Source: Mycobacterium pseudokansasii (lineage in GTDB: Bacteria > Actinomycetota > Actinomycetes > Mycobacteriales > Mycobacteriaceae). Taken from it: DNA of 64,000 bases. The notes beneath the pieces were generated by a model that was not told the DNA's origin, searched no databases, and saw only the letters and a list, made by a program, of their open reading frames with translations. The stretch lies in the NCBI RefSeq assembly GCF_900566075.1, contig NZ_UPHU01000001.1, positions 2,728,001-2,792,000 of the forward strand. Reading direction: 5' to 3'. Of this stretch, positions 1-64,000 are shown piece by piece (position 1 is the stretch's first letter; each line of letters opens with the position of its first letter). Position numbers and translations under genes: made by a program.

Positions 1-36
1 CATATACCTACTTGGCTCCGTCTACACTTCATCTGC

Positions 37-480
37 ATGAAGCCCCTTGCAGTGGTTGCCGGTGCGCTACTGCTTTCAGCGTGCGGGGGAGGTACGAACA
101 CCACAGCCTCGACGGTGACCATCACGCAAACTGTCACGGTACAGGCCACCGCCCCGCAAACGGCGGGTGATCTCAAGCCGCCGCCACCTGCGGGTTCCAA
201 GACCGTCATTGACCCCTTCGGCACATATACCGGTGTGATCGACAGGGACGGCACCTATCTGGTCGGAATGGACATCATGCCGGGGATGTATCGCACAGCC
301 GGTGGGACGATATGTAATTGGGCGCGGCTGCGTAGCCTTGATACCAACGACGTCATCGATAGCTGGAAGGGCAGCGGTCCGCAGCGAATCCAGATCCAGG
401 AGAGTGACACCGCGTTCTTGACGCAAAACTGCGGTACCTGGCAGATGGTGCATGTCCCGAGCGTCACGGGACTCGGGTGA
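37..480 (+). CDS. Putative secreted lipoprotein
   Basis: 147-aa protein with a lipoprotein signal: Lys2, a hydrophobic stretch and the lipobox L-S-A-C with the lipidated Cys at residue 16. A Thr/Pro-rich linker (about 20-55) leads to a C-terminal domain (about 65-140) of the type DGTYLVGMDIMPGMYR. This domain recurs in actinobacterial secreted proteins of unknown function. Two Cys in it (Cys93 and a second near the C-terminus, in QNCGTW) could form a disulfide. No ribosome binding site precedes ATG 37. A TACACT hexamer lies 8 nt upstream at 23-28, so a leaderless mRNA is possible. It stands in front of membrane glycosyltransferase genes; a cell-envelope role is inference only. Confidence 0.8.
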   Translation: MKPLAVVAGALLLSACGGGTNTTASTVTITQTVTVQATAPQTAGDLKPPPPAGSKTVIDPFGTYTGVIDRDGTYLVGMDIMPGMYRTAGGTICNWARLRSLDTNDVIDSWKGSGPQRIQIQESDTAFLTQNCGTWQMVHVPSVTGLG

Positions 481-720
481 CGATCCATTCCAGGGTGAGC
501 GGGTCGCGCTGTGCCTCAACCAGTTGGGTATGTGCCTATGGCCGTTGATGCGGCCCGCGAGGCGGGCCTCACAAACTCTGATGAGAAGTGTGCTGGAAGC
601 TCGCCGCACAACTCGGAGACGAGCTGCCCGGAGCGAAGCGACGAACTCCTTGGAGATCGTCGCCCCGGTCGACCCAAAGCGCAAATTCTTCTGGATTCAT
701 TGTCGGTGTGCCGCAGTCGG

Positions 721-2673
721 GTGAGCAGGGCCTCGGGACGAGTCGGAACATGGTTCTCGACGACGACATGGGGCTCCGCCTTGTGGCAGCGAGCTCTGGT
801 GGCTGTCATCGCTGCTGTCATCTTCTGGCCACAACCATCGGTCGACCCTAGCGTTGGGCTCGATCCGTCGTGGCAGGCTGGGCTCGCTCTGGCCCGAATT
901 GACCATATTGCGTGGGGTCGCGAATTGGTATTCACGTACGGGCCCCTGGGCTTCCTGCGAACCAGCGCCTATTACTCATTCGAGCAGTCACTGCTCGCCA
1001 CGATCTGCCAGGTAATCATCATCGCCGCACTGTTCCTCGGCATCGCGGCAGCCCTGCGCCTGCGCCACTCTCCGCTGACATCGCTCGTCGGCGCGTTCGT
1101 GCTGACCGGCATCCTCACCGTCCTGCACCTCGGCCACGGTTTGGCTTTCAGAGGTTTTTCCTCCCTGGAAATGATGTATCCCGAGCTGGCCGTTCTCGCG
1201 GCGTTCGTGTGGGCGAGCGTGCCCCTATTGCAGCGCGAGCCCAAGCGATCGACGGTGTTCACGACCTGCGCCGTGCTCGGTGCCGTCGCAGGGTTTCAGC
1301 TGTTGATGAAATTCAACACCGGCCTCGCGATCATGGTTATCGCGTTGGCGACGTCGGTGCTGCTCGGTTGGAAAGCTGTCGGCCGGCATTGCGCAACGGT
1401 AGCCGCATTCGCGGTGTCCACCCTCATTTGGTGGGTGCTCGCCGGCCAACGACCGGGAGACCTTCCGTCATGGCTTCGGGGCAGCGCCGCGATTGCATCG
1501 GGTTACACCGACGGGATGGCGACCGCGCCGCTCCCGCAGTGGGCCTTGCCTTCAGTCGTATTGAGCCTCGCCTGGATGGGTGGGCTCTGCGTGATGTTCG
1601 TACGGGGAGGCCACGAGATACCGCGCCGCTACCTGGTGCTCGTTGTCCTCGCGTCGCTGATCGCCGGAAAGGCCGCGTTCGGACGTTTCGAACCGTGGCA
1701 CTTCGCCATTCTGGTCGGCGTGATAGTTGTTGCGCTGGCCATCACGCCCTGGCCCAGGGCTCGCCGTCGTACGTTGGTGGTGATTGCCCTGGCAGTCGCT
1801 TTGGTTGTTGTGGTCGACCTTGGGGGGATCCCCGCTCTGTCCGATCGCGGTGTGTTGGCCATGCAGGCACCGGTGCAAGCGGTGGACCGCATTGTCACGT
1901 TCGCCTCGCCCGGTCATGTGCAGCAAAAAATCGAACAAGCCAAGGCACGCCAGCGCGCACTTTATGGCATCCCGGACCGCTTCATCAAGACGATCGGCTC
2001 GAGCACGGTCCACGTTGACCCCCACGAGATTTCGGCCGTGTGGGCCTACGATCTGGCGTGGCGCCCGACACTGGTCTTCCAGACATATCAGGCCCTCACG
2101 CCCATGCTCGATGCTCTCAACGGCGAATCACTCACTAACGGGCCGGAATTCGTGCTGTCCCGGCTATCGCCGGCCTCGCCCGCCGTCGGCATCGACGGCC
2201 GGCTTGGCGTGCAAGAATCCCCGCTGTATTCGCGTGCCCTGCTGTGCAACTACACGCTGAGCGGCATCGAAAACCGCTGGGCGCTATTCAGACACACCGC
2301 CCCCCACTGCGGACCGCTCACCAAGCTGTCGGAGGCGTCCATGCGGGAAGACCATGCGGTTCCGATTCCCGCCCCCAGCGCACCGGATAGGGCGGTGCTC
2401 GTTGGAATCGACCTGGATCAGACCTTTGCCGACCGCTACTTCCACGGAAAGATCGCTCCACTGAGCACCTTCACGCTCGTGGTCGACGGGGTCACCTACC
2501 GCCTCATCGCGAAGAACGCAGCCGAGCCATTTCTCGTCAACACCCCTGCTTCGGTAGCCGACACGAATCTTCAGATCCACGCCCACACCATTGGTGTCGG
2601 CCGCACCGTAAACCTCAATGAGCCCTCGGTTACTGCACGACTGCGCTTTTATGAGATGCGCGTTGGACCGTAG
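721..2673 (+). CDS. Large polytopic membrane protein, possible GT-C-type glycosyltransferase
   Basis: About 650 aa from GTG 721; the frame is open back to ATG 511, but that extension is low-complexity and unlike the rest. Roughly ten hydrophobic segments occupy residues about 20-370. An extracytoplasmic-looking tail of about 280 residues follows. The first loop carries an acidic or polar stretch (GLDPSWQ, then WGRELVFTYGPLGF), typical of uncharacterised actinobacterial membrane proteins near polysaccharide genes. I cannot name a catalytic residue. It is followed by another membrane glycosyltransferase in the same direction and lies near GtrA- and GtrB-like genes. A role in adding sugars on the outer face of the membrane is inferred from topology and neighbours. 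No clear ribosome binding site is visible at 721. Confidence 0.7.
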   Translation: MSRASGRVGTWFSTTTWGSALWQRALVAVIAAVIFWPQPSVDPSVGLDPSWQAGLALARIDHIAWGRELVFTYGPLGFLRTSAYYSFEQSLLATICQVIIIAALFLGIAAALRLRHSPLTSLVGAFVLTGILTVLHLGHGLAFRGFSSLEMMYPELAVLAAFVWASVPLLQREPKRSTVFTTCAVLGAVAGFQLLMKFNTGLAIMVIALATSVLLGWKAVGRHCATVAAFAVSTLIWWVLAGQRPGDLPSWLRGSAAIASGYTDGMATAPLPQWALPSVVLSLAWMGGLCVMFVRGGHEIPRRYLVLVVLASLIAGKAAFGRFEPWHFAILVGVIVVALAITPWPRARRRTLVVIALAVALVVVVDLGGIPALSDRGVLAMQAPVQAVDRIVTFASPGHVQQKIEQAKARQRALYGIPDRFIKTIGSSTVHVDPHEISAVWAYDLAWRPTLVFQTYQALTPMLDALNGESLTNGPEFVLSRLSPASPAVGIDGRLGVQESPLYSRALLCNYTLSGIENRWALFRHTAPHCGPLTKLSEASMREDHAVPIPAPSAPDRAVLVGIDLDQTFADRYFHGKIAPLSTFTLVVDGVTYRLIAKNAAEPFLVNTPASVADTNLQIHAHTIGVGRTVNLNEPSVTARLRFYEMRVGP

Positions 2674-2861
2674 GCCGCGGCCCAGGCATGCCGTTCAGAG
2701 TGGTTGGTTCCCGGCAGCGGAACGACTGCGATGTGGAGGATCGCTGTCAGCCGATACTCCTCTTTCGCCGTAGCGGGACAACGCGTTCACTATATTGTCT
2801 CCGGGGGTAGGCTCGGCAGCTCGCTTTGCTGCAGTTTCGTCCCGAACCGAGGGGAGCACGC

Positions 2862-4376
2862 GTGAGTCGACTTGTCGAGGTGTTGCGGGGCGCGGTTACC
2901 GCGACTCGAGATCAAGCGTTGGCGGTCAGTCGCGAATCCGAACGCACGCTCCTGCTCGGCACCGTCTTGCTGGGGTCGGCGTTATCGGCGGCAGTTGGCT
3001 TCGTTCTCGCCCAGTACTACTCCGTCGACGTGCTTACCTCTCTCTTTATGGCCGCCAAGGACTGCTGGCTTGACTGGGGCAGGCAAATGGGCACGCACTG
3101 CTTCAGTGACTACGGAATGACCTTGGGATTCGGGATGCGGCCCAATCCCTGGGAGCCCTACCCGCTGCGCTTACCCTGGAACAACTACGAGGCGGGAGGA
3201 GGGGCCGGCTATCCGCCGGCGGGGATGCTGCCGCAAATGCTGTTCGGCGCTCTCGGTAAATGGCTGCATGCCCCGCGGCTAGGGTTCTGGGGCTACCAGC
3301 TCCTTTTGACGGGTGCAGTCTTTACCCCCGCGGTCTGGGCGGCGCGCGGTGCTCGCGGGCTGGAGCGCGTGGTCGTCTTTGTGGCGTTGGGCGCCCTGGC
3401 CATTCCGGTGTGGGGGGTGATCGATCGAGGCAACTCGGTGGGATTCATAGCGCCGATCGGGCTGGTTTTTCTGGTGGCGCTGCGCCGGCAACGATGGGGA
3501 CTGGTGGCGATCATGGTGGTTCTGGCCACGCTGCTGAAACCACAGTTCGTACTGCTCGCTGTGGCGTTGTTCGCGGCCCGACAATGGCGCATGGGTGGCA
3601 TCGCCGCCGTCGGGGTTGTGATTTCCAACTTTGTTCCATATCTGCTGTGGCCACGCGACTTTCCGAAAACCATCGCGCAGTCGGCCCGCAGCCTCCTCAA
3701 TTACAGCAGTTCGGTCGACACGCTCGTGGGGCCGTATAACGTGTCATTCGCGAGAGGAATTTTCTTCATTCCGGATAAGCTCCACGACCCGCAGTGGGGC
3801 TATGTATCGAACGGCTTTCTTGATGTCGCCCGATCGCTCATCGGGTATGTCCTGCTCTTGTTGGTCGTTGTCTCCGTGCTGGCTCTCGGGCGACGCATCT
3901 CCCCGGTCATGGGGGGCATCGCGCTGTTGACCACCGCGTGTCTGTTTCCCGGCCTGGTATTCAACTACTACCTGGTGTTCGCCCTACCGATCGCGGCGCT
4001 GGTGGTCCGCGACCCCGAAGGGCCGCCGGAGTCCGGGATTTTCGACGGGTTTGCGACCCTGGGTGACCGCCGCCGCGTGATCGGCATCTGCGTGAGCCTT
4101 GCCGCGGCCCTGTCGATCGTCCGCATCCCGCTGCCCGGCCCGCCGATGATGTCGCCGCTCGCGGGTCAGCTGGGCGTTGTCGGGATCGTCGGCTACACAC
4201 CGATTGTGCACACCACGGCGGAGTTGGCGCCGCTGTTGTGGCTGATCGCATGCGCGGCGATCATCGTCTCGTATGCGCGAAGACCGGATGCCGGCGCCCA
4301 GGCGAATATCCCTGCCGCCACTTCGGCCGTGGGCGAACCCATACCGGCTGCCGTGTCGCCGGGGGACGGCAAGTGA
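2862..4376 (+). CDS. GT87-like (GT-C) integral membrane glycosyltransferase
   Basis: 504 aa from GTG 2862, with GGGGAG 6-7 nt upstream; the frame extends to 2826 but this start has the ribosome binding site. The protein is mostly hydrophobic with about ten membrane helices. A first external loop holds the conserved pattern of polyprenyl-phosphate-sugar transferases of the GT87/DUF2029 group (GT-C fold, PimE-like): NPWEPYP, then YPPAGML. A later basic motif, LLKPQFVLL, is the K-P-Q signature common in this family. These enzymes use polyprenyl-phosphate mannose or arabinose on the periplasmic side. The actual donor here is unknown. It is probably co-transcribed with the upstream membrane protein. 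Confidence 0.75.
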   Translation: MSRLVEVLRGAVTATRDQALAVSRESERTLLLGTVLLGSALSAAVGFVLAQYYSVDVLTSLFMAAKDCWLDWGRQMGTHCFSDYGMTLGFGMRPNPWEPYPLRLPWNNYEAGGGAGYPPAGMLPQMLFGALGKWLHAPRLGFWGYQLLLTGAVFTPAVWAARGARGLERVVVFVALGALAIPVWGVIDRGNSVGFIAPIGLVFLVALRRQRWGLVAIMVVLATLLKPQFVLLAVALFAARQWRMGGIAAVGVVISNFVPYLLWPRDFPKTIAQSARSLLNYSSSVDTLVGPYNVSFARGIFFIPDKLHDPQWGYVSNGFLDVARSLIGYVLLLLVVVSVLALGRRISPVMGGIALLTTACLFPGLVFNYYLVFALPIAALVVRDPEGPPESGIFDGFATLGDRRRVIGICVSLAAALSIVRIPLPGPPMMSPLAGQLGVVGIVGYTPIVHTTAELAPLLWLIACAAIIVSYARRPDAGAQANIPAATSAVGEPIPAAVSPGDGK

Positions 4377-4427
4377 ACCGGCCTCTCGTGCTACGAGATC
4401 GGCGATGGCTGTAACGGTCGCGCCGCT

Positions 4428-4934
4428 TTACGTCGGCGAAGTCTCGTCTTGAGCGTCGACGATGTGCACGTCGGCGGCGCCGCGCCGGAAGGAAAAGTAC
4501 CGGTGGCCAACGTAGTTGAGCGCCAGGATGGGCACAAAGATGATCGCTTGCGCCGGGATGCGGTGCAGGCCCAGCTCGACCAGCACAGTCAGGGCGACGG
4601 CGTTGAGGCCAAACGTGGTGAGGTAGACACTTTCGAACCGCACGAGGTCACGCAGTACGTGGCCGCGAACGCGGAACACTAACCGACGATGCATCACGAA
4701 CGCGAACAGCACGCTCAGTACGTGGGAGATGCCGACCGTCACCAGCGACCCGGCGATCGTGCCGAACCGGCGGTCGACGAAATGGCCCACGGTCTGCGAG
4801 CAGGCGACGAAGATGCCGAACCCGACGACGGTGTTGACTGCTCCGACCACTAGGAAAGCTACGCGCTGGTCGCGGACAAGCCGGATCAACGGCCCCGGCG
4901 GCGACGATTCGAGCGGCAAATCGAATTCAGTCAT
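4428..4934 (-). CDS. GtrA-family membrane protein
   Basis: About 168 aa from ATG 4934 (a second ATG lies 9 nt upstream). Four hydrophobic segments match the GtrA family: AFLVVGAVNTVVGFGIF, then a helix ending VGISHVLSVLFAF, FMLNAVAL-like helix 3 and ALNYVGHRYFSF helix 4. The NYxxHRYFSF ending is characteristic. GtrA proteins are thought to help flip or present polyprenyl-phosphate-linked sugars, as in O-antigen glucosylation and mycobacterial arabinan. Here it lies between GT-C-type proteins and a GtrB-like transferase at 8365-9366, which together give the three-part Gtr arrangement. It converges on the GT87 gene at 4376. Confidence 0.85.
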   Translation of the reverse strand: MTEFDLPLESSPPGPLIRLVRDQRVAFLVVGAVNTVVGFGIFVACSQTVGHFVDRRFGTIAGSLVTVGISHVLSVLFAFVMHRRLVFRVRGHVLRDLVRFESVYLTTFGLNAVALTVLVELGLHRIPAQAIIFVPILALNYVGHRYFSFRRGAADVHIVDAQDETSPT

Positions 4935-5148
4935 CCGACACATTCGAATGGGTCGAGTGAGCCCGGCTCACCCATAAGCGCGTCGGCGCCGCCATGCATA
5001 TGCCCCTCCCAGTCGATCATTCATGCCATGGCATCGCTCAAGCGAAACGGATATCCCAGCCGTGCCCATGCCATCCCTCACCCTGTTTTCGGAGGGCTCC
5101 TCAGCCAAACATGCGAAGTACCCCGTCATCTCGACTCAGGCAACCCGG

Positions 5149-6057
5149 TCACCCGGGGACGCGCCCAGCGAAGACGGTCTGGGCGCCTGTGCCGTCGTCG
5201 GCGACTTCGTAGACCTCGGGCTCGAAGCCCGCCTCGCGGACATAATCAACGATGTCGCGGCCGAACTCGGTGAACGCCAACAAATCGGCCCCCACCGGAA
5301 TGAACCGGTAAGCTCCGCTACCCCTACCGTGGTAGAGGGGCGGCATCAGGTGCATGATCTCGCCGTCATCGCCTACGCGGGCACGCGCTTCCGTAGTCGT
5401 ACGCGTCCAGACCACCGGCACCGTGAAGACATGACGTCCTCCAGGCCGCAGCACTCGCCGCGTCTCGGCCAGTGCGGTGCGGAAGTCGGGAACGTGCTCG
5501 AGAGTGTCAGACGACAGGACCAGGTCAAAGGCAGCATCGGGGTAGGTAAAGCGACACATGTCTTCGTTACGGACGCCGTCAATGATTTCGCCCAGACGCT
5601 GCGGCCCCCGGTAAGCGGAGAAAGACAGCCGCGGCAGCCGACGCAACAGGACATGCAGCGATCCGAGCGAGCCGATCGTGTTTACTTCGGCGATGTCCAG
5701 GGCGCGAAACGCCGGATCCTCGATCAGTTCGGAGAACGACCCACACCCGGGCGGACCGTAGAGACCGATGAGGACCTCGGCGATCCGCCTCACTCTCAGG
5801 TTGCTGCAGCAAAACCGGCAGAACATGCTCTCGCGCAAGATGTTCGCCCGCGACACGGTGGAATCGGCCCAAAAGGCATGCACGTCGTCCGGGATGGTCC
5901 AGGAATTGAAGGCGAACCTGGTATCGGTGCCGCAGACCACGCAGCGGCCCGCTTTGTCGGCGCGTCGGTCGCGCGGCGGGCGCAGGTTGAGCAGCACAGG
6001 TCGCCCCACTCGCGCTTTCACCGCCGCCGCCACGCCCGCGGGGTTCAAAGTGATCAT
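5149..6057 (-). CDS. SAM-dependent methyltransferase with N-terminal Cys cluster
   Basis: 302 aa from ATG 6057, with GGAGAG upstream. The first part has a probable zinc-binding pattern, CVVCG near residue 39 and CRFCCSN near residue 80. A class I (Methyltransf_11-type) domain follows, with DLVLSSDTLEHVPDF as post-motif II and RRVLRPGGRHVFTVP as motif III. It therefore probably methylates a small molecule, plausibly a sugar hydroxyl of the LOS. The target cannot be read from the sequence. It stands alone on the minus strand, divergent from the GT2 gene at 6373. Confidence 0.8.
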   Translation of the reverse strand: MITLNPAGVAAAVKARVGRPVLLNLRPPRDRRADKAGRCVVCGTDTRFAFNSWTIPDDVHAFWADSTVSRANILRESMFCRFCCSNLRVRRIAEVLIGLYGPPGCGSFSELIEDPAFRALDIAEVNTIGSLGSLHVLLRRLPRLSFSAYRGPQRLGEIIDGVRNEDMCRFTYPDAAFDLVLSSDTLEHVPDFRTALAETRRVLRPGGRHVFTVPVVWTRTTTEARARVGDDGEIMHLMPPLYHGRGSGAYRFIPVGADLLAFTEFGRDIVDYVREAGFEPEVYEVADDGTGAQTVFAGRVPG

Positions 6058-6168
6058 GACTCGCTCTCCATTTAGTAAGCGGTGTTTGCGGTGTAGACAG
6101 ATATTCGTACTATGTTGGTCCACAATCGCGGACGTGCCGCGCAATATGTGAGAAGCCTAGCGCCCGAG

Positions 6169-6183
6169 TTAGTTAGGAACTAA
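6169..6183. promoter_or_regulatory. Perfect inverted repeat in divergent intergenic region
   Basis: TTAGTTAGGAACTAA has 6-bp arms and a 3-bp centre. It lies in the 315-bp gap (6058-6372) between the divergent methyltransferase and GT2 genes. It could be an operator. The rest of the gap holds only a weak 60-aa frame (6194-6376) that I do not support as a gene. Confidence 0.3.
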
Positions 6184-6372
6184 ATTGCTGCCCATGACCG
6201 CGGTCGTTGCCCCGGTGCTGCCGGCGGTGGAGGATTTGCCGCCGGTTTTCATCCCGCTGCCGCAACTGGTCATCGTCACGGCGACCGTCGTAAACAGCTG
6301 GTCCACTCCCGGGGCGTCGATTCGCCGTGATTCCATCGAATGCCGACCCGCTGAGCAGCGGGAGACAGCGTC

Positions 6373-7260
6373 GTGACGCCCTTGGTATCGGTGGTCGTGC
6401 CGGTTTACAACGGCATCGCGACAATTGATGCAACGATGCAGTCGCTTTTGGCGCAGACATTCCGTGACTTCGAACTGCTGGTTTCGGACAACATGTCCAC
6501 CGACGGCACCTGGGAGGCCCTGCAGCGTTACACCGTCGACCCCCGGGTCCGGTTGATCCGACACGCGTCTAACGTTGGACCAACGGTGAACTTCAAGACC
6601 GTCACCGACCTAGCCACTGGCGAATTCATCAAGGCGGTCTGTGCCGATGACGTGTTGTATCCGGATAACCTCGAGGTGCTGGTGAAAGAGCTAGCAGCTC
6701 ACCCTTCAGCGGTGGTGGCCGTCAGTTCCAGAGATGTTATCGATGCCACAGGGAGGATCGTGCTTCGCAACCGCGGATTGGCCGGACTCCGCGGTGAAAT
6801 CGCCGGTCCTGACGCTATCCGGCGCAGCGTGCTCGCTGGCACCAACATTTTCGGCGAACCACCATCGGCCTTGTTCAGGCGCAGGCCCTTTGTTGACGCC
6901 GGTGGTTGGGATGTTCGCTTCCCCTTTCTCATGGATCTGGCGACCTACTGCGCGGTGCTACTTCATAGCAACGGCAGTCTTGTCGCGGTACCCCGGCCAC
7001 TCTGGGCATTTCGAATCAGCGGTGCTCAGGCGAGTGTTGGAACGCAGATACAGTCCCAGGCCGGCGAGGTGATCGGGTTCTTTCGCGCGTTGGCCGCGGA
7101 GCACCCCGGGCTGCTCGGGCAGCGGTACCTGGCCGTCGGCAGCGCGCGAGCCCGCATGAACGCTTTCGGGCGCCACGTGGTGTACCGGTGGCTTGGGCGG
7201 CGGATGCACCCCGCGCCCCCCGCGGCAGAGGGCCAGCACGACGGCAGCAAGACGCGTTAA
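6373..7260 (+). CDS. Family 2 glycosyltransferase
   Basis: 295 aa from GTG 6373. It has the GT-A fold of family GT2: VSVVVPVYNG at the N-terminus, DNMSTDGTWE as the nucleotide-binding part and CADDVLYP as the DxD-like metal site near residue 97. No membrane segments are seen, so it is probably a cytosolic or membrane-peripheral transferase using a nucleotide sugar to extend the LOS oligosaccharide. The acceptor and sugar are unknown. It lies upstream of, and convergent with, the SDR gene at 7447-8361. Confidence 0.9.
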   Translation: MTPLVSVVVPVYNGIATIDATMQSLLAQTFRDFELLVSDNMSTDGTWEALQRYTVDPRVRLIRHASNVGPTVNFKTVTDLATGEFIKAVCADDVLYPDNLEVLVKELAAHPSAVVAVSSRDVIDATGRIVLRNRGLAGLRGEIAGPDAIRRSVLAGTNIFGEPPSALFRRRPFVDAGGWDVRFPFLMDLATYCAVLLHSNGSLVAVPRPLWAFRISGAQASVGTQIQSQAGEVIGFFRALAAEHPGLLGQRYLAVGSARARMNAFGRHVVYRWLGRRMHPAPPAAEGQHDGSKTR

Positions 7261-7446
7261 GGCTCTTGGGTGGAACCGAAATGCGATACCGTCCATGACC
7301 GCTGGGGAATCGAACTCCTGCCCTTCCGTTGCCCATGCACTTCCTGAGGCGACGTGTCCCCGGTACCAGGGGAGCGAATGTGGCAGTCAGCGCGCCTCGA
7401 ATACCGGTAGGTACTCAGAGAGTCTTCGGTAATCGGCTTAAGCCTA

Positions 7447-8361
7447 CTAGCGCATTGCTTGTTGCCGTAGTACAGACTCGTACACGCGCTTGACTGTCAC
7501 GGGAAACGGCGTGATTGCCACGCTCTGGAACTCGCGCGGATACTCTGTGCAAAGCCTCAGATCCCGAACGTGATAACGCGAGGACGGGCTGGTCCCGAGT
7601 GCGATGCGGACGGAGCGGTGTGCGACCTGTTGTACCGTTCGTAGCACGGTGCAGACGGACACGGGTCGTTGAGACGAGATATTGCGCAGCAACGGCTCCG
7701 ACGGCTGGTCGCGCACCACATTCTCGACCAGCGCGCACACCATCGCAGCGGCATCATCGACGTATAAGTAGTCGCGCAGTGTCTCCATCGGCACGAAAAC
7801 GTTCAACGATTGTCGCGTGACCGCGGCTCGACATAGCTGACTGACCAGACCCTGCTGTTTCGCAAGATTCTGACCCGGCCCGGCGAGGTTTGAGAACCGC
7901 CCGATGACGAGCGGGACGCGGCCTTGAAGCGTCATCCGCAGGATCTCCTCCTGAGCGAGCTTCGTCTCGCCGTAGGGACTCAGCGGCCGTGGCGTCGTCG
8001 ACTCACTGAACGGGGGGTGAGTCGACCCGGCATAGACGCCGCCCGCGGAGGATGAGAGAAAGAACGCGCCCTTACCTGCCGGCCGAACGTCTCGCAGCCT
8101 TGTGACGAAATGCGACATGATTCGCGTCTCCGCGGCGAGTTTGTCGGCCGTAGAACCGACGACGCCGCTGCCGGCGGCCCAGATGATCGACCAATCGTCG
8201 TTGTGGGCCGTTCGGACGAATCGCTTGAGGTCGGCATCGAGCACTTCGACCGCCGCATCGTCATCCTCCCACGGCACCGAAAGGTGGGTGAACGTCGGAC
8301 CCATCGCCCGCGACACGGCGCTACCGAGAAGTCCGCCGCGACCCACGATCCAGGTAAGCAC
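7447..8361 (-). CDS. NAD-dependent epimerase/dehydratase (extended SDR)
   Basis: 304 aa from GTG 8361. A Rossmann glycine motif (GRGGLLGSAV, residues 7-16) and the catalytic Y-x-x-x-K (PYGETKLAQE) mark an extended short-chain dehydrogenase of the nucleotide-sugar type. Likely chemistry is oxidation, reduction or epimerisation of a nucleotide-activated sugar. The start lies 3 nt beyond the end of the GtrB-like gene (stop at 8365), so the two are co-transcribed. The SDR may therefore make or modify the sugar that the GtrB-like enzyme loads onto the polyprenyl carrier. Confidence 0.85.
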   Translation of the reverse strand: MLTWIVGRGGLLGSAVSRAMGPTFTHLSVPWEDDDAAVEVLDADLKRFVRTAHNDDWSIIWAAGSGVVGSTADKLAAETRIMSHFVTRLRDVRPAGKGAFFLSSSAGGVYAGSTHPPFSESTTPRPLSPYGETKLAQEEILRMTLQGRVPLVIGRFSNLAGPGQNLAKQQGLVSQLCRAAVTRQSLNVFVPMETLRDYLYVDDAAAMVCALVENVVRDQPSEPLLRNISSQRPVSVCTVLRTVQQVAHRSVRIALGTSPSSRYHVRDLRLCTEYPREFQSVAITPFPVTVKRVYESVLRQQAMR

Positions 8362-8364
8362 CCG

Positions 8365-9366
8365 TCAGTCCGCCGGATTGTCGAAGGTGTCACCGGGATC
8401 TCGCACGATGACGTATACGGGCTTGCCCATCGCCATAGTGGCTGAAGCGGCGATGTATTCGGCGATGATCCCCAGGGCGAACAAGGTGGCCCCGCCGACG
8501 ACAAGCACCGCCACGAACACCGATGTCCACCCTTGCACGGTGATACCGCCGACCAGCTTCTGAATCATGCTGTAAATCGCCACACCAAAACCGAGAAGGG
8601 CGAACAAGATGCCCATCATTGACACGAAACGCAGCGGCCGGGTACCCGACGAGATGACGAGGCGCCAAAAATGCGACACCAGGCGACGCAGGGTGTAGGC
8701 GCTTGCAGGTCGTCCTTCTTGGCGCATCATCACCGGACAGGTCGACGGGTTGGCGACAACCCAAGAAAGAGCGACATCCAAAAACACGCCCGCACCGGCG
8801 TAGGCTGCGACACTTCGTCCGGCCTCGCCGAGGATCAATCGGTAACTGTTGAATGCACTGGGCCCGTCAGACGACACCAGGACGTGCACAAACAACCACT
8901 TCGTGATCCGAGACGCCGCGTTGCGCAACACCCCATGCGGCGGTCGATTTCTCGGCGAGGCATACACCAGCTGTGTGCGGTCCCGGTAGGCCGTGTCGAG
9001 CAAGTCACCGATGTAACCCGGGTCGTGCTGCCCGTCCTCGTCCATCGTGACGATCCAGTCCCCGCCCGACGAGGTCATGCCCGCAAGTGTGGCCGGATGT
9101 TGTCCGAAGTTGCGAGACAACCACACCGGGCGCACCCATTCGTCGTGCCCGGCCAACTCACGAACGACTTCTTCGCTACCGCGAATGCCCCGGTCCCACA
9201 CCAGGAGCACCTCGTCGACGCGGAACTCACGACCGTCGCGGGTTTGCTGAGTCGAACGCAGCTGCGCAAGCTCCTTCACCACGCCAGGCAAAGTCGCAGC
9301 TCCGTTGTAGACCGGGATCACAACGCTGACCGAATCCACACGGCTCAACTGACGGTCACCAGTCAC
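8365..9366 (-). CDS. GtrB/ArnC-like polyprenyl-phosphate glycosyltransferase
   Basis: 333 aa from GTG 9366, chosen because GGGGAGG lies 6 nt upstream; the frame is open to 9453. The N-terminal GT2 domain carries VSVVIPVYNGAATL, then WIVTMDEDGQHDP with the DxDGQ metal/nucleotide motif of DPM1/GtrB enzymes. Two C-terminal membrane helices follow (about 240-265 and 275-300), then GKPVYVIVRDPGD. These enzymes transfer a sugar from a nucleotide to polyprenyl phosphate on the cytoplasmic face. It is the first gene of a two-gene unit with the SDR downstream. Together with GtrA and the GT-C proteins to the left it completes a Gtr-type system. Confidence 0.88.
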   Translation of the reverse strand: MTGDRQLSRVDSVSVVIPVYNGAATLPGVVKELAQLRSTQQTRDGREFRVDEVLLVWDRGIRGSEEVVRELAGHDEWVRPVWLSRNFGQHPATLAGMTSSGGDWIVTMDEDGQHDPGYIGDLLDTAYRDRTQLVYASPRNRPPHGVLRNAASRITKWLFVHVLVSSDGPSAFNSYRLILGEAGRSVAAYAGAGVFLDVALSWVVANPSTCPVMMRQEGRPASAYTLRRLVSHFWRLVISSGTRPLRFVSMMGILFALLGFGVAIYSMIQKLVGGITVQGWTSVFVAVLVVGGATLFALGIIAEYIAASATMAMGKPVYVIVRDPGDTFDNPAD

Positions 9367-9589
9367 GCGTTGCCTCCCCAACATACGGCTCCAGTGAAGT
9401 GACTGTACCGATGGATAAGCGGGTAAGTGATGCCAATTGTGGTTCTTCCCCACGGTTCCGGCCGTCGGGGTGGAGACAGCCGGTGTACATGCCGCGTGTC
9501 CCGCTGATTACGGTCCGCGGTGTCGGGCAGCAAGAGTAGACTCATGCGCTCGAAGGCGACCTGGAGTACGAGGGCGCGAAGTATCTAAC

Positions 9590-9766
9590 CGTTGGGGGTC
9601 TTTCTTTCTCATTCGTCATCTTGCGGGGCAAGTGTTCAAACGCTCGTGTCGATGTATTGGAGTATATGACTGTCATAATAGAAGGTAACTTGAGTTGCCC
9701 TTATGCATTAACAGATCGGCCAAGAAAGTGGTTGATTAGGTACCACCCCAAACATAAGCGAGTCCA
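9590..9766 (+). promoter_or_regulatory. AT-rich leader upstream of the amino-sugar operon
   Basis: The roughly 400-bp gap between the divergent GtrB-like gene and rfbF contains an unusually AT-rich stretch, especially 9655-9766 with TATATGA, CATAATAG and GCATTAACAG. It must hold the promoter for the eight-gene sugar operon. I see no unambiguous -35/-10 pair with 17-nt spacing, so the exact start is not assigned. The ribosome binding site before ATG 9767 (AAGCGAG) is weak. Confidence 0.4.
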
Positions 9767-10540
9767 ATGAAAGCCGTAATACTGGCCGGGGGCCTCGGTA
9801 CTCGCCTGAGTGAGGAAACCACGATCCGCCCCAAACCTATGGTGGAGATCGGCGGGCGACCCATCCTGTGGCACATCATGAAACTCTACTCGCATCACGG
9901 TATTCGTGATTTTGTCGTTTGCTGTGGCTATAAGGGTTACGTCATCAAAGAGTATTTCGCCAACTATTTCCTGCACATGTCGGACGTGACATTTGATATG
10001 TCCCTCAACAAGATGGAAGTCCATCGGCACCACGCGGAACCCTGGCGGGTGACGCTGGTTGACACCGGCGACGAAACCATGACGGGCGGGCGGCTGAAGC
10101 GTGTGGCTACCTATATCCAAGATGACGAGGCGTTCTGCTTCACCTACGGTGACGGACTCAGCGACGTGAACATCGGCGCGAGCGTCGAATTCCACCGTCG
10201 GCACGGACGTCACGCCACGGTGACGGCGGTGCTTCCGCCGGGGCGCTATGGCGCCATCGAGTGCGTAGGCAACCAAGTCACGGGCTTCGCCGAGAAGCCG
10301 CGTGGCGACGGCGGCCTCATCAACGGTGGATTTTTCGTTCTGTCTCCGGCAGTACTGGATTACATTGACGGCGATCAAGTTGCATGGGAGGGGCCACCTT
10401 TGGGTCGCCTGGCTGCCGACGGCGAAATGATGGCTTTCGAGCATTCCGGCTTCTGGCAGCCGATGGACACGCTTCGAGAGAAGAACCTGCTCGAAGAACT
10501 GTGGAGTAGCGGCAAAGCGCCGTGGAAATGCTGGCATTGA
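9767..10540 (+). CDS. rfbF: Glucose-1-phosphate cytidylyltransferase
   Basis: 257 aa, the usual length for RfbF. It makes CDP-glucose from glucose-1-phosphate and CTP. The N-terminal nucleotidyltransferase motif [13 protein letters not shown] is followed by [19 protein letters not shown], the RfbF signature. Later [10 protein letters not shown] holds the metal-binding Asp, and [12 protein letters not shown] is the conserved end. It is the first gene of an operon running to 17540 in which every junction overlaps. The CDP carrier points to a 3,6- or 4,6-deoxyhexose pathway rather than the standard dTDP-rhamnose route. Confidence 0.95.
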
Positions 10541-11616
10541 ACGCATTCGGAACTGCTTATCGCGGGCGCCGGGTCCTCGTCACCGGCCACACGGGCTTCA
10601 AGGGCAGCTGGTTGTGTCTGTGGCTACATGCCCTGGGCGCTGAGGTGACCGGGCTGGCTTTGGACCCATCGTCGAAGCCCAACCATTGGGACCTGTTGAA
10701 GCTATCGATCAACGATCATCGCATCGACATTCGCGATGAAGCTGCAGTCCGTGGGATTTTCGCCGCGGAAAAGCCGGAGATTGTTTTCCACCTGGCCGCC
10801 CAACCGTTGGTCCGCCGGTCCTACCGCGAGCCGGTCACCACGTGGGCCACCAACGTGATGGGCACGGTGCATGTACTCGAGGCTGCCCGTGCCACGCCAG
10901 CTGTGCGTGCCGTGGTGGTCGTGACGACCGACAAGTGTTACGAGAATCGCGAATGGCCGTGGGCCTACCGAGAAAGAGACCGGCTGGGCGGTCACGACCC
11001 CTACAGTGCCTCCAAGGCCGGGGCCGAGTTGGCGGCGGCGAGCTACCGGACTGCCTTTCTGCAACACTCGCCGGCATCGCTGCTCGCAACCGCTAGGGGC
11101 GGCAACGTGATTGGCGGTGGTGACTGGTCTGAGGACCGGCTGATTCCCGATTTGGTGCGCTCCGTCGTCGCCGGCGACACGCTGGTCATTCGCTCGCCAC
11201 GCGCCACGCGCCCTTGGCAACATGTACTCGATTGCCTCAGCGGGTATCTGCTACTGGGCCAGCGGCTGCTGGCAGGTGACGACAGGTGCGCAGATGCTTG
11301 GAATTTCGGCCCCGATGAGAAGGGTAACCGCACGGTAGAGCAGGTGCTCCGAGACCTTGCCCGCACCTGGCCGAAGCTTCGTTGGCAACAGACAACCGAT
11401 CCGCAGCCACACGAGGCGGGCTTGCTGCAACTTGACAGCGCCAAGGCCAGAATGCATCTCGACTGGCGTCCCGTCTGGGATCTTGACAAAGCGATCCACC
11501 ACACGGCCAACTGGTATCGCCATTGGCTGGAACTTGGTGAAGTGTTAAGCGCCGACCAACTGGACGCCTACATCGGCGATGCGGTCACTCTAGATCTGAC
11601 GTGGGCCTCCGCATGA
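10522..11616 (+). CDS. rfbG: CDP-glucose 4,6-dehydratase
   Basis: 364 aa extended SDR that converts CDP-glucose to CDP-4-keto-6-deoxyglucose. [14 protein letters not shown] is the Rossmann motif with the GFKGSW form specific to RfbG. The catalytic YSASK motif follows HDP, and a Thr-Asp pair (VTTDKCYEN) is in place. The start overlaps rfbF by 19 nt (GTG 10522, with ATG 10528 as an alternative). Its product is the branch point for the epimerase, C-methyltransferase and aminotransferase that follow. Confidence 0.95.
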
Positions 11617-12164
11617 ATATCCTCGACAGCCCGATCGCCGATCTCAAGGTTGTTCAGTCCCTGCCCCACCGCGATGCCCGCGGAGCTTTCGTCCGGCTCT
11701 TTTGCGCCGACGAACTTCAGTCTCTGCTGGGCCACCGCCAGATCGCGCAGATCAACCACTCCAGAACCAGCCATGCGGGGGCCGTGCGGGGGATGCATTT
11801 TCAAAATCCGCCACATGCGGAAATGAAAATGGTCCGCTGCCTTCGCGGCCGGGTATGGGACGTCGCGGTGGACCTGCGGTCCGGCTCTCCGACGTTTCTT
11901 CGGTGGTACGCCCAGGAACTGGCGGCAGACGACGCGCAGATGCTGATCATCCCCGAGGGCTTCGCGCACGGCTTCCAGGTCTTGGAGCCTGACAGCGAAT
12001 TGCTATACCTCCACACGGCTTTCTATCACCCGCCTTCCGAGGGCGGTCTGCGTCACGACGATCCGCGGCTTGCCATCGCGTGGCCATTGCCGCCGCAAGA
12101 CCTATCACCTCGTGATCTGGCCCATCCGCTGCTGGATGCTGATTTCACCGGAGTCGCGCTATGA
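11613..12164 (+). CDS. NDP-4-keto-6-deoxysugar 3,5-epimerase-like cupin (RfbC family)
   Basis: 183 aa from ATG 11613, sharing ATGA with the rfbG stop. It has the RfbC cupin layout: LPHRDARGAFVRLF, then QINHSRTSHAGAVRGMHFQ with the catalytic His in RGMHFQ, VWDVAVDLR and IPEGFAHGFQVLE. RfbC proteins epimerise C3 and/or C5 of 4-keto-6-deoxy sugars. In this CDP-sugar operon the substrate is probably a CDP-4-keto-6-deoxyhexose rather than dTDP. An epimerisation would allow an L-configured product. It could epimerise one centre only; the sequence does not decide. Confidence 0.9.
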   Translation: MNILDSPIADLKVVQSLPHRDARGAFVRLFCADELQSLLGHRQIAQINHSRTSHAGAVRGMHFQNPPHAEMKMVRCLRGRVWDVAVDLRSGSPTFLRWYAQELAADDAQMLIIPEGFAHGFQVLEPDSELLYLHTAFYHPPSEGGLRHDDPRLAIAWPLPPQDLSPRDLAHPLLDADFTGVAL

Positions 12165-13384
12165 AATGCCGACACTGCGGGGCGCCCGTGGAACACAGTT
12201 TCGTGGACCTGGGCTTTGCGCCACCGTCCAACGCCTACCTGCATGCCGAGGACCTCCGTCACCCGGAGGTGCACTACCCCCTGCGTGTGCTGGTGTGCCA
12301 CCGGTGTTGGTTGGTGCAGACCGAGGACTACGCTCGCGCCGAGGAACTGTTCAGCGCCGACTACGCCTACTTCTCCAGCACCTCGAGCACTTGGCTCGGT
12401 CACGCGGCCAGCTATGCGGACATGATCACCGAACGGCTACAACTTGGGCCCAAGAGCTTCGTCATCGAGGTGGCCTCAAACGACGGCTACCTACTCAAGA
12501 ACTTCGTGGCAGCCGGGATCCCGTGCCTGGGAATCGAGCCGACGACGAGCACGGCCGAGGCCGCCGAAGCACTGGGCATCCCGGTCAGGCGGGAATTCTT
12601 CGGGGAAGCCTTGGGTCATCGACTGGCCAGTGAAGGATGGTCGGCGGATCTGGTTGCGGGTAACAATGTGTACGCTCACGTGCCCGACATCAACGACTTC
12701 ACCCGTGGGCTGGCCGCCGTACTCAAGCCCGAAGGCAGCGTCACGCTGGAATTTCCCCATCTGATGCCGTTGATCGACCGCACTCAGTTCGACACCATTT
12801 ATCACGAGCACTTCTCGTACCTGTCGCTGACGACCGTGGCGCGTATCTTTGCCAAGGCCGGCTTGCGGGTATGGGACGTGGAAGAGTTGCCTACCCACGG
12901 CGGCAGCCTGCGAGTGTATGGCTGCCATGCTGGGGCCGCGAACTCCACCACGGACCGCGTGGCTTCGCTGCTGAGGCGGGAGGACGAGTTCGGCTTGACC
13001 CGGCCCGAGACCTATACGGCCTTTCAGTCGCGTGCGGATCGGGTGAAGGATGACCTCTTGGCCTTCCTCATCGAAGAAAAGCGTGCCGGCCGGCGGGTGG
13101 CGGCCTACGGTGCCGCGGCGAAAGGTAATACCTTGTTGAACTACGCAGGCGTCAGGCCGGACCTACTTCCATACGTTTGTGATGCCGCGCAGTCCAAGCA
13201 GGGAAAATTCATGCCAGGAAGCCACATTCCCATCTATTCGCCTGAGGTGCTGTGCGAGAACCCGCCAGACGACGTGGTCATTTTGCCCTGGAACATCGCC
13301 CATGAGGTGCGGAGCCAGTTGGCTGATCTTGTCAACAGCGGCACACGTTTCGTGACGGCGGTACCTGAATTGAGCTATCTGTGA
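12161..13384 (+). CDS. NDP-hexose 3-C-methyltransferase (TylC3-type)
   Basis: 407 aa with the three-part layout of sugar C-methyltransferases. The N-terminal zinc ribbon is CRHCG (residues 3-7) and CHRCW (about 47-51). The central SAM domain has FVIEVASNDGYLL as motif I. The C-terminal Methyltransf_14 domain contains VAAYGAAAKGNTLLNY. Family members such as TylC3 add a methyl branch at C3 of a 4-keto sugar. The conserved YHEHFSYLS catalytic motif is present. ATGA overlap with the epimerase indicates coupled translation. A 3-C-methyl branch matches kansosamine-type sugars. Confidence 0.92.
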   Translation: MKCRHCGAPVEHSFVDLGFAPPSNAYLHAEDLRHPEVHYPLRVLVCHRCWLVQTEDYARAEELFSADYAYFSSTSSTWLGHAASYADMITERLQLGPKSFVIEVASNDGYLLKNFVAAGIPCLGIEPTTSTAEAAEALGIPVRREFFGEALGHRLASEGWSADLVAGNNVYAHVPDINDFTRGLAAVLKPEGSVTLEFPHLMPLIDRTQFDTIYHEHFSYLSLTTVARIFAKAGLRVWDVEELPTHGGSLRVYGCHAGAANSTTDRVASLLRREDEFGLTRPETYTAFQSRADRVKDDLLAFLIEEKRAGRRVAAYGAAAKGNTLLNYAGVRPDLLPYVCDAAQSKQGKFMPGSHIPIYSPEVLCENPPDDVVILPWNIAHEVRSQLADLVNSGTRFVTAVPELSYL

Positions 13385-14490
13385 AGCCCCGCATCGCTTA
13401 CACCAAGCCGTCAATCACCGAGCTCGAGGTGCGCTACGCCACCGATGCCGCCACAAACGGTTGGGGAGAGCGTTGCTACGAATACATCCAGCGCTTCGAA
13501 AGCGCCTTCAAGGCACACCTCGGGGTCAAACACGCGATCGCCACCTCGAGTTGCACCGGTGCGCTGCACATGGGCATGGCCGCGCTCGGAATCGGCCCAG
13601 GTGACGAGGTCATCATGGCCGACACCAACTGGATCGCCACGGCCGCGCCCATCGTTCACCTCGGGGCGAAACCGATATTTGTCGACATCGTGCCGGAGAG
13701 TTGGTGCATCGACCCGGACCTGGCCGAAGCTGCCATCACCCCGCGCACCAAGGCCATTGTCGCTGTGCACCTGTATGGCAATCTTTGCGAGATGGACCGT
13801 CTCCTGGCAGTAGGACAGAAGCACGGTATCCCGGTGATCGAGGACGCGGCCGAGGCGATTGGTTCGATTTACCACGGAAAGCGTGCCGGTTCCATGGGGC
13901 GTTTTGGGACCTTTTCGTTTCACGGCACCAAGACGATCACCACCGGTGAGGGCGGCATGTTCGTCACCAATGACGACAACCTGTACGAGGAAGTTCTTAC
14001 GCTGAGCAACCACGGCCGCGCGCGCAGCCAGACCAAGCAGTTCTGGCCGGATGTGGTTGGCTTCAAATACAAAATGTCGAACATCCAGGCAGCCATCGGT
14101 TGCGCGCAGATGGAACGTATCGATGATCTGATTTCACGAAAGCGGGAGATATTTCGGGTCTACAAGCGTGGGTTGGCCGGCGTGCTGGGGGTATCGATGA
14201 ACCCTGAGCCGACGGGTACCCAAAATGGATTCTGGATGCCGACTGTTGTATTCGAAGAGTCAACCGGGGTGACGACCGAGCGTCTTACGGCTGCATTCGC
14301 GGCCGAAAATATCGATGCCCGGGTTTTCTTTCATCCGCTATCGACGACCCCTCCGTTCGCAGGATCGCCTGGAGGCAAATGGGCCGGCAACATTTCGGAC
14401 TGTGCAATCAATATTCCCAGTTTCCATGACATCACCGAAATCGAGCAGTGCCGAGTCGTGCAAGTTGTCCGGGAGATTTGCGTTGCATGA
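13381..14490 (+). CDS. DegT/DnrJ/EryC1 PLP-dependent sugar aminotransferase
   Basis: 369 aa from GTG 13381, overlapping the C-methyltransferase by 4 nt. The PLP Lys is residue 184 in SFHGTKTITTGEGG, and the PLP-ring Asp is in VIEDAAEAIG (about 152-161). It closely resembles perosamine/GDP-4-keto-6-deoxymannose 4-aminotransferases in its SSCTGALHM and NHGRA motifs. It should convert the 4-keto group to a 4-amino group. With the preceding genes this gives a CDP-4-amino-4,6-dideoxy-3-C-methylhexose, ready for N-acylation. Confidence 0.93.
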   Translation: MKPRIAYTKPSITELEVRYATDAATNGWGERCYEYIQRFESAFKAHLGVKHAIATSSCTGALHMGMAALGIGPGDEVIMADTNWIATAAPIVHLGAKPIFVDIVPESWCIDPDLAEAAITPRTKAIVAVHLYGNLCEMDRLLAVGQKHGIPVIEDAAEAIGSIYHGKRAGSMGRFGTFSFHGTKTITTGEGGMFVTNDDNLYEEVLTLSNHGRARSQTKQFWPDVVGFKYKMSNIQAAIGCAQMERIDDLISRKREIFRVYKRGLAGVLGVSMNPEPTGTQNGFWMPTVVFEESTGVTTERLTAAFAAENIDARVFFHPLSTTPPFAGSPGGKWAGNISDCAINIPSFHDITEIEQCRVVQVVREICVA

Positions 14491-15517
14491 GAAGAGCCCG
14501 CGGGTGCTTATTGCCGGGATCGCGGGCGCATCGCTTGGGACCGAGATCGCCAAGGCCCTCAACCATGCCGGCGGTTATGACATCTTGGGATGCGACATCT
14601 CCCCGCTCGCTTTCGGGCACTATGACGTGCGTTTCGCCTCGACCTTCCTCGTCGACCGCGAAGCCTATGCCCAAAATCTGCTGGACCTTTGCGTCCGCGA
14701 GCAGGTCGATTGCATCATCCCGGGTGGCGACGAGCCCGCGATCCTCATCGGCAGAGACCACGAGCTGTTTGCGCGCGCCGGGATACGGCTCGGCCAAAAC
14801 AACCCACAGCTCACCGAGCGCCTTGCCCACAAGGGTCACTGCTTCGAGATCCTTGAGAGTGCCGGTATCAGAACGCCGCGGACCCGAACGGTGGATCCGG
14901 GGACCGACATCGGCGACTTCCCGATGCCGTGCATCGTCAAGCCGGCGGTGGCGAGCGGCGGCAGCGTATTTGTGTTCTTTGTCAGGAGCCCTGAGGAAGC
15001 GCGCCTGTACTGCACCTACCTGCACAACAATGGCCGGACCCCGCTACTTCAGGAATACCTGCCGGAGGACAGAGGCGAGTTCACGGTCGGCGTTCTTTCG
15101 TTGCCCGACGGCAGCTGCGCGGGGGCGATAGCCCTCAAGCGCGCGTTTCACAGCAAACTTTCCGTCTCTATGCGCGGCCCGGACTTCCTCATTTCGAGCG
15201 GATATAGCCAGGGTCTGATCGACGATTATCCAGCCATCTGCGAGACCGCCGAACTGATCGGCAGGCGCCTCGGTAGCACCGGCCCCTTGAACATCCAGGG
15301 ACGCGTCGCCACCGACGGCACGTTCGTTCCCTTCGAAATCAACACCCGGTTCTCTGCCAGCACCTATCTGAGGACACTCGCGGGTTTCAACGAGGTCGAT
15401 TGGTACGTCCGGCACCTTCTCGGCCTCGCGCCGCGGGGCGCACTCGGCATCAGTCCGGGATGGTATTTGCGAACCCTGAGCGAGGTCGCCGTTCCGCTCT
15501 GGCAGGTCGTGAAATGA
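14483..15517 (+). CDS. ATP-grasp ligase (CarB/PylC-like)
   Basis: About 344 aa from TTG 14483, chosen for GGGAGA just upstream; GTG 14504 is an alternative and the frame is open to 14315. VLIAGIAGASLGTEIAKAL is a pre-ATP-grasp Rossmann-like start. Then come CIVKPAVASGGS (ATP-binding loop), LLQEYLPEDRGEF and the metal-binding end FVPFEINTRFSASTY with the E-I-N-x-R signature. ATP-grasp enzymes make acyl-phosphates and join them to amines or thiols. Directly after a sugar 4-aminotransferase, the attractive inference is amide formation on the amino sugar or synthesis of the acyl donor. It overlaps the aminotransferase by 8 nt. The substrate is unproven. Confidence 0.85.
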   Translation: MHEKSPRVLIAGIAGASLGTEIAKALNHAGGYDILGCDISPLAFGHYDVRFASTFLVDREAYAQNLLDLCVREQVDCIIPGGDEPAILIGRDHELFARAGIRLGQNNPQLTERLAHKGHCFEILESAGIRTPRTRTVDPGTDIGDFPMPCIVKPAVASGGSVFVFFVRSPEEARLYCTYLHNNGRTPLLQEYLPEDRGEFTVGVLSLPDGSCAGAIALKRAFHSKLSVSMRGPDFLISSGYSQGLIDDYPAICETAELIGRRLGSTGPLNIQGRVATDGTFVPFEINTRFSASTYLRTLAGFNEVDWYVRHLLGLAPRGALGISPGWYLRTLSEVAVPLWQVVK

Positions 15518-16767
15518 TCCGATGGATCGTCGAAGGCCGACTCGGGACCGCGCCCGGTGACAGCATCGCGCGCGACCGCCCGTTTCACGTGGTCGATACG
15601 AGAACCATGGTCGACAAGCGCGGCAACTCGGCTGATGACCTGCTCGACAAGATCCGCGAGGGCGTGGCGGAACTCGAGGGCGGCGGCTCCGTCGTGGTTG
15701 TCTGCGATTTCGGCGTGTCGCGCAGCAACACGATCGCAGCCGGGATTCTAGCCGAATGGCGCGGCCTGGATTTCGATGCGGCGGTGGCTCAGGTCATCGC
15801 GACGACGGGAGAGCACGCGGTCAAGCTTGAGATGGTTGACTCCCTGCGCGCGGCACTGCGGAAGTCGCCCACGCCGATGCGCCAGGACGGCATCCTCATC
15901 ACCGGCAGCAGCGGCTTTCTGGGGGCCGCCTTACGCGACCGCCTCGCGGATTCGCATCGTGTCGTTGCGCCCGACCGCACCACGGTAGACCTGCTGGGTC
16001 CCGTGGTCCACTTTGACCGCTATTGCCGCGACAACGAGATTGGAAAGATCGTTCATCTCGCCTACCCGCGGATCTACACCAACAACGACGCTATGGGCCA
16101 CAGCTTGACCATGTTGCGGGGGGTTCTCGACGTCTGCAAATCGCTCGGAATTCACCTTGTCCTGCCCTCGGGCGCAGTGGTGTTCTCGGCGTACAGGTCG
16201 AGCTCGATGATTGCGGACGTCAACACAACGATGCGTCCTCGGGGGGTATACGGCGAAACAAAATTTCTCGAAGAAGTCCTCGTTGAAAATGCGCGGGCCA
16301 ACGGTGAAGTCAGTTCCACTATCGTTCGAATCTCACCGACTTTCGGTCCGCAAAGCTTGCGTCCGCGCTTGATATGGTTCGCGCATCGGCGCCTGAAAGA
16401 AGGACGACCGATCGTGACCCACCGCTATCGCAACGGGTTGCCTAGTCTGCAGCTTCTCTACATTGATGACGCTATCGAGGGGCTTGCCAGCATCATAGAA
16501 AAGAAAGGAAACGCTCCGATCTACCATCTGGGTGGAAGTTCCTCCCATGAACCGCGCGAAATCATCAACGAAATGGCCGAGATCCTCGGGTGCCATGCGG
16601 CGATCGACGAGACTAGCATCGATGACGACATCGCGAACGTCTTCCTTGATTGGTCAGCAACGGAGACGGAATTGGATTGGCGGCCGACGACCACCCTAAG
16701 TGACGGGCTGCGCCGCACACTTGCGAGCGCCGCTTCTCCCGATATTCAGTCCGGAAAAGGTGAGTAA
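15514..16767 (+). CDS. Fusion of a dual-specificity phosphatase-like domain and an SDR epimerase/dehydratase
   Basis: 417 aa from ATG 15514, overlapping the ATP-grasp stop. Residues 1-115 look like a cysteine-phosphatase fold: VVVVCDFGVSRSNTIAAG contains C64-x5-R70-S71, the P-loop signature, but the usual His before Cys is Val. The second part is an extended SDR with GSSGFLG (131-137) and the catalytic Y246-G-E-T-K250. The two activities on one chain suggest sequential steps on a phosphorylated or nucleotide-linked sugar. Alternatively the phosphatase part only binds phosphate. I do not know a characterised protein with this order. It lies between the ATP-grasp and TylF-like genes with overlaps at both ends. 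Confidence 0.8.
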   Translation: MIRWIVEGRLGTAPGDSIARDRPFHVVDTRTMVDKRGNSADDLLDKIREGVAELEGGGSVVVVCDFGVSRSNTIAAGILAEWRGLDFDAAVAQVIATTGEHAVKLEMVDSLRAALRKSPTPMRQDGILITGSSGFLGAALRDRLADSHRVVAPDRTTVDLLGPVVHFDRYCRDNEIGKIVHLAYPRIYTNNDAMGHSLTMLRGVLDVCKSLGIHLVLPSGAVVFSAYRSSSMIADVNTTMRPRGVYGETKFLEEVLVENARANGEVSSTIVRISPTFGPQSLRPRLIWFAHRRLKEGRPIVTHRYRNGLPSLQLLYIDDAIEGLASIIEKKGNAPIYHLGGSSSHEPREIINEMAEILGCHAAIDETSIDDDIANVFLDWSATETELDWRPTTTLSDGLRRTLASAASPDIQSGKGE

Positions 16768-17540
16768 TGGATAACCGCTTTTCGATGCTCGACGCGCGCA
16801 CACAAACTTCCGCGGACGAGCAATACGCTACTAAGGTTCAGGAATTCTTTAGCGCCGGCGAAGGTGACATACTCGCCAAACTGAAGAACTTCGCGAAGTT
16901 TGTTCCGCGACAGACAATGGCGACGTTCCTGGCCAAGAACGAGATCTTCAAGCAAATCGTGGACGTTCACGGCCATATCATCGAGTGTGGTGTCTTCATG
17001 GGGGGCGGCTTGATGACGTGGGCGCAGCTCTCGGCGATCTACGAGCCGTACAATCACACACGACGAATCGTGGGGTTCGACACCTTCGCCGGTTTCCCCA
17101 GCCTCGCGGACCAGGATGCGACAGCGGCGGACGCAACTCTGTCATTTGCCAAGGTCGGTGGCTTGGCGGTTCAAGGCATCGAGGATGACATTCGGCACGC
17201 TGTGTCGCTGTACGATCTCAATCGTCCGCTTGGGCATATCGACCGAGTGGAACTCGTCAAGGGTGACGCCCAACAGACGATCCCTGCTTATCTGGCAGAC
17301 AACCAGCACACGGTGGTCGCGCTTCTCTACCTCGACTTTGATCTGTTCGAACCGACCCTAGCGGCGATCAGGACTTTCCTGCCAAGAATGCCCAAAGGCG
17401 CCGTACTCGCCTTCGACGAGCTCAACCAGAAATACTGGCCCGGCGAGACCCTTGCCGTACTGGAGTCGGCCGGAATCAGGAATCTCCGTATCAGGAGATT
17501 TCCATTTACGCCGCAAATTTCTTACGCGGTGCTGGACTGA
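16767..17540 (+). CDS. TylF/MycF-type sugar O-methyltransferase
   Basis: 257 aa, last gene of the operon, with a TAATG overlap to the fusion gene. It matches the TylF family (PF05711): VHGHIIECGVFMGGGLMTWAQ near residue 70-90, then VGFDTFAGFP, ALLYLDFDLFEPT and LAFDELNQ with the Asp residues that bind Mg2+ in MycF/TylF. These enzymes methylate a hydroxyl of a 6-deoxyhexose. Kansosamine carries a 2-O-methyl and its N-acyl group is a methoxypropionyl in M. kansasii LOS, so either could be the target. That assignment is inference. Confidence 0.88.
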   Translation: MDNRFSMLDARTQTSADEQYATKVQEFFSAGEGDILAKLKNFAKFVPRQTMATFLAKNEIFKQIVDVHGHIIECGVFMGGGLMTWAQLSAIYEPYNHTRRIVGFDTFAGFPSLADQDATAADATLSFAKVGGLAVQGIEDDIRHAVSLYDLNRPLGHIDRVELVKGDAQQTIPAYLADNQHTVVALLYLDFDLFEPTLAAIRTFLPRMPKGAVLAFDELNQKYWPGETLAVLESAGIRNLRIRRFPFTPQISYAVLD

Positions 17541-17810
17541 CCCGTGAACGCGGCATGGCAGGCAGGCAACGCTCGGAAGTCGACCTCGGCGCCGTGCACC
17601 CACCGCTCGTGGGCGAAAATATCGTAAATGTAGGTGCGGTGGTGCTCGGAAAATGCATTGCCAATTGCACTTTCGCGACTCCGATACCCTTCGCTGTCGC
17701 TGTGAGCCGGGGACATTGAGTGCCCGCCGATGGAGTAACTGCCTTGGTAATTATGCTGCCCGCTACTTGCGAGGCCTATGTGACCAACGGCGCTCGTGCA
17801 AGTTGTGCCC

Positions 17811-18467
17811 TCAAACTGCCGGTGCGGCCACGCACGCGTACTGCAGAAACACCCCGTCGGCGAAGTACCCGCCGCTCAACACGATGAACAGCGCGCCAAA
17901 CGGCCCCAAAAAGGGGTTGATGCCTTTGATGCGCTGGACGGCGTAGCCCGCGTCCTCGAACATCCGCACGATGCTGCTGCGCGTGAAGAAACGCAAGTGG
18001 GTGCGGTCGAAGATGCCAAAGTCCTCTTGGGGGAAGTCTTTTCGGAACACCACCTTGCCCAGCGCGGGCAGGTAGCGGATGTTGGGGATCGACGCGACGA
18101 CGACACCGTCGGGTTTGAGCTTGCCCCGAAGCTGGGTCAGTGTCTCGAGTGGATTGACCAGATGCTCCAAGACGTCGTTACAGACGATCGCGTCGAAGTA
18201 GCCATCAGGCAGCTCGGCGATCCGCTGGTTCGCGTCGCCGGCCAGCACATGATCGAGGATGTCGCCGGCGCGTCGGGCCGCTTCCTCGTTGTATTCGATG
18301 CCCCAGACTTCCGCGCCCCTGCCTTTCTTGAGTTGGGCGCTGAAGACTCCCTGGCCGCAGCCAAGTTCGAGCACGCGTTGCGCGTCGGCCGGGATGAACT
18401 TCAGCATCTCCGGCCGTTTGTGGCCGTAGTACTCGGTGACGCTTTTCGATTCCGGCAAGATTCGCAT
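17811..18467 (-). CDS. Class I SAM-dependent methyltransferase (paralogue of 46045-46746)
   Basis: 218 aa. Motif I is VLELGCGQGVFSAQL, then the acidic post-I residue in WGIEYNE, DAIVCNDVLEHLVNP and LKPDGVVVASIPN. The second half is strongly conserved with the methyltransferase at 46045, including FRKDFPQEDFG and FFTRSSIVRMF. The C-terminus ends in a hydrophobic segment that may associate with the membrane. It is probably a sugar O-methyltransferase acting in LOS assembly. It stands downstream of pks5 copy 1 on the same strand. The 270-bp gap to the TylF gene shows no supportable gene. Confidence 0.85.
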   Translation of the reverse strand: MRILPESKSVTEYYGHKRPEMLKFIPADAQRVLELGCGQGVFSAQLKKGRGAEVWGIEYNEEAARRAGDILDHVLAGDANQRIAELPDGYFDAIVCNDVLEHLVNPLETLTQLRGKLKPDGVVVASIPNIRYLPALGKVVFRKDFPQEDFGIFDRTHLRFFTRSSIVRMFEDAGYAVQRIKGINPFLGPFGALFIVLSGGYFADGVFLQYACVAAPAV

Positions 18468-18522
18468 TACTCAGCCACCTCGCAGGACGAACTACCCTGG
18501 GCCGCAGTACTTCTCAGCGGTG

Positions 18523-21500
18523 TCACGAAGACGTGGTGGCTTCTTCCGGGGCCAACTGTGCGAACAGGTGGTCGGCCAAACCCCGCACCGTGGTGATGTC
18601 GGTGGAGCTGATCCGTATCCCGGTTTCGGACTGGACACGGGTGCGCAGTTCCAGGTTGCCCAGCGAATCCAGTCCGTACTCGGACAGTTGACGGTCCGGA
18701 TCGATGGTGCGCCGCAGGATGAGGCTGACCTGCTCGGAGACCAGACGCCGCAGCAGGCCCGGCCATTCGTCCACCGGCACCGAAGCCAGCTCGTTGCGGA
18801 ATTTGCTTGAGCCCGAACGTCCTTGCTCGGATGCCTTGAACGCCTCGGCGAACTTGCTTCGCTCGGCAAAAGCGGCCACCCACGGCACTCCGACGGTGGG
18901 GGAGTAGCCGGTGTAGGCACGGTCGTGGCGAAGCATCGCCTCGAACGCGTAGGCGCCCTCCTCGGGAGCGATCGCGGCGTCGGTGCTTTCTGCCAATGCG
19001 ATGGCCCGTCCAATCTCGGCCCACGCACCCCAGGCGATCGCGATGGTCGGCAAGCCCTGCAACTGTCGCCAATGCGTGAAGGCATCCAACCAACTGTTGG
19101 CCGCGGCGTAGGCGCCCTGGCCCGGTGAGCCCAGCATGGCCGCCGCCGACGAGAACGAGCAGAACCAGTCCAGCGGCTGATCGACGGTGGCCTGGTGCAG
19201 ATGCCAGGCGCCGTACACCTTGGGCGCCCAGTCCCGGTCGAGCAGCTCGTCGCTGATGTTGGTCAGGGTGGCGTCCTCGACCACGGCAGCCGCGTGGAGC
19301 ACACCGCGCAACGGGAGTCCGGTGGCGGTTGCATTGGCCACCAACCGCTCCGCGGTGCCGCCCTGACCGATGTCGGCGCACTCCACCACGACATCGGATC
19401 CGATCGAACGGATGAGTTCGATTGTCTCTAAGGCTTTTTGGCTGGGTGCGGACCTGGAGCTGAGGACAATCCGGCCCGCGCCGGCGGTGGCCATCTTCTC
19501 GGCCAGGAATAGCCCCAGCCCACCCAGGCCACCGGTGATGATGTAGGAGCCGTCGCCACGGAATACAGGCACCTGCTCCGGCGGCAACACCACGCTACTG
19601 CTTCCGGCACGCGGGATATCGAGGATGAGCTTGCCGGTGTGGTCGGCGGCACCCATCACCCGGATCGCGGTGGCCGCATCGGCCAACGGGTAATGCGTGC
19701 TCTCCGGCATCGGCAGCGTGCCGTCGGCGGTCAGCCGGTACACCGTGCTCAACAGCTCGCGGATGTACTGCGGGTGGGTGAGCGACATCATCCCCAGGTC
19801 GACACCGTAGAAGGACAGGTTGCGCCGGAACGGGAACAGCCCCATCTTGGTGTCGCCGTAGATGTCGCGCTTGCCGATCTCGATGAAACGTCCACCCCAG
19901 GAAAGCAATTCCAGCCCGGCGCGCTGCGCTGCGCCGGTCAGCGAGTTGAGCACGATGTCGACGCCGTAGCCGTCGGTGTCACGGCGGATCTCCTCGGCGA
20001 AGTCGATGCTGCGCGAGTCGTAGACATGTTCAATCCCCATGTCACGCAACAATTGCCGGCGCTTGGGGCTGCCCGCGGTGGCATAGATCTCGGCTCCGGC
20101 CGCACGGGCCATCGCGATCGCGGCCTGGCCCACCCCGCCGGTTCCGGAGTGGATGAGCACCTTGTCACCCGCTTTGATCCGGGCCAGGTCATGCAGCCCG
20201 TACCAGGCAGTGGCGTGCGCGGTGGTTACCGCCGCGGCCTGGGCGTCGGTCAGGCCCTGCGGAATCGGCGTGGCCAGGTTCGCGTCGCAGGTGACAAACG
20301 TCGCCCAGCAGCCGCGGGGTGACATGCCGCCGACATGATCACCGACCTGGTGCGTCGTGACGTCGGGCCCCACAGCCGTTACCACACCCGCGAAATCGGT
20401 GCCCAGCTCCGGCATCCGGCCATCCGGCGAGTTGTAGCGACCGAATGTGACCAGAACATCGGCGAAGTTGATGCTGGACGCGCTGACGGCGACTTCGATC
20501 TCGCCGGGCCCCGGTGTAACCCGGTCGAAGGCGACGAATTCCATGGTCTGTAGATCACCCGGAGTACGGATCTGCAGGCGCATGCCTGCGGATCCGTGAT
20601 TCACCACAGCCGTCTTGCGCTCTTCGGGACGCAATGGCGCGGGCGACAAGCGTGCGGTGTACCACTCGTCGTTTCGCCAGGCGGTCTCGTCTTCTTCCGA
20701 GCCGGACAGCAGTTGGTGCGCGACGTGCTCGGCCTGGGTGTGCTCGTCGACATCGATGTGGGTGGTGTGCAGGTGCGGATGCTCGGCACCGACGACCCGC
20801 AACAGACCTCGCAGCCCGGCCTGCTCGAGGTTGGGGCTGTCTGCGGCGAGTACGGTCTGTGCGTTACGGGTGACCACATACAAGCGGGGCGCCTCGCCCA
20901 TGATTTCCGGTAGCTCGCGGGTGATGCGCACCAGGTGCCGGACGCACTCGACGCCGCGGACCGCGCTCTTCTCGTCGCGGTCGCCGCTGTCCGGCGCGGT
21001 CAGGATGACCACATTGTGAAAACCGCCGGCATTGAGCTGGTTTCGCAGCCGCTCGGCGACACCGGCATGGTCGGTGTGTTCTGGCCAGCTCATCGTTGCG
21101 CACTGCGCGCCGTGCGACTTCAACGTGTCGGTCAACTCGGTCGCCACTAGGTCCGCAAGGTCGGTGGTGCTGATCAGCAGCCACGTTCCGGCGTCGGCGA
21201 GGTCCAGCTCGGGCAGCTCACGCTGCTGCCATTCGATGGTCAGCAGCCGCTCGCCGAGTACGCGATCCCGGTTGCCTTGCTCGGAAACCCCTGTGCCGAG
21301 CCGTAACCCACGCACGGCCACCAGCACGGTCCCGTGCTCGTCGAGTACGTCGAGGTCCGCGTCGACCCCGGCCGCGTCGACGTTTGTCACCCGCGCATAG
21401 CAGTAGTGGGCATTGCGCGTGGAGGCGTAGGCACGGATCCGGCCCACACCCAACGGCAACATCAGACCACCGTTGCCCGCGACCTGGACGTCGGGGTGAG

Positions 21501-24500
21501 CGCCGACGGCCTGGAAACAGGCATCCAACAGGGCGGGGTGGATCGCATAAGCCCGCTGCTGAGACCGCATCGCACCGGGCAGCGAGACCTCGGCCAGCAC
21601 CGTGCTGACGGCCCCGTCGGCAATGTGCGCGGCGCCCAGTCCGGTGAAGGCGGGACCGTATTGCACGCCATGTTCGTCGAACCGTTCCCGTAGTTCGGTC
21701 CCCTCCTCGGTGCGCAGGTGGTCGGCCAACAAGGCGGGGATGTCGTAGGCGGGTGGCTGGTACTCGTCTTCGGCGACGTGCAGCACCGCCGCGCCGCGCC
21801 GGATTGACCCGCCCTCCTGGAATGTCTCGACCACGAAGTCGACGACACCGGGTGATTTCACCGATCCGACCGCCGACAACGGGGTTTCTTCGTCCAGCAG
21901 CAGCATCTGCTCGAAGCGCATGTCGCGGACTTCGGACGCCTCGCCGAGGATGGTGCGGGCTGCCGCCAGCGCCATCTCACAATATGCTGCTCCCGGAAGT
22001 GCGGGGGCACTGTGGATTTGGTGATCAGCCAACCAGGGCAGCGCCTCGGTGCCGACATCGGTCTGCCACACGTGCCGCTCCGGTTCCTCCGGCAGCCGCA
22101 CATGCGCGCCCAGCAGCGGGTGCACGACCACCGACGAGCCGCCTTGGCCCTGGTGGTCGTGACCGGCGCGGTTCAACAGCAACGATCGGTGCGTCCATGT
22201 CGGCAGCGGCGCTTCCACCAGCTGCCCGGCGGGAAAGAGAACGGCGAAGTCCACCGCGGCCCCCGCGCTGTGCAGATCTGCCAGCAGACCGCGCAGCCCG
22301 TGTGGCAACGGCTGTTCGCGCCGCATACCGGCCAATGCTGCCACCGGTATGTCGAGGCTCTCGGCCGTCTTTTCGACGGCACGGGTCAGCAGTGGATGCG
22401 GCGCCAGTTCGGCGAAAACCCGGTAGCCGTCCTCGAGTGCCGCTTGCACGGCCGCGCCGAAGCGCACCGTGTGGCGCAAATTGTCCACCCAATAATTGGC
22501 ATCGCAGTACGGCTCCTCGCGCGGGTCGAACAGCGTCGCGGAATAGTAGGGCACCTCCGGTGTCAGCGGCTCGAGGTCGGCCAGTATCTCGTACAGGTCG
22601 TCAAGGATCGGGTCCACCTGCGGGGAGTGCGACGCGACGTCGACGGCCACCTCGCGGGCCATCACTTCGCGCTGCTCCCATGCCGTGACGAGTTCGCGAA
22701 CGGCCTCGGTGGCCCCGCCGATCACCGTGGACTGCGGCGAAGCCACGACCGCGACCACGACGTCGTTGACGCCGCGAGCCATCAGTTCCGAAAGCACTTG
22801 CTGGGCAGGCAGTTCCACCGATGCCATGGCTCCGGAACCGGAGATGCGCGTCATCAGCCGGGAACGGCGGCAGATGACCTTCGCCCCGTCTTGAAGTGAC
22901 AGCGCGCCCGCCGCGACGGCCGCCGCCGATTCTCCGAGGGAGTGCCCGATGACCGCGCCGGGGCGAACCCCGTAGGACTTCATGGTGGCGGCCAGCGCCA
23001 CCTGCATGGCGAACAGAGTCGGCTGCACACGGTCGATCCCGGCCACGGTCTCCGGTGCGGTCATCGCTTCGGTCACCGAGAATCCGGACTCCTGTGCGAT
23101 CAACGGCTCCAGCTCCGCGATGGTCGCCGCGAAGACCGGTTCGTTGGCGAGCAGGTCGGCGCCCATCGCCGCCCACTGCGAGCCTTGGCCGGAGAACACC
23201 CACACCGGGCCCCGGTCGTCCTGCCCGACGGCGGCTTGATACGGGGTCTCGTCGTCGGCAATCTCGCGCAAGGCCGCGGACAGCTCCGCGGCACTGCCGG
23301 CCAGCACCGCCGTCCGCACCGGGCGATGACTGCGCCGACGGGCCAGGGTGTAGGCCAGATCCGAGGCCGACCATTCCGGGGCCTGCGCATCGACCCAGTC
23401 CGCGAGCCGCCCAGCGGTCTGCCGCAATGCGTCGGCTGAGGTCGCCGACAGCGGGAAGATCAGCTCGCCGCCGACGGCTGGGGCAGCCGGCACGTCGTCG
23501 TGTGCAGTGACCTCGGGCGCCTGCTCGACGATGGCGTGCACGTTGGTCCCGGATATCCCGTACGACGACACCGCCGCCCGTCGTACCTGCTCACCGTTCG
23601 TAGGCCACGGCGTGATCTCCTGCGGCACAAAGAGTTTGGTGCTGATTCGGGCCATATCGTCCGGCAGGCGGGTGAAGTGCAGGTTCCGCGGAATCACACC
23701 GTGCTGCAGTGCGAGAATTGCCTTCATCAGCCCGAGCGCCCCGGCGGCCGCTTGGGTGTGTCCGAAATTGGGTTTTGCCGATGTCAGCGCGCAGGGCCGG
23801 TCGATGCCGTACACCTCGGCCAGACTTTCGTATTCGATGGGGTCACCCACCGGGGTGCCGGTGCCGTGCGCCTCGACCAACCCGACGCTGCCCGGCTCCA
23901 CTCCCGCCGTGGCCAGCGCCGCGCGATACACCATCGATTGGGCTTGCACCGACGGCGTCGCGATGCTTACCGTGTGGCCGTCCTGGTTGGCGGCCGTTCC
24001 GCGCACGACGGCCAGGACCCGATCGCCGTCGCGCAGTGCGTCCGGCAACCGCTTGAGCAACAGCACCACCGAACCCTCGCCGGACACGAACCCGTCCGCC
24101 GCGGCGTCGAATGCGTGGCAATGTCCGGTGGGCGACAACATATTCTGCGCCGACGCCGAGGCGAACCTGCGCGGTTCCATCATCACGTAGACGCCTGCCG
24201 CAAAGGCCAGATCGCTTTCGCCGTCGCTGAGGCTGCGGCAGGCCAGATGGGTTGCGAACAAGCTGGACGAGCATGCGGTGTCCACCGTGACCGCGGGCCC
24301 GTGCAACCGCAGAGCATAGGAAATGCGTCCCGACGCAAAGCAGGAGTTGGTTCCGGTGTTGCCGTACGGCCCGTCGAAGGCCTCCGCGTCGATGTGCACG
24401 AACTGGTAGTCGCCGTGATTGAGACCGACGAAGACGCCGGTGAGCGACTCGGCCATCTTTTCCGGTGTCAGACCGGCGTGTTCCATGGCCTCCCATGCGG

Positions 24501-24813
24501 TTTCCAGAAGTAAGCGGTGTTGCGGGTCGATCGCAGTCGCTTCTTTTTCGGTGATCCCGAAGAACTCGGGATCGAAGTCGCCGACGTTGTCCAGGAAGGA
24601 ACCCCACTTGCAGACGGTCCGGCCGGGCACGCCGGGCTCGGGGTCGTAGTATTCGTCGGCGTCCCAGCGGTCAGCGGGAACTTCGGTGACCGTGTCGTCT
24701 CCCCGTAACAACGCCTCCCACAGCTTTCTCGGGGAGTCGACTCCTCCGGGAAGCCGGCATGCCATCCCGATCACAGCCACCGGAGTCACACCTGGTTCGT
24801 TCACCGCCGTCAC
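18523..24813 (-). CDS. pks5: Mas-like iterative type I polyketide synthase, Pks5 copy 1
   Basis: 2096 aa with the complete Mas order KS-AT-DH-ER-KR-ACP and no thioesterase. The KS active Cys is 181 in DTACSSS. The AT has GHSLGES and the VASH motif typical of methylmalonyl-specific AT domains. The DH region has [16 protein letters not shown]. The ER has [15 protein letters not shown] and the KR has [14 protein letters not shown]. The ACP near the C-terminus carries GLDSLGN with the phosphopantetheine Ser. Such enzymes elongate fatty acids with methylmalonyl-CoA to methyl-branched chains used in LOS. The start is GTG 24813, with GTG 24804 as an alternative. It is divergent from fadD25 and a near-duplicate of 33193-39480. 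Confidence 0.95.
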
Positions 24814-25332
24814 CTCTTCTTTTCCCCCTGTCTCAAGGAGACTTCATCGAATATCGATCCGGGCTGTCGATGCCGGCGCATCGCGCACCGCGCCATGATC
24901 CCCCTGATCGCATCCGACTCAACTAGTCAGGTGAACAGCAGCGTAGCCCCTTAGCTTCGCCAATGTGGGAAAACTGTGCGTACGTACAAAAAAATCTGTC
25001 GAATAGGGGAGAAAGAGCAGGTCGACGGCTTAAGAGTGACGCCGGATGTCCGCAAAAAGCAGTATGCGGGCGCTTTGCTCGGCTCGCCGCCAGTCCCACG
25101 GGTTGACGACGATATATATGCGCCCTCCCCCCCGGGCATGCCGAGGTGGACCGCCGCTGTGGTGCATTCACACCGAGAGCCACGGAGGTGGCAGACGGTA
25201 TGGCCTGAGCGCGATCGCAACCCCGAGCCGGTGGGACCCGTGCGGCCGGCCCTGCGGCGGATAATCCTCGTGTTACCCCTGTGACGAGCAGATTTGGCAC
25301 CGGCCAAGCGCATCCGAGGTAGTGTAAGGCGC
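24814..25332. promoter_or_regulatory. Divergent control region between pks5 copy 1 and fadD25
   Basis: The 519-bp gap has no gene. On the minus strand it carries a promoter-like element at 24936-25010 that is repeated upstream of mmpL12; its core is ACGTACAAAAA and a TACGCT hexamer at 24940-24945. On the plus strand a TAGTGT hexamer at 25320-25325 lies 7 nt before the fadD25 GTG, with TTGGCA at 25294-25299. This suggests a leaderless or nearly leaderless fadD25 transcript. Confidence 0.45.
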
Positions 25333-27084
25333 GTGGTTGAGTCTTCGATTCCCGCTGTGCTGCGCGAGCGTGCGAGCTTGCAGCCCAACGACACAGCGAT
25401 GACATTCATTGATTACGAGCAGGATTGGGAAGGTGTCCCGGAGACGCTGACGTGGGCGCAGCTGCATCGGCGCATGCTCAATGTAGGTCAGCGCCTCAGG
25501 CAATGCGGATCGCCCGGCGATCGGGCAGTGATACTTGCGCCGCAGACCCTTGACTACATCGCCGGATTCCTCGGGGCGCTCGAGGCCGGGCTGACCGCCG
25601 TTCCGCTTTCGGTTCCTTATTCCGGCGTTCATGACGAGCGCACCACTTCCGTGCTGGCTGATACGTCACCCTCGGTCATCCTGACAACTTCCTCGGTGAG
25701 CGATCATGTTTCTGGGTACGCGAAGCCGCAACCCGGACAATCTGCGCCCGCAGTTGTCGAAATCGATTTACTGGACCTGGACTCTCGGCCGGCTTCGCCG
25801 GTCCGGCCGGGCTCTCGTAGCGCAGAGATGCCGGATGCGCTGTATTTGCAGTACACCTCCGGGTCCACCCGGACGCCGGCCGGGGTTGCGGTCTCGAATA
25901 AGAATTTGTTCGTCAATTTCGGGCAGATCATGGACGGCTACTACGGGAAGTACGGGAAGGTTCCCCCGCCCGGCAGTGGTGTGGTGTCCTGGCTGCCGTT
26001 TTATCACGATATGGGTTTTTTTGTTGGAATTATCATTCCCATTCTCGCGGGCATTCCCGTGGTCCTGACGAGTCCAGCGGGGTTTTTGCAGAGACCGGCT
26101 CGGTGGATGCAATTGATGGCGAGTAGTGGCCGGGTATTCACGGCAGCGCCAAATTTCGCCTTCGACCTGGTAGCGCGCAAGACGTCCGACGACGATATGA
26201 ACGGTTTCGATCTCGGGGAAGTGCTGCATGTCCTCAGCGGCAGCGAGCGGGTGCAGCCCGTCACGGTGAAGCGCTTCACCGACCGGTTCGCTAAATTCAA
26301 CCTTGATCCCGTGGCGGTCCGGCCGTCATATGGGATGGCCGAGGCAACTGTCTATATCGCGACTCGTGAACCGGGCGAACCACCCAAAGTCGTGTATTTC
26401 GATTCCGCGAAACTGCCCGCGGGTGAGGCGGAGCGGTGCGCACCCGGAACCGGTACCGGGCTGGTGAGCTATGGCAGCCCGCGGCAGATGACGGTGCGAA
26501 TCGTCGACCCCGACACCGGTGTGGAGTGCCCGGAGGGAGCGGTCGGCGAGATCTGGCTGCACGGACCCAACGTGGGCGCCGGCTACTGGCAGAAGCCTGT
26601 GGAGTCCGAGCGCACCTTCCAGGCGCGCATCGTCAACCCTTCGGCCGGCACCCCGGAGGGTCCCTGGCTCAGGACTGGTGATTCTGGCTTCTACTTCGAG
26701 GGAGAGTTGTTCATCATCGGCCGTATCAAAGATCTCTTGATCGTGTACGGCCGCAATCACTCTCCAGACGACATCGAGGCAACGATCCAGGAGGTCATTC
26801 CGGGTCGATGCGCGGCAATAGCGGTTCCGGACCGTGGCGCTGAGAAGCTGGTCGCAATCATCGAACTCAAGAAGCGCCCGGACACGGATGAGGATTTGGC
26901 CGACAGGTTACAGGTCGTCAAACGGGAAGTGACATCGGCAATTTCGAAGTCGCACGGCCTGAGCGTGGCGGATCTGGTTCTGGTCTCACCCGGCTCGATT
27001 CCGATAACCACAAGCGGCAAGATCAGACGAGCGCAATGTGTCGAGCTGTATCGGCACGACGAGTTCACCCGCCTAGACGCTTAA
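25333..27084 (+). CDS. fadD25: Fatty acyl-AMP ligase, FadD25-like
   Basis: 583 aa from GTG 25333, giving the [14 protein letters not shown] start typical of mycobacterial FadD25/FAAL proteins; the frame is open to 25294. The adenylation motif [14 protein letters not shown] is followed by [11 protein letters not shown], the FAAL signature, then [19 protein letters not shown] and [20 protein letters not shown]. The C-terminus ([23 protein letters not shown] region) matches FadD25 as I recall it. FAALs activate long-chain fatty acids as acyl-AMP and load them onto a PKS. The obvious partner is one of the two Pks5 copies. It is divergent from pks5 copy 1. Confidence 0.93.
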
Positions 27085-27517
27085 ATCTTTCGCGTTCGTT
27101 GGGCTGCGCCAGACCCGACCGACCGGAAAATCCTCAAGGTGAGTGGGCAGGCTGAAGGCGACCTGGCGGAGCTTGCGGAGCCGGGTAGCTGTATTGGTGT
27201 GGGTTTGCGGTTTAGGCGGCGGGCTCGAGTGTGACTCGGTATCCCATGGCCGCGAGTTGTGCGCCGTAGTTGCGTAGTCGTCGTTGGGTGGCGATGCGGC
27301 TGGTGTAGTAGTCGGGGACGAGGTCATAGAAGCGGGTGGCCGGGTTGACCAGCAGGTGTCGGACGATGACCAGGGTGGAGCGGGCGACCGCGACCAGGGC
27401 TTTGAGTTCGCCGCGACGTTTGATCAATCCGCCGAGCTTTGAAGGCTTCGGGCGAGCAGGGAGTCAGATAGAACCCGATCGCCGTCCTCATGTCGACGGC
27501 GGACCATCAGCAGAGCG
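27085..27517. mobile_element. Remnant of an IS110-family element
   Basis: The gap between fadD25 and mmpL12 is occupied by insertion-sequence debris. A C-terminal transposase fragment is readable at 27212-27427 on the minus strand. The flanks (27085-27211 and 27428-27517) hold no gene, and I cannot see intact ends or a target duplication. The element is inactive. Confidence 0.6.
27212..27427 (-). pseudogene. Truncated IS110-family transposase, C-terminal fragment
   Basis: About 71 codons remain: KRRGELKALVAVARS, then VIVRHLLVNPATRFYDLVPDYY and a C-terminus ending LAAMGYRVTLEPAA. This is the C-terminal end typical of IS110/IS902/IS1110-type transposases, where a (R/K)RGxKKAVVAVARxLLVI stretch precedes RFxDLGxDYY. 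The N-terminal DEDD catalytic domain and the Ser-containing Transposase_20 domain are missing. It marks past insertion in the pks5-mmpL12 interval. Confidence 0.7.
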
Positions 27518-31150
<3,633 letters not shown>

Positions 31151-31651
31151 CTTTCCACGCCACAGCGGTTCACCGGCCGATAAAGCCCGTCGAATCGATC
31201 CGCATCGCGGCGGTGGTAAATGAACTCGGTGGCCACCCGTTCGAGCCTCGACAACGCCGCCCAGCGCACCGCCGACAATTGGCCGGGTGGGCTGACGAAA
31301 GTGGCTGGATCGGCAGCGGTTCTATTCAAGTCCAGCCACCTCTTTTCGGTGGTGTTCAGGCGCCCGGTCCGGGGGCATCGCACGTCGACTCAGCCCCCCA
31401 ACATCTCGGTCCGCAACGGCCGGGCATCCTCAATTCTGCTAGTGCACCACAGGGTAGCCCGTTGATCTTCGGCCCGTGGAAAAATCGTGCCAACGTACAA
31501 AAATTTTTTGTCCGAAGTGCAGAAAGTCGGCTGTTTTCGGGCAATCCGGGAGCGCCCCCCGGGTATTGACTTGTCAGTCAACAGCGCCTTGCCTCGGCAT
31601 ACCGGCCGTGCGGCCAGGCCGCAGTCCAAGCACCGCTCACATCGACGCCCA
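31151..31651. promoter_or_regulatory. Upstream region of mmpL12 with repeated promoter-like element
   Basis: The 500-bp gap holds no gene. At 31447-31530 it carries a copy of the element seen upstream of pks5 copy 1, with a TACCCT hexamer at 31451-31456 on the minus strand and an ACGTACAAAAA core at 31493-31503. At 31566-31581 TTGACTTGTCAGTCAA forms an inverted repeat with 6-bp arms and a 4-bp spacer, a possible operator. Confidence 0.45.
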
Positions 31652-33127
31652 TCAACCGGGAAACAGGCCGTCATTTCCGTTGCCGCTGAAGCTGAGTGCG
31701 GTTGCACGACGTTGCGGGATGTCGCTGCGGCCCTCGGCGACGCGCACATACACCGATTTCATGGCGTCCAGGTAGCGCAGCACCGACTCGTGGGCGATCG
31801 GGCTGTCCGGGAAGGATGCCGTCACCGTGGTCTCTTCGTGGAACCGGTTGACCCACATGCACACCCGGGCCGCGATGCGACCGTCACTGAAGACTCTGGT
31901 ATTTGCCGTTCGGATATGTGGCGCGAACACGGCCGACAGCGGCGGCACACCGGCGTCGAGGAACGACAGCATGGGAAAGCATCCTCGCGACAGCGGCGTC
32001 GCGAGCCGGGGTGCCAGCTCCAACACGCGTTCGAACGGCACTCTGGCCAGATGGGCGCGCGAGTCGAAAGCGGCTTGTGCGCCGCGCGCGGTCTCACCGA
32101 ACGAGGCGCCGACCGGCACGGCGAGCGGAAGGTGGCCGATGAACCATCCGCTGGTGACAAATTCCGCGGGCGTGCTTCGGGTGCCGGTGGGTGTGACCGC
32201 GTAATAGGTCTCCGAACCGGCGAGTTCGTATTCGGTGAGGGCGGCGCAAGCGAAGACTCCGCCGCTGAACCTGGCGCCGGCCCGGGTGCACGCGGCCTCG
32301 AATTCGGCGGTCTGGTGGGCATCCAGCAGCTGCAGGGAAAGCACCTCGCCCGTGGTGAGCCGCGACGTGTCGCCCAGCGGCAGTGGAAAGGCGGGGAAGG
32401 ATCCGTCGTTGTTTTCCAGGAATTCGATCCATTGACGTACCTCCGGCGAATCCAATGTCAACGCGGAGGTGTATGCGTGCTCGCGCAGGCAGTACTCGGC
32501 GTAGCTACCGGCCTTCGGCAACGGAATAGGCTCGCCGCCGTCCATCAGCGTGTTGTACATCTCGCGGATCTCCAAGAAGATGGTGCCGAGAAATGTGGCA
32601 TCGAAATGTATGTGGTCAATGCTGATACAGACGGTGAAGTGGTCGTCATATTGGATCACGCCGAATCTGAAGCAATCCCAATCCAGGGGACTCGGGGTGC
32701 TCAAGATGTATTTCTGCCATTGGCTCGGCGTCATCTCGCCGTGCTCAACCGGTTGCATTTCGATAACACCGGGATCGGCTATGGCCTGGCGGACTATCTG
32801 GCACGCACCGGTGATGGCAAACCTGCTGCGGTAGGTGTCATGGCGACGAAGGTGCGAGTTGATGACGTAGGTCATCGTGCGGATATCGCAGTGACCGAGG
32901 ATATCGAAGGCAATGACCAAAAGCCGTGACATGTCGAGGCCCTTGGCCGTTTGCTCAGCGAACCTGCGCAGGTGCCGGGCCTGTATGTAGCTCGGCGGCA
33001 CGGCGCTGATCGGTGCGTCCCGGGCGTTCGCCACAGTCGCCGGCGACGGCTGCCACAGCCAGACAATACCCGGCTCCGGCAGCCAATTCCTGACGTTATC
33101 CAGACCGAGATTGCCCACGACAACCAA
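31652..33127 (-). CDS. papA4: PapA-type polyketide-associated acyltransferase (PapA4-like)
   Basis: 491 aa from TTG 33127, chosen because AAAGGAG lies 5 nt upstream. It has the condensation/CoA-dependent acyltransferase fold of PapA1-PapA4 proteins. The catalytic H-x-x-x-D is H172-I-H-F-D176 in ISIDHIHFDATF, and WFIGHLPLAVP with the following SFGET matches the later conserved region. PapA enzymes move PKS-made acyl chains onto trehalose-based glycolipids. It lies between the two pks5 copies, 66 nt after pks5 copy 2 ends and on the same strand, so it is probably co-transcribed with that gene. In M. tuberculosis papA4 is a short relic; this copy is full length. Confidence 0.88.
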   Translation of the reverse strand: MVVVGNLGLDNVRNWLPEPGIVWLWQPSPATVANARDAPISAVPPSYIQARHLRRFAEQTAKGLDMSRLLVIAFDILGHCDIRTMTYVINSHLRRHDTYRSRFAITGACQIVRQAIADPGVIEMQPVEHGEMTPSQWQKYILSTPSPLDWDCFRFGVIQYDDHFTVCISIDHIHFDATFLGTIFLEIREMYNTLMDGGEPIPLPKAGSYAEYCLREHAYTSALTLDSPEVRQWIEFLENNDGSFPAFPLPLGDTSRLTTGEVLSLQLLDAHQTAEFEAACTRAGARFSGGVFACAALTEYELAGSETYYAVTPTGTRSTPAEFVTSGWFIGHLPLAVPVGASFGETARGAQAAFDSRAHLARVPFERVLELAPRLATPLSRGCFPMLSFLDAGVPPLSAVFAPHIRTANTRVFSDGRIAARVCMWVNRFHEETTVTASFPDSPIAHESVLRYLDAMKSVYVRVAEGRSDIPQRRATALSFSGNGNDGLFPG

Positions 33128-33192
33128 TTGAACTCCTTTGGCTCAACGCCCGGTCCCAGGATATTTCACGTCATCGAATATGCCGCGCATCG

Positions 33193-36100
33193 TCACCGGA
33201 TCGTTTCTTTGACGGCCAGCTTTTCACACAGGTAATCCGCGAAATCGCGAACCGTGGTGACATCGGTGGGGCTGCAGCGTATCCCGACCTCGGTTTCTAT
33301 ACGGGTCCGCAGCTCCAGATTGCCCAGCGAATCCAGCCCGTATTCGGAAAGCGGGCGATCCGGATCGACACTGCGACGCAAAATCACAGCGATTTGTTCG
33401 GAGATCAGTCGTCGAAGCCGTCCCGGCCACTCTTCGTGCGCCAGTTCCATCAGCTCGGCACGGAATGTGCTGTCACTGGGCCGATTCCGGGCGGGGGAGT
33501 GGAAACCCTCGGCAAACCTGCTGCGTGCGGCCAGGGCCGTCAGCCAGGGTGATCCGACGACCGGGACATAACCGCTGTAGGCGCGGGTGTGTCGCAGCAA
33601 CGCCTCGAACGCGTAAGCGCCCTCATCGGGAGCGATCATCGTGGTGTCGCCGTTTTCGGCGAGGTGTGCACCCCGGCCGACCTCGGCCCACGGGCCCCAA
33701 GCGATCGCGGTCGCCGGAAGGCCGCGAGCTCGCCGCCACTGCACGAAGGCGTCAAGCCAGCTGTTGGCCGCCGCATAGGCGCCCTGACCGGGAGAGCCCA
33801 GTAGGGCAGCCGCCGACGAGAACACGGCGAACCAATCCAGCGGTTGGGTAACGGTCGCCTGGTGCAGGTGCCAGGCGCCGTCGACCTTCGGCCGCCAGTC
33901 CCGCTCGATCAGCTCGTCGGTGACGTTGGCCAGGATGGCGTCTTCGACGACTGCGGCCGCGTGCAGCACGCCGCGCACCGGCAGCCCGGTCGCTGTTGCG
34001 ATTGCCACCAACCGGCCCGCGGTTGCGGCCTGGGCGATGTCGCCGCACTCGACCACCACGTCCGACCCGGTGGCCTTGACCAGATCGATTGTCTCCCGGG
34101 CCTTTTGATCCGGCTGGGCGCGCGAGCTGAGCACGATGCGGCCGGCGCCGGCGGCGGCCATCTTCTCCGCCAGGAACAACCCGAGGCCACCGAGGCCACC
34201 GGTGATGATGTAGGAGCCGTCGGGACGGAAGACCGGGATCTGTTCGGGCGGGAGCACTACGGTGCTGCGTCCGGCGTGCGGGATGTCGAGGACAAGTTTG
34301 CCGGTATGCCCGGCGGCGCTCATTGTCCGGATCGCGTTGGCTGCCTGGGTAACCGGATAATGCGTGCGCTCCGGCATCGGCAACGCGCCGTCGGCGACCA
34401 GCCGGTAGACAGTGGTCAACAGATCCCGGATCCGGGCGGGGTGGGTGAGCGTCATCAACGCCAGGTCGACGGCGTGGAAGGTGAGGTTGCGCCGCAGCGT
34501 GAACAGCGGCAGCCGGGCGTCTTCGTAGATGTCGCGCTTGCCGATCTCGACGAATCGCCCGCCGAAAGACAACAGCGCAAGGCCGGCGCGCTGGGCGGCA
34601 CCGGTCAATGAGTTGAGCACGACGTCGACGCCGTAACCGTCGGTGTCCCGGCGAATCTGGTCGGCGAAGCCGCTGGCGCGCGAGTCGTAGACATGCTCGA
34701 TTCCGATGTCGCGCAATAGCTCCCGACGCTCGGGGCTACCGGCGGTGGCGAAGATCTCGGCACCGGCCAAGCGCGCGATCGCAATCGCGGCCTGTCCCAC
34801 TCCGCCGGTGGCGGAGTGGATGAGCACCTTGTCGCCGGCTTCGATGCCGGCCAGGTCGACGAGGCTGTACCAGGCGGTGGCGTGCGCGGTGGTCACCGCG
34901 GCCGCCTGCCCGTCTGTGAGCCCCGGCGGCAGCGTTGTGGCCGGTCGGGCATCGCAGGTGATGAACGAGCCCCAACATCCCACCGATGACATGCCGCCCA
35001 CGCGGTCGCCGATCTGGTGATCGGTGACATCGGAACCCACGGCGGTAACCACCCCGGCGAAATCCGCGCCGAACTGCGGCGACAGATCGTCGAAGGCGGG
35101 GTATCTGCCGAAGGCGATCAAGACATCGGCGAAGTTGACGCTGGACGCGGTCACGGCGACCTCGATCTGCCCGGGACCCGGCGGTATCCGCTCGGCCGCC
35201 ACGACTTCCATCGTCCGCAGGTCTCCGGGCGTCCGGATCTGTAGGCGTACCCCGTGTCGGTCGTGGTAGGCGACGGTGGTTTCCCGCTCCTCGGACATCA
35301 GCGGCGCCGGGCACAACCGGGCGGTCAGCCACTGCCCCTGTCGCCAGGCGGTCTCGTCTTCGTCGGAGCCCGCCAGCAGTTGGCGTGCCACCTGGTCGGC
35401 GTCGGTGTGGTCGTCGACATCGATATGCGTGGTGCGCAGGTACGGGTGTTCGGCGCCGACCACCCGCAGCAGACCACGTAACCCGGCCTGTTCCAGATTG
35501 GGGCAGTCATCGGATCGGACCCGCTGCGCGTTCCTGGTCACCACATGCAGCCGGGGGACGGAGCCGGAGACTTCAGGTAGCCGGCGTGCGATGCGCACCA
35601 GCTGCTTGACATTGTCGCTGCCGCGGCACGGACTTCGCGCATCGTCACCGTCCATACGTTCGGGCGCCAGAACGACCACGCCGGTGACTCCGCCGCAGTC
35701 GAGCTGCTTGATCAGCCGTTCCAGGTTGGCGGCCGGGTCTGCCTGTCGGGGCCAGCACAGTGTCGCGCATTCAGCAGCGTAGCGCTTCAACGCATCGGTG
35801 AGTTCGGTCGCCAACATATCGGCGGTATCGGAAAGGCTGACCAGCAGCCATTTTCCGGTGTCGACAGCGCTCACACCATCGCAGCCGACCGGTTCGCGCT
35901 CTCGCCATTCGATGGTCAGCAATCGCTCGGCCAGCAGGCGATCACGGTCGGCGCTCTCCGAGAGTCCGGTGCCCATCTGCAGGCCGCGCACCACCAGCAG
36001 CACCGTCCCGTCTTCGTCCATGACGTCGATGTCGGCCTCGACATTGGCGCCGTAGGCAGTCACTACCGTGTGGCAGTAGCGGGCGTTGCGGGTGGACGCG

Positions 36101-39100
36101 TAGACGCGCAGCCGGCGCATACCGAGCGGCAACAGCAGGCCGCCGTTGCCCACCTGCCGGACGGCGGGGTGCGCCGCAACGGACTGGAAACACGCATCGA
36201 GCAACGCGGGGTGAACCCCGTAGTCGGCCTGCTGCCTGCGGATCGAACTCGGTAGGCCGACTTCGGCGAGCACGGCACTGACCGTCTGCGGAGCGACGTG
36301 GGCGGCGGCCAGGCCGGCGAAAGCCGAACGCAACCGAATACCGCGCTCCTCGAACCGCTTTCGCACCTCCTCGCCGTCGTGGCGGCACCGATAAGCTCGC
36401 AGTAGATCGGCCACGTCATGGGCGGGCGGCCGGTCTTGCGCGGATACGGCCTGCAGTATTGCGCTGGCTCGTCGCACCTTTTGGTTCTGCTGCTCGGTCT
36501 GGACGACGAAGCCTGCGACACCGGGTTCCGCCACCGACGCGACCGCGCCGATCGGGGTCTCGTCGTCCAGCAGCAACATCTCCTCGAAGTGGATATCGCA
36601 CACTTGCGCCTGTTCGCCGAAGATCGTGTGGGCCGCTGCCAATGCCATCTCGCAATAGGCGGCGCCCGGGAGCGCGGCCACATCGTGGATTTGGTGGTCG
36701 CGCAACCACGGCAGCGCCGCCGTGCCGACCTCGCCGTGCCAGACATGCCGCGGCGGCTCCTCCATCAACCGCACGTGTGCGCCCAACAAGGGATGCGCCG
36801 CAACGGTATTGACGGACGAATGGCTGCCCGTCCGGTCGGGGCGCAGCAGCATCCGACGATGTGTCCACACCGGTAGCGGCGCGTCGACCAACTGCCCACC
36901 GGGATGAAGCACCGCGAAGTCCACGGCGGCACCGGCACTGTAGAGATCGATCACCACCGGGCGCAGTCCCCATGGCATCGGTTGCTCACGTCGCATGGCG
37001 GCTACCGCGGCGACCGGAATGTCGAGGCCGCAAGCGGTCTGCTCGACGGCCCGCGTCAGCAGCGGGTGCGGTGACAGCTCCGCGAACACCCGGTATCCGT
37101 CCTCCAGTGCCGCTCGTACCGCGGCGGCGAAACGCACCATATGACGCAGGTTGTCGACCCAGTAACGCGCATCGCAGGACGGTTGTTCGCGCGGATCGAA
37201 CGACGTTGCCGAGTAGTAAGGAATGGTCGGTTTCATCGGGGTGAGGTCGCCGAGATCCAGGGAGAGCTGGTGCAGGATCGGGTCGACTTGCGGGGTGTGT
37301 GATGCTACGTCGACGGCTACCTCGCGGGCCAGCACCTCGCGCTCCTGCCACTGCGCGACGAGGTCGCGAACCGTCGGGGCCGCCCCGCCGATCACCGTGG
37401 ACTGCGGTGAGGCCACCACGGCGACGACGACGTCACGGGCCGCGGCGCCGCGTCGGGCGAGTTCTTCGCGTACTTGTTGGACAGGCAATTCCACCGCGGC
37501 CATCGCGCCAGTACCGGTCACACGCAGACACAGTCGCGACCTTCGGCAGATCACCCGCGCCCCGTCGTGCAGCGACAGCGCCCCGGCGACCACGGCGGCC
37601 GCCACTTCACCGAGCGAATGGCCGATCACCGCGCCCGGACGGACTCCGTAGGACGACATCGTGGCCGCAAGCGCGACCTGAACGGCGAACAGCGTCGGTT
37701 GGACCCGGTCGATGCCGGTGACGGTGTGCGGGGCGGACATCGCGTCGGTGACCGAAAAGCCGGACTCCTGGGCGATCACCGCCTCGACCGCGGCGACGGT
37801 CGAGGCGAACACCGGTTCGCCGGTCAACAGCTCGGCGCCCATCGCGGTCCATTGCGAACCCTGACCCGAGAACACCCAAACCGGGCCGCGGTCATCGTGG
37901 CCGACGGCGGCGGGATAGGGGCGTTGGTCCTCGGCCACCTGGTGCAGGCGCTCGATCAGCTCGGCCCGGGTGTGGGCGAACACCCCGGTACGGACCGGTC
38001 GGTGGCCGCGCCGACGGGCCAACGTGTAGGCCAGATTCGACAACATCACCGCGTCCTGGTCCTGGCGTCCGGCCAGCCACTCGGCCAGCCGGCGCGAACT
38101 GCCGCGCAACGCCTCGGCCGACGTGGCCGACAGCGCAAACATCAACGGCGCCGCCGTGTCCGCCGCGTCGTGGCACGTCGCGGTGGCCGGAGCCTGTTCC
38201 ACGACGGCGTGCACGTTGGTGCCCGACATCCCATACGACGACACCGCTGCCCGCCTCGGCAGCGCGTCATCTTGTTCGGGCCAGGGTGTAATTTCTTGCG
38301 GTACAAACAGTTTGGTGTTCAACCCGGCTGCCTCGGCAGGCAACCGGGTGAAGTGCAGCATCGGCGGCACCGCGCCGTGCTGCAGCGACAAGATCGCTTT
38401 GACGAGCCCCACCGCGCCGGAGGCGGCCTCGGTGTGGCCCAGATTGCTCTTGGCCGACCCGACTGCACAGGAGCGTTCGATGCCGTAAACTCTTGCCAGG
38501 CTGGTGAATTCGACCGGGTCGCCGACGGGGGTGCCGGTGCCGTGCGCCTCGACCATCCCGACGGTGGCGGGGTCCACGCCGGCCGCCCGCAAAGCCGCTC
38601 GATATGCCTGCGCCTGCGCCTGCGCGGACGGAATCGAAATGTTTTCGGTGCGGCCGTCCTGGTTGGTTGCTGTGCCGCGCAGCACCGCAAGGATTCGGTC
38701 GCCGTCGCGCAGGGCGTCGCGAAGCCGCTTGAGCAGCACTACGGCGCAGCCCTCGGAACGGACGAAGCCGTCTGCCGACACATCGAATGCGCGGCAGCGG
38801 CCGGTCGGCGACAGCATGCCCAGCGCCGACGCGGAAGCGCCGATTCTCGGCTCCAACATCACCATGCAACCACCCGCCAGGGCCAGGTCGCTCTCGCCGT
38901 CGTTCAGACTGCGGCACGCCATATGCACCGCAAACAAACTCGACGAACATGCGGTGTCGACGCTGACCGCGGGCCCGCGCAGCCCCAGGGCGTAGGCAAC
39001 TCGTCCGGAGGCCATGCTGAACGGAATTCCGGTGAACCCGTAAGCGTCTTCCAGGGCACCTGATTCCGCGGTGACGTGTGCGTAGTCGCTGTGGGCGATT

Positions 39101-39480
39101 CCGACGAACACGCCGGTCAGCGTGCCCGCCAGCGATGTCGGCGGCAAACCGGCGTGTTCCACCGCCTCCCACGAGGTCTCCAGCAGCAGGCGCTGCTGGG
39201 GATCCATCGCGGTCGCTTCGCGCTCGCCGATTCCGAAGAACTCGGAATCGAAGCCGGCGACGTCGTCGAGGAAACCGCCCCAGCGCGAGACGGACCGGCC
39301 GGGTACCCCCGGTTCCGGGTCGTAGTATTCGTCGACGTCCCAACGGTCAGCGGGAACTTCGGAAATCAAGTCGTCGCCGCGCAGCAGCGCCGTCCACAAC
39401 GCTTCAGGCGAATCGACGCCGTTCGGTAGCCGGCACGCCATGCCAATCACCGCAACCGGGTTCGCACACGTGTCGTCCAC
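33193..39480 (-). CDS. Mas-like iterative type I polyketide synthase, Pks5 copy 2
   Basis: 2095 aa from GTG 39480, with GGGGAGG 9 nt upstream; the longer frame to 39738 is an unsupported Arg-rich extension. Domain order is KS-AT-DH-ER-KR-ACP: DTACSSS in KS, GHSLGEV and the VASH motif in [18 protein letters not shown] in [15 protein letters not shown] in [16 protein letters not shown] in KR and GLDSLGN in ACP. It is closely similar to pks5 copy 1 over the whole length, clearly paralogous. The two may differ in chain length or starter. The papA gene follows directly, so this PKS and PapA probably work together. Confidence 0.95.
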
Positions 39481-40147
39481 GGTCAGCCACCTCCCCAGTG
39501 AGACCCCCGATCGCCATCTCTTCAGGTGACCGCAGCGTATCCGGTTGCCGGGCCTTCGAAGACCTGCCACACCGCGTCCGGTTGGACGTTTTTGCGAATT
39601 CACCGGCGTCGATCGACGGCGAACGCCGCAGCCCCGGTAGCTTTTCGGGGGTCCCGATTGCGTCGCCGCGCGGGCTGTTGACCCCCGGGTGCGCGGCTGC
39701 GAATTTCGGCGTTGTGCCACAACGAGTTCGCCCGGCACGGCCCGCTCGGGGCATGTGATTGCCCGCTATTGACCGGCCTGTCAGCCGTCCATAGTGTGCT
39801 GGTATGTCGGACAGCGCGGTTGCGCGGGCACGGGTATCACGGGCATCGAAGCCGCGCAACCCCTTGCCGCCGGTGCTTCGTCACCACGGCGAGCAAGTGG
39901 CTCTTCCGATCAACCCGCACAGCGCTGAAATGCCTTGGGGGATAACAGGTTCAGCGCCAACTCGGCAGATGCCGACGTGGTGTGGGGCCCGGGGGCAGCT
40001 CGGCGAGCCGGTCACGGCCCGTCGCGGTCGTTGCCGGCACCGGTGGCCGCCACGCTATTGCGCGCGCCGCGGCGAGGTTGAGGAACTGCTGGCTACCATG
40101 GCCGGCAAACGCGATGGCATCCCTGAAGGACACGGAGTGCTCACACC
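39481..40147. other. Intergenic region between pks5 copy 2 and the AhpD-like gene
   Basis: About 670 bp between divergent genes. M. tuberculosis has fadD24 and an alcohol dehydrogenase gene (Rv1529-Rv1530) near this point, but I can recognise no relic of either. No supportable frame, repeat or RNA is seen. It must contain the promoters for pks5 copy 2 and probably for the 40148 gene. Confidence 0.5.
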
Positions 40148-40723
40148 ATGACCCCACCCTTGAAGCCAGCCCGGGTACCCCAGTTGCCGGTCGACGAGGC
40201 CAAGGCGGCCGCCGATGAAGCCGGCGTGCCCGACTACATGGCCGAGCTCAGCATCTTTCAGGTGTTGCTGAACCACCCGCGACTGGCGCGCACCTTCAAC
40301 GACCTGCTGGCCACCATGCTCTGGCACGGCGCCCTGGACTCGAGGCTGCGGGAGTTGGCAATCATGCGGATCGGCTGGCTGACCGCATGCGACTACGAGT
40401 GGACCCGGCATTGGCGCGTCGCCTCGGGATTGGGCGTGTCGGCCGAGGATCTGCTGGGCGTACGGGATTGGCAGAGCCACGACGGGTTCGGGCCGGCCGA
40501 GCGGGCCGTGCTGGCGGCCACCGACGACGTCGTGCGCGACGGCGCGATAAGTGCCGACAGCTGGGCCGCCTGCGAACGCGAATTGCACGGCGACACAACT
40601 GTTCTCATTGAACTCGTCACGGCCATCGGGGCGTGGCGGATGGTCGCTTCGATCCTGCACAGCCTCGAAGTCCCGTTGGAGGACGGGGTGTCGAGCTGGC
40701 CGCCCGACGGCGTCTCGCCGTAG
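40148..40723 (+). CDS. Carboxymuconolactone decarboxylase/AhpD-like protein (Rv1531-like)
   Basis: 191 aa, close to the 188 of Rv1531. The helical AhpD-like core spans about 40-160, with RLRELAIMRIGWLTACDYEWTRHW as the conserved helix pair. Only one Cys is in the region, where AhpD proteins have CxxC; the CxxxxxxH arrangement is typical of the non-redox CMD subfamily. ATG 40148 is preceded by a GGAG about 10 nt upstream. Function is unknown. It begins the block that is collinear with M. tuberculosis. Confidence 0.85.
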   Translation: MTPPLKPARVPQLPVDEAKAAADEAGVPDYMAELSIFQVLLNHPRLARTFNDLLATMLWHGALDSRLRELAIMRIGWLTACDYEWTRHWRVASGLGVSAEDLLGVRDWQSHDGFGPAERAVLAATDDVVRDGAISADSWAACERELHGDTTVLIELVTAIGAWRMVASILHSLEVPLEDGVSSWPPDGVSP

Positions 40724-40750
40724 GCGCACCGTAATCGAGATGGTCGAGGA

Positions 40751-41185
40751 TCAGACGATCCGGTAGGTCTGGATCGCGTGGGCGACGACGCAGCCGTCGG
40801 CATCGGTGGCGGTGATCTCGGTGAAGGTGAGTTCCTTGCGGCGCCGGGTGGTGCGGGCATGGCACAGCAGGTCGCTGCGCTTGGCGGCGCCGGTGTACTG
40901 GATGCTCAACGCGACCGTGGCCGCGCGCATGCCCTTGTCGAAGTCGTGGTTGGACCAAGCGGCCGCCGCGCCGGCGGTGTCGATCACCGACGCGATCACC
41001 CCGCCGTGAAAGTAGATGCCGTCGTTGGTGAGGTCGTCGCGGAACGGCAGGCGGATCGTGACGTCGTCGGGCTCGTAGCGTTCGAACACGATGCCCAGCC
41101 CGCCCATGAACGGTGTGTTCGGCATCAGGTCGCGCACCGCCTGGCGGCGCTGGTGTTGCTGTTCAGCGGTCAACGGCTCGGCCAT
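40751..41185 (-). CDS. PaaI-type hotdog thioesterase (Rv1532c-like)
   Basis: 144 aa from ATG 41185, equal to the length of Rv1532c; the frame is open to 41224 but the extra residues overlap the divergent promoter. The hotdog signature is NDGIYFHGGVIASVIDTAGAAAAW, with the G-G-x(5)-D pattern of the PaaI group near residues 65-75. It probably hydrolyses an acyl- or aryl-CoA. It is divergent from the NPD-like gene, with a 59-bp gap containing an operator-like palindrome. Confidence 0.88.
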   Translation of the reverse strand: MAEPLTAEQQHQRRQAVRDLMPNTPFMGGLGIVFERYEPDDVTIRLPFRDDLTNDGIYFHGGVIASVIDTAGAAAAWSNHDFDKGMRAATVALSIQYTGAAKRSDLLCHARTTRRRKELTFTEITATDADGCVVAHAIQTYRIV

Positions 41186-41207
41186 GGCGGCTAGGCTACC
41201 GCATTCG

Positions 41208-41237
41208 ATTGACATATCAATCAATAGCTCATAGCGT
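41208..41237 (+). promoter_or_regulatory. SigA-type promoter with overlapping palindrome, predicted leaderless start
   Basis: TTGACA at 41209-41214, a 17-nt spacer and TAGCGT at 41232-41237 give a good mycobacterial SigA promoter. ATG 41245 comes 7 nt after the -10, where transcription should begin, so the NPD-like mRNA is probably leaderless. ATTGACATATCAAT (41208-41221), a palindrome with 5-bp arms, covers the -35. It is a candidate site for the TetR protein encoded at 42369. Confidence 0.65.
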
Positions 41238-41244
41238 CACAAAA

Positions 41245-42372
41245 ATGCGGACCAGAGTCGCCGAAATGCTCGGTGTCGAGTTTCCCATCTGCGCCTTCAG
41301 CCATTGCCGCGATGTCGTTGCCGCGGTGACCAACGCCGGCGGTTTCGGGGTCCTCGGCGCCGTTGCACACAGCCCCAAGCGGCTGCACAGCGAGCTGACC
41401 TGGATCGAGCAGCAGACCGGCGGCAAGCCATATGGAGTCGACCTGCTGCTGCCGCCCAAGTATGTCGGCGCCGAGCGGGGCGGGATCGACCGGCAGCAGG
41501 TCGCCGAGCTGCTGCCGGCCGAGCATCGCGCTTTCGTCGACGACCTGCTGGTCCGCTACGGCATCGCCCAGCCTGCGGGGCAGCAAGCCCGGACACCCGG
41601 GGGAGGGCTCAACATCTCGCCCAAGGGTTATGAGCCGCTGCTCGAGGTGGCTTTCGCCCACGACATCCGGCTGATCGCCAGCGCGCTGGGACCGCCGCCC
41701 GTAGACCTCGTGGAGCGGGCTCACGGCCATAACGTCGTGGTGGCGGCGCTGGCCGGCACCACGCAACACGCGCGCCGGCACGCCGCGGCGGGCGTCGACC
41801 TGATCGTCGCTCAGGGCACCGAGGCCGGCGGTCACACCGGCGAGGTAGCGACCATGGTGCTGGTCCCCGAGATAGTCGATGCCGTCGATCCGCTTCCGGT
41901 ATTGGCCGCCGGCGGGATCGCCCGCGGCCGCCAGATAGCTGCGGCCCTGGCCCTGGGCGCCGAGGGCGTGTGGTGCGGATCGGTGTGGCTGACCACCGAG
42001 GAAGCCGAGACACCACCGGTGGTCAAGGAGAAGTTCCTGGCCGCCGGCTCCACGGATACCGTGCGATCCAGGTCGATGACCGGCAAACCGGCGCGGATGT
42101 TGCGCACCGCCTGGACCGACGAGTGGGCCCGGCCGGAAAATCCCGACCCGCTCGGAATGCCACTGCAGACCGCCCTGATCGGTGAGGCGCAGCTGCGCAT
42201 CAACCAAGCGGCCGGGCAGCCCGGCACCCGGGCCGGGGAGCTGGCGACCTACTTCGTCGGTCAGGTCGTCGGCTCGCTCAACCGGGTGCGGCCGACCCGC
42301 GCGGTGGTGCTCGAGATGGTCGAGGAATTCATCGACACGATCGGTCGGCTCGAGGGGCTGGTCGACAAGTGA
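41245..42372 (+). CDS. Nitronate monooxygenase/2-nitropropane dioxygenase-like FMN enzyme (Rv1533-like)
   Basis: 375 aa from ATG 41245, the length of Rv1533. It is a TIM-barrel flavoprotein of the NPD/NMO-like group: FPICAFSHCRDVVAAVTNAGGFGVLGA at the N-terminus, then VDLIVAQGTEAGGHTG and LPVLAAGGIARGRQIAAALALGAEGVW for FMN phosphate binding. The true substrate in mycobacteria is not known. It overlaps the TetR start by 4 nt, so enzyme and regulator share an mRNA. Confidence 0.9.
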   Translation: MRTRVAEMLGVEFPICAFSHCRDVVAAVTNAGGFGVLGAVAHSPKRLHSELTWIEQQTGGKPYGVDLLLPPKYVGAERGGIDRQQVAELLPAEHRAFVDDLLVRYGIAQPAGQQARTPGGGLNISPKGYEPLLEVAFAHDIRLIASALGPPPVDLVERAHGHNVVVAALAGTTQHARRHAAAGVDLIVAQGTEAGGHTGEVATMVLVPEIVDAVDPLPVLAAGGIARGRQIAAALALGAEGVWCGSVWLTTEEAETPPVVKEKFLAAGSTDTVRSRSMTGKPARMLRTAWTDEWARPENPDPLGMPLQTALIGEAQLRINQAAGQPGTRAGELATYFVGQVVGSLNRVRPTRAVVLEMVEEFIDTIGRLEGLVDK

Positions 42373-43061
42373 GTACCACCCGGCGGCGCCGGGCGGTCAG
42401 TGACGAGGACAAGTCGCAACGACGTGACCAGATCATGGCCGCGGCCAAAGAAGTCTTCGCCCGCAACGGTTTTCACGCCACTACAATCGCGGACATCGCC
42501 AGGCAGGCCGGTCTGGCGTACGGCTTGATCTACTGGTATTTCGAGTCCAAGGACGACCTGTTCCACTCCTTGATGGCGGCCGAAGAGGATGCGCTGCGCG
42601 CGCATCTCGCAGACGCGCTGGTCGCGGCGGGCGGTTCGGCCGACAGCATCGGGGGAGAGGTGTTGTTTCGGACCGGCGTGCAGGCCACGTTCGAGTTCTT
42701 CGAAGCCGACAAGGCCACCGTCAAACTCTTGTTCCGGGACGCCCATGCGCTCGGCGACCGGTTCGAAAAGCACCTCGGCGGGATCTACGAACGGTTCATC
42801 GACGACATCGAAACCTTTATCGCCGCTGCTCAGGAACGAGGTGAAGTGGTGGCCGCGCCGCCCCGGATGGTCGCCTACACGCTGGCCGCGCTGGTGGGCC
42901 AATTGGCGCACCGGCGCCTGAGCACCGACGACGGGGTCACCGCGGCGCAGGTGGCGGACTTCGTCGTGTCCCTGGTGCTCGACGGGCTGCGCCCGCGCCG
43001 GGAGCCGGACGGACATGTCGCCCCGATCGATTCATACCTAAGTCACAGACGCCGGCTTTGA
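42369..43061 (+). CDS. TetR-family transcriptional regulator (Rv1534-like)
   Basis: 230 aa from GTG 42369 (GTGA overlap with the preceding stop). The N-terminal helix-turn-helix is clear: QIMAAAKEVFARNGFHATTIADIARQAGLAYGLIYWYFESKDDLF, residues about 22-65. The C-terminal ligand domain is all-helical. It probably represses its own operon and perhaps the divergent thioesterase through the palindrome at 41208-41221. That link is inferred from position. Confidence 0.92.
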   Translation: MSTTRRRRAVSDEDKSQRRDQIMAAAKEVFARNGFHATTIADIARQAGLAYGLIYWYFESKDDLFHSLMAAEEDALRAHLADALVAAGGSADSIGGEVLFRTGVQATFEFFEADKATVKLLFRDAHALGDRFEKHLGGIYERFIDDIETFIAAAQERGEVVAAPPRMVAYTLAALVGQLAHRRLSTDDGVTAAQVADFVVSLVLDGLRPRREPDGHVAPIDSYLSHRRRL

Positions 43062-43156
43062 GCGCATAACCCCAGTTCAGAGTGGGTAAACCTGCTGAAT
43101 TGCTGTCAACGCCCATGGTGAATGCGTAAAGATTCGGACACGGGCCCCAGGTTCGT

Positions 43157-43185
43157 TTGACCGACTCGCATCGGTGGTGCATCAT
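43157..43185 (+). promoter_or_regulatory. Candidate promoter of the M-box leader
   Basis: TTGACC (43157-43162), 17 nt, CATCAT (43180-43185). The predicted start near 43192 coincides with the 5' end of the M-box homology. The -10 is only a partial match to TANNNT, so confidence is moderate. Confidence 0.4.
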
Positions 43186-43189
43186 CTGT

Positions 43190-43360
43190 CGGGTAAGCAC
43201 CTCGTTAGGTGAGGCGGCTACACGAACACAGGCCACTGACCCCGAACGTCGAAAGACGCCCCGGGTCAGGACAGCTCCTCCCGGCTTAAGGGTTGAGCCC
43301 AGGTGGCTTCCGGACTACCGGACACGTCGTGTGGTGCCAAAGCTCTGACGAGAGGGGTGC
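43190..43360 (+). ncRNA. M-box (ykoK) Mg2+ riboswitch
   Basis: The conserved M-box blocks appear in order: CGTTAGGTGAGG (43203-43214), ACACAGGCCACTGACCCCG (43226-43244), ACGTCGAAAGACGCC hairpin (43246-43260), GGGTCAGGACAG (43263-43274) and the 3' block CAAAGCTCTGACGAGAGG (43338-43355). This class folds around several Mg2+ ions and lowers expression of the downstream gene at high Mg2+. The same riboswitch lies upstream of Rv1535 in M. tuberculosis. The downstream CCGACGATCGTCGG (43365-43378) hairpin may be part of the switch. Confidence 0.93.
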
Positions 43361-43454
43361 GGATCCGACGATCGTCGGCGTTCCGATACTCCTGTGTGCA
43401 CGTAGAACGTGCGGATAGCCGCGCGTGCCGCGACCGCGAGGAGGTGAGGGACCC

Positions 43455-43535
43455 ATGAGTTCCGGTGACAGTCCGGACCGATATCCGGGCTCTGTTTCGT
43501 CCCGATCCGATCGCCGGCGCGACGTACTGTGTTGA
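43455..43535 (+). CDS. Short upstream ORF (26 aa) in the M-box leader
   Basis: ATG 43455 is preceded by a very strong ribosome binding site, GAGGAGGTGAGGG (43438-43450). It opens a 26-codon frame, MSSGDSPDRYPGSVSSRSDR followed by RRDVLC, ending at 43535. It lies between the M-box and the 82-aa gene at 43647. It could be a leader peptide that couples riboswitch state to downstream expression, or a real small protein. No homologue is known to me. Confidence 0.45.
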   Translation: MSSGDSPDRYPGSVSSRSDRRRDVLC

Positions 43536-43646
43536 GTCGTCAAACCTAGATCAGCCCTGCTGGATCGGAATCGCTTCGGGACGGGACTACAGGTCTCCAG
43601 TCAGTCCAATCAGTCCATAGCTTTGTCTCCCCCCTAGGAGCTGATC

Positions 43647-43895
43647 ATGACCGCTGTTCTGTACGACGAAGTAGTAACCGCAACCCCCGCTCCCCGGCTG
43701 CGCGTGGTGCGCGAGGGAGCCCCCGTCGAGACGCCCACGCCCGCGAAGGCGCAGGTGGCGCGGCGCGCCGCCAACCCGCCGTTCGGCGTCGGTGGGGACC
43801 CGCTCGTGGACGGGGCCGCCCGCATGCTGACCATTCCGATTCGGCACGTCTACGCCGCGCTATGGCGGATCGGCGTGCTCGAAGTCCGGGCCTAG
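43647..43895 (+). CDS. Small protein downstream of M-box (Rv1535-like)
   Basis: 82 aa, near the 78 of Rv1535. ATG 43647 has AGGAG 7-8 nt upstream. The N-terminal half is Pro/Ala-rich and probably flexible. The C-terminal half (GGDPLVDGAARMLTIPIRHVYAALWRIGVLEVRA) is conserved in type and may form a helical segment. Function is unknown; control by an Mg2+ riboswitch suggests a role when Mg2+ is scarce. Transcription ends at the hairpin at 43967. Confidence 0.85.
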   Translation: MTAVLYDEVVTATPAPRLRVVREGAPVETPTPAKAQVARRAANPPFGVGGDPLVDGAARMLTIPIRHVYAALWRIGVLEVRA

Positions 43896-43966
43896 CCCAG
43901 GCCTAGCCCGATGGATAGCGAGCATTCGACCTGCCGTATGACTCGGCGGGCATCCGGTTGACGGCT

Positions 43967-44028
43967 CCGAAGGGCGGCCCGGCTGCGGAAGTGGTTCTGC
44001 GGCTCGGCCACCCTTCGGGGCCGTTTTG
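43967..44028 (+). terminator. Rho-independent-like terminator after the Rv1535-like gene
   Basis: CCGAAGGGCGGCC (43967-43979) pairs with GGCCACCCTTCGG (44006-44018), a 13-bp stem with one mismatch and a 26-nt loop. GGCCGTTTT follows. The T-tract is short, as usual in mycobacteria. Confidence 0.6.
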
Positions 44029-44147
44029 GTGTCGGGCGAGCGCGCGTCATCAGCCGTCGGCGATGGACCACGCGCGGCGCTCCCGCGTACTACTGTTGCT
44101 GAAGTGTTGCGCAAGCCACGACTTCACCCGCAGAGGTACAGTTGCCC

Positions 44148-45035
44148 ATGACCGAGGACCGCTATTTGCTGCACCCGGATCTCATTGGTTTGATTCCCTT
44201 CGGTGGTTCGCTCACCACCAGGCTACTCAATCGGCGCATCGAGGAAACCTTGATCGACGATCCGGCTAGAGATCCGCGGCTGAGCGTGGTCGTACGTGTA
44301 TTCAATGAGGCGGCCAAATTGGAGAAATTGTTCGAAGATATCGATAATCAGCAATTCAGTAGCGAAATCGAGGTTGTGGTTGTCGACAACGGCTCAAGCG
44401 ACCGGAGCCCCGAGGTGGCCAAACATTACGGCGCGGAGTTGGTGCGACTAGCCCAACGCGACTTCACGTATCCGAAGTCGTTGAACCTGGGTGTTCAGGC
44501 CGCGAGCCACGCCGTGGTGTTCGTAACGGTGGCCCACGTCCGGTTGAGCAGCCGTCATAACCTGCACGCCGGCGCCCGGCACTTCAGCAAGAACAAGGAT
44601 GTGGCCGGTGCGTATGGCGTGGTGCTACCGAACGAGGGCGCATCGTTCGTGGAACGCTTCGGTGCGCTGACGGGAATGAATCAGTGGCTGGCACGCCCGG
44701 CGCGACCGGCGAGGCGTACCGGGCCGGGACTGCTGAGCGCGACCGGCGCGATGATCTCCAAGTCGGCGTGGCAGGAATTGGGCGGTTTCGATGATCGCTA
44801 TCAGGCCGGTGGTGAGGATACGGCTCTGGGAAAGTCGATGCTGAAAAGCGGCTACCACATTATTCAAGAGCCTGCCTTGACGGTTCATCACTCGCACGGG
44901 CTGGGACTGAAGGACTCGGTCAAACAGGGCATTCACCAGCTGCAAATTCTCGGAGAACCCAAAGAATTCGACAGGAAGAAACTGTTGGCGCGCAGACCGG
45001 ATCTGCGAGCCGGTGAGCCGGTCTCGGACTCCTAG
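44148..45035 (+). CDS. Family 2 glycosyltransferase
   Basis: 295 aa from ATG 44148 (TTG 44142 is an alternative). GT2 core: LSVVVRVFNEAAKLEKLF, then VVVVDNGSSDRSPEV and YPKSLNLGVQAA. The place of the DxD motif reads VFVTVAHVRLSSR, with no acidic pair. Other GT2 features follow, such as LLSATGAMISKSAWQELGGFDDRYQAGGEDTALG with the E-D pair. It is probably a LOS oligosaccharide transferase. A TACAGT hexamer ends 5 nt before the ATG. It starts the block of LOS genes found here between the Rv1535-like gene and ileS. Confidence 0.85.
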   Translation: MTEDRYLLHPDLIGLIPFGGSLTTRLLNRRIEETLIDDPARDPRLSVVVRVFNEAAKLEKLFEDIDNQQFSSEIEVVVVDNGSSDRSPEVAKHYGAELVRLAQRDFTYPKSLNLGVQAASHAVVFVTVAHVRLSSRHNLHAGARHFSKNKDVAGAYGVVLPNEGASFVERFGALTGMNQWLARPARPARRTGPGLLSATGAMISKSAWQELGGFDDRYQAGGEDTALGKSMLKSGYHIIQEPALTVHHSHGLGLKDSVKQGIHQLQILGEPKEFDRKKLLARRPDLRAGEPVSDS

Positions 45036-45233
45036 CCCACCATTTGTTGTGAGTATTGCTTTTTTCGCATTTGCTGGGAGCTAAATATGGCGGTCCCGGT
45101 GGGGTCGTGAGCCGCCGTCTGCCGACGATAGTTGGCGTCCGCGGAGCGGTGCCGGCGCCGCTGCCCACGCGCATTCGGCACCGTTGTTTCCGGAGTGCCC
45201 TTCCCGACGCCGACGGCAGTGTACCGTCACCTC

Positions 45234-46013
45234 ATGTCCGAAATGTCCGTACTGATCACGGTCCCGGTCTTCGGCCAGCATGAGTACACGCATGACCTCG
45301 TGAGCGACTTGGACCGCGAAGGCGCCGACTATCTGATCGTCGACAACCGGGGCGACTATCCCAGGGTCAGCAACGAACGTGTCATCACCCCCGGTGAGAA
45401 CCTCGGTTGGGCCGGCGGCAGCGACCTCGGATTCCGGATCGCGTTCTCCGAGGGCTATTCCCATGCGATGACACTCAACAACGACACCCGCATCTCCAAG
45501 GGATTCGTCGAAGCCCTGCTCGACCCGCGGCTACCCGCTGATGCCGGGATCGTTGGGCCAATGTTCGACCGCGGCTTCCCGTGCGCAGAAGACGACGAGA
45601 AGCCGGACGCCGCGGATTATGTTCCCCGACCGCGATATCGGTGCGTAAACGTCGTGGAGGGAACGGCGCTGACGCTGTCTTGCGAATGCTGGAAAGAGGT
45701 CGGCGGAATGGATCTGCGCACCTTTGGTCGCTACGGGTGGGGGGTCGACTTCGATCTCGAGCTACGTGCCCGGAAAGCCGGATACGGCCTGTACACGACA
45801 GAGATGGCGTACATCAACCACTTCGGACGCAGGACTGCCAACACCCATTTCGGCAGTTGGCGATATTTGCTGGGCGCAAACCTGACCATGGAGCTGGCGA
45901 TGCGCAAAACCCATGGCCGCACATGGCGCAAGCAATTCCCACCGGGGACATTGTCACGGCCGCTGTGGGGCGAGGCGGCGACGGCGTACACGACGCACCC
46001 GCTCGAGGACTGA
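45234..46013 (+). CDS. Family 2 glycosyltransferase, WbbL-like
   Basis: 259 aa from ATG 45234. Short GT2 of the rhamnosyltransferase type: VLITVPVFGQHEYTHDLV, DYLIVDNRGDYP, ENLGWAGGSDLGFRIA and the metal site AMTLNNDTRIS. The N-x-GWAGG motif is typical of WbbL-like enzymes. M. tuberculosis has wbbL2 (Rv1525) in its pks5 region, a possible relative. TACCGT lies 6 nt before the ATG and no ribosome binding site is seen, so a leaderless start is likely. The 198-bp gap upstream has no gene. Confidence 0.85.
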   Translation: MSEMSVLITVPVFGQHEYTHDLVSDLDREGADYLIVDNRGDYPRVSNERVITPGENLGWAGGSDLGFRIAFSEGYSHAMTLNNDTRISKGFVEALLDPRLPADAGIVGPMFDRGFPCAEDDEKPDAADYVPRPRYRCVNVVEGTALTLSCECWKEVGGMDLRTFGRYGWGVDFDLELRARKAGYGLYTTEMAYINHFGRRTANTHFGSWRYLLGANLTMELAMRKTHGRTWRKQFPPGTLSRPLWGEAATAYTTHPLED

Positions 46014-46044
46014 CCGATCCGCTTTCAAAGCGGTGCAACGCGCT

Positions 46045-46746
46045 TCACGAAGCTTGGCGGGCACCCGCTTTGAACGCGCTCAGCAGCCGCGGCCTCGGCG
46101 TGGCCGGCGACCCGACGCAGACATAGTGGAGATATCGGCCGTCGGCGAAGAACCCCAAACTGGCTACGGCAATCGCCACGCCAAGTGGGCCGGGCCAAGC
46201 GTTGATTCCCTCGACCCGCTGTATCCGCAAGCCCGCTTTCTTGAAAATCCGCACAATGCTCCTGCGGGTGAAGAAACGTATGTAGGTGCGGTCGAAGGGG
46301 CCAAAGTCCTCTTGCGGGAAGTCCTTTCGGAACAGCACCTGGCCCAGCGCGGGAAGAAAGCGGAAATTCGGAACCGCGGCGACGACGACGCCATCGGGCT
46401 TGAGCTTGGTGCGCAGCTTTCGTAGCGTCGCGGCCGGTTCCACCAGCCGTTCCAATATGTCCACGCAGATCACCGCGTCGAAGTAGCCGTCGGGTATTTG
46501 GGCGATCTCCCGCTCCAGGTCTTCGGTGAGGATGCGATCGATGACGGCGCAGTCAGGCCGGGTGGCTTGCTCATCGGACACGATGCCCCAGATTTCGGCG
46601 CCGGTTGGGTCTTTGACCGTGATGCCGAACGACCCATCCGCGCAGCCGAGATCGAGGACCCGTTGTGCGTCGGTGGGTATGAGCCGCAACGTCTCTGCCG
46701 CTGCTTGGCGGTAGTACCGCGCGAGGCGGCCGGGTTCTTGTGTCAT
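46045..46746 (-). CDS. Class I SAM-dependent methyltransferase (paralogue of 17811-18467)
   Basis: 233 aa from ATG 46746 (the frame extends to TTG 46761). Motif I is VLDLGCADGSFGI, then YFDAVICVDILERLVEP and LKPDGVVVAAVPN. The block FRKDFPQEDFGPFDRT with FFTRRSIVRIFKKAG is nearly the same as in the gene at 17811. The two therefore come from one duplication and may methylate different positions of the LOS sugars. It converges on the GT2 at 45234 and is followed on its own strand by the GAP-family gene upstream of it. Confidence 0.85.
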   Translation of the reverse strand: MTQEPGRLARYYRQAAAETLRLIPTDAQRVLDLGCADGSFGITVKDPTGAEIWGIVSDEQATRPDCAVIDRILTEDLEREIAQIPDGYFDAVICVDILERLVEPAATLRKLRTKLKPDGVVVAAVPNFRFLPALGQVLFRKDFPQEDFGPFDRTYIRFFTRRSIVRIFKKAGLRIQRVEGINAWPGPLGVAIAVASLGFFADGRYLHYVCVGSPATPRPRLLSAFKAGARQAS

Positions 46747-46776
46747 CGGCTCAGCTGGCAACCCCGCGTGCTGCGT

Positions 46777-47499
46777 TCAGTTCACGCCGCTTGCCAGCAG
46801 GGCGACCCCCGCCGCGGCGAAGGCGACGGAGAGGATCTGGCGCCGATGGGTCCGTAGCCAGTTGCGCAGCCGCAACATCGTGGCTTCGGTTTTGTCAGGG
46901 TTGACCAGATGGCTGACAAGCGGGATCTCGACGATCGCGAGCATCACGAGAAGGTAGGCGACGGTCGCGCTGAGCTGAGTGCCGAACGCCGCACCCGAAG
47001 CGCCGATAGCGGTGAGTACCACCAGGTACTCCACCGGCGGTGGTCCCGCCGAACTCAGGCCGGCCACAAACGCCACCCAGGGAAACCCCCCCTCGAGTGC
47101 ACCCTGGGCGTTTGCCATCAGCCGCGAGAATCGGGAGGGCTGCTCCTGCACCAGCACCGCCGAGGATTCGCCCGTGGACACCAGCGCGGGCGAACGGACC
47201 GAAACTCCGGCAGCGATCAGCGCCGCCACCACTAATGCCACGACACCAAGCGCGACTTGGATGTGCCCGACAGTGGAACTTGCCGCCAGGGACGTCACAT
47301 TGTCGGCGAGGGCATGCGCGAAATCGCGCAGCAAAAGTAAAACGCCCAGAGCGACGGCTGCGCCCGTCGCCATTCCGCCGAACCAGAAAGCGAGCAGGTT
47401 GACCATTGGCCGCGGCTTCGAGATCAAGAAGAGGGCAACGCCCAGACGCACCGGCTCAGTCGCTGTGATCAGCGCGAGGATCAGCACTGTGGTCCACAT
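46777..47499 (-). CDS. GAP/SfLAP-family membrane protein (LOS transport candidate)
   Basis: 240 aa with six hydrophobic segments: TTVLILALITATEP, then LAFWFGGMATGAAVALGVLLLL, VALGVVALVVAALIAAG, GFPWVAFVAGLSSAGPPPVEYLVVL, VAYLLVMLAIVEIP and a final helix at about 220-238. The A-x-x-G-P-x-P-V-E-Y stretch and overall layout fit the Sap/SfLAP superfamily that includes Gap, needed for glycopeptidolipid transport in M. smegmatis. Among LOS genes it probably assists export of the finished glycolipid along with MmpL12. Confidence 0.8.
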   Translation of the reverse strand: MWTTVLILALITATEPVRLGVALFLISKPRPMVNLLAFWFGGMATGAAVALGVLLLLRDFAHALADNVTSLAASSTVGHIQVALGVVALVVAALIAAGVSVRSPALVSTGESSAVLVQEQPSRFSRLMANAQGALEGGFPWVAFVAGLSSAGPPPVEYLVVLTAIGASGAAFGTQLSATVAYLLVMLAIVEIPLVSHLVNPDKTEATMLRLRNWLRTHRRQILSVAFAAAGVALLASGVN

Positions 47500-47644
47500 C
47501 TGCCCCCTCCTCCCGTTCGCCGTCTTTCAGCTGACCGACACTGCGTCAACGCATAGGAAGCGGTCGCGACCGCCCGGGGCTCTGTCGTTCAAGAAGCGTT
47601 TCGCGGTCATGTCGTCCTGTTCGAGTGGGCAGTGCGCACCGGGG

Positions 47645-48913
47645 TCAGTCACGAAATTGCGCGCTGGACTGATTCCGGCTCACCTCATTTTCCAGAAGAT
47701 CGGCTGCCCGCGTGGCGCTTTCGCCAGGTTTGGTCATCTGATTTGCAACCTCACGCGCCCGGTTGACGTACTCGGGAGCCAGAATTGCCCGGAGGTCGCT
47801 GACCAGCGTCTCCTTCGTGGTGGCCGCGAGCCGGCGCCCAGAGCCGACCTTGAGCCGCTTGATCTGGGCTAACCAAATCGGTTGCTCGATCCAGATCCAG
47901 AGGATCAGGGTCGGGATGCCGGCTCGCATGCCCGCCGCGGTCGTTCCCGCGCCACCGTGGTGTACAACCGCGCGGCAGGCCGGAAATACGGCGGCGTGGC
48001 TTACCCCGGACACTAGTTTGGCGTGGTCCGCGCACACGAGATTGCTGACGTCGTTCTGGCCGGTGCAGATCAACGCGCGTTCGCCCAATTCCGCACAGGC
48101 GGCGCTGATCATGGCGATGGTGTCGGCGGGCGAATCCACTGGCATGCTGCCGAAGCCGAAGTAGATCGGCGGCTTGCCGGCAGCAATCCACGACAACACC
48201 TCGTCGTCATAATCCGTCGGCAGTTCCAGGGTCAGGGCTCCGACGAACGGCCGCCTGTCAGCCCATTTCGCCCACTCGGTAACCAGACCGGGAAAGCACA
48301 GCTCGTCATAGGCCTGGATCTCGAGTGCCCGGCTGCCCAGAATGCGCGACGACGAGGACGCGGATGTCTTTGGCAGGCCCAGTTCTCGCCGCTGGGCGTC
48401 TTCAGGACTCTTCGTGATGCGCCACTGAACCCACCACAGCGCCGAAACCAGCGCGCGATTCAACCGCGCCGGCAAGATCGGCAGGAGCTGGCCATTGACC
48501 CGCGCGGGCATGAAGTGCATCGTCGCCAGCCGAATGTCGTAATACTCCGCGATGTTGGCGGCGATGCCCTGGTGGATCATGCCGGTCAACACCAGATCCA
48601 CGCCGGTTGCCAACGATCTCAGGGTCGCCGCCATATCGGCCCAGGCCTGACGCAAGTCCGCGATACCCTCGCGCACCAACTTGATGGACGTCTGCGGCTT
48701 CCAGAATTCGTGCAAATTGTCTTCGTTGTCCAGCAGCGCCTGAGTGTCCGGCCCGTAGCTGACCGCATCCAGTCCGGCCGCTTCGGCCAAACCGATCAGG
48801 TTGGGTGGCACCGCGAGGCGAACCTCGTGGCCCCGGCGTAGCAGCTCCCGACCGAGAGCCGTGCAGGGTTCGACATCGCCGCGGGTGCCGTTGATCGCCA
48901 GTGCGAACTTCAT
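47645..48913 (-). CDS. GT1 (UGT-type) glycosyltransferase, Rv1526c-like
   Basis: 422 aa, near the 426 of Rv1526c. It has the GT-B fold of MGT/UGT enzymes used in glycopeptidolipid and LOS synthesis: MKFALAINGTRGDVEPCTALG at the start, IYFGFGSMPVDSP mid-protein, and the donor-binding region VVHHGGAGTTAAGMRAGIPTLIL near residues 330-355. The nucleotide sugar could be glucose, rhamnose or xylose. It lies immediately downstream (58 nt) of the acyltransferase at 48972 on the same strand. Confidence 0.92.
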   Translation of the reverse strand: MKFALAINGTRGDVEPCTALGRELLRRGHEVRLAVPPNLIGLAEAAGLDAVSYGPDTQALLDNEDNLHEFWKPQTSIKLVREGIADLRQAWADMAATLRSLATGVDLVLTGMIHQGIAANIAEYYDIRLATMHFMPARVNGQLLPILPARLNRALVSALWWVQWRITKSPEDAQRRELGLPKTSASSSSRILGSRALEIQAYDELCFPGLVTEWAKWADRRPFVGALTLELPTDYDDEVLSWIAAGKPPIYFGFGSMPVDSPADTIAMISAACAELGERALICTGQNDVSNLVCADHAKLVSGVSHAAVFPACRAVVHHGGAGTTAAGMRAGIPTLILWIWIEQPIWLAQIKRLKVGSGRRLAATTKETLVSDLRAILAPEYVNRAREVANQMTKPGESATRAADLLENEVSRNQSSAQFRD

Positions 48914-48971
48914 CAGCGTCCCCTACCTTTTGCGTCCCGCCCCCGGGCAACCTCAGTCCTGTGACTGCGAC

Positions 48972-50327
48972 CTATCCGAATACCTCGGCGGTCAGCCGAT
49001 AATCTGCAAGCGTTTGTTCTATCAATCCGCGCAGCTGCCGGTTCGAATTCTCTGCGCCAAGTTGATAAGAGGATACGCTGATGAAAGCTTTTCCATTCAG
49101 ACGCCCGGAGAAAAGGTACAGCTGGCCGCGTTGCCGCTCGATGTTCTGTCTGGTCGCACCTTGATTGAACAGGCGTGCCGAGAAATAGTCGGCATCGGTA
49201 CCGTCTATACAATTCAAGTCTGGACTAAGGTTGCTGACATTCGAACAGCAAACCGGAAACTCCGAACTACCCAGGGCCAGTGCCGCCATCTTCCTGGCCA
49301 GCCACCGCGGCGTGTAAGGAACCAGCGGCAGCGGCTTGAGCAGCTCGTTTGGGGTTTCGTGGAGTGCGGCCAGGCTCTGTTTCATCTCGTTGCGGATGAG
49401 TTGCAAATCCGTTGTCACCCGCTCCGGGTCGACCCGGAAGGTAATGGCCGTCAGCGCATTCGCTCGTAAATCACCTGCGGTGCGTTCATTGACCGGCATT
49501 GTTATCGTGACAGCGCCATCAGCCGGGCTCAGCCGTCCCATGCGTTGCGCGAGCCTGGTCGCGAAAGCAACGAAAAGCGAATTACTGGACCCACCGAGTT
49601 CGAGTACCCGGCTGTCCCACGAAGTCAAATCGCAGGAAAATGTGACAGCAGGCAAAACAATTGGTTCGTCGCCGCGGCTCGACGTAGCCGGTGATGTGCC
49701 TGTTCGTGTCTTCGCACTGGGGTCGCGTTTGATGACCAGCATGATGCAGGCGATCAGTGCCCGAAAAACCTCGGGCAATCCGCGAACGGCGTCCCACGCG
49801 TCGCCAAGCAGTGCTCGTCCACGACTGCGCGATCGTGGGGCTGGATAGCCGAAATCTCGGGTGATGCCGTTGACGGCCTCGTGAATGGCGAGATGCAGCG
49901 CGACGCCGTCCACCACTGAGTGCGACGTGATAAGGGTTACCGCCGTCCCACCGTCGTGGAGCGGGAGGACCCCCAGATGCCAGCAAGGTCCGCATTCGGG
50001 GTCGACTCGAATCTGCGCACGCTCATCCAGCCAGTCCATGATTTCAGCGCGAGATCGGGGTGACCGAGCCACGTCGATTTCCGGTGCGTCGTGGTATTCG
50101 ACCCAGCGGGGACGACCAAAGGGTAACGGGGAACGCTCTATCCGGCGCCCGAGCCAGCCACGGCCGAGGTTGCGGTTGAACCGGCACAACCCCTCCAAGT
50201 CAACCGGACGATCGTAGATCCAGGTCACTTGGCCGACGGTGTCAACACCGGTTGCGCGCAACCGAAGAAAAGCTACGTGGTCGAGAAAGGCGATCCTGTT
50301 GTCCGTCATGGCCGAAGAACGTGCCAA
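48972..50327 (-). CDS. Condensation-type acyltransferase (HxxxDG)
   Basis: 451 aa from TTG 50327, chosen for AAGGAG 7 nt upstream; ATG 50309 is an alternative without a ribosome binding site. The fold is that of condensation/WS-DGAT-like acyltransferases: FLDHVAFLRLR at the start, the catalytic HSVVDG in LITSHSVVDGVALHL (H-x-x-x-D-G), and a late SNVSNLS segment. It differs clearly from the two PapA proteins in this window. LOS can carry three acyl chains, so a third acyltransferase is reasonable; acylation of the sugar amine is another option. Confidence 0.8.
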   Translation of the reverse strand: MARSSAMTDNRIAFLDHVAFLRLRATGVDTVGQVTWIYDRPVDLEGLCRFNRNLGRGWLGRRIERSPLPFGRPRWVEYHDAPEIDVARSPRSRAEIMDWLDERAQIRVDPECGPCWHLGVLPLHDGGTAVTLITSHSVVDGVALHLAIHEAVNGITRDFGYPAPRSRSRGRALLGDAWDAVRGLPEVFRALIACIMLVIKRDPSAKTRTGTSPATSSRGDEPIVLPAVTFSCDLTSWDSRVLELGGSSNSLFVAFATRLAQRMGRLSPADGAVTITMPVNERTAGDLRANALTAITFRVDPERVTTDLQLIRNEMKQSLAALHETPNELLKPLPLVPYTPRWLARKMAALALGSSEFPVCCSNVSNLSPDLNCIDGTDADYFSARLFNQGATRQNIERQRGQLYLFSGRLNGKAFISVSSYQLGAENSNRQLRGLIEQTLADYRLTAEVFG

Positions 50328-50369
50328 TTCGAAACTCCTTGAAAAACCCGGATTTCCGGCCTAGCCGGC

Positions 50370-51878
50370 CTAGCCGGTGCGCCATGTGGTCAAGGGGGGG
50401 ACCGCGGTCGCGGGTTCGTAAGCGCGCCGACTGTAGGCGAGGTGCAGTTGACTGCCGTTGTGGCGCCGGGCCGGCATCACCTCGCGTCCCTCGGCTACGC
50501 GGACATAGGCGGCCTTCAGCGTTTCTGCGTAGCGGGTGACCGACTCGCGGGCGATCGGGTTGTTCGGGAACAACACCGTCAACTGGGTCTCTTTCTCGAA
50601 CCTGTTAACCCGGATGTCGATTTGCCCCATCATTCCGCCGTCGTGGCAGAGCCGGGCGTGCAAGCCTTCCACGTGGCAGTTGGCCAGCGCCGACAGCGGC
50701 GGAATGCCGGCGTCGAGGTAGAAAAGCAACGGTGCTCCCCATTGGCCTTTCCGCAGCCACGGAACCAGTTCCAGCACGCGGTCCAACGGCACTTCGGCCA
50801 ATTCCCGGCCTGAATCAAAGCATTCCTGAGCCGCCTTGACGATTTCACCGAACGACGATCCGGTGGTGGGGACGGTGATCGGCACGAAGCCCGTGAACCA
50901 ACCCGTCGTCATGAAATCCGTCTGGGTGCGGCGAATGTCGATGGGGACGATGGCGTGGAACTCGTCGGTTCCGGTCAATTCGTGTTCGGCCACTGCTGAC
51001 ATAGCGAGTACGCCGCCGCAGAACCGGGCTCCCGCCGACAAGCACGCGGATTCGAACGCGAGTGTCTGCCGCTCGTCCAACAGCCGTACGCCCATCATCT
51101 CGCACGGCGCAGATGTGTCCCCCAGTGGCAGTGGGAACTTGGGAAGGGAGCCGTCGTTGCTCTGGAAGAATTCGGCCCATGCGCGGATAACCGGGGAGTC
51201 CAAGGTGAGCCCGGCCAGGTGCTCCTGCTGCCGCGTGCAGTAATCGTGATAGCTGCCCGTCTCGGCCAGCCGCAACGGCGCTCCGCCCCCGACCAGTGCG
51301 ACATACATCAGGTGGATCTCGGCGAACGCGACGCCGACGAACATGGCGTCGCAGTGAAGATGGTCAATGGCCACACAGAAGGTGAAATGGTCTGCGCGCT
51401 GAATGATCGAGAAGCGGAAGCAGTCCCACTCCAGCGGACTCGGGGTGGCCAACAGGTGGTCCCGCCATTGGCTTTGCGTTGTCAGCTCACCGTGCTGGGT
51501 GGCGACGAACTGAATGTCGTTGGCTTTGTTGATGGTTCGCCGCACGAAGTGCTCGCCATCGGTGTGCTCGAACCAGCTTCGGTAGGTGTCGTGGCGGCGC
51601 AGGTGCGCATTGATGACGTGCGTCATGGTGCGGATGTCGCATCGACCGGGAATATCCCAGGCGGAAATCAGCAATCGCGACATCTCCAGGCCGCGGCTGG
51701 CGTAGGACCGAAAGTTACGCAGGTGGTGGGCTTGCATATAGCTGGGCGGTACCGTGCTGATCGGTGCCTGCTTCGCCTTGGCGAGTGACGGCGGCGACGG
51801 TTGCCACGACACCAACATGCCCGGCTCGGGAGCCCATTCGCGGATTGTCCCGGCCTCTACTTTCCCTACTCTGACCAT
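50370..51878 (-). CDS. PapA-type acyltransferase (second copy, PapA3-like)
   Basis: 502 aa from ATG 51878, with GGGAGGAA directly upstream; the frame runs to 52034 but the added residues have no homology to the other PapA. It is closely similar to the gene at 31652: VPPSYMQAHHLRNF, RRHDTYRSWFE, SPLEWDCFRFSIIQ and the catalytic HLHCD in VAIDHLHCDAMF. It probably transfers methyl-branched acyl chains to the trehalose end of LOS. It is 42 nt upstream of the HxxxDG acyltransferase, in a four-gene run ending with the methyltransferase. Confidence 0.88.
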   Translation of the reverse strand: MVRVGKVEAGTIREWAPEPGMLVSWQPSPPSLAKAKQAPISTVPPSYMQAHHLRNFRSYASRGLEMSRLLISAWDIPGRCDIRTMTHVINAHLRRHDTYRSWFEHTDGEHFVRRTINKANDIQFVATQHGELTTQSQWRDHLLATPSPLEWDCFRFSIIQRADHFTFCVAIDHLHCDAMFVGVAFAEIHLMYVALVGGGAPLRLAETGSYHDYCTRQQEHLAGLTLDSPVIRAWAEFFQSNDGSLPKFPLPLGDTSAPCEMMGVRLLDERQTLAFESACLSAGARFCGGVLAMSAVAEHELTGTDEFHAIVPIDIRRTQTDFMTTGWFTGFVPITVPTTGSSFGEIVKAAQECFDSGRELAEVPLDRVLELVPWLRKGQWGAPLLFYLDAGIPPLSALANCHVEGLHARLCHDGGMMGQIDIRVNRFEKETQLTVLFPNNPIARESVTRYAETLKAAYVRVAEGREVMPARRHNGSQLHLAYSRRAYEPATAVPPLTTWRTG

Positions 51879-52385
51879 TCTTCCTCCCAGTCGCCCAGCA
51901 GGTTGCGATGCACCGGAGAGCCAAGGGTGGTCCACAGAACCTGGCACGGTGATGACATTTGTAGGGACCCCGGTGAACCGGGTTCGAGGTCGTGGCCGTA
52001 GCGATTTCGGGTTGCGCCACCGGTGCCGGTCCACCGCACGTCACGGGACACGTTGGACGGGTCGGTGCCCCTGGCCGGCCAACGGACTGCGGTCGTGACG
52101 GCACTTGGTAGGCCGGGTATCGTGGTGTTCACATGCCCCCTCATCAATTTGTCGTGCCTCCCCGAAGGCACGACCATATTACCGTCGGTGTGAGCTGCCC
52201 CATGCCCGACGTTGTGACGACCGTTCATCCGGGTATTTAGGTTTCTCGCGTTGGTGAGCTGAGCCTAGTTGATGGTTGGTGCATAAATTCCGGTTTTCGC
52301 TGCATTGGGTTTAAACCCACGGTTGAGGGGTTGCAGTTTGTTGGCTGGGCGGGGCTCGCACTCCTGCGCCGGGTAGGATCGGCCG
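51879..52385. other. Intergenic region upstream of the ileS leader
   Basis: No gene is supported. It holds a hairpin-forming repeat, GTCGTGCC (52151-52158) with GGCACGAC (52167-52174), and a perfect 14-bp palindrome, TGGGTTTAAACCCA (52306-52319). TAGGAT at 52374-52379 is a good -10 for the ileS transcript, but no -35 is evident. Confidence 0.45.
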
Positions 52386-52583
52386 CAACGGCGTTGATCC
52401 GGCTATCACCGGTAAGCCTTCGGAAGAACAGCGCAAAAGCCCAGTAGAACCGAACGGGTGGGCCCGTCACAGCCTGCAACGAGCGGCCGTGCGTAGGTGC
52501 GGCAAGCGGGGTGGTACCGCGGTGTTCGCGCTTCCGGCGCGTTGTCGTCCCCGTGTCTTGTGACAGACGACACAGGAGACGGC
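52386..52583 (+). ncRNA. ileS T-box riboswitch (actinobacterial, translational)
   Basis: The T-box sequence TGGTACCGCGG lies at 52512-52522; its TGGT pairs with the 3' end of uncharged tRNA. The specifier AUC (isoleucine) is at 52405-52407, in the loop closed by CCGG (52399-52402 region) and CCGG, i.e. the ultrashort stem I form known for actinobacterial ileS. There is no T-tract terminator. Downstream pairing can cover the AGGAG site at 52574-52578, so control is at translation: uncharged tRNA-Ile should raise IleS synthesis. Confidence 0.92.
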
Positions 52584-55500
52584 ATGACCGACAGCGCCTA
52601 CCCGCGCAGCGACCTGGGCGCCGACCAACGTGGTGGCTCTCCGGACTTTCCCGCGATGGAAGCCCAGGTCCTCGAGTATTGGGCCCACGACGACACCTTC
52701 CGCGCCAGCGTCGCGCGCCGCCACGGCGCCCCGGAATACGTGTTCTACGACGGGCCCCCGTTCGCCAACGGCTTGCCGCACTACGGGCATCTACTGACCG
52801 GCTATGTCAAGGACATCGTGCCGCGGTACCGAACCATGCGCGGTTATAAGGTGGAACGCCGCTTCGGTTGGGACACCCACGGGTTGCCCGCCGAACTCGA
52901 GGTCGAGCGTCAGCTGGGCATCACCGACAAATCGCAGATCGACGCCATGGGGATCGCCGCGTTCAACGATGCCTGCCGGGCTTCGGTGTTGCGTTACACC
53001 GACGAGTGGCAGGCATATGTGACCCGGCAGGCTCGCTGGGTCGATTTCGACAACGACTACAAGACACTCGATCTGTCGTATATGGAATCGGTGATCTGGG
53101 CGTTCAAACAGCTCTGGGACAAGGGCCTGGCATATGAGGGCTACCGGGTGCTGCCCTATTGCTGGCGCGACGAAACCCCGCTGTCCAATCACGAACTCCG
53201 GATGGACGACGACGTCTACCAGAGCCGTCAGGACCCCGCGATCACGGTGGGATTCAAAGTGCCGGGAGGCCAACCACTTAGAGAGCTAGCCGGCGCATTC
53301 CTGTTGGTGTGGACCACGACACCGTGGACGCTGCCGTCGAACCTGGCCGTCGCGGTCCACCCCGAGACGACATATGTAGAGATCAAAGCCGGCGATCGCC
53401 GCTTCGTGCTAGCTGAGGCAAGGGTGCCTGCCTACGCTCGAGAGTTCGGGGAAGATCCTGAAGTTCTCGGGACCTATCGCGGCGCCGACCTACTAGATAT
53501 GCAGTACCAGCCGCCGTTTACATATTTTGAGGATTCACCTAACGCGTTTCGCGTACTGTCAGGCGATTTCGTTACCACTGAAGAGGGTACTGGAATCGTG
53601 CACATGGCACCGGCATACGGCGAAGACGACATGGCTGTCGCGGAGGCTGCCGGCATCGCGCCGGTAACCCCGGTCGATGCCAAGGGCCGTTTCGACGCCA
53701 CTGTTCCCGATTACCAGGGACAGCACGTGTTCGACGCCAACGCCCAGATCATCCATGACCTGAAGAAACAAAGTGGTCCGGCGGCGGCGAACGGCGCGGT
53801 GTTGATCCGTCACGAATCCTACGAACACCCTTACCCACATTGCTGGCGCTGTCGTAACCCGTTGATCTACCGTGCGGTGTCGTCCTGGTTTGTCACAGTG
53901 ACGGAATTCCGGGACCGCATGGTCGAACTCAACCAGCAGATCACCTGGTATCCCGAGCACGTCAAGGACGGCCAGTTCGGAAAGTGGCTGCAGGGTGCCC
54001 GCGATTGGTCCATCTCACGAAACCGCTACTGGGGCACCCCGATCCCGGTGTGGAAGTCGGATGATCCCGCCTACCCCAGAATCGATGTGTACGGCAGCTT
54101 GGACGAGCTGGATCGCGATTTCGGGGTCCGGCCGGACAACTTGCACCGGCCCTACATCGACGAGCTCACCCGGCCCAACCCCGACGATCCCACCGGGGAA
54201 AGCACGATGCGGCGCATCCCTGATGTGCTCGACGTGTGGTTCGACTCGGGCTCCATGCCCTACGCCCAGGTGCACTACCCATTCGAAAACCGTGACTGGT
54301 TCGACGGGGTCGATTGCGCCGATCCGGACCAACGGGTCGACGCCCACTATCCCGGGGACTTCATCGTCGAGTACATCGGGCAGACCCGTGGCTGGTTCTA
54401 CACCCTGCACGTGCTGGCGACCGCGCTGTTCGACCGGCCCGCGTTCAAAACCTGTGTGGCGCACGGGATCGTGCTGGGCTCCGACGGCCAGAAAATGAGC
54501 AAGTCGCTGCGCAACTACCCCGACGTCAACGAGGTGTTTCACCGGGACGGCTCCGACGCCATGCGCTGGTTCTTGATGGCCTCGCCGATCCTGCGCGGCG
54601 GCAACCTGATCGTCACCGAGCAGGGGATCCGGGACGGGGTACGGCAGGTCTTACGGCCGTTGTGGAATGCCTACAGCTTCTTGGCCTTGTATACGCCGAA
54701 AGTGGGTACCTGGCGCACGGATTCGCCCCATGTGCTGGACCGCTACATCCTGGCCAAGCTGGCGGCGCTGCGCGAAGACCTCACCCGGTCGATGGAGGTG
54801 TGCGACATCTCCGGGGCCTGCGAACAGCTGCGGCAGTTCACCGAGGCGCTGACGAATTGGTATGTGCGACGGTCGCGTTTGCGCTTCTGGGAAGAAGACG
54901 GCGATGCCATCGACACCCTGCACACGGTGCTGGAGGTCACCGCCAGACTGGCTGCGCCGTTGCTGCCGTTGATGACCGAGGTGATCTGGCGCGCTGTGAC
55001 CGGTGAGCGCTCGGTTCATCTGACGGACTGGCCGCGGGCCGATGCGGTGCCCGCCGACGCCGGCCTGGTGGCGGCGATGGATCAGGTTCGCGAAGTGTGC
55101 TCGGCCGCGTCGTCCCTGCGCAAGGCCAAAAAGCTGCGGGTGCGCCTGCCGTTGCCGAAACTGACTGTGGCAGTTGCTGATCCGGAACTACTAAAGCCAT
55201 TCATCGAGCTGATCGCCGATGAGCTCAACGTCAAACAGGTCGAACTCACCGACGACATCGCCACCTACGGGCGGTTCGAGCTGACCGTCAACGCCCGGGT
55301 GGCCGGGCCGCGACTGGGCAAAGACGTGCAAGCGGCGATCAAGGCGGTCAAGGCCGGCGACGGCGTCGTCAATCCCGACGGCACCTTGACGGCAGGGCCC
55401 GCGGAGCTGCAACCGGAGGAATACAGCTCACGGCTGGTGGCCGCCGACCCGGAGTCCACCGCGGCACTGCCCGGCGGCGCAGGTCTGGTGGTGCTCGACG

Positions 55501-55787
55501 GCACGGTGACCCCGGAATTGGAGGCCGAGGGCTGGGCCAAAGACCGCATCCGGGAACTGCAAGAGCTGCGCAAGTCGACCGGGCTGGACGTGTCCGACCG
55601 GATCAGCGTGGTGATATCGGTGCCCGCCGAGCGTCAAGCCTGGGCGCAGACCCACCGCGATCTCATTGCCGGCGAAATCCTGGCCACCAGTTTCGAATTC
55701 GGCGACGCGGCCGGCGGCGTCGACATCGGCGACGGGGTGCGGGTGGCGATCACGAAAGCCGGTTGGGGGCGGCCGGCTGCGCCTTAG
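52584..55787 (+). CDS. ileS: Isoleucyl-tRNA synthetase
   Basis: 1067 aa from ATG 52584, with AGGAG 5 nt upstream (a frame start at 52497 would lie inside the T-box and is rejected). Class I synthetase: [15 protein letters not shown] holds the HIGH-type motif and [11 protein letters not shown] the KMSKS loop. The editing domain is inserted between them (about 190-390), with [11 protein letters not shown] as its signature. The length fits the actinobacterial/eukaryote-like IleS type (Rv1536 is 1041 aa). It is regulated by the T-box. Its end overlaps the convergent sulfatase by 4 nt. Confidence 0.98.
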
Positions 55788-58072
55788 CGCAGCTGGATCG
55801 TCACCTCTTTGATGGTGGCGTTGAACGGGAATGTGCCCTCGTAGGTGTCGGCGGCCGGGGTGCCGCCGTCGAGCCCGATATCGAGCCCTTCGTCGGCGCT
55901 GAACCCCAGCGGAACCGTCCGCTCGATGCGAGATTCGGCCGCCGGGCATCCGTTTACCAGGAGTCGCGCGACGCCGCCTTTGCCTAAGCCTCCACCGTCA
56001 TACTCGAAGTCGACCGCAACGGTCGAGTTTCCCGCGGGCAGGGGCGTTGCAGCCGCGATGGTCGTGTACTTGGACCCGAAATAGTTGTAGGTGAACTTGG
56101 CCAGTCCGTTCTGCACGTAGAGAGCCAGGCCTGCGAAGTAGCCGCCGGCGGCCAGGAGAACGCCGTCGACCGTGTCGCCACGGGGAGTCTCCAGGTCTGC
56201 GGTTATCGAGTAGGACCGGTTAAAGGCGCACCGAATGATGTCCTCAGGCATTCGGATTGATCCTTGCCCGAACGAAATCGAGGTTCGCTGGCCCAGAACC
56301 GTCGGCCGCGCACCGATCGCCCGCGCGGGGCCGCGGTCGTCGAGCGGAAAGACGTGGTTTTTCTCGCCTTCAGCGTCGAATAGTGCCTTCAACTCGGCAA
56401 GCCGATCGGGGTGCTGGGCGGAAAGATCAACGGCTTGACTGTAGTCCCGCGACAGGTCGTAGAGTTCCCAGCGGTCATCGGAGAAGGCGGGCATCTTCGA
56501 GCCCGGTTGCCACTGGATCTTGCCGTGATAGGTGCAGGCCATCCAGTCATCGCGATAGATCCCGCGGATGCCCTTGATCTCGAAATACTGGGTGCGACGC
56601 CGGTCCTGGGCGGCCGCGTCGTCGAATGTATACGCCAGGCTGATGCCGTCGTAGGGCTGCTGTGGCACGCCGTTGACAACAACCGGTGCGGGGATGCCGG
56701 CGGCTTCCAAGATGGTCGGGGCGATATCGATGACATGGTGAAACTGCGAACGCAGCCCGCCGCCGTCGTTGATGCGTTGTGGCCAGGTCACAATCATCGG
56801 ATTGCGAGTGCCACCGAAATGACTGGCGAACTGCTTGGTGAACTGGAACGGCGTGCACATCGCCCAGGCGAAGCCGACCGGATATTCGTTGCTGGCCTTG
56901 GGCCCGCCGAAATCGTCGATCCTCGACAGGACGATCTCGGGGTCTTCTTGGAGGCCGTTCAACGTCACCATCTCATTGAAGACACCGGTGATCCCGCCGG
57001 CGGCGGCTGCGCCGTTGTCGCCGATGATGTAGACGAACATCGTGTTGTCCCAGACGCTCATGTCCTTGAGTGCGGTGACTATCCGACCGATCTCGTGATC
57101 GGTGTGGGCAAGGAATCCCGCGTAGACCTCCATGAGCCGCGACGCGATGCGCTGCTGCTCCTCTGACATCGCGTCCCAGGCGGGTATCGATTCGTGGCGC
57201 GGAGTCAACGCGGCCTCTGCCGGGATCACGCCCAATTCCTGCTGCCGCGCATAGATTTCCTCACGCAGCTTGTCCCAGCCGCCGTCGAACCGGCCACGAA
57301 AAGGTTCGCTCCATTCCGGGGACACGTGGTGCGGCGCGTGAGTGGCGCCGGGCGCCCAGTAGACGAAAAACGGTCGATCGGGCGACATGGCCTGCTGCCG
57401 GTGTACCCATTCGATCATCCGATCCGCGAGATCCGTCGTAAGGTGGTAGTTTTCAACGCCTTCGGGCCGTTCTACCGGCGCTGTGCCGTGATACAGACCG
57501 GGATTGTATTGGTGGGCTTCACCGCCCATGAAGCCGTAGAACTCCTCGAAACCCATCCCGGTTGGCCACCTGTCGAAGGGGCCGGCCGGACTCACTTCCC
57601 ATACCGGGGTGTTGTGCCATTTGCCGAAAGCTGCTGTGCTGTAACCGTTTTGGCGAAGCGTCTCGGCGATGGTGGCGGCAGATTTCGGGATGATGCTGTT
57701 GTAGCCGTCGTACCCGGTGGCCCATTCGGTGATGTTGCCCGTGTTGACCGCGTGATGGTTCCGGCCGGTCAACAGTGCGGCACGAGTCGGGGAGCACAAG
57801 GCGGTCGTGTGAAACCGGTTGTACCGCAGTCCTTCCCGCGCCAGCGCGTCGCCCGTTGGCGTCGGCACCGGCCCGCCGAAGGTTGCGGTGGCCCCGAATC
57901 CGACGTCGTCGAGCAGGACGATCACCACATTCGGCGCGTCCTGTGGTGGGCGGATGGGAGCGATGGTCGGCATCGTCGACTCGGAAACCGTTCGCCCGGC
58001 TTTTCCCCCCGTCGGTGTGTCCGGCAACGGCAGCCGGGTCCGATCGACGGTGCTGGTCGGGTCGTGCGTCAC
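55784..58072 (-). CDS. Arylsulfatase (AtsA-type)
   Basis: 762 aa from GTG 58072, with GGAGGT 6 nt upstream. Type I sulfatase: [20 protein letters not shown] binds the metal, Cys93 in [12 protein letters not shown] is the residue converted to formylglycine, and later His/Asp/Lys motifs such as KWHNTP and DNGAAAAG are in place. No signal peptide is seen, so it is probably cytosolic like mycobacterial AtsA, releasing sulfate from esters. It is not present between ileS and dinX in M. tuberculosis. The C-terminal 150 residues form an extra beta-rich region. Confidence 0.92.
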
Positions 58073-58164
58073 GGGTTACCTCCACTCGGGTTGGGATTGG
58101 CTGGTGCTGTAGGCCCGGTAACGACAACGGCCGCCGAACGATCTAGGGCGCTTGGTTACTGACG

Positions 58165-58737
58165 TCAAGCCGCGGGTTTGATCGCCCGCCAGCGTTGCCG
58201 ACGGTCGCGAACCTCAACATCGACATCGCGAAAACCAGCTGCGCGCAAGCGATCCGGCAAGGTTTCCGGCGGGATCGGGTTGCAGGTGTCGCGCAGGTGC
58301 AACAAGCTGAACACCAGAGACGGCACGCTGTCGCTGCCGGCGAATACGCCGCCCGGGCGCAGCACCCGGAAGGCCTCAGCGAACAGCCGGTTTTGCAGGT
58401 TAACGGTCGGCACGTGGTGCAGCATGGTGAACGACACCACGGAGCTGAACTCGTCGGCAGGCAGTCTGGTGGCGGAGCCGTCGCCGATGATGATGCGTGC
58501 CCGGTCTCCGTACAGTTCCTGCAGCCGCTGCGCCATCGGGGCGTCGATCTCGACAGCGGTCAGGTTCGGCGTCTTGTCGACCAGGACCCGAAGAAATGCG
58601 CCGTATCCGGGTCCGATCTCGAGCGTGTTGTCGCCCAGGTCCACATCGGCGAGCACCCATGGCAAGACCTGGCTTTCAACTTGTCTGGCCCAGCGGCCGG
58701 AGTTACAGCACAACCGGTGAACCAGATTCATCGCCAT
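58165..58737 (-). CDS. Class I SAM-dependent methyltransferase
   Basis: About 190 aa from ATG 58737 (a second ATG at 58731; the frame is open to 58785). Methyltransf_11 type: NTLEIGPGYGAFLRVL as motif I, LTAVEIDAPMAQRL, FSSVVSFTMLHHVP and EAFRVLRPGGVFAGSD. The MNLVHRLCCNSGRWA start is typical of mycobacterial relatives. The substrate is unknown. It shares a short divergent gap with dinX. Like the sulfatase it is extra to the M. tuberculosis gene order. Confidence 0.85.
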   Translation of the reverse strand: MAMNLVHRLCCNSGRWARQVESQVLPWVLADVDLGDNTLEIGPGYGAFLRVLVDKTPNLTAVEIDAPMAQRLQELYGDRARIIIGDGSATRLPADEFSSVVSFTMLHHVPTVNLQNRLFAEAFRVLRPGGVFAGSDSVPSLVFSLLHLRDTCNPIPPETLPDRLRAAGFRDVDVEVRDRRQRWRAIKPAA

Positions 58738-58784
58738 ACCGACCGACGTTAGTCCACGGACGCCTCCGGTAACCGCGAATAGCA

Positions 58785-60206
58785 TTGTCCGTTGTGGAGT
58801 CCCGTTGGGTGCTGCACCTGGACATGGACGCGTTCTTTGCCTCGGTCGAACAACTCACCCGTCCTACGCTCCGGGGCCGGCCCGTATTGGTGGGTGGCCT
58901 CGGCGGGCGCGGTGTGGTCGCCGGTGCCAGCTACGAGGCGCGAGTTTTCGGCGCCCGCTCGGCCATGCCGATGCACCAGGCCCGCCGGCTGATCGGCGTC
59001 ACGGCGGTCGTGTTGCCGCCGCGCGGTGTGGTGTACGGGGTGGCCAGCCGCCGGGTGTTCGACACCGTGCGCAGCCTGGTTCCGGTCGTCGAGCAGCTGT
59101 CTTTCGACGAGGCCTTCGCCGAACCGCCCCAACTGGGCGCCGCGGCGGCCGAACACGTCGAGGCGTTCTGCGAATCCTTGCGGCGACGGGTGCGTGAGGA
59201 GACCGGCCTGGTGGCCTCGGTCGGGGCGGGCTCAGGCAAGCAGATCGCCAAGATCGCGTCCGGTCTGGCCAAGCCCGACGGCATTCGAGTGGTCCGCCGG
59301 GAGGAAGAACAGCGGCTGCTCCACGGCTTGCCGGTGCGGCGGATATGGGGAATCGGCCCGGTTGCCGAGGAGAAGCTACATCGACTCGGCATCGAGACCG
59401 TGGGGCAGCTGGCCGCGTTGACCGACGTCGAGGTGGCCCACATCCTGGGCGCGACCGTCGGGCCCGCACTGCACCGGCTGGCCCGCGGTATCGACGACCG
59501 GCCCGTTGCCGAGCGAGCCGAAGCCAAGCAGATCAGCGCCGAGTCCACTTTCGCCACCGACCTGACCACCCTTGACCAGCTGCGTGAGGCTATCGACCCC
59601 ATCGCCGAACACGCGTTTCAACGCCTGCTGCGCGACGGCCGCGGAGCTCGCACCGTCACCGTGAAGCTGAAGAAGGCCGACATGAGCACTCTGACCCGTT
59701 CGGCGACAGTGCCCTACGCGACCACCGAGGCGGGGGCGCTGATCGCAGTGGCCCGGCGGCTGCTGCTGGACCCCGTTGAGATCGGGCCGATTCGCCTTCT
59801 CGGCGTTGGTTTTTCGGGGCTCAGCGAGGTGCAGCAGGAGTCGCTGTTCTCCGACTTGGACCTGTCACCGGATACGGCCGAGGAAGCCCAGCACGACTTC
59901 CCGACGCTGCGGGCCGCGCAATTCGGCGGACCGGACGGCGCCGGATGGCGCATCGGCGACGACGTAGCCCACCCGGAACTCGGGCACGGCTGGGTGCAGG
60001 GGGCCGGCCACGGCGTGGTCACCGTCCGGTTCGAGACTCGTCGATCAGGTCCGGGCCCGGCGCGGACCTTTCCCATCGATAGCGGCGACCTCGCCATCGC
60101 CAACCCGGTCGACAGCCTGGACTGGCCGGATTATGTCGGCCGGCTGCGGGTCGACGAGCCGGCCGGGCTCTCAACCCCAACGGTCGACGACCTGGGCGAC
60201 CGGTAG
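58785..60206 (+). CDS. dinX: Y-family DNA polymerase IV
   Basis: 473 aa from TTG 58785 (GTG 58794 is an alternative). Palm motifs: [13 protein letters not shown] with the catalytic Asp, and [11 protein letters not shown] with Asp108-Glu109. The helix-hairpin-helix [22 protein letters not shown] and the little-finger domain follow. QESLF at about residue 354 is a beta-clamp binding motif. About 110 residues follow it, so the motif is internal rather than terminal. It does error-prone translesion synthesis. The Rv1537 counterpart has 463 aa. It overlaps convergent ansA by 36 nt. Confidence 0.95.
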
Positions 60207-61109
60207 CCGGGCCGCCAGCGCGGCCATCAACAACACCCGGGCCTGCGACGGTGGCAGCCGTGGCACCATCACCGCGCCGGCGTCCACCAGGTCGTGTCCG
60301 GGACCATAGCCAGCGCCCACCCGGGCGCCGGAAACCCGGGTTGAGACCGCGACCACCACCCCGTCGCCGCTGTGCCGGCGCACCGCGTCGATCACCGCGG
60401 ATCCGGCGTTTCCCGAACCCAATGCCTCCAGCACGACCGCCCGGGCGCCGGCGGCCACACAGGCGTCCAACGCAACGGCGTCACTTCCCGGATACACCGC
60501 GACGATATCGACCCGCGGTGCCTCGCCGGCTCGCAGTTCACCGAGGTACGGGCGTGGCTTGGGGCCTGTCATCGTCACCGTTTCGGAGACGGCGCCAAGC
60601 AGTTCGCCGGCGAACCCGCTCACGTCGTCGGTGGCCACCTTGCGCAGGCCCAGCGGTTGCAGCACCCGGCCGGCGAAACACACCAGCACGCCGTAGTCGC
60701 GGGCTGTCGCGTCGGCTGCCAGGGTCAGCGCGGCGCGCAGATTGACCGGACCGTCCGCGTCGGCGGCGTCGGCGCTGCGCATCGCGCCGGTGACGACCAC
60801 CGGGGTGTCGCCGGAATAGGTGAGGTCCAGCCAGAGCGCGGTTTCTTCGAGGGTGTCGGTGCCGTGCGTGATGACGACACCGACTGCACCGCCATCGACG
60901 GCGGCTTGGACCGCGGCCCGGATGCGGTCCCAATCGGCCGGGGTCAACAGCGAACTGTCGAGTGCCATCAGGTCCACGACATCGATGTCTAGGTCTGCGC
61001 CGGCCGCCGCGGTCAGTTCTGCCCCGCTGCGCGACGGACGGCGCACTCCGTCGGCGCCGGTGCTGGTGGCGATAGTCCCTCCGGTGGTGATCACGCTGAG
61101 GCGGCCCAT
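60171..61109 (-). CDS. ansA: L-asparaginase
   Basis: 312 aa from ATG 61109; the frame extends to 61148 and the longer form (325 aa) is close to the 326 aa I recall for Rv1538c, so the start is open. The first catalytic motif is [10 protein letters not shown] with the nucleophilic Thr, and the second is [12 protein letters not shown] with the Thr-Asp pair. The C-terminal small domain ends with [14 protein letters not shown]. It converts asparagine to aspartate and ammonia, supplying nitrogen and resisting acid in M. tuberculosis. Confidence 0.95.
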
Positions 61110-61184
61110 GCTGGGATCATCCCGCATGCCGGGCACCGCCATCCGCATGTGGGCGGTGTCACTGGACTAGGGGATGATGGTGGG

Positions 61185-61820
61185 GTGCCTGACGAACCAA
61201 CAGGAAAGGCCGATCCGCCTACCACGGCGGGGGATACCGAGGAACCTGAGGCTTCCGCGCCGCCGCCTCCGAGGCGGCTGCGACTGCTGCTGTCGGTTGC
61301 GGCGATCGTGCTGGCACTGGACATCCTCACCAAGGTGCTGGCCGTTAAGCTGCTGCCGCCCGGCCAGCCGGTTCCGATTATCGGCGACACGGTGACGTGG
61401 ACATTGGTGCGCAATTCCGGTGCCGCATTCTCCATGGCGACCGGCTATACCTGGGTACTGACACTGATCGCGACGGGCGTCGTCGTGGGCATCTTCTGGA
61501 TGGGGCGACGGCTGGTGTCACCCTGGTGGGCGCTGGGGCTGGGGATGATTCTGGGCGGCGCGATGGGCAATCTGGTTGATCGCTTCTTTCGCGCCCCGGG
61601 GCCGCTTCGGGGACATGTCGTCGACTTCTTGTCGGTCGGCTGGTGGCCGGTGTTCAACGTCGCCGACCCGTCGGTGGTCGGTGGTGCGATCCTGCTGGTG
61701 GTCCTGTCGATCCTGGGCTTCGATTTCGACTCGGTAGGCCGGCGCAGACCCGACCCTGCCACGCCGGGTCGGCGCGAGGCCGACGGGGACACCGGCCGGC
61801 GCAAGGCCGATCAGCACTGA
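61185..61820 (+). CDS. lspA: Lipoprotein signal peptidase
   Basis: 211 aa from GTG 61185, giving the PDEPTG start seen in M. tuberculosis LspA; AGGGGAT lies upstream. Four membrane helices: [56 protein letters not shown] and [15 protein letters not shown]. The catalytic Asp pair sits in GNLVDRFF and FNVADPSV. It cleaves prolipoprotein signal peptides after lipidation, and would act on lipoproteins such as the one at 37-480. It overlaps the next gene by 1 nt. Confidence 0.97.
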
Positions 61821-62746
61821 TGACCGACCGCTCGATGCCCGTCCCGGAGGGATTGGCGGGCCTGCGCGTCGATGCCGGGCTGGCCCGACTGCTCGGACTT
61901 TCCCGCAGCGCCGTGGCGGCCATCGCCGAGGGCGGCGGCGTGCACCTGGACGGTCTGCCGGCGGGCAAGTCCGACCGCCTGACGACGGGGGCATGGCTGC
62001 AGGTTCGGCTGCCCGAGGCGCCGCCACCGCTGGAAAACACACCCGTCGATATCGAAGGCATGACGATTTTGTATTCCGACGACGACATCGTCGCCGTCGA
62101 CAAACCGGCGGCTGTCGCCGCACACGCATCGGTGGGTTGGACCGGCCCCACGGTGCTCGGCGGTCTTGCCGCGGCGGGTTACCACATCACCACATCCGGC
62201 GTGCACGAGCGGCAAGGCATCGTGCATCGCCTCGACGTCGGCACCTCCGGGGTGATGGTGGTGGCACTGTCGGAGCGGGCATACACCGTGCTGAAGCGGG
62301 CATTCAAGCACCGCACCGTCGAGAAGCGTTATCACGCTCTGGTGCAGGGACACCCCGATCCATCCAGCGGGACGATCGACGCACCGATCGGTCGCCACCC
62401 CGGCCCCGAATGGAAGTTCGCGGTCACCACGAACGGCCGCCACAGCGTGACCCACTACGACACCATCGAGGCTTTCGTCGCCGCCAGCCTGCTCGACGTC
62501 GAGCTGGAGACCGGACGCACTCACCAGATACGGGTGCATTTCGCCGCGCTGCGCCATCCGTGCTGCGGCGACTTGGTGTACGGAGCCGACCCCAAGCTGG
62601 CGAAAAGACTCGGCCTGGAACGGCAATGGTTGCACGCCCGGTCGCTGGCCTTCGCTCATCCGGCCGACGGCCGCCGGATGGAGATCGTCAGCCCGTACCC
62701 GCCGGATCTTCAGCACGCGCTGGATGTGTTGCGAGCCGAGGGGTGA
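61820..62746 (+). CDS. RluD-family 23S rRNA pseudouridine synthase (Rv1540-like)
   Basis: 308 aa from ATG 61820, overlapping the lspA stop (TGATG); the longer upstream frame is a shadow of lspA. It has an N-terminal S4 RNA-binding domain ([25 protein letters not shown]) and the catalytic [16 protein letters not shown] with the nucleophilic Asp. [19 protein letters not shown] is the second family motif. It isomerises uridines in the large ribosomal RNA. Translation is coupled with lspA, as in M. tuberculosis. Confidence 0.95.
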
Positions 62747-62850
62747 CGGCCGGCTCAGTCGACCGGCTTCCGGGCCTCCGTCCCGCGTCGATCTGGTGCC
62801 ACCCCGATCGTCATAGCGGTGACACCATCGAGTCGGAAGAGGAGATCATC

Positions 62851-63263
62851 ATGCAGTACTGCCTACTCATGCCCTATCAGGAGGGCGGCGAGATCGGGCT
62901 CAGCGCGTTCTCGCTTCCGGCCGCAACCATGGCGCAGCGACTGGTCCGAGCCAAGCGCCGGATCCGCGACGCGCGCATTCCCTTCGTAGCGCCGGCCCGC
63001 GCCGACCTCGACGAGCGGCTGCCCGCGGTTCTGGAGGCGGTCTACGGCGCGGTTGCCATCGACTGGCAGGTGGAATCATGCGGTGAACCGATTGAATGCC
63101 TGTCCGCCGAGGCGCTGCCTGGGCGGCCCGAGCCCATCTGCTGGTCACAGCCGGTCGTCCCGCAGCGGCGGCCAGGGCCTATCGCGCAGCCATCGACCTG
63201 AGCACCGACGCCGGCGTCGTCACATACCTGCAGCGACGACTTGCGGCGGTGGTGCGGCGCTGA
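62851..63263 (+). pseudogene. Decayed YCII-like/ECF sigma-factor chimera
   Basis: ATG 62851 starts MQYCLLMPYQEGGEI, resembling the start of YCII (DGPF) proteins. The frame continues directly into the middle of an ECF sigma factor of the SigJ/ECF41-like kind: MAQRLVRAKRRIRDARIPF, then LPAVLEAVYGAVAIDW. At about 63117 the sigma-factor homology jumps frame: AWAARAHLLVTAGRPAAAA, AYRAAIDLSTDAG and LQRRLAAVVRR end at 63263. Large internal parts are missing. YCII genes are often neighbours of such sigma factors, so deletion joined two genes and a frameshift followed. M. tuberculosis has lprI here instead. Confidence 0.7.
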
Positions 63264-63300
63264 CCCCTCATCGGTGGGTTGCCAAACGTTCCGGTCCGGC

Positions 63301-63711
63301 TCAGACGTTGACGGTGGTGCTGTCGTCCGACGCGACGTCGGCGGCCAGTGGCGAGATCGTTTTCAGGATTTCGGTGATCGTCTCAGCGGGCACGCCGGCC
63401 GCGGCCAACGCGTCGCCCAAATGCCCGGCCACCAGGGTGAAGTGGTGCATGGTGATGCCACGGCCCTGATGCACCTGCTTCATCGGCGCACCGGTATACG
63501 GCTCCGGCCCGCCCAAAGCCGCGGCAAAGAATTCCGTCTGTTTGCCTTTGAGACGGCTCATATTCGTTCCGGTGAAGAAGCCGGCGAGCTGGTCATCGGC
63601 GAGCACCCTGGCGTAGAAATCCTCGACGACGACCTCGATCGCCTGGTACCCGCCGATCTGGTCGTAGATAGTGATCGGCGCGCGCTTGCGGAATTGTGAC
63701 AGTAGTCCCAT
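63301..63711 (-). CDS. glbN: Truncated haemoglobin N
   Basis: 136 aa, the same length as M. tuberculosis trHbN and very similar. Group I two-on-two globin: Tyr33 (B10), Gln58 (E11) within GKQTEFFAA, and the proximal His in [13 protein letters not shown]. The pre-A motif [11 protein letters not shown] is kept. It detoxifies nitric oxide to nitrate using oxygen. In M. tuberculosis it follows lprI in an operon; here lprI is absent and glbN stands alone. The 227-bp gap to the right contains its promoter, not resolved. Confidence 0.97.
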
Positions 63712-63892
63712 CCGGTCAGGGGAACACGTCGGCGTTGCCTGGCCGTTAGGGACCGATCACGCCCGGATTATCAGCTGTAACAGGTCGATTGCTGTAGAAC
63801 GCTGACGCGTCCCGCGGTCCGGCCAGGCACCTGGCGGACTCGCGTGCCGACAGGTTGGTCCCGGTCATTGACCGATGCCCTAGGTTTGCTTC

Positions 63893-63952
63893 ATGACCAG
63901 TGCCACATCCACCACACCGCCATCAGGAGCGACAACCGATGAATCTTGGTGA
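63893..63952 (+). CDS. Possible 19-aa upstream ORF overlapping the Rv1543-like start
   Basis: ATG 63893 opens MTSATSTTPPSGATTDESW, ending at 63952 and overlapping the next start (63939) by 14 nt. There is no clear ribosome binding site. It may be a translational coupling peptide or chance. Confidence 0.2.
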   Translation: MTSATSTTPPSGATTDESW

Positions 63953-64000
63953 CTTAGCGAACCTCGTTGAGAAGCCGTTCGCGACGGTGTCCAACATCGT
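63939..64000 (+). CDS. Start of a short-chain fatty acyl-CoA reductase (Rv1543-like), cut by window end
   Basis: ATG 63939 follows CAGGAG 9 nt upstream. The 20 visible residues, MNLGDLANLVEKPFATVSNI, closely resemble the start of Rv1543 as I recall it, a short-chain dehydrogenase annotated as fatty acyl-CoA reductase. Position after glbN agrees with that gene order. The catalytic part lies outside the window. Confidence 0.7.
   Translation, partial: MNLGDLANLVEKPFATVSNI

What the first reader, a model, noticed from the sequence alone, without database searches (positions are those of the whole stretch)
14483..17540. ATP-grasp ligase, phosphatase-SDR fusion and TylF methyltransferase as a linked trio
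These three genes overlap by 1-4 nt and follow a sugar 4-aminotransferase. I know of no described pathway that uses this combination. A workable hypothesis: the ATP-grasp enzyme forms an amide on the amino sugar, or builds the acyl precursor; the fusion protein prepares or reduces the acyl/sugar intermediate; and the TylF enzyme adds the O-methyl. M. kansasii and M. gastri LOS carry an N-2-methoxypropionyl group on kansosamine, which would need such steps.
Basis: partly seen in the sequence, partly recalled or inferred. Interest (0 to 1): 0.82.

Follow-up and report, generated by a model that had tools for sequence, protein, structure and literature searches.

The report
Amide-building module beside a mycobacterial aminosugar
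Three adjoining genes in the surface-glycolipid cluster of Mycobacterium kansasii look like the machinery that puts an acyl cap on a rare amino sugar, and distant relatives of the ligase often sit beside a phosphatase of an unrelated kind, which suggests that the acid is added in a phosphorylated form.

Summary
The trio is real: ATP-grasp ligase (14483-15517), phosphatase-like/SDR fusion (15514-16767), TylF-type O-methyltransferase (16767-17540), overlapping by 4 and 1 nt, under purifying selection. It ends a CDP-sugar operon (cytidylyltransferase, CDP-glucose 4,6-dehydratase, 3,5-epimerase, C-methyltransferase, aminotransferase) in the published M. kansasii LOS cluster; N-acylkansosamine is the fitting product. 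Six mycobacterial loci keep the order. A Rhodobacter MAG contig carries most of the cassette, with a CmcI-type O-methyltransferase instead of TylF. In the fusion family the CX5R phosphatase residues are kept in 104 of 104 members with the domain, the SDR tyrosine in 94 of 105. New here: relatives of the ligase without the fusion (19-45% identical where measured) lie with a phosphatase in 17 of 21 loci read, of three other folds (calcineurin-type, PHP, HAD), and in 6 of 21 with a separate SDR too. Ligase + phosphatase, often with SDR, is a recurring module, here packed into two genes. Best reading: the ligase joins a probably phosphorylated small acid to the 4-amino group, the phosphatase domain unmasks it, the SDR sets its oxidation state, an O-methyl follows. 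Acid, order and methylation site are inferred.

The parts
9767..10540 (+). glucose-1-phosphate cytidylyltransferase (MKAN27440 by the published order)
   Evidence: NCBIfam TIGR02623 equivalog, 466.8 bits against cut-off 300; order as in Table 1 of PMC4403928
10522..11616 (+). CDP-glucose 4,6-dehydratase
   Evidence: NCBIfam TIGR02622 equivalog, 484.2 bits against cut-off 278
11601..12164 (+). sugar 3,5-epimerase (dTDP_sugar_isom family)
   Evidence: Pfam PF00908, E 8e-58
12161..13384 (+). sugar C-methyltransferase (Methyltransf_13/23/14 architecture)
   Evidence: Pfam PF08421, PF13489, PF08484; 71% identical to the Rhodobacter MAG copy
13381..14490 (+). DegT-family sugar aminotransferase (4-position inferred)
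   Evidence: Pfam PF01041, E 2.6e-122; 71% identical to the Rhodobacter MAG copy; below the cut-off of each NCBIfam model listed
14483..15517 (+). ATP-grasp carboxylate-amine ligase (NCBIfam PRK12767.1-1, carbamoyl phosphate synthase-like)
   Evidence: NF009402 261.9 bits against cut-off 218; ATP-grasp fold, Foldseek E 2.6e-17 to 2pn1; K153, E285, N287, R289 kept in at least 15 of 16 rows, one row being mis-framed
15514..15861 (+). N-terminal phosphatase-like domain of the fusion (residues 1-116); CX5R loop C64-R70, candidate general acid D34
   Evidence: D28, R30, D34, C64, S69, R70 in 104 of 104 family members that have the domain; profile match to solved PTP/DSP enzymes, best E 2e-4
15886..16767 (+). 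C-terminal extended SDR domain (residues 125-417), nucleotide-sugar type, with GxxGxxG, S219 and Y246xxxK250
16767..17540 (+). TylF-family O-methyltransferase, nearest solved relative CalS11 (TDP-rhamnose 3'-O-methyltransferase)
   Evidence: Pfam TylF 49 bits; phmmer to CalS11 E 9e-46; dN/dS 0.008-0.062 against three relatives
8365..9453 (-). family-2 glycosyltransferase MKAN27435, divergent neighbour needed for LOS-IV to VII
   Evidence: published primers match exactly, at 9339 on the minus strand and from 8365; phenotype in PMC4403928

Best explanation
The trio completes N-acylkansosamine (or its close relative in other species) on the CDP-sugar made by the five upstream genes. The ATP-grasp enzyme makes an amide between a small carboxylic acid, most likely one carrying a phosphate, and the 4-amino group. 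The CX5R domain of the fusion removes the phosphate. The SDR domain sets the oxidation state of the acyl group (pyruvoyl to lactoyl would fit 2-methoxypropionyl). TylF adds an O-methyl, on the acyl hydroxyl or at sugar O-2. Shown: the genes, their linkage and selection, conservation of the phosphatase residues, likeness of the cassette across phyla, and recurrence of ligase + phosphatase, in part with SDR, with unrelated phosphatases. Inferred: substrates, order, and the identity of the acid.
For: CDP-sugar steps identified as equivalogs. The cassette lies in the published LOS cluster. Gene order AT-ligase-fusion-TylF in all 6 mycobacterial loci read (window, L032/L055, L033/L056, L034/L057, L035/L059, L058). 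The Rhodobacter MAG contig L036/L060 carries dehydratase, epimerase, C-methyltransferase, aminotransferase, ligase and fusion, the last two overlapping by 4 nt. Phosphatase partners in ligase loci without the fusion: calcineurin-type in L068, L072, L076, L077, L080; PHP in L081, L082; HAD in L079, L083, L086-L093. In L080 the order is aminotransferase, ligase, SDR, phosphatase, the same four activities as here. Ligases 58-61% identical have a calcineurin-type (L077) or a PHP (L081, L082) partner. The SDRs next to the ligase in L076, L077, L081, L082 are the four best matches to the fusion's SDR profile outside the fusion family in the 24 loci searched. Precedent: in C. jejuni capsule an ATP-dependent ligase adds (S)-serinol-phosphate as an amide and a separate phosphatase removes the phosphate (PMC13276843, passages).
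Against: The ligase-fusion pair of L063 has no aminotransferase in its 20 kb. The SDR tyrosine is missing in 11 of 105 members, including both Rhodobacterales loci L060 and L063, so a redox step cannot be universal. Of 21 distant ligase loci, 4 lack a counted phosphatase neighbour (L067, L069, L084, L085), and an aminotransferase was seen in only 12 of 21. L069 has aminotransferase, C-methyltransferase and ligase with no phosphatase recognised. L081 and L082, and L087 and L088, are near relatives and not independent. The SDRs of L080 and L072 (56.7 and 49.5 bits) do not stand out from unrelated SDRs. The MKAN27435 mutant is read by its authors as a fucose defect. No enzyme of the trio has been assayed here. 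DSPc is below Pfam's cut-off for this protein.
Confidence: 0.55

Rival explanations
1. The ligase couples a free hydroxy acid (lactate or methoxypropionate) directly; the phosphatase-like domain is a regulatory or binding remnant and the SDR acts on the sugar ring.
For: C. jejuni-like chemistry is only an analogy. The SDR's closest folds are sugar epimerases and dehydratases. L069, L084 and L085 keep the ligase without a phosphatase recognised nearby.
Against: The catalytic D, C and R of the phosphatase are invariant in 104 of 104 while the SDR tyrosine varies; a remnant would hardly be kept like that, or have counterparts of three other phosphatase folds beside related ligases.
Confidence: 0.2
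2. TylF is the rhamnose 3-O-methyltransferase of the LOS core (3-O-Me-rhamnose) and has nothing to do with kansosamine; only ligase and fusion belong together.
For: Nearest solved relative CalS11 is named TDP-rhamnose 3'-O-methyltransferase. All M. kansasii LOS subclasses contain 3-O-Me-rhamnose (PMC4403928). In two Rhodobacterales loci a CmcI-family enzyme stands near the ligase instead.
Against: Table 1 of PMC4403928 lists no M. marinum orthologue for MKAN27475, and M. marinum LOS also has 3-O-Me-rhamnose (recalled). TylF overlaps the fusion by 1 nt here and stays with it in the 6 mycobacterial loci.
Confidence: 0.25
3. The cassette makes a different 4-amino sugar or acyl group from kansosamine in this strain, with the same module logic.
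For: The acyl group cannot be read from sequence; related ligase-phosphatase pairs sit with genes that look like sialic-acid, formyltransferase and flagellin-glycan genes.
Against: The window is M. kansasii LOS DNA and the enzyme set (4,6-dehydration, 3,5-epimerisation, C-methyl, amino, O-methyl) matches kansosamine as recalled.
Confidence: 0.12

Closest known systems
Campylobacter jejuni HS:2/HS:19 capsule amidation (Cj1438C/HS19.11C ligase with Cj1435/HS19.09 phosphatase)
   Same: ATP-dependent amide ligase working with a phosphorylated small partner on a surface glycan, followed by a dedicated phosphatase (PMC13276843, passages)
   Different: There the sugar supplies the carboxylate and the partner the amine; here the sugar should supply the amine. 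The passages seen name no SDR or methyltransferase in that step; homology of the ligases was not tested.
NCBIfam NF009402 / PRK12767.1-1, carbamoyl phosphate synthase-like ATP-grasp protein
   Same: The window protein and the S. meliloti pSymB protein (L082) both pass its cut-off
CalS11, TDP-rhamnose 3'-O-methyltransferase (TylF family)
   Same: Match over residues 39-253, E 9e-46; nucleotide-sugar O-methylation is a fitting activity
   Different: Substrate and position here unknown
L-amino acid ligases RizA and YwfE (ATP-grasp)
   Same: Same fold; both are among the 50 Foldseek rows listed (4wd3, 3wo1); acyl-phosphate chemistry is recalled
   Different: 13-19% identity in the rows listed; amino-acid substrates

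Membership tests
PRK12767.1-1 ATP-grasp family | score above the NCBIfam cut-off | tested here: met
   261.9 bits against 218
PRK12767.1-1 ATP-grasp family | ATP-grasp fold with conserved Lys, Glu, Asn, Arg ligands | tested here: met
   model pLDDT 89.5; Foldseek E 2.6e-17; K153, E285, N287, R289 conserved; their role as ligands is recalled
Dual-specificity / tyrosine phosphatase superfamily (CX5R) | CX5R(S/T) loop and an upstream acid | tested here: met
   C64-R70, D28 and D34 in 104 of 104; which Asp is the acid is inferred
Dual-specificity / tyrosine phosphatase superfamily (CX5R) | Pfam DSPc score above cut-off | tested here: inconclusive
   16.3 bits against 33.5, so below it for this protein; profile of the domain family reaches PTPs at E 2e-4; the domain was not folded alone
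Dual-specificity / tyrosine phosphatase superfamily (CX5R) | phosphatase activity | not testable with these tools
   needs an assay
Extended SDR, nucleotide-sugar type | Rossmann GxxGxxG, catalytic Ser/Thr, YxxxK | tested here: met
   G131, G134, G137, S219, Y246, K250 present in the window protein
TylF (macrocin) O-methyltransferases | Pfam PF05711 above cut-off | tested here: met
   49 bits against 23
CDP-glucose-derived deoxysugar pathway | glucose-1-phosphate cytidylyltransferase and CDP-glucose 4,6-dehydratase | tested here: met
   TIGR02623 and TIGR02622 equivalogs
C. jejuni-type ligase + phosphatase amidation | ligase uses a phosphorylated partner, phosphatase acts after the ligation | not testable with these tools
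   only the linkage of ligase and phosphatase genes was seen
N-acylkansosamine biosynthesis | loss of the gene removes or shortens N-acylkansosamine | not testable with these tools
   only MKAN27435 next door has a mutant seen here, read by its authors as a fucose defect (PMC4403928)

The most novel reading that the evidence does not exclude
A three-activity relay for capping amino sugars: an ATP-grasp ligase uses a phospho-acid (phosphoenolpyruvate or 2-phospholactate) as a masked acyl unit, a phosphatase of any of at least four unrelated folds unmasks the amide, and an SDR reduces it (pyruvoyl to lactoyl), before O-methylation. The mycobacterial fusion would carry out the second and third steps in one protein.
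Probability: 0.2. Interest if true: 0.85.

Novelty: new variant of a known kind. Interest (0 to 1): 0.62.

Why it matters
It assigns a testable role to five genes (by position MKAN27455 to 27475) beside a published M. kansasii LOS gene and proposes how the species-specific antigen N-acylkansosamine gets its cap. It also gives a handle on a large ATP-grasp family whose name states no pathway: find its phosphatase and SDR partners. If the phospho-acid relay is right, it would be a way to acylate amino sugars without acyl-CoA or ACP, with ligase-phosphatase pairs seen in polysaccharide and probable flagellin-glycan loci of bacteria and, with a HAD partner, in a haloarchaeon.

Tried and rejected
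Rejected: the trio as an indivisible unit (in L060 and L063 a CmcI-family methyltransferase stands near the ligase and no TylF was found by tblastn). M. gastri as a second kansosamine maker (weak evidence, see verdict). A plasmid-borne copy of the fusion (no plasmid match at 1e-15) and a viral one (6 pattern stretches in IMG/VR, none a relative).

Led nowhere: solved relatives of the ligase by single sequence (none at 0.1; the profile finds carbamoyl-phosphate synthases, best E 1.4e-13); the 1984 kansosamine paper is not held, so the sugar's structure is recalled; a search for methoxypropionyl terms gave nothing on biosynthesis among 5 papers. Weak viral hits L070 and L071 were not read. Loci L037-L048 and L003-L031 match only the SDR part and were left out of family counts. 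Plasmid hits beyond those fetched were not read (for example 5 of the 30 rows listed, of 102 records, were fetched from that call). In one search the L076 row was mis-framed and its numbers are void; correct frame. Whether the fusion's SDR and the separate SDRs share a substrate was not resolved.
Full report
What is there. The window holds the three genes at the stated places. The ligase starts at TTG 14483, supported by alignment with relatives, and overlaps the aminotransferase before it by 8 nt. The fusion starts 4 nt inside the ligase gene and TylF 1 nt inside the fusion gene. NCBIfam names two upstream genes as glucose-1-phosphate cytidylyltransferase and CDP-glucose 4,6-dehydratase (equivalogs); Pfam gives a 3,5-epimerase, a C-methyltransferase and a DegT aminotransferase.

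Where it is. Published primers for MKAN27435 of M. kansasii match the window exactly at 9339 (minus strand) and from 8365. Table 1 of PMC4403928 (section read) lists this region as the LOS cluster, with MKAN27440, 27445, 27450 and 27475 having no M. marinum orthologue; it does not list the genes between 27450 and 27475. By position these are the C-methyltransferase, aminotransferase, ligase and fusion. The paper suggests that glycosyltransferases unique to M. kansasii serve fucose and N-acylkansosamine; the MKAN27435 mutant lacks LOS-IV to VII, which its authors read as a failure to add fucose (passages). So the cluster is published; no role for the trio appeared in the listings, of which several were capped (for example 20 of 54 papers and 15 of 134, titles and abstract starts only). 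The structure of kansosamine (4,6-dideoxy-2-O-methyl-3-C-methyl-4-(2-methoxypropionamido)hexose) is recalled; the 1984 paper is not held.

How it is kept. In 297 genomes of the genus, 5 (the window's own included) have the fusion at E <= 1e-40; in 188 genomes of the phylum, 1 (the own one) has the ligase at E <= 1e-40. Six distinct mycobacterial loci (this one, M. attenuatum, M. innocens, M. persicum, Mycobacterium sp. Marseille-P9652 and the unnamed G162) all have aminotransferase, ligase, fusion and TylF in that order. dN/dS against three of them (L032, L034, L035) is 0.096-0.140 for the ligase, 0.176-0.206 for the fusion and 0.008-0.062 for TylF. The genes from 9767 to 17540 have G+C 0.57-0.63; of four other large genes in the window two have 0.67-0.68 (18523, 33193) and two 0.625 and 0.640 (27518, 52497), so the low G+C is only a weak sign of transfer.

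Outside mycobacteria. A database search that scored the 8000 best candidates gave 102 fusion proteins at E <= 4e-50, one of them a fragment without the phosphatase domain; named sources include Bradyrhizobium diazoefficiens, Tabrizicola, an uncultured Ruegeria and an Azonexus MAG. A Rhodobacter MAG contig (L036/L060) carries dehydratase (58%), epimerase (49%), C-methyltransferase (71%), aminotransferase (71%), ligase (56%) and fusion (37%), with a CmcI-family O-methyltransferase and a further methyltransferase before the ligase; the 11-kb contig shows no cytidylyltransferase and no TylF. A second Rhodobacterales locus (L063) has ligase, fusion and the CmcI-type gene but no aminotransferase in 20 kb. 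Such loci are rare: the fusion in 1 of 385 alphaproteobacterial genomes, the phosphatase domain in 2 of 341 of the order and 1 of 100 of the family of the second one, the starting genome counted each time.

The main new point. I read 21 loci of ligase relatives without the fusion: L067, L068, L069, L072, L076, L077 and L079-L093. Their ligases are 19-45% identical to the window's in the 12 rows validly measured. For L082 the hit table already showed the PHP neighbour before I fetched it; for the others it did not. A phosphatase is the direct neighbour in 13, the next gene after an adjoining SDR in 3 (L076, L077, L080), and three genes on in 1 (L089): 17 of 21. The folds are calcineurin-type (L068, L072, L076, L077, L080), PHP (L081, L082) and HAD (L079, L083, L086-L093). 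Pfam confirmed 12 of the 17; L080 rests on NCBIfam YfcE at 63.2 bits against 56.25; L089, L090 and L093 rest on record annotation and L088 on likeness to L087. Four loci lack it: L069, L084, L085 and L067 (L067 has a HAD-like gene two genes on, beside an rpe-like gene, by eye; not counted). An aminotransferase was seen in 12 of 21 (for L086-L088 only ORF starts were looked at).

A small control. In the 11 loci with record annotation (L072, L079, L082-L085, L089-L093) the ligase has a phosphatase as direct neighbour in 8 of 11, while the DegT or class I/II aminotransferases of the same loci have one in 0 of 7 (one of them, in L083, has a 'metal-dependent hydrolase' of unstated kind beside it; the gene tables are incomplete).

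The SDR. In 6 of 21 (L072, L076, L077, L080, L081, L082) a separate SDR belongs to the same gene group, in L072 one gene away from the phosphatase; L080 reads aminotransferase, ligase, SDR, phosphatase, near genes whose products look like flagellar FlaG and FliD by eye. Ligases 58-61% identical to each other have a calcineurin-type partner in L077 and a PHP partner in L081 and L082. The SDRs of L076, L077, L081 and L082 are the best matches to the fusion's SDR profile outside the fusion family (67.8-82.0 bits; other SDRs 60.1 or less; the SDRs of L080 and L072 score 56.7 and 49.5 and do not stand out). What seems conserved is phosphatase activity, not one phosphatase.

How it most likely works. 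A ligase that so often has a phosphatase beside it suggests a phosphorylated substrate or product. C. jejuni capsule synthesis shows this logic: an ATP-dependent ligase adds (S)-serinol-phosphate to glucuronic acid and a separate phosphatase removes the phosphate (PMC13276843, passages). Here the amine is on the sugar, so the phosphate should be on the acid. For a 2-methoxypropionyl cap, phosphoenolpyruvate or phospholactate would fit; after phosphoenolpyruvate, dephosphorylation gives a pyruvoyl amide that the SDR could reduce to lactoyl, and a methyltransferase could finish it. Each of these substrate statements is inference. Kansosamine needs two O-methyl groups (recalled); TylF would supply one of them, and other methyltransferases lie at 5149-6144 and 17811-18467. 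The only CmcI-family match in this genome lies about 0.75 Mb away.

Against. Missing SDR tyrosines in 11 of 105, the L063 locus without an aminotransferase, four distant loci without a phosphatase, nine without an aminotransferase seen, and the absence of any assay keep confidence moderate.

Noticed in passing
L069 (IMG/VR contig 3300009788_000098): A contig classed as viral carries C-methyltransferase (partial), 3,5-epimerase, aminotransferase, SDR, CmcI-type O-methyltransferase and a 46% identical ligase, followed by genes mostly on the other strand that look by eye like tail or structural genes. No match for the ligase in 50,697 phage records at 1e-10.
   Followed up: partly
L035/L059 (Mycobacterium sp. 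Marseille-P9652): The CDP-glucose 4,6-dehydratase orthologue is missing between cytidylyltransferase and epimerase; a 46% identical dehydratase lies after TylF instead, as if one copy replaced the other.
   Followed up: no
L058:11341-12129: In G162 a CmcI-family rhamnosyl O-methyltransferase follows TylF directly, a candidate for a second O-methyl.
   Followed up: partly
window 17811-18467 (-): Methyltransf_23 gene between TylF and the large gene at 18523, converging on TylF; a candidate second LOS methyltransferase.
   Followed up: no
L082 (S. meliloti pSymB) 7261-9931: A PHP phosphatase, ATP-grasp, SDR operon follows cysD/nodQ/cysQ-type sulfate activation genes; ligase matches on 76 Sinorhizobium plasmid records.
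   Followed up: partly
L086:3130-7510: An ATP-grasp/HAD pair lies beside genes resembling neuC, PIG-L deacetylase and neuB by eye in Ensifer adhaerens.
   Followed up: no
P0114: An 86% identical ligase is recorded under the bracketed, doubtful name Mycobacterium [tuberculosis] TKK-01-0051.
   Followed up: no
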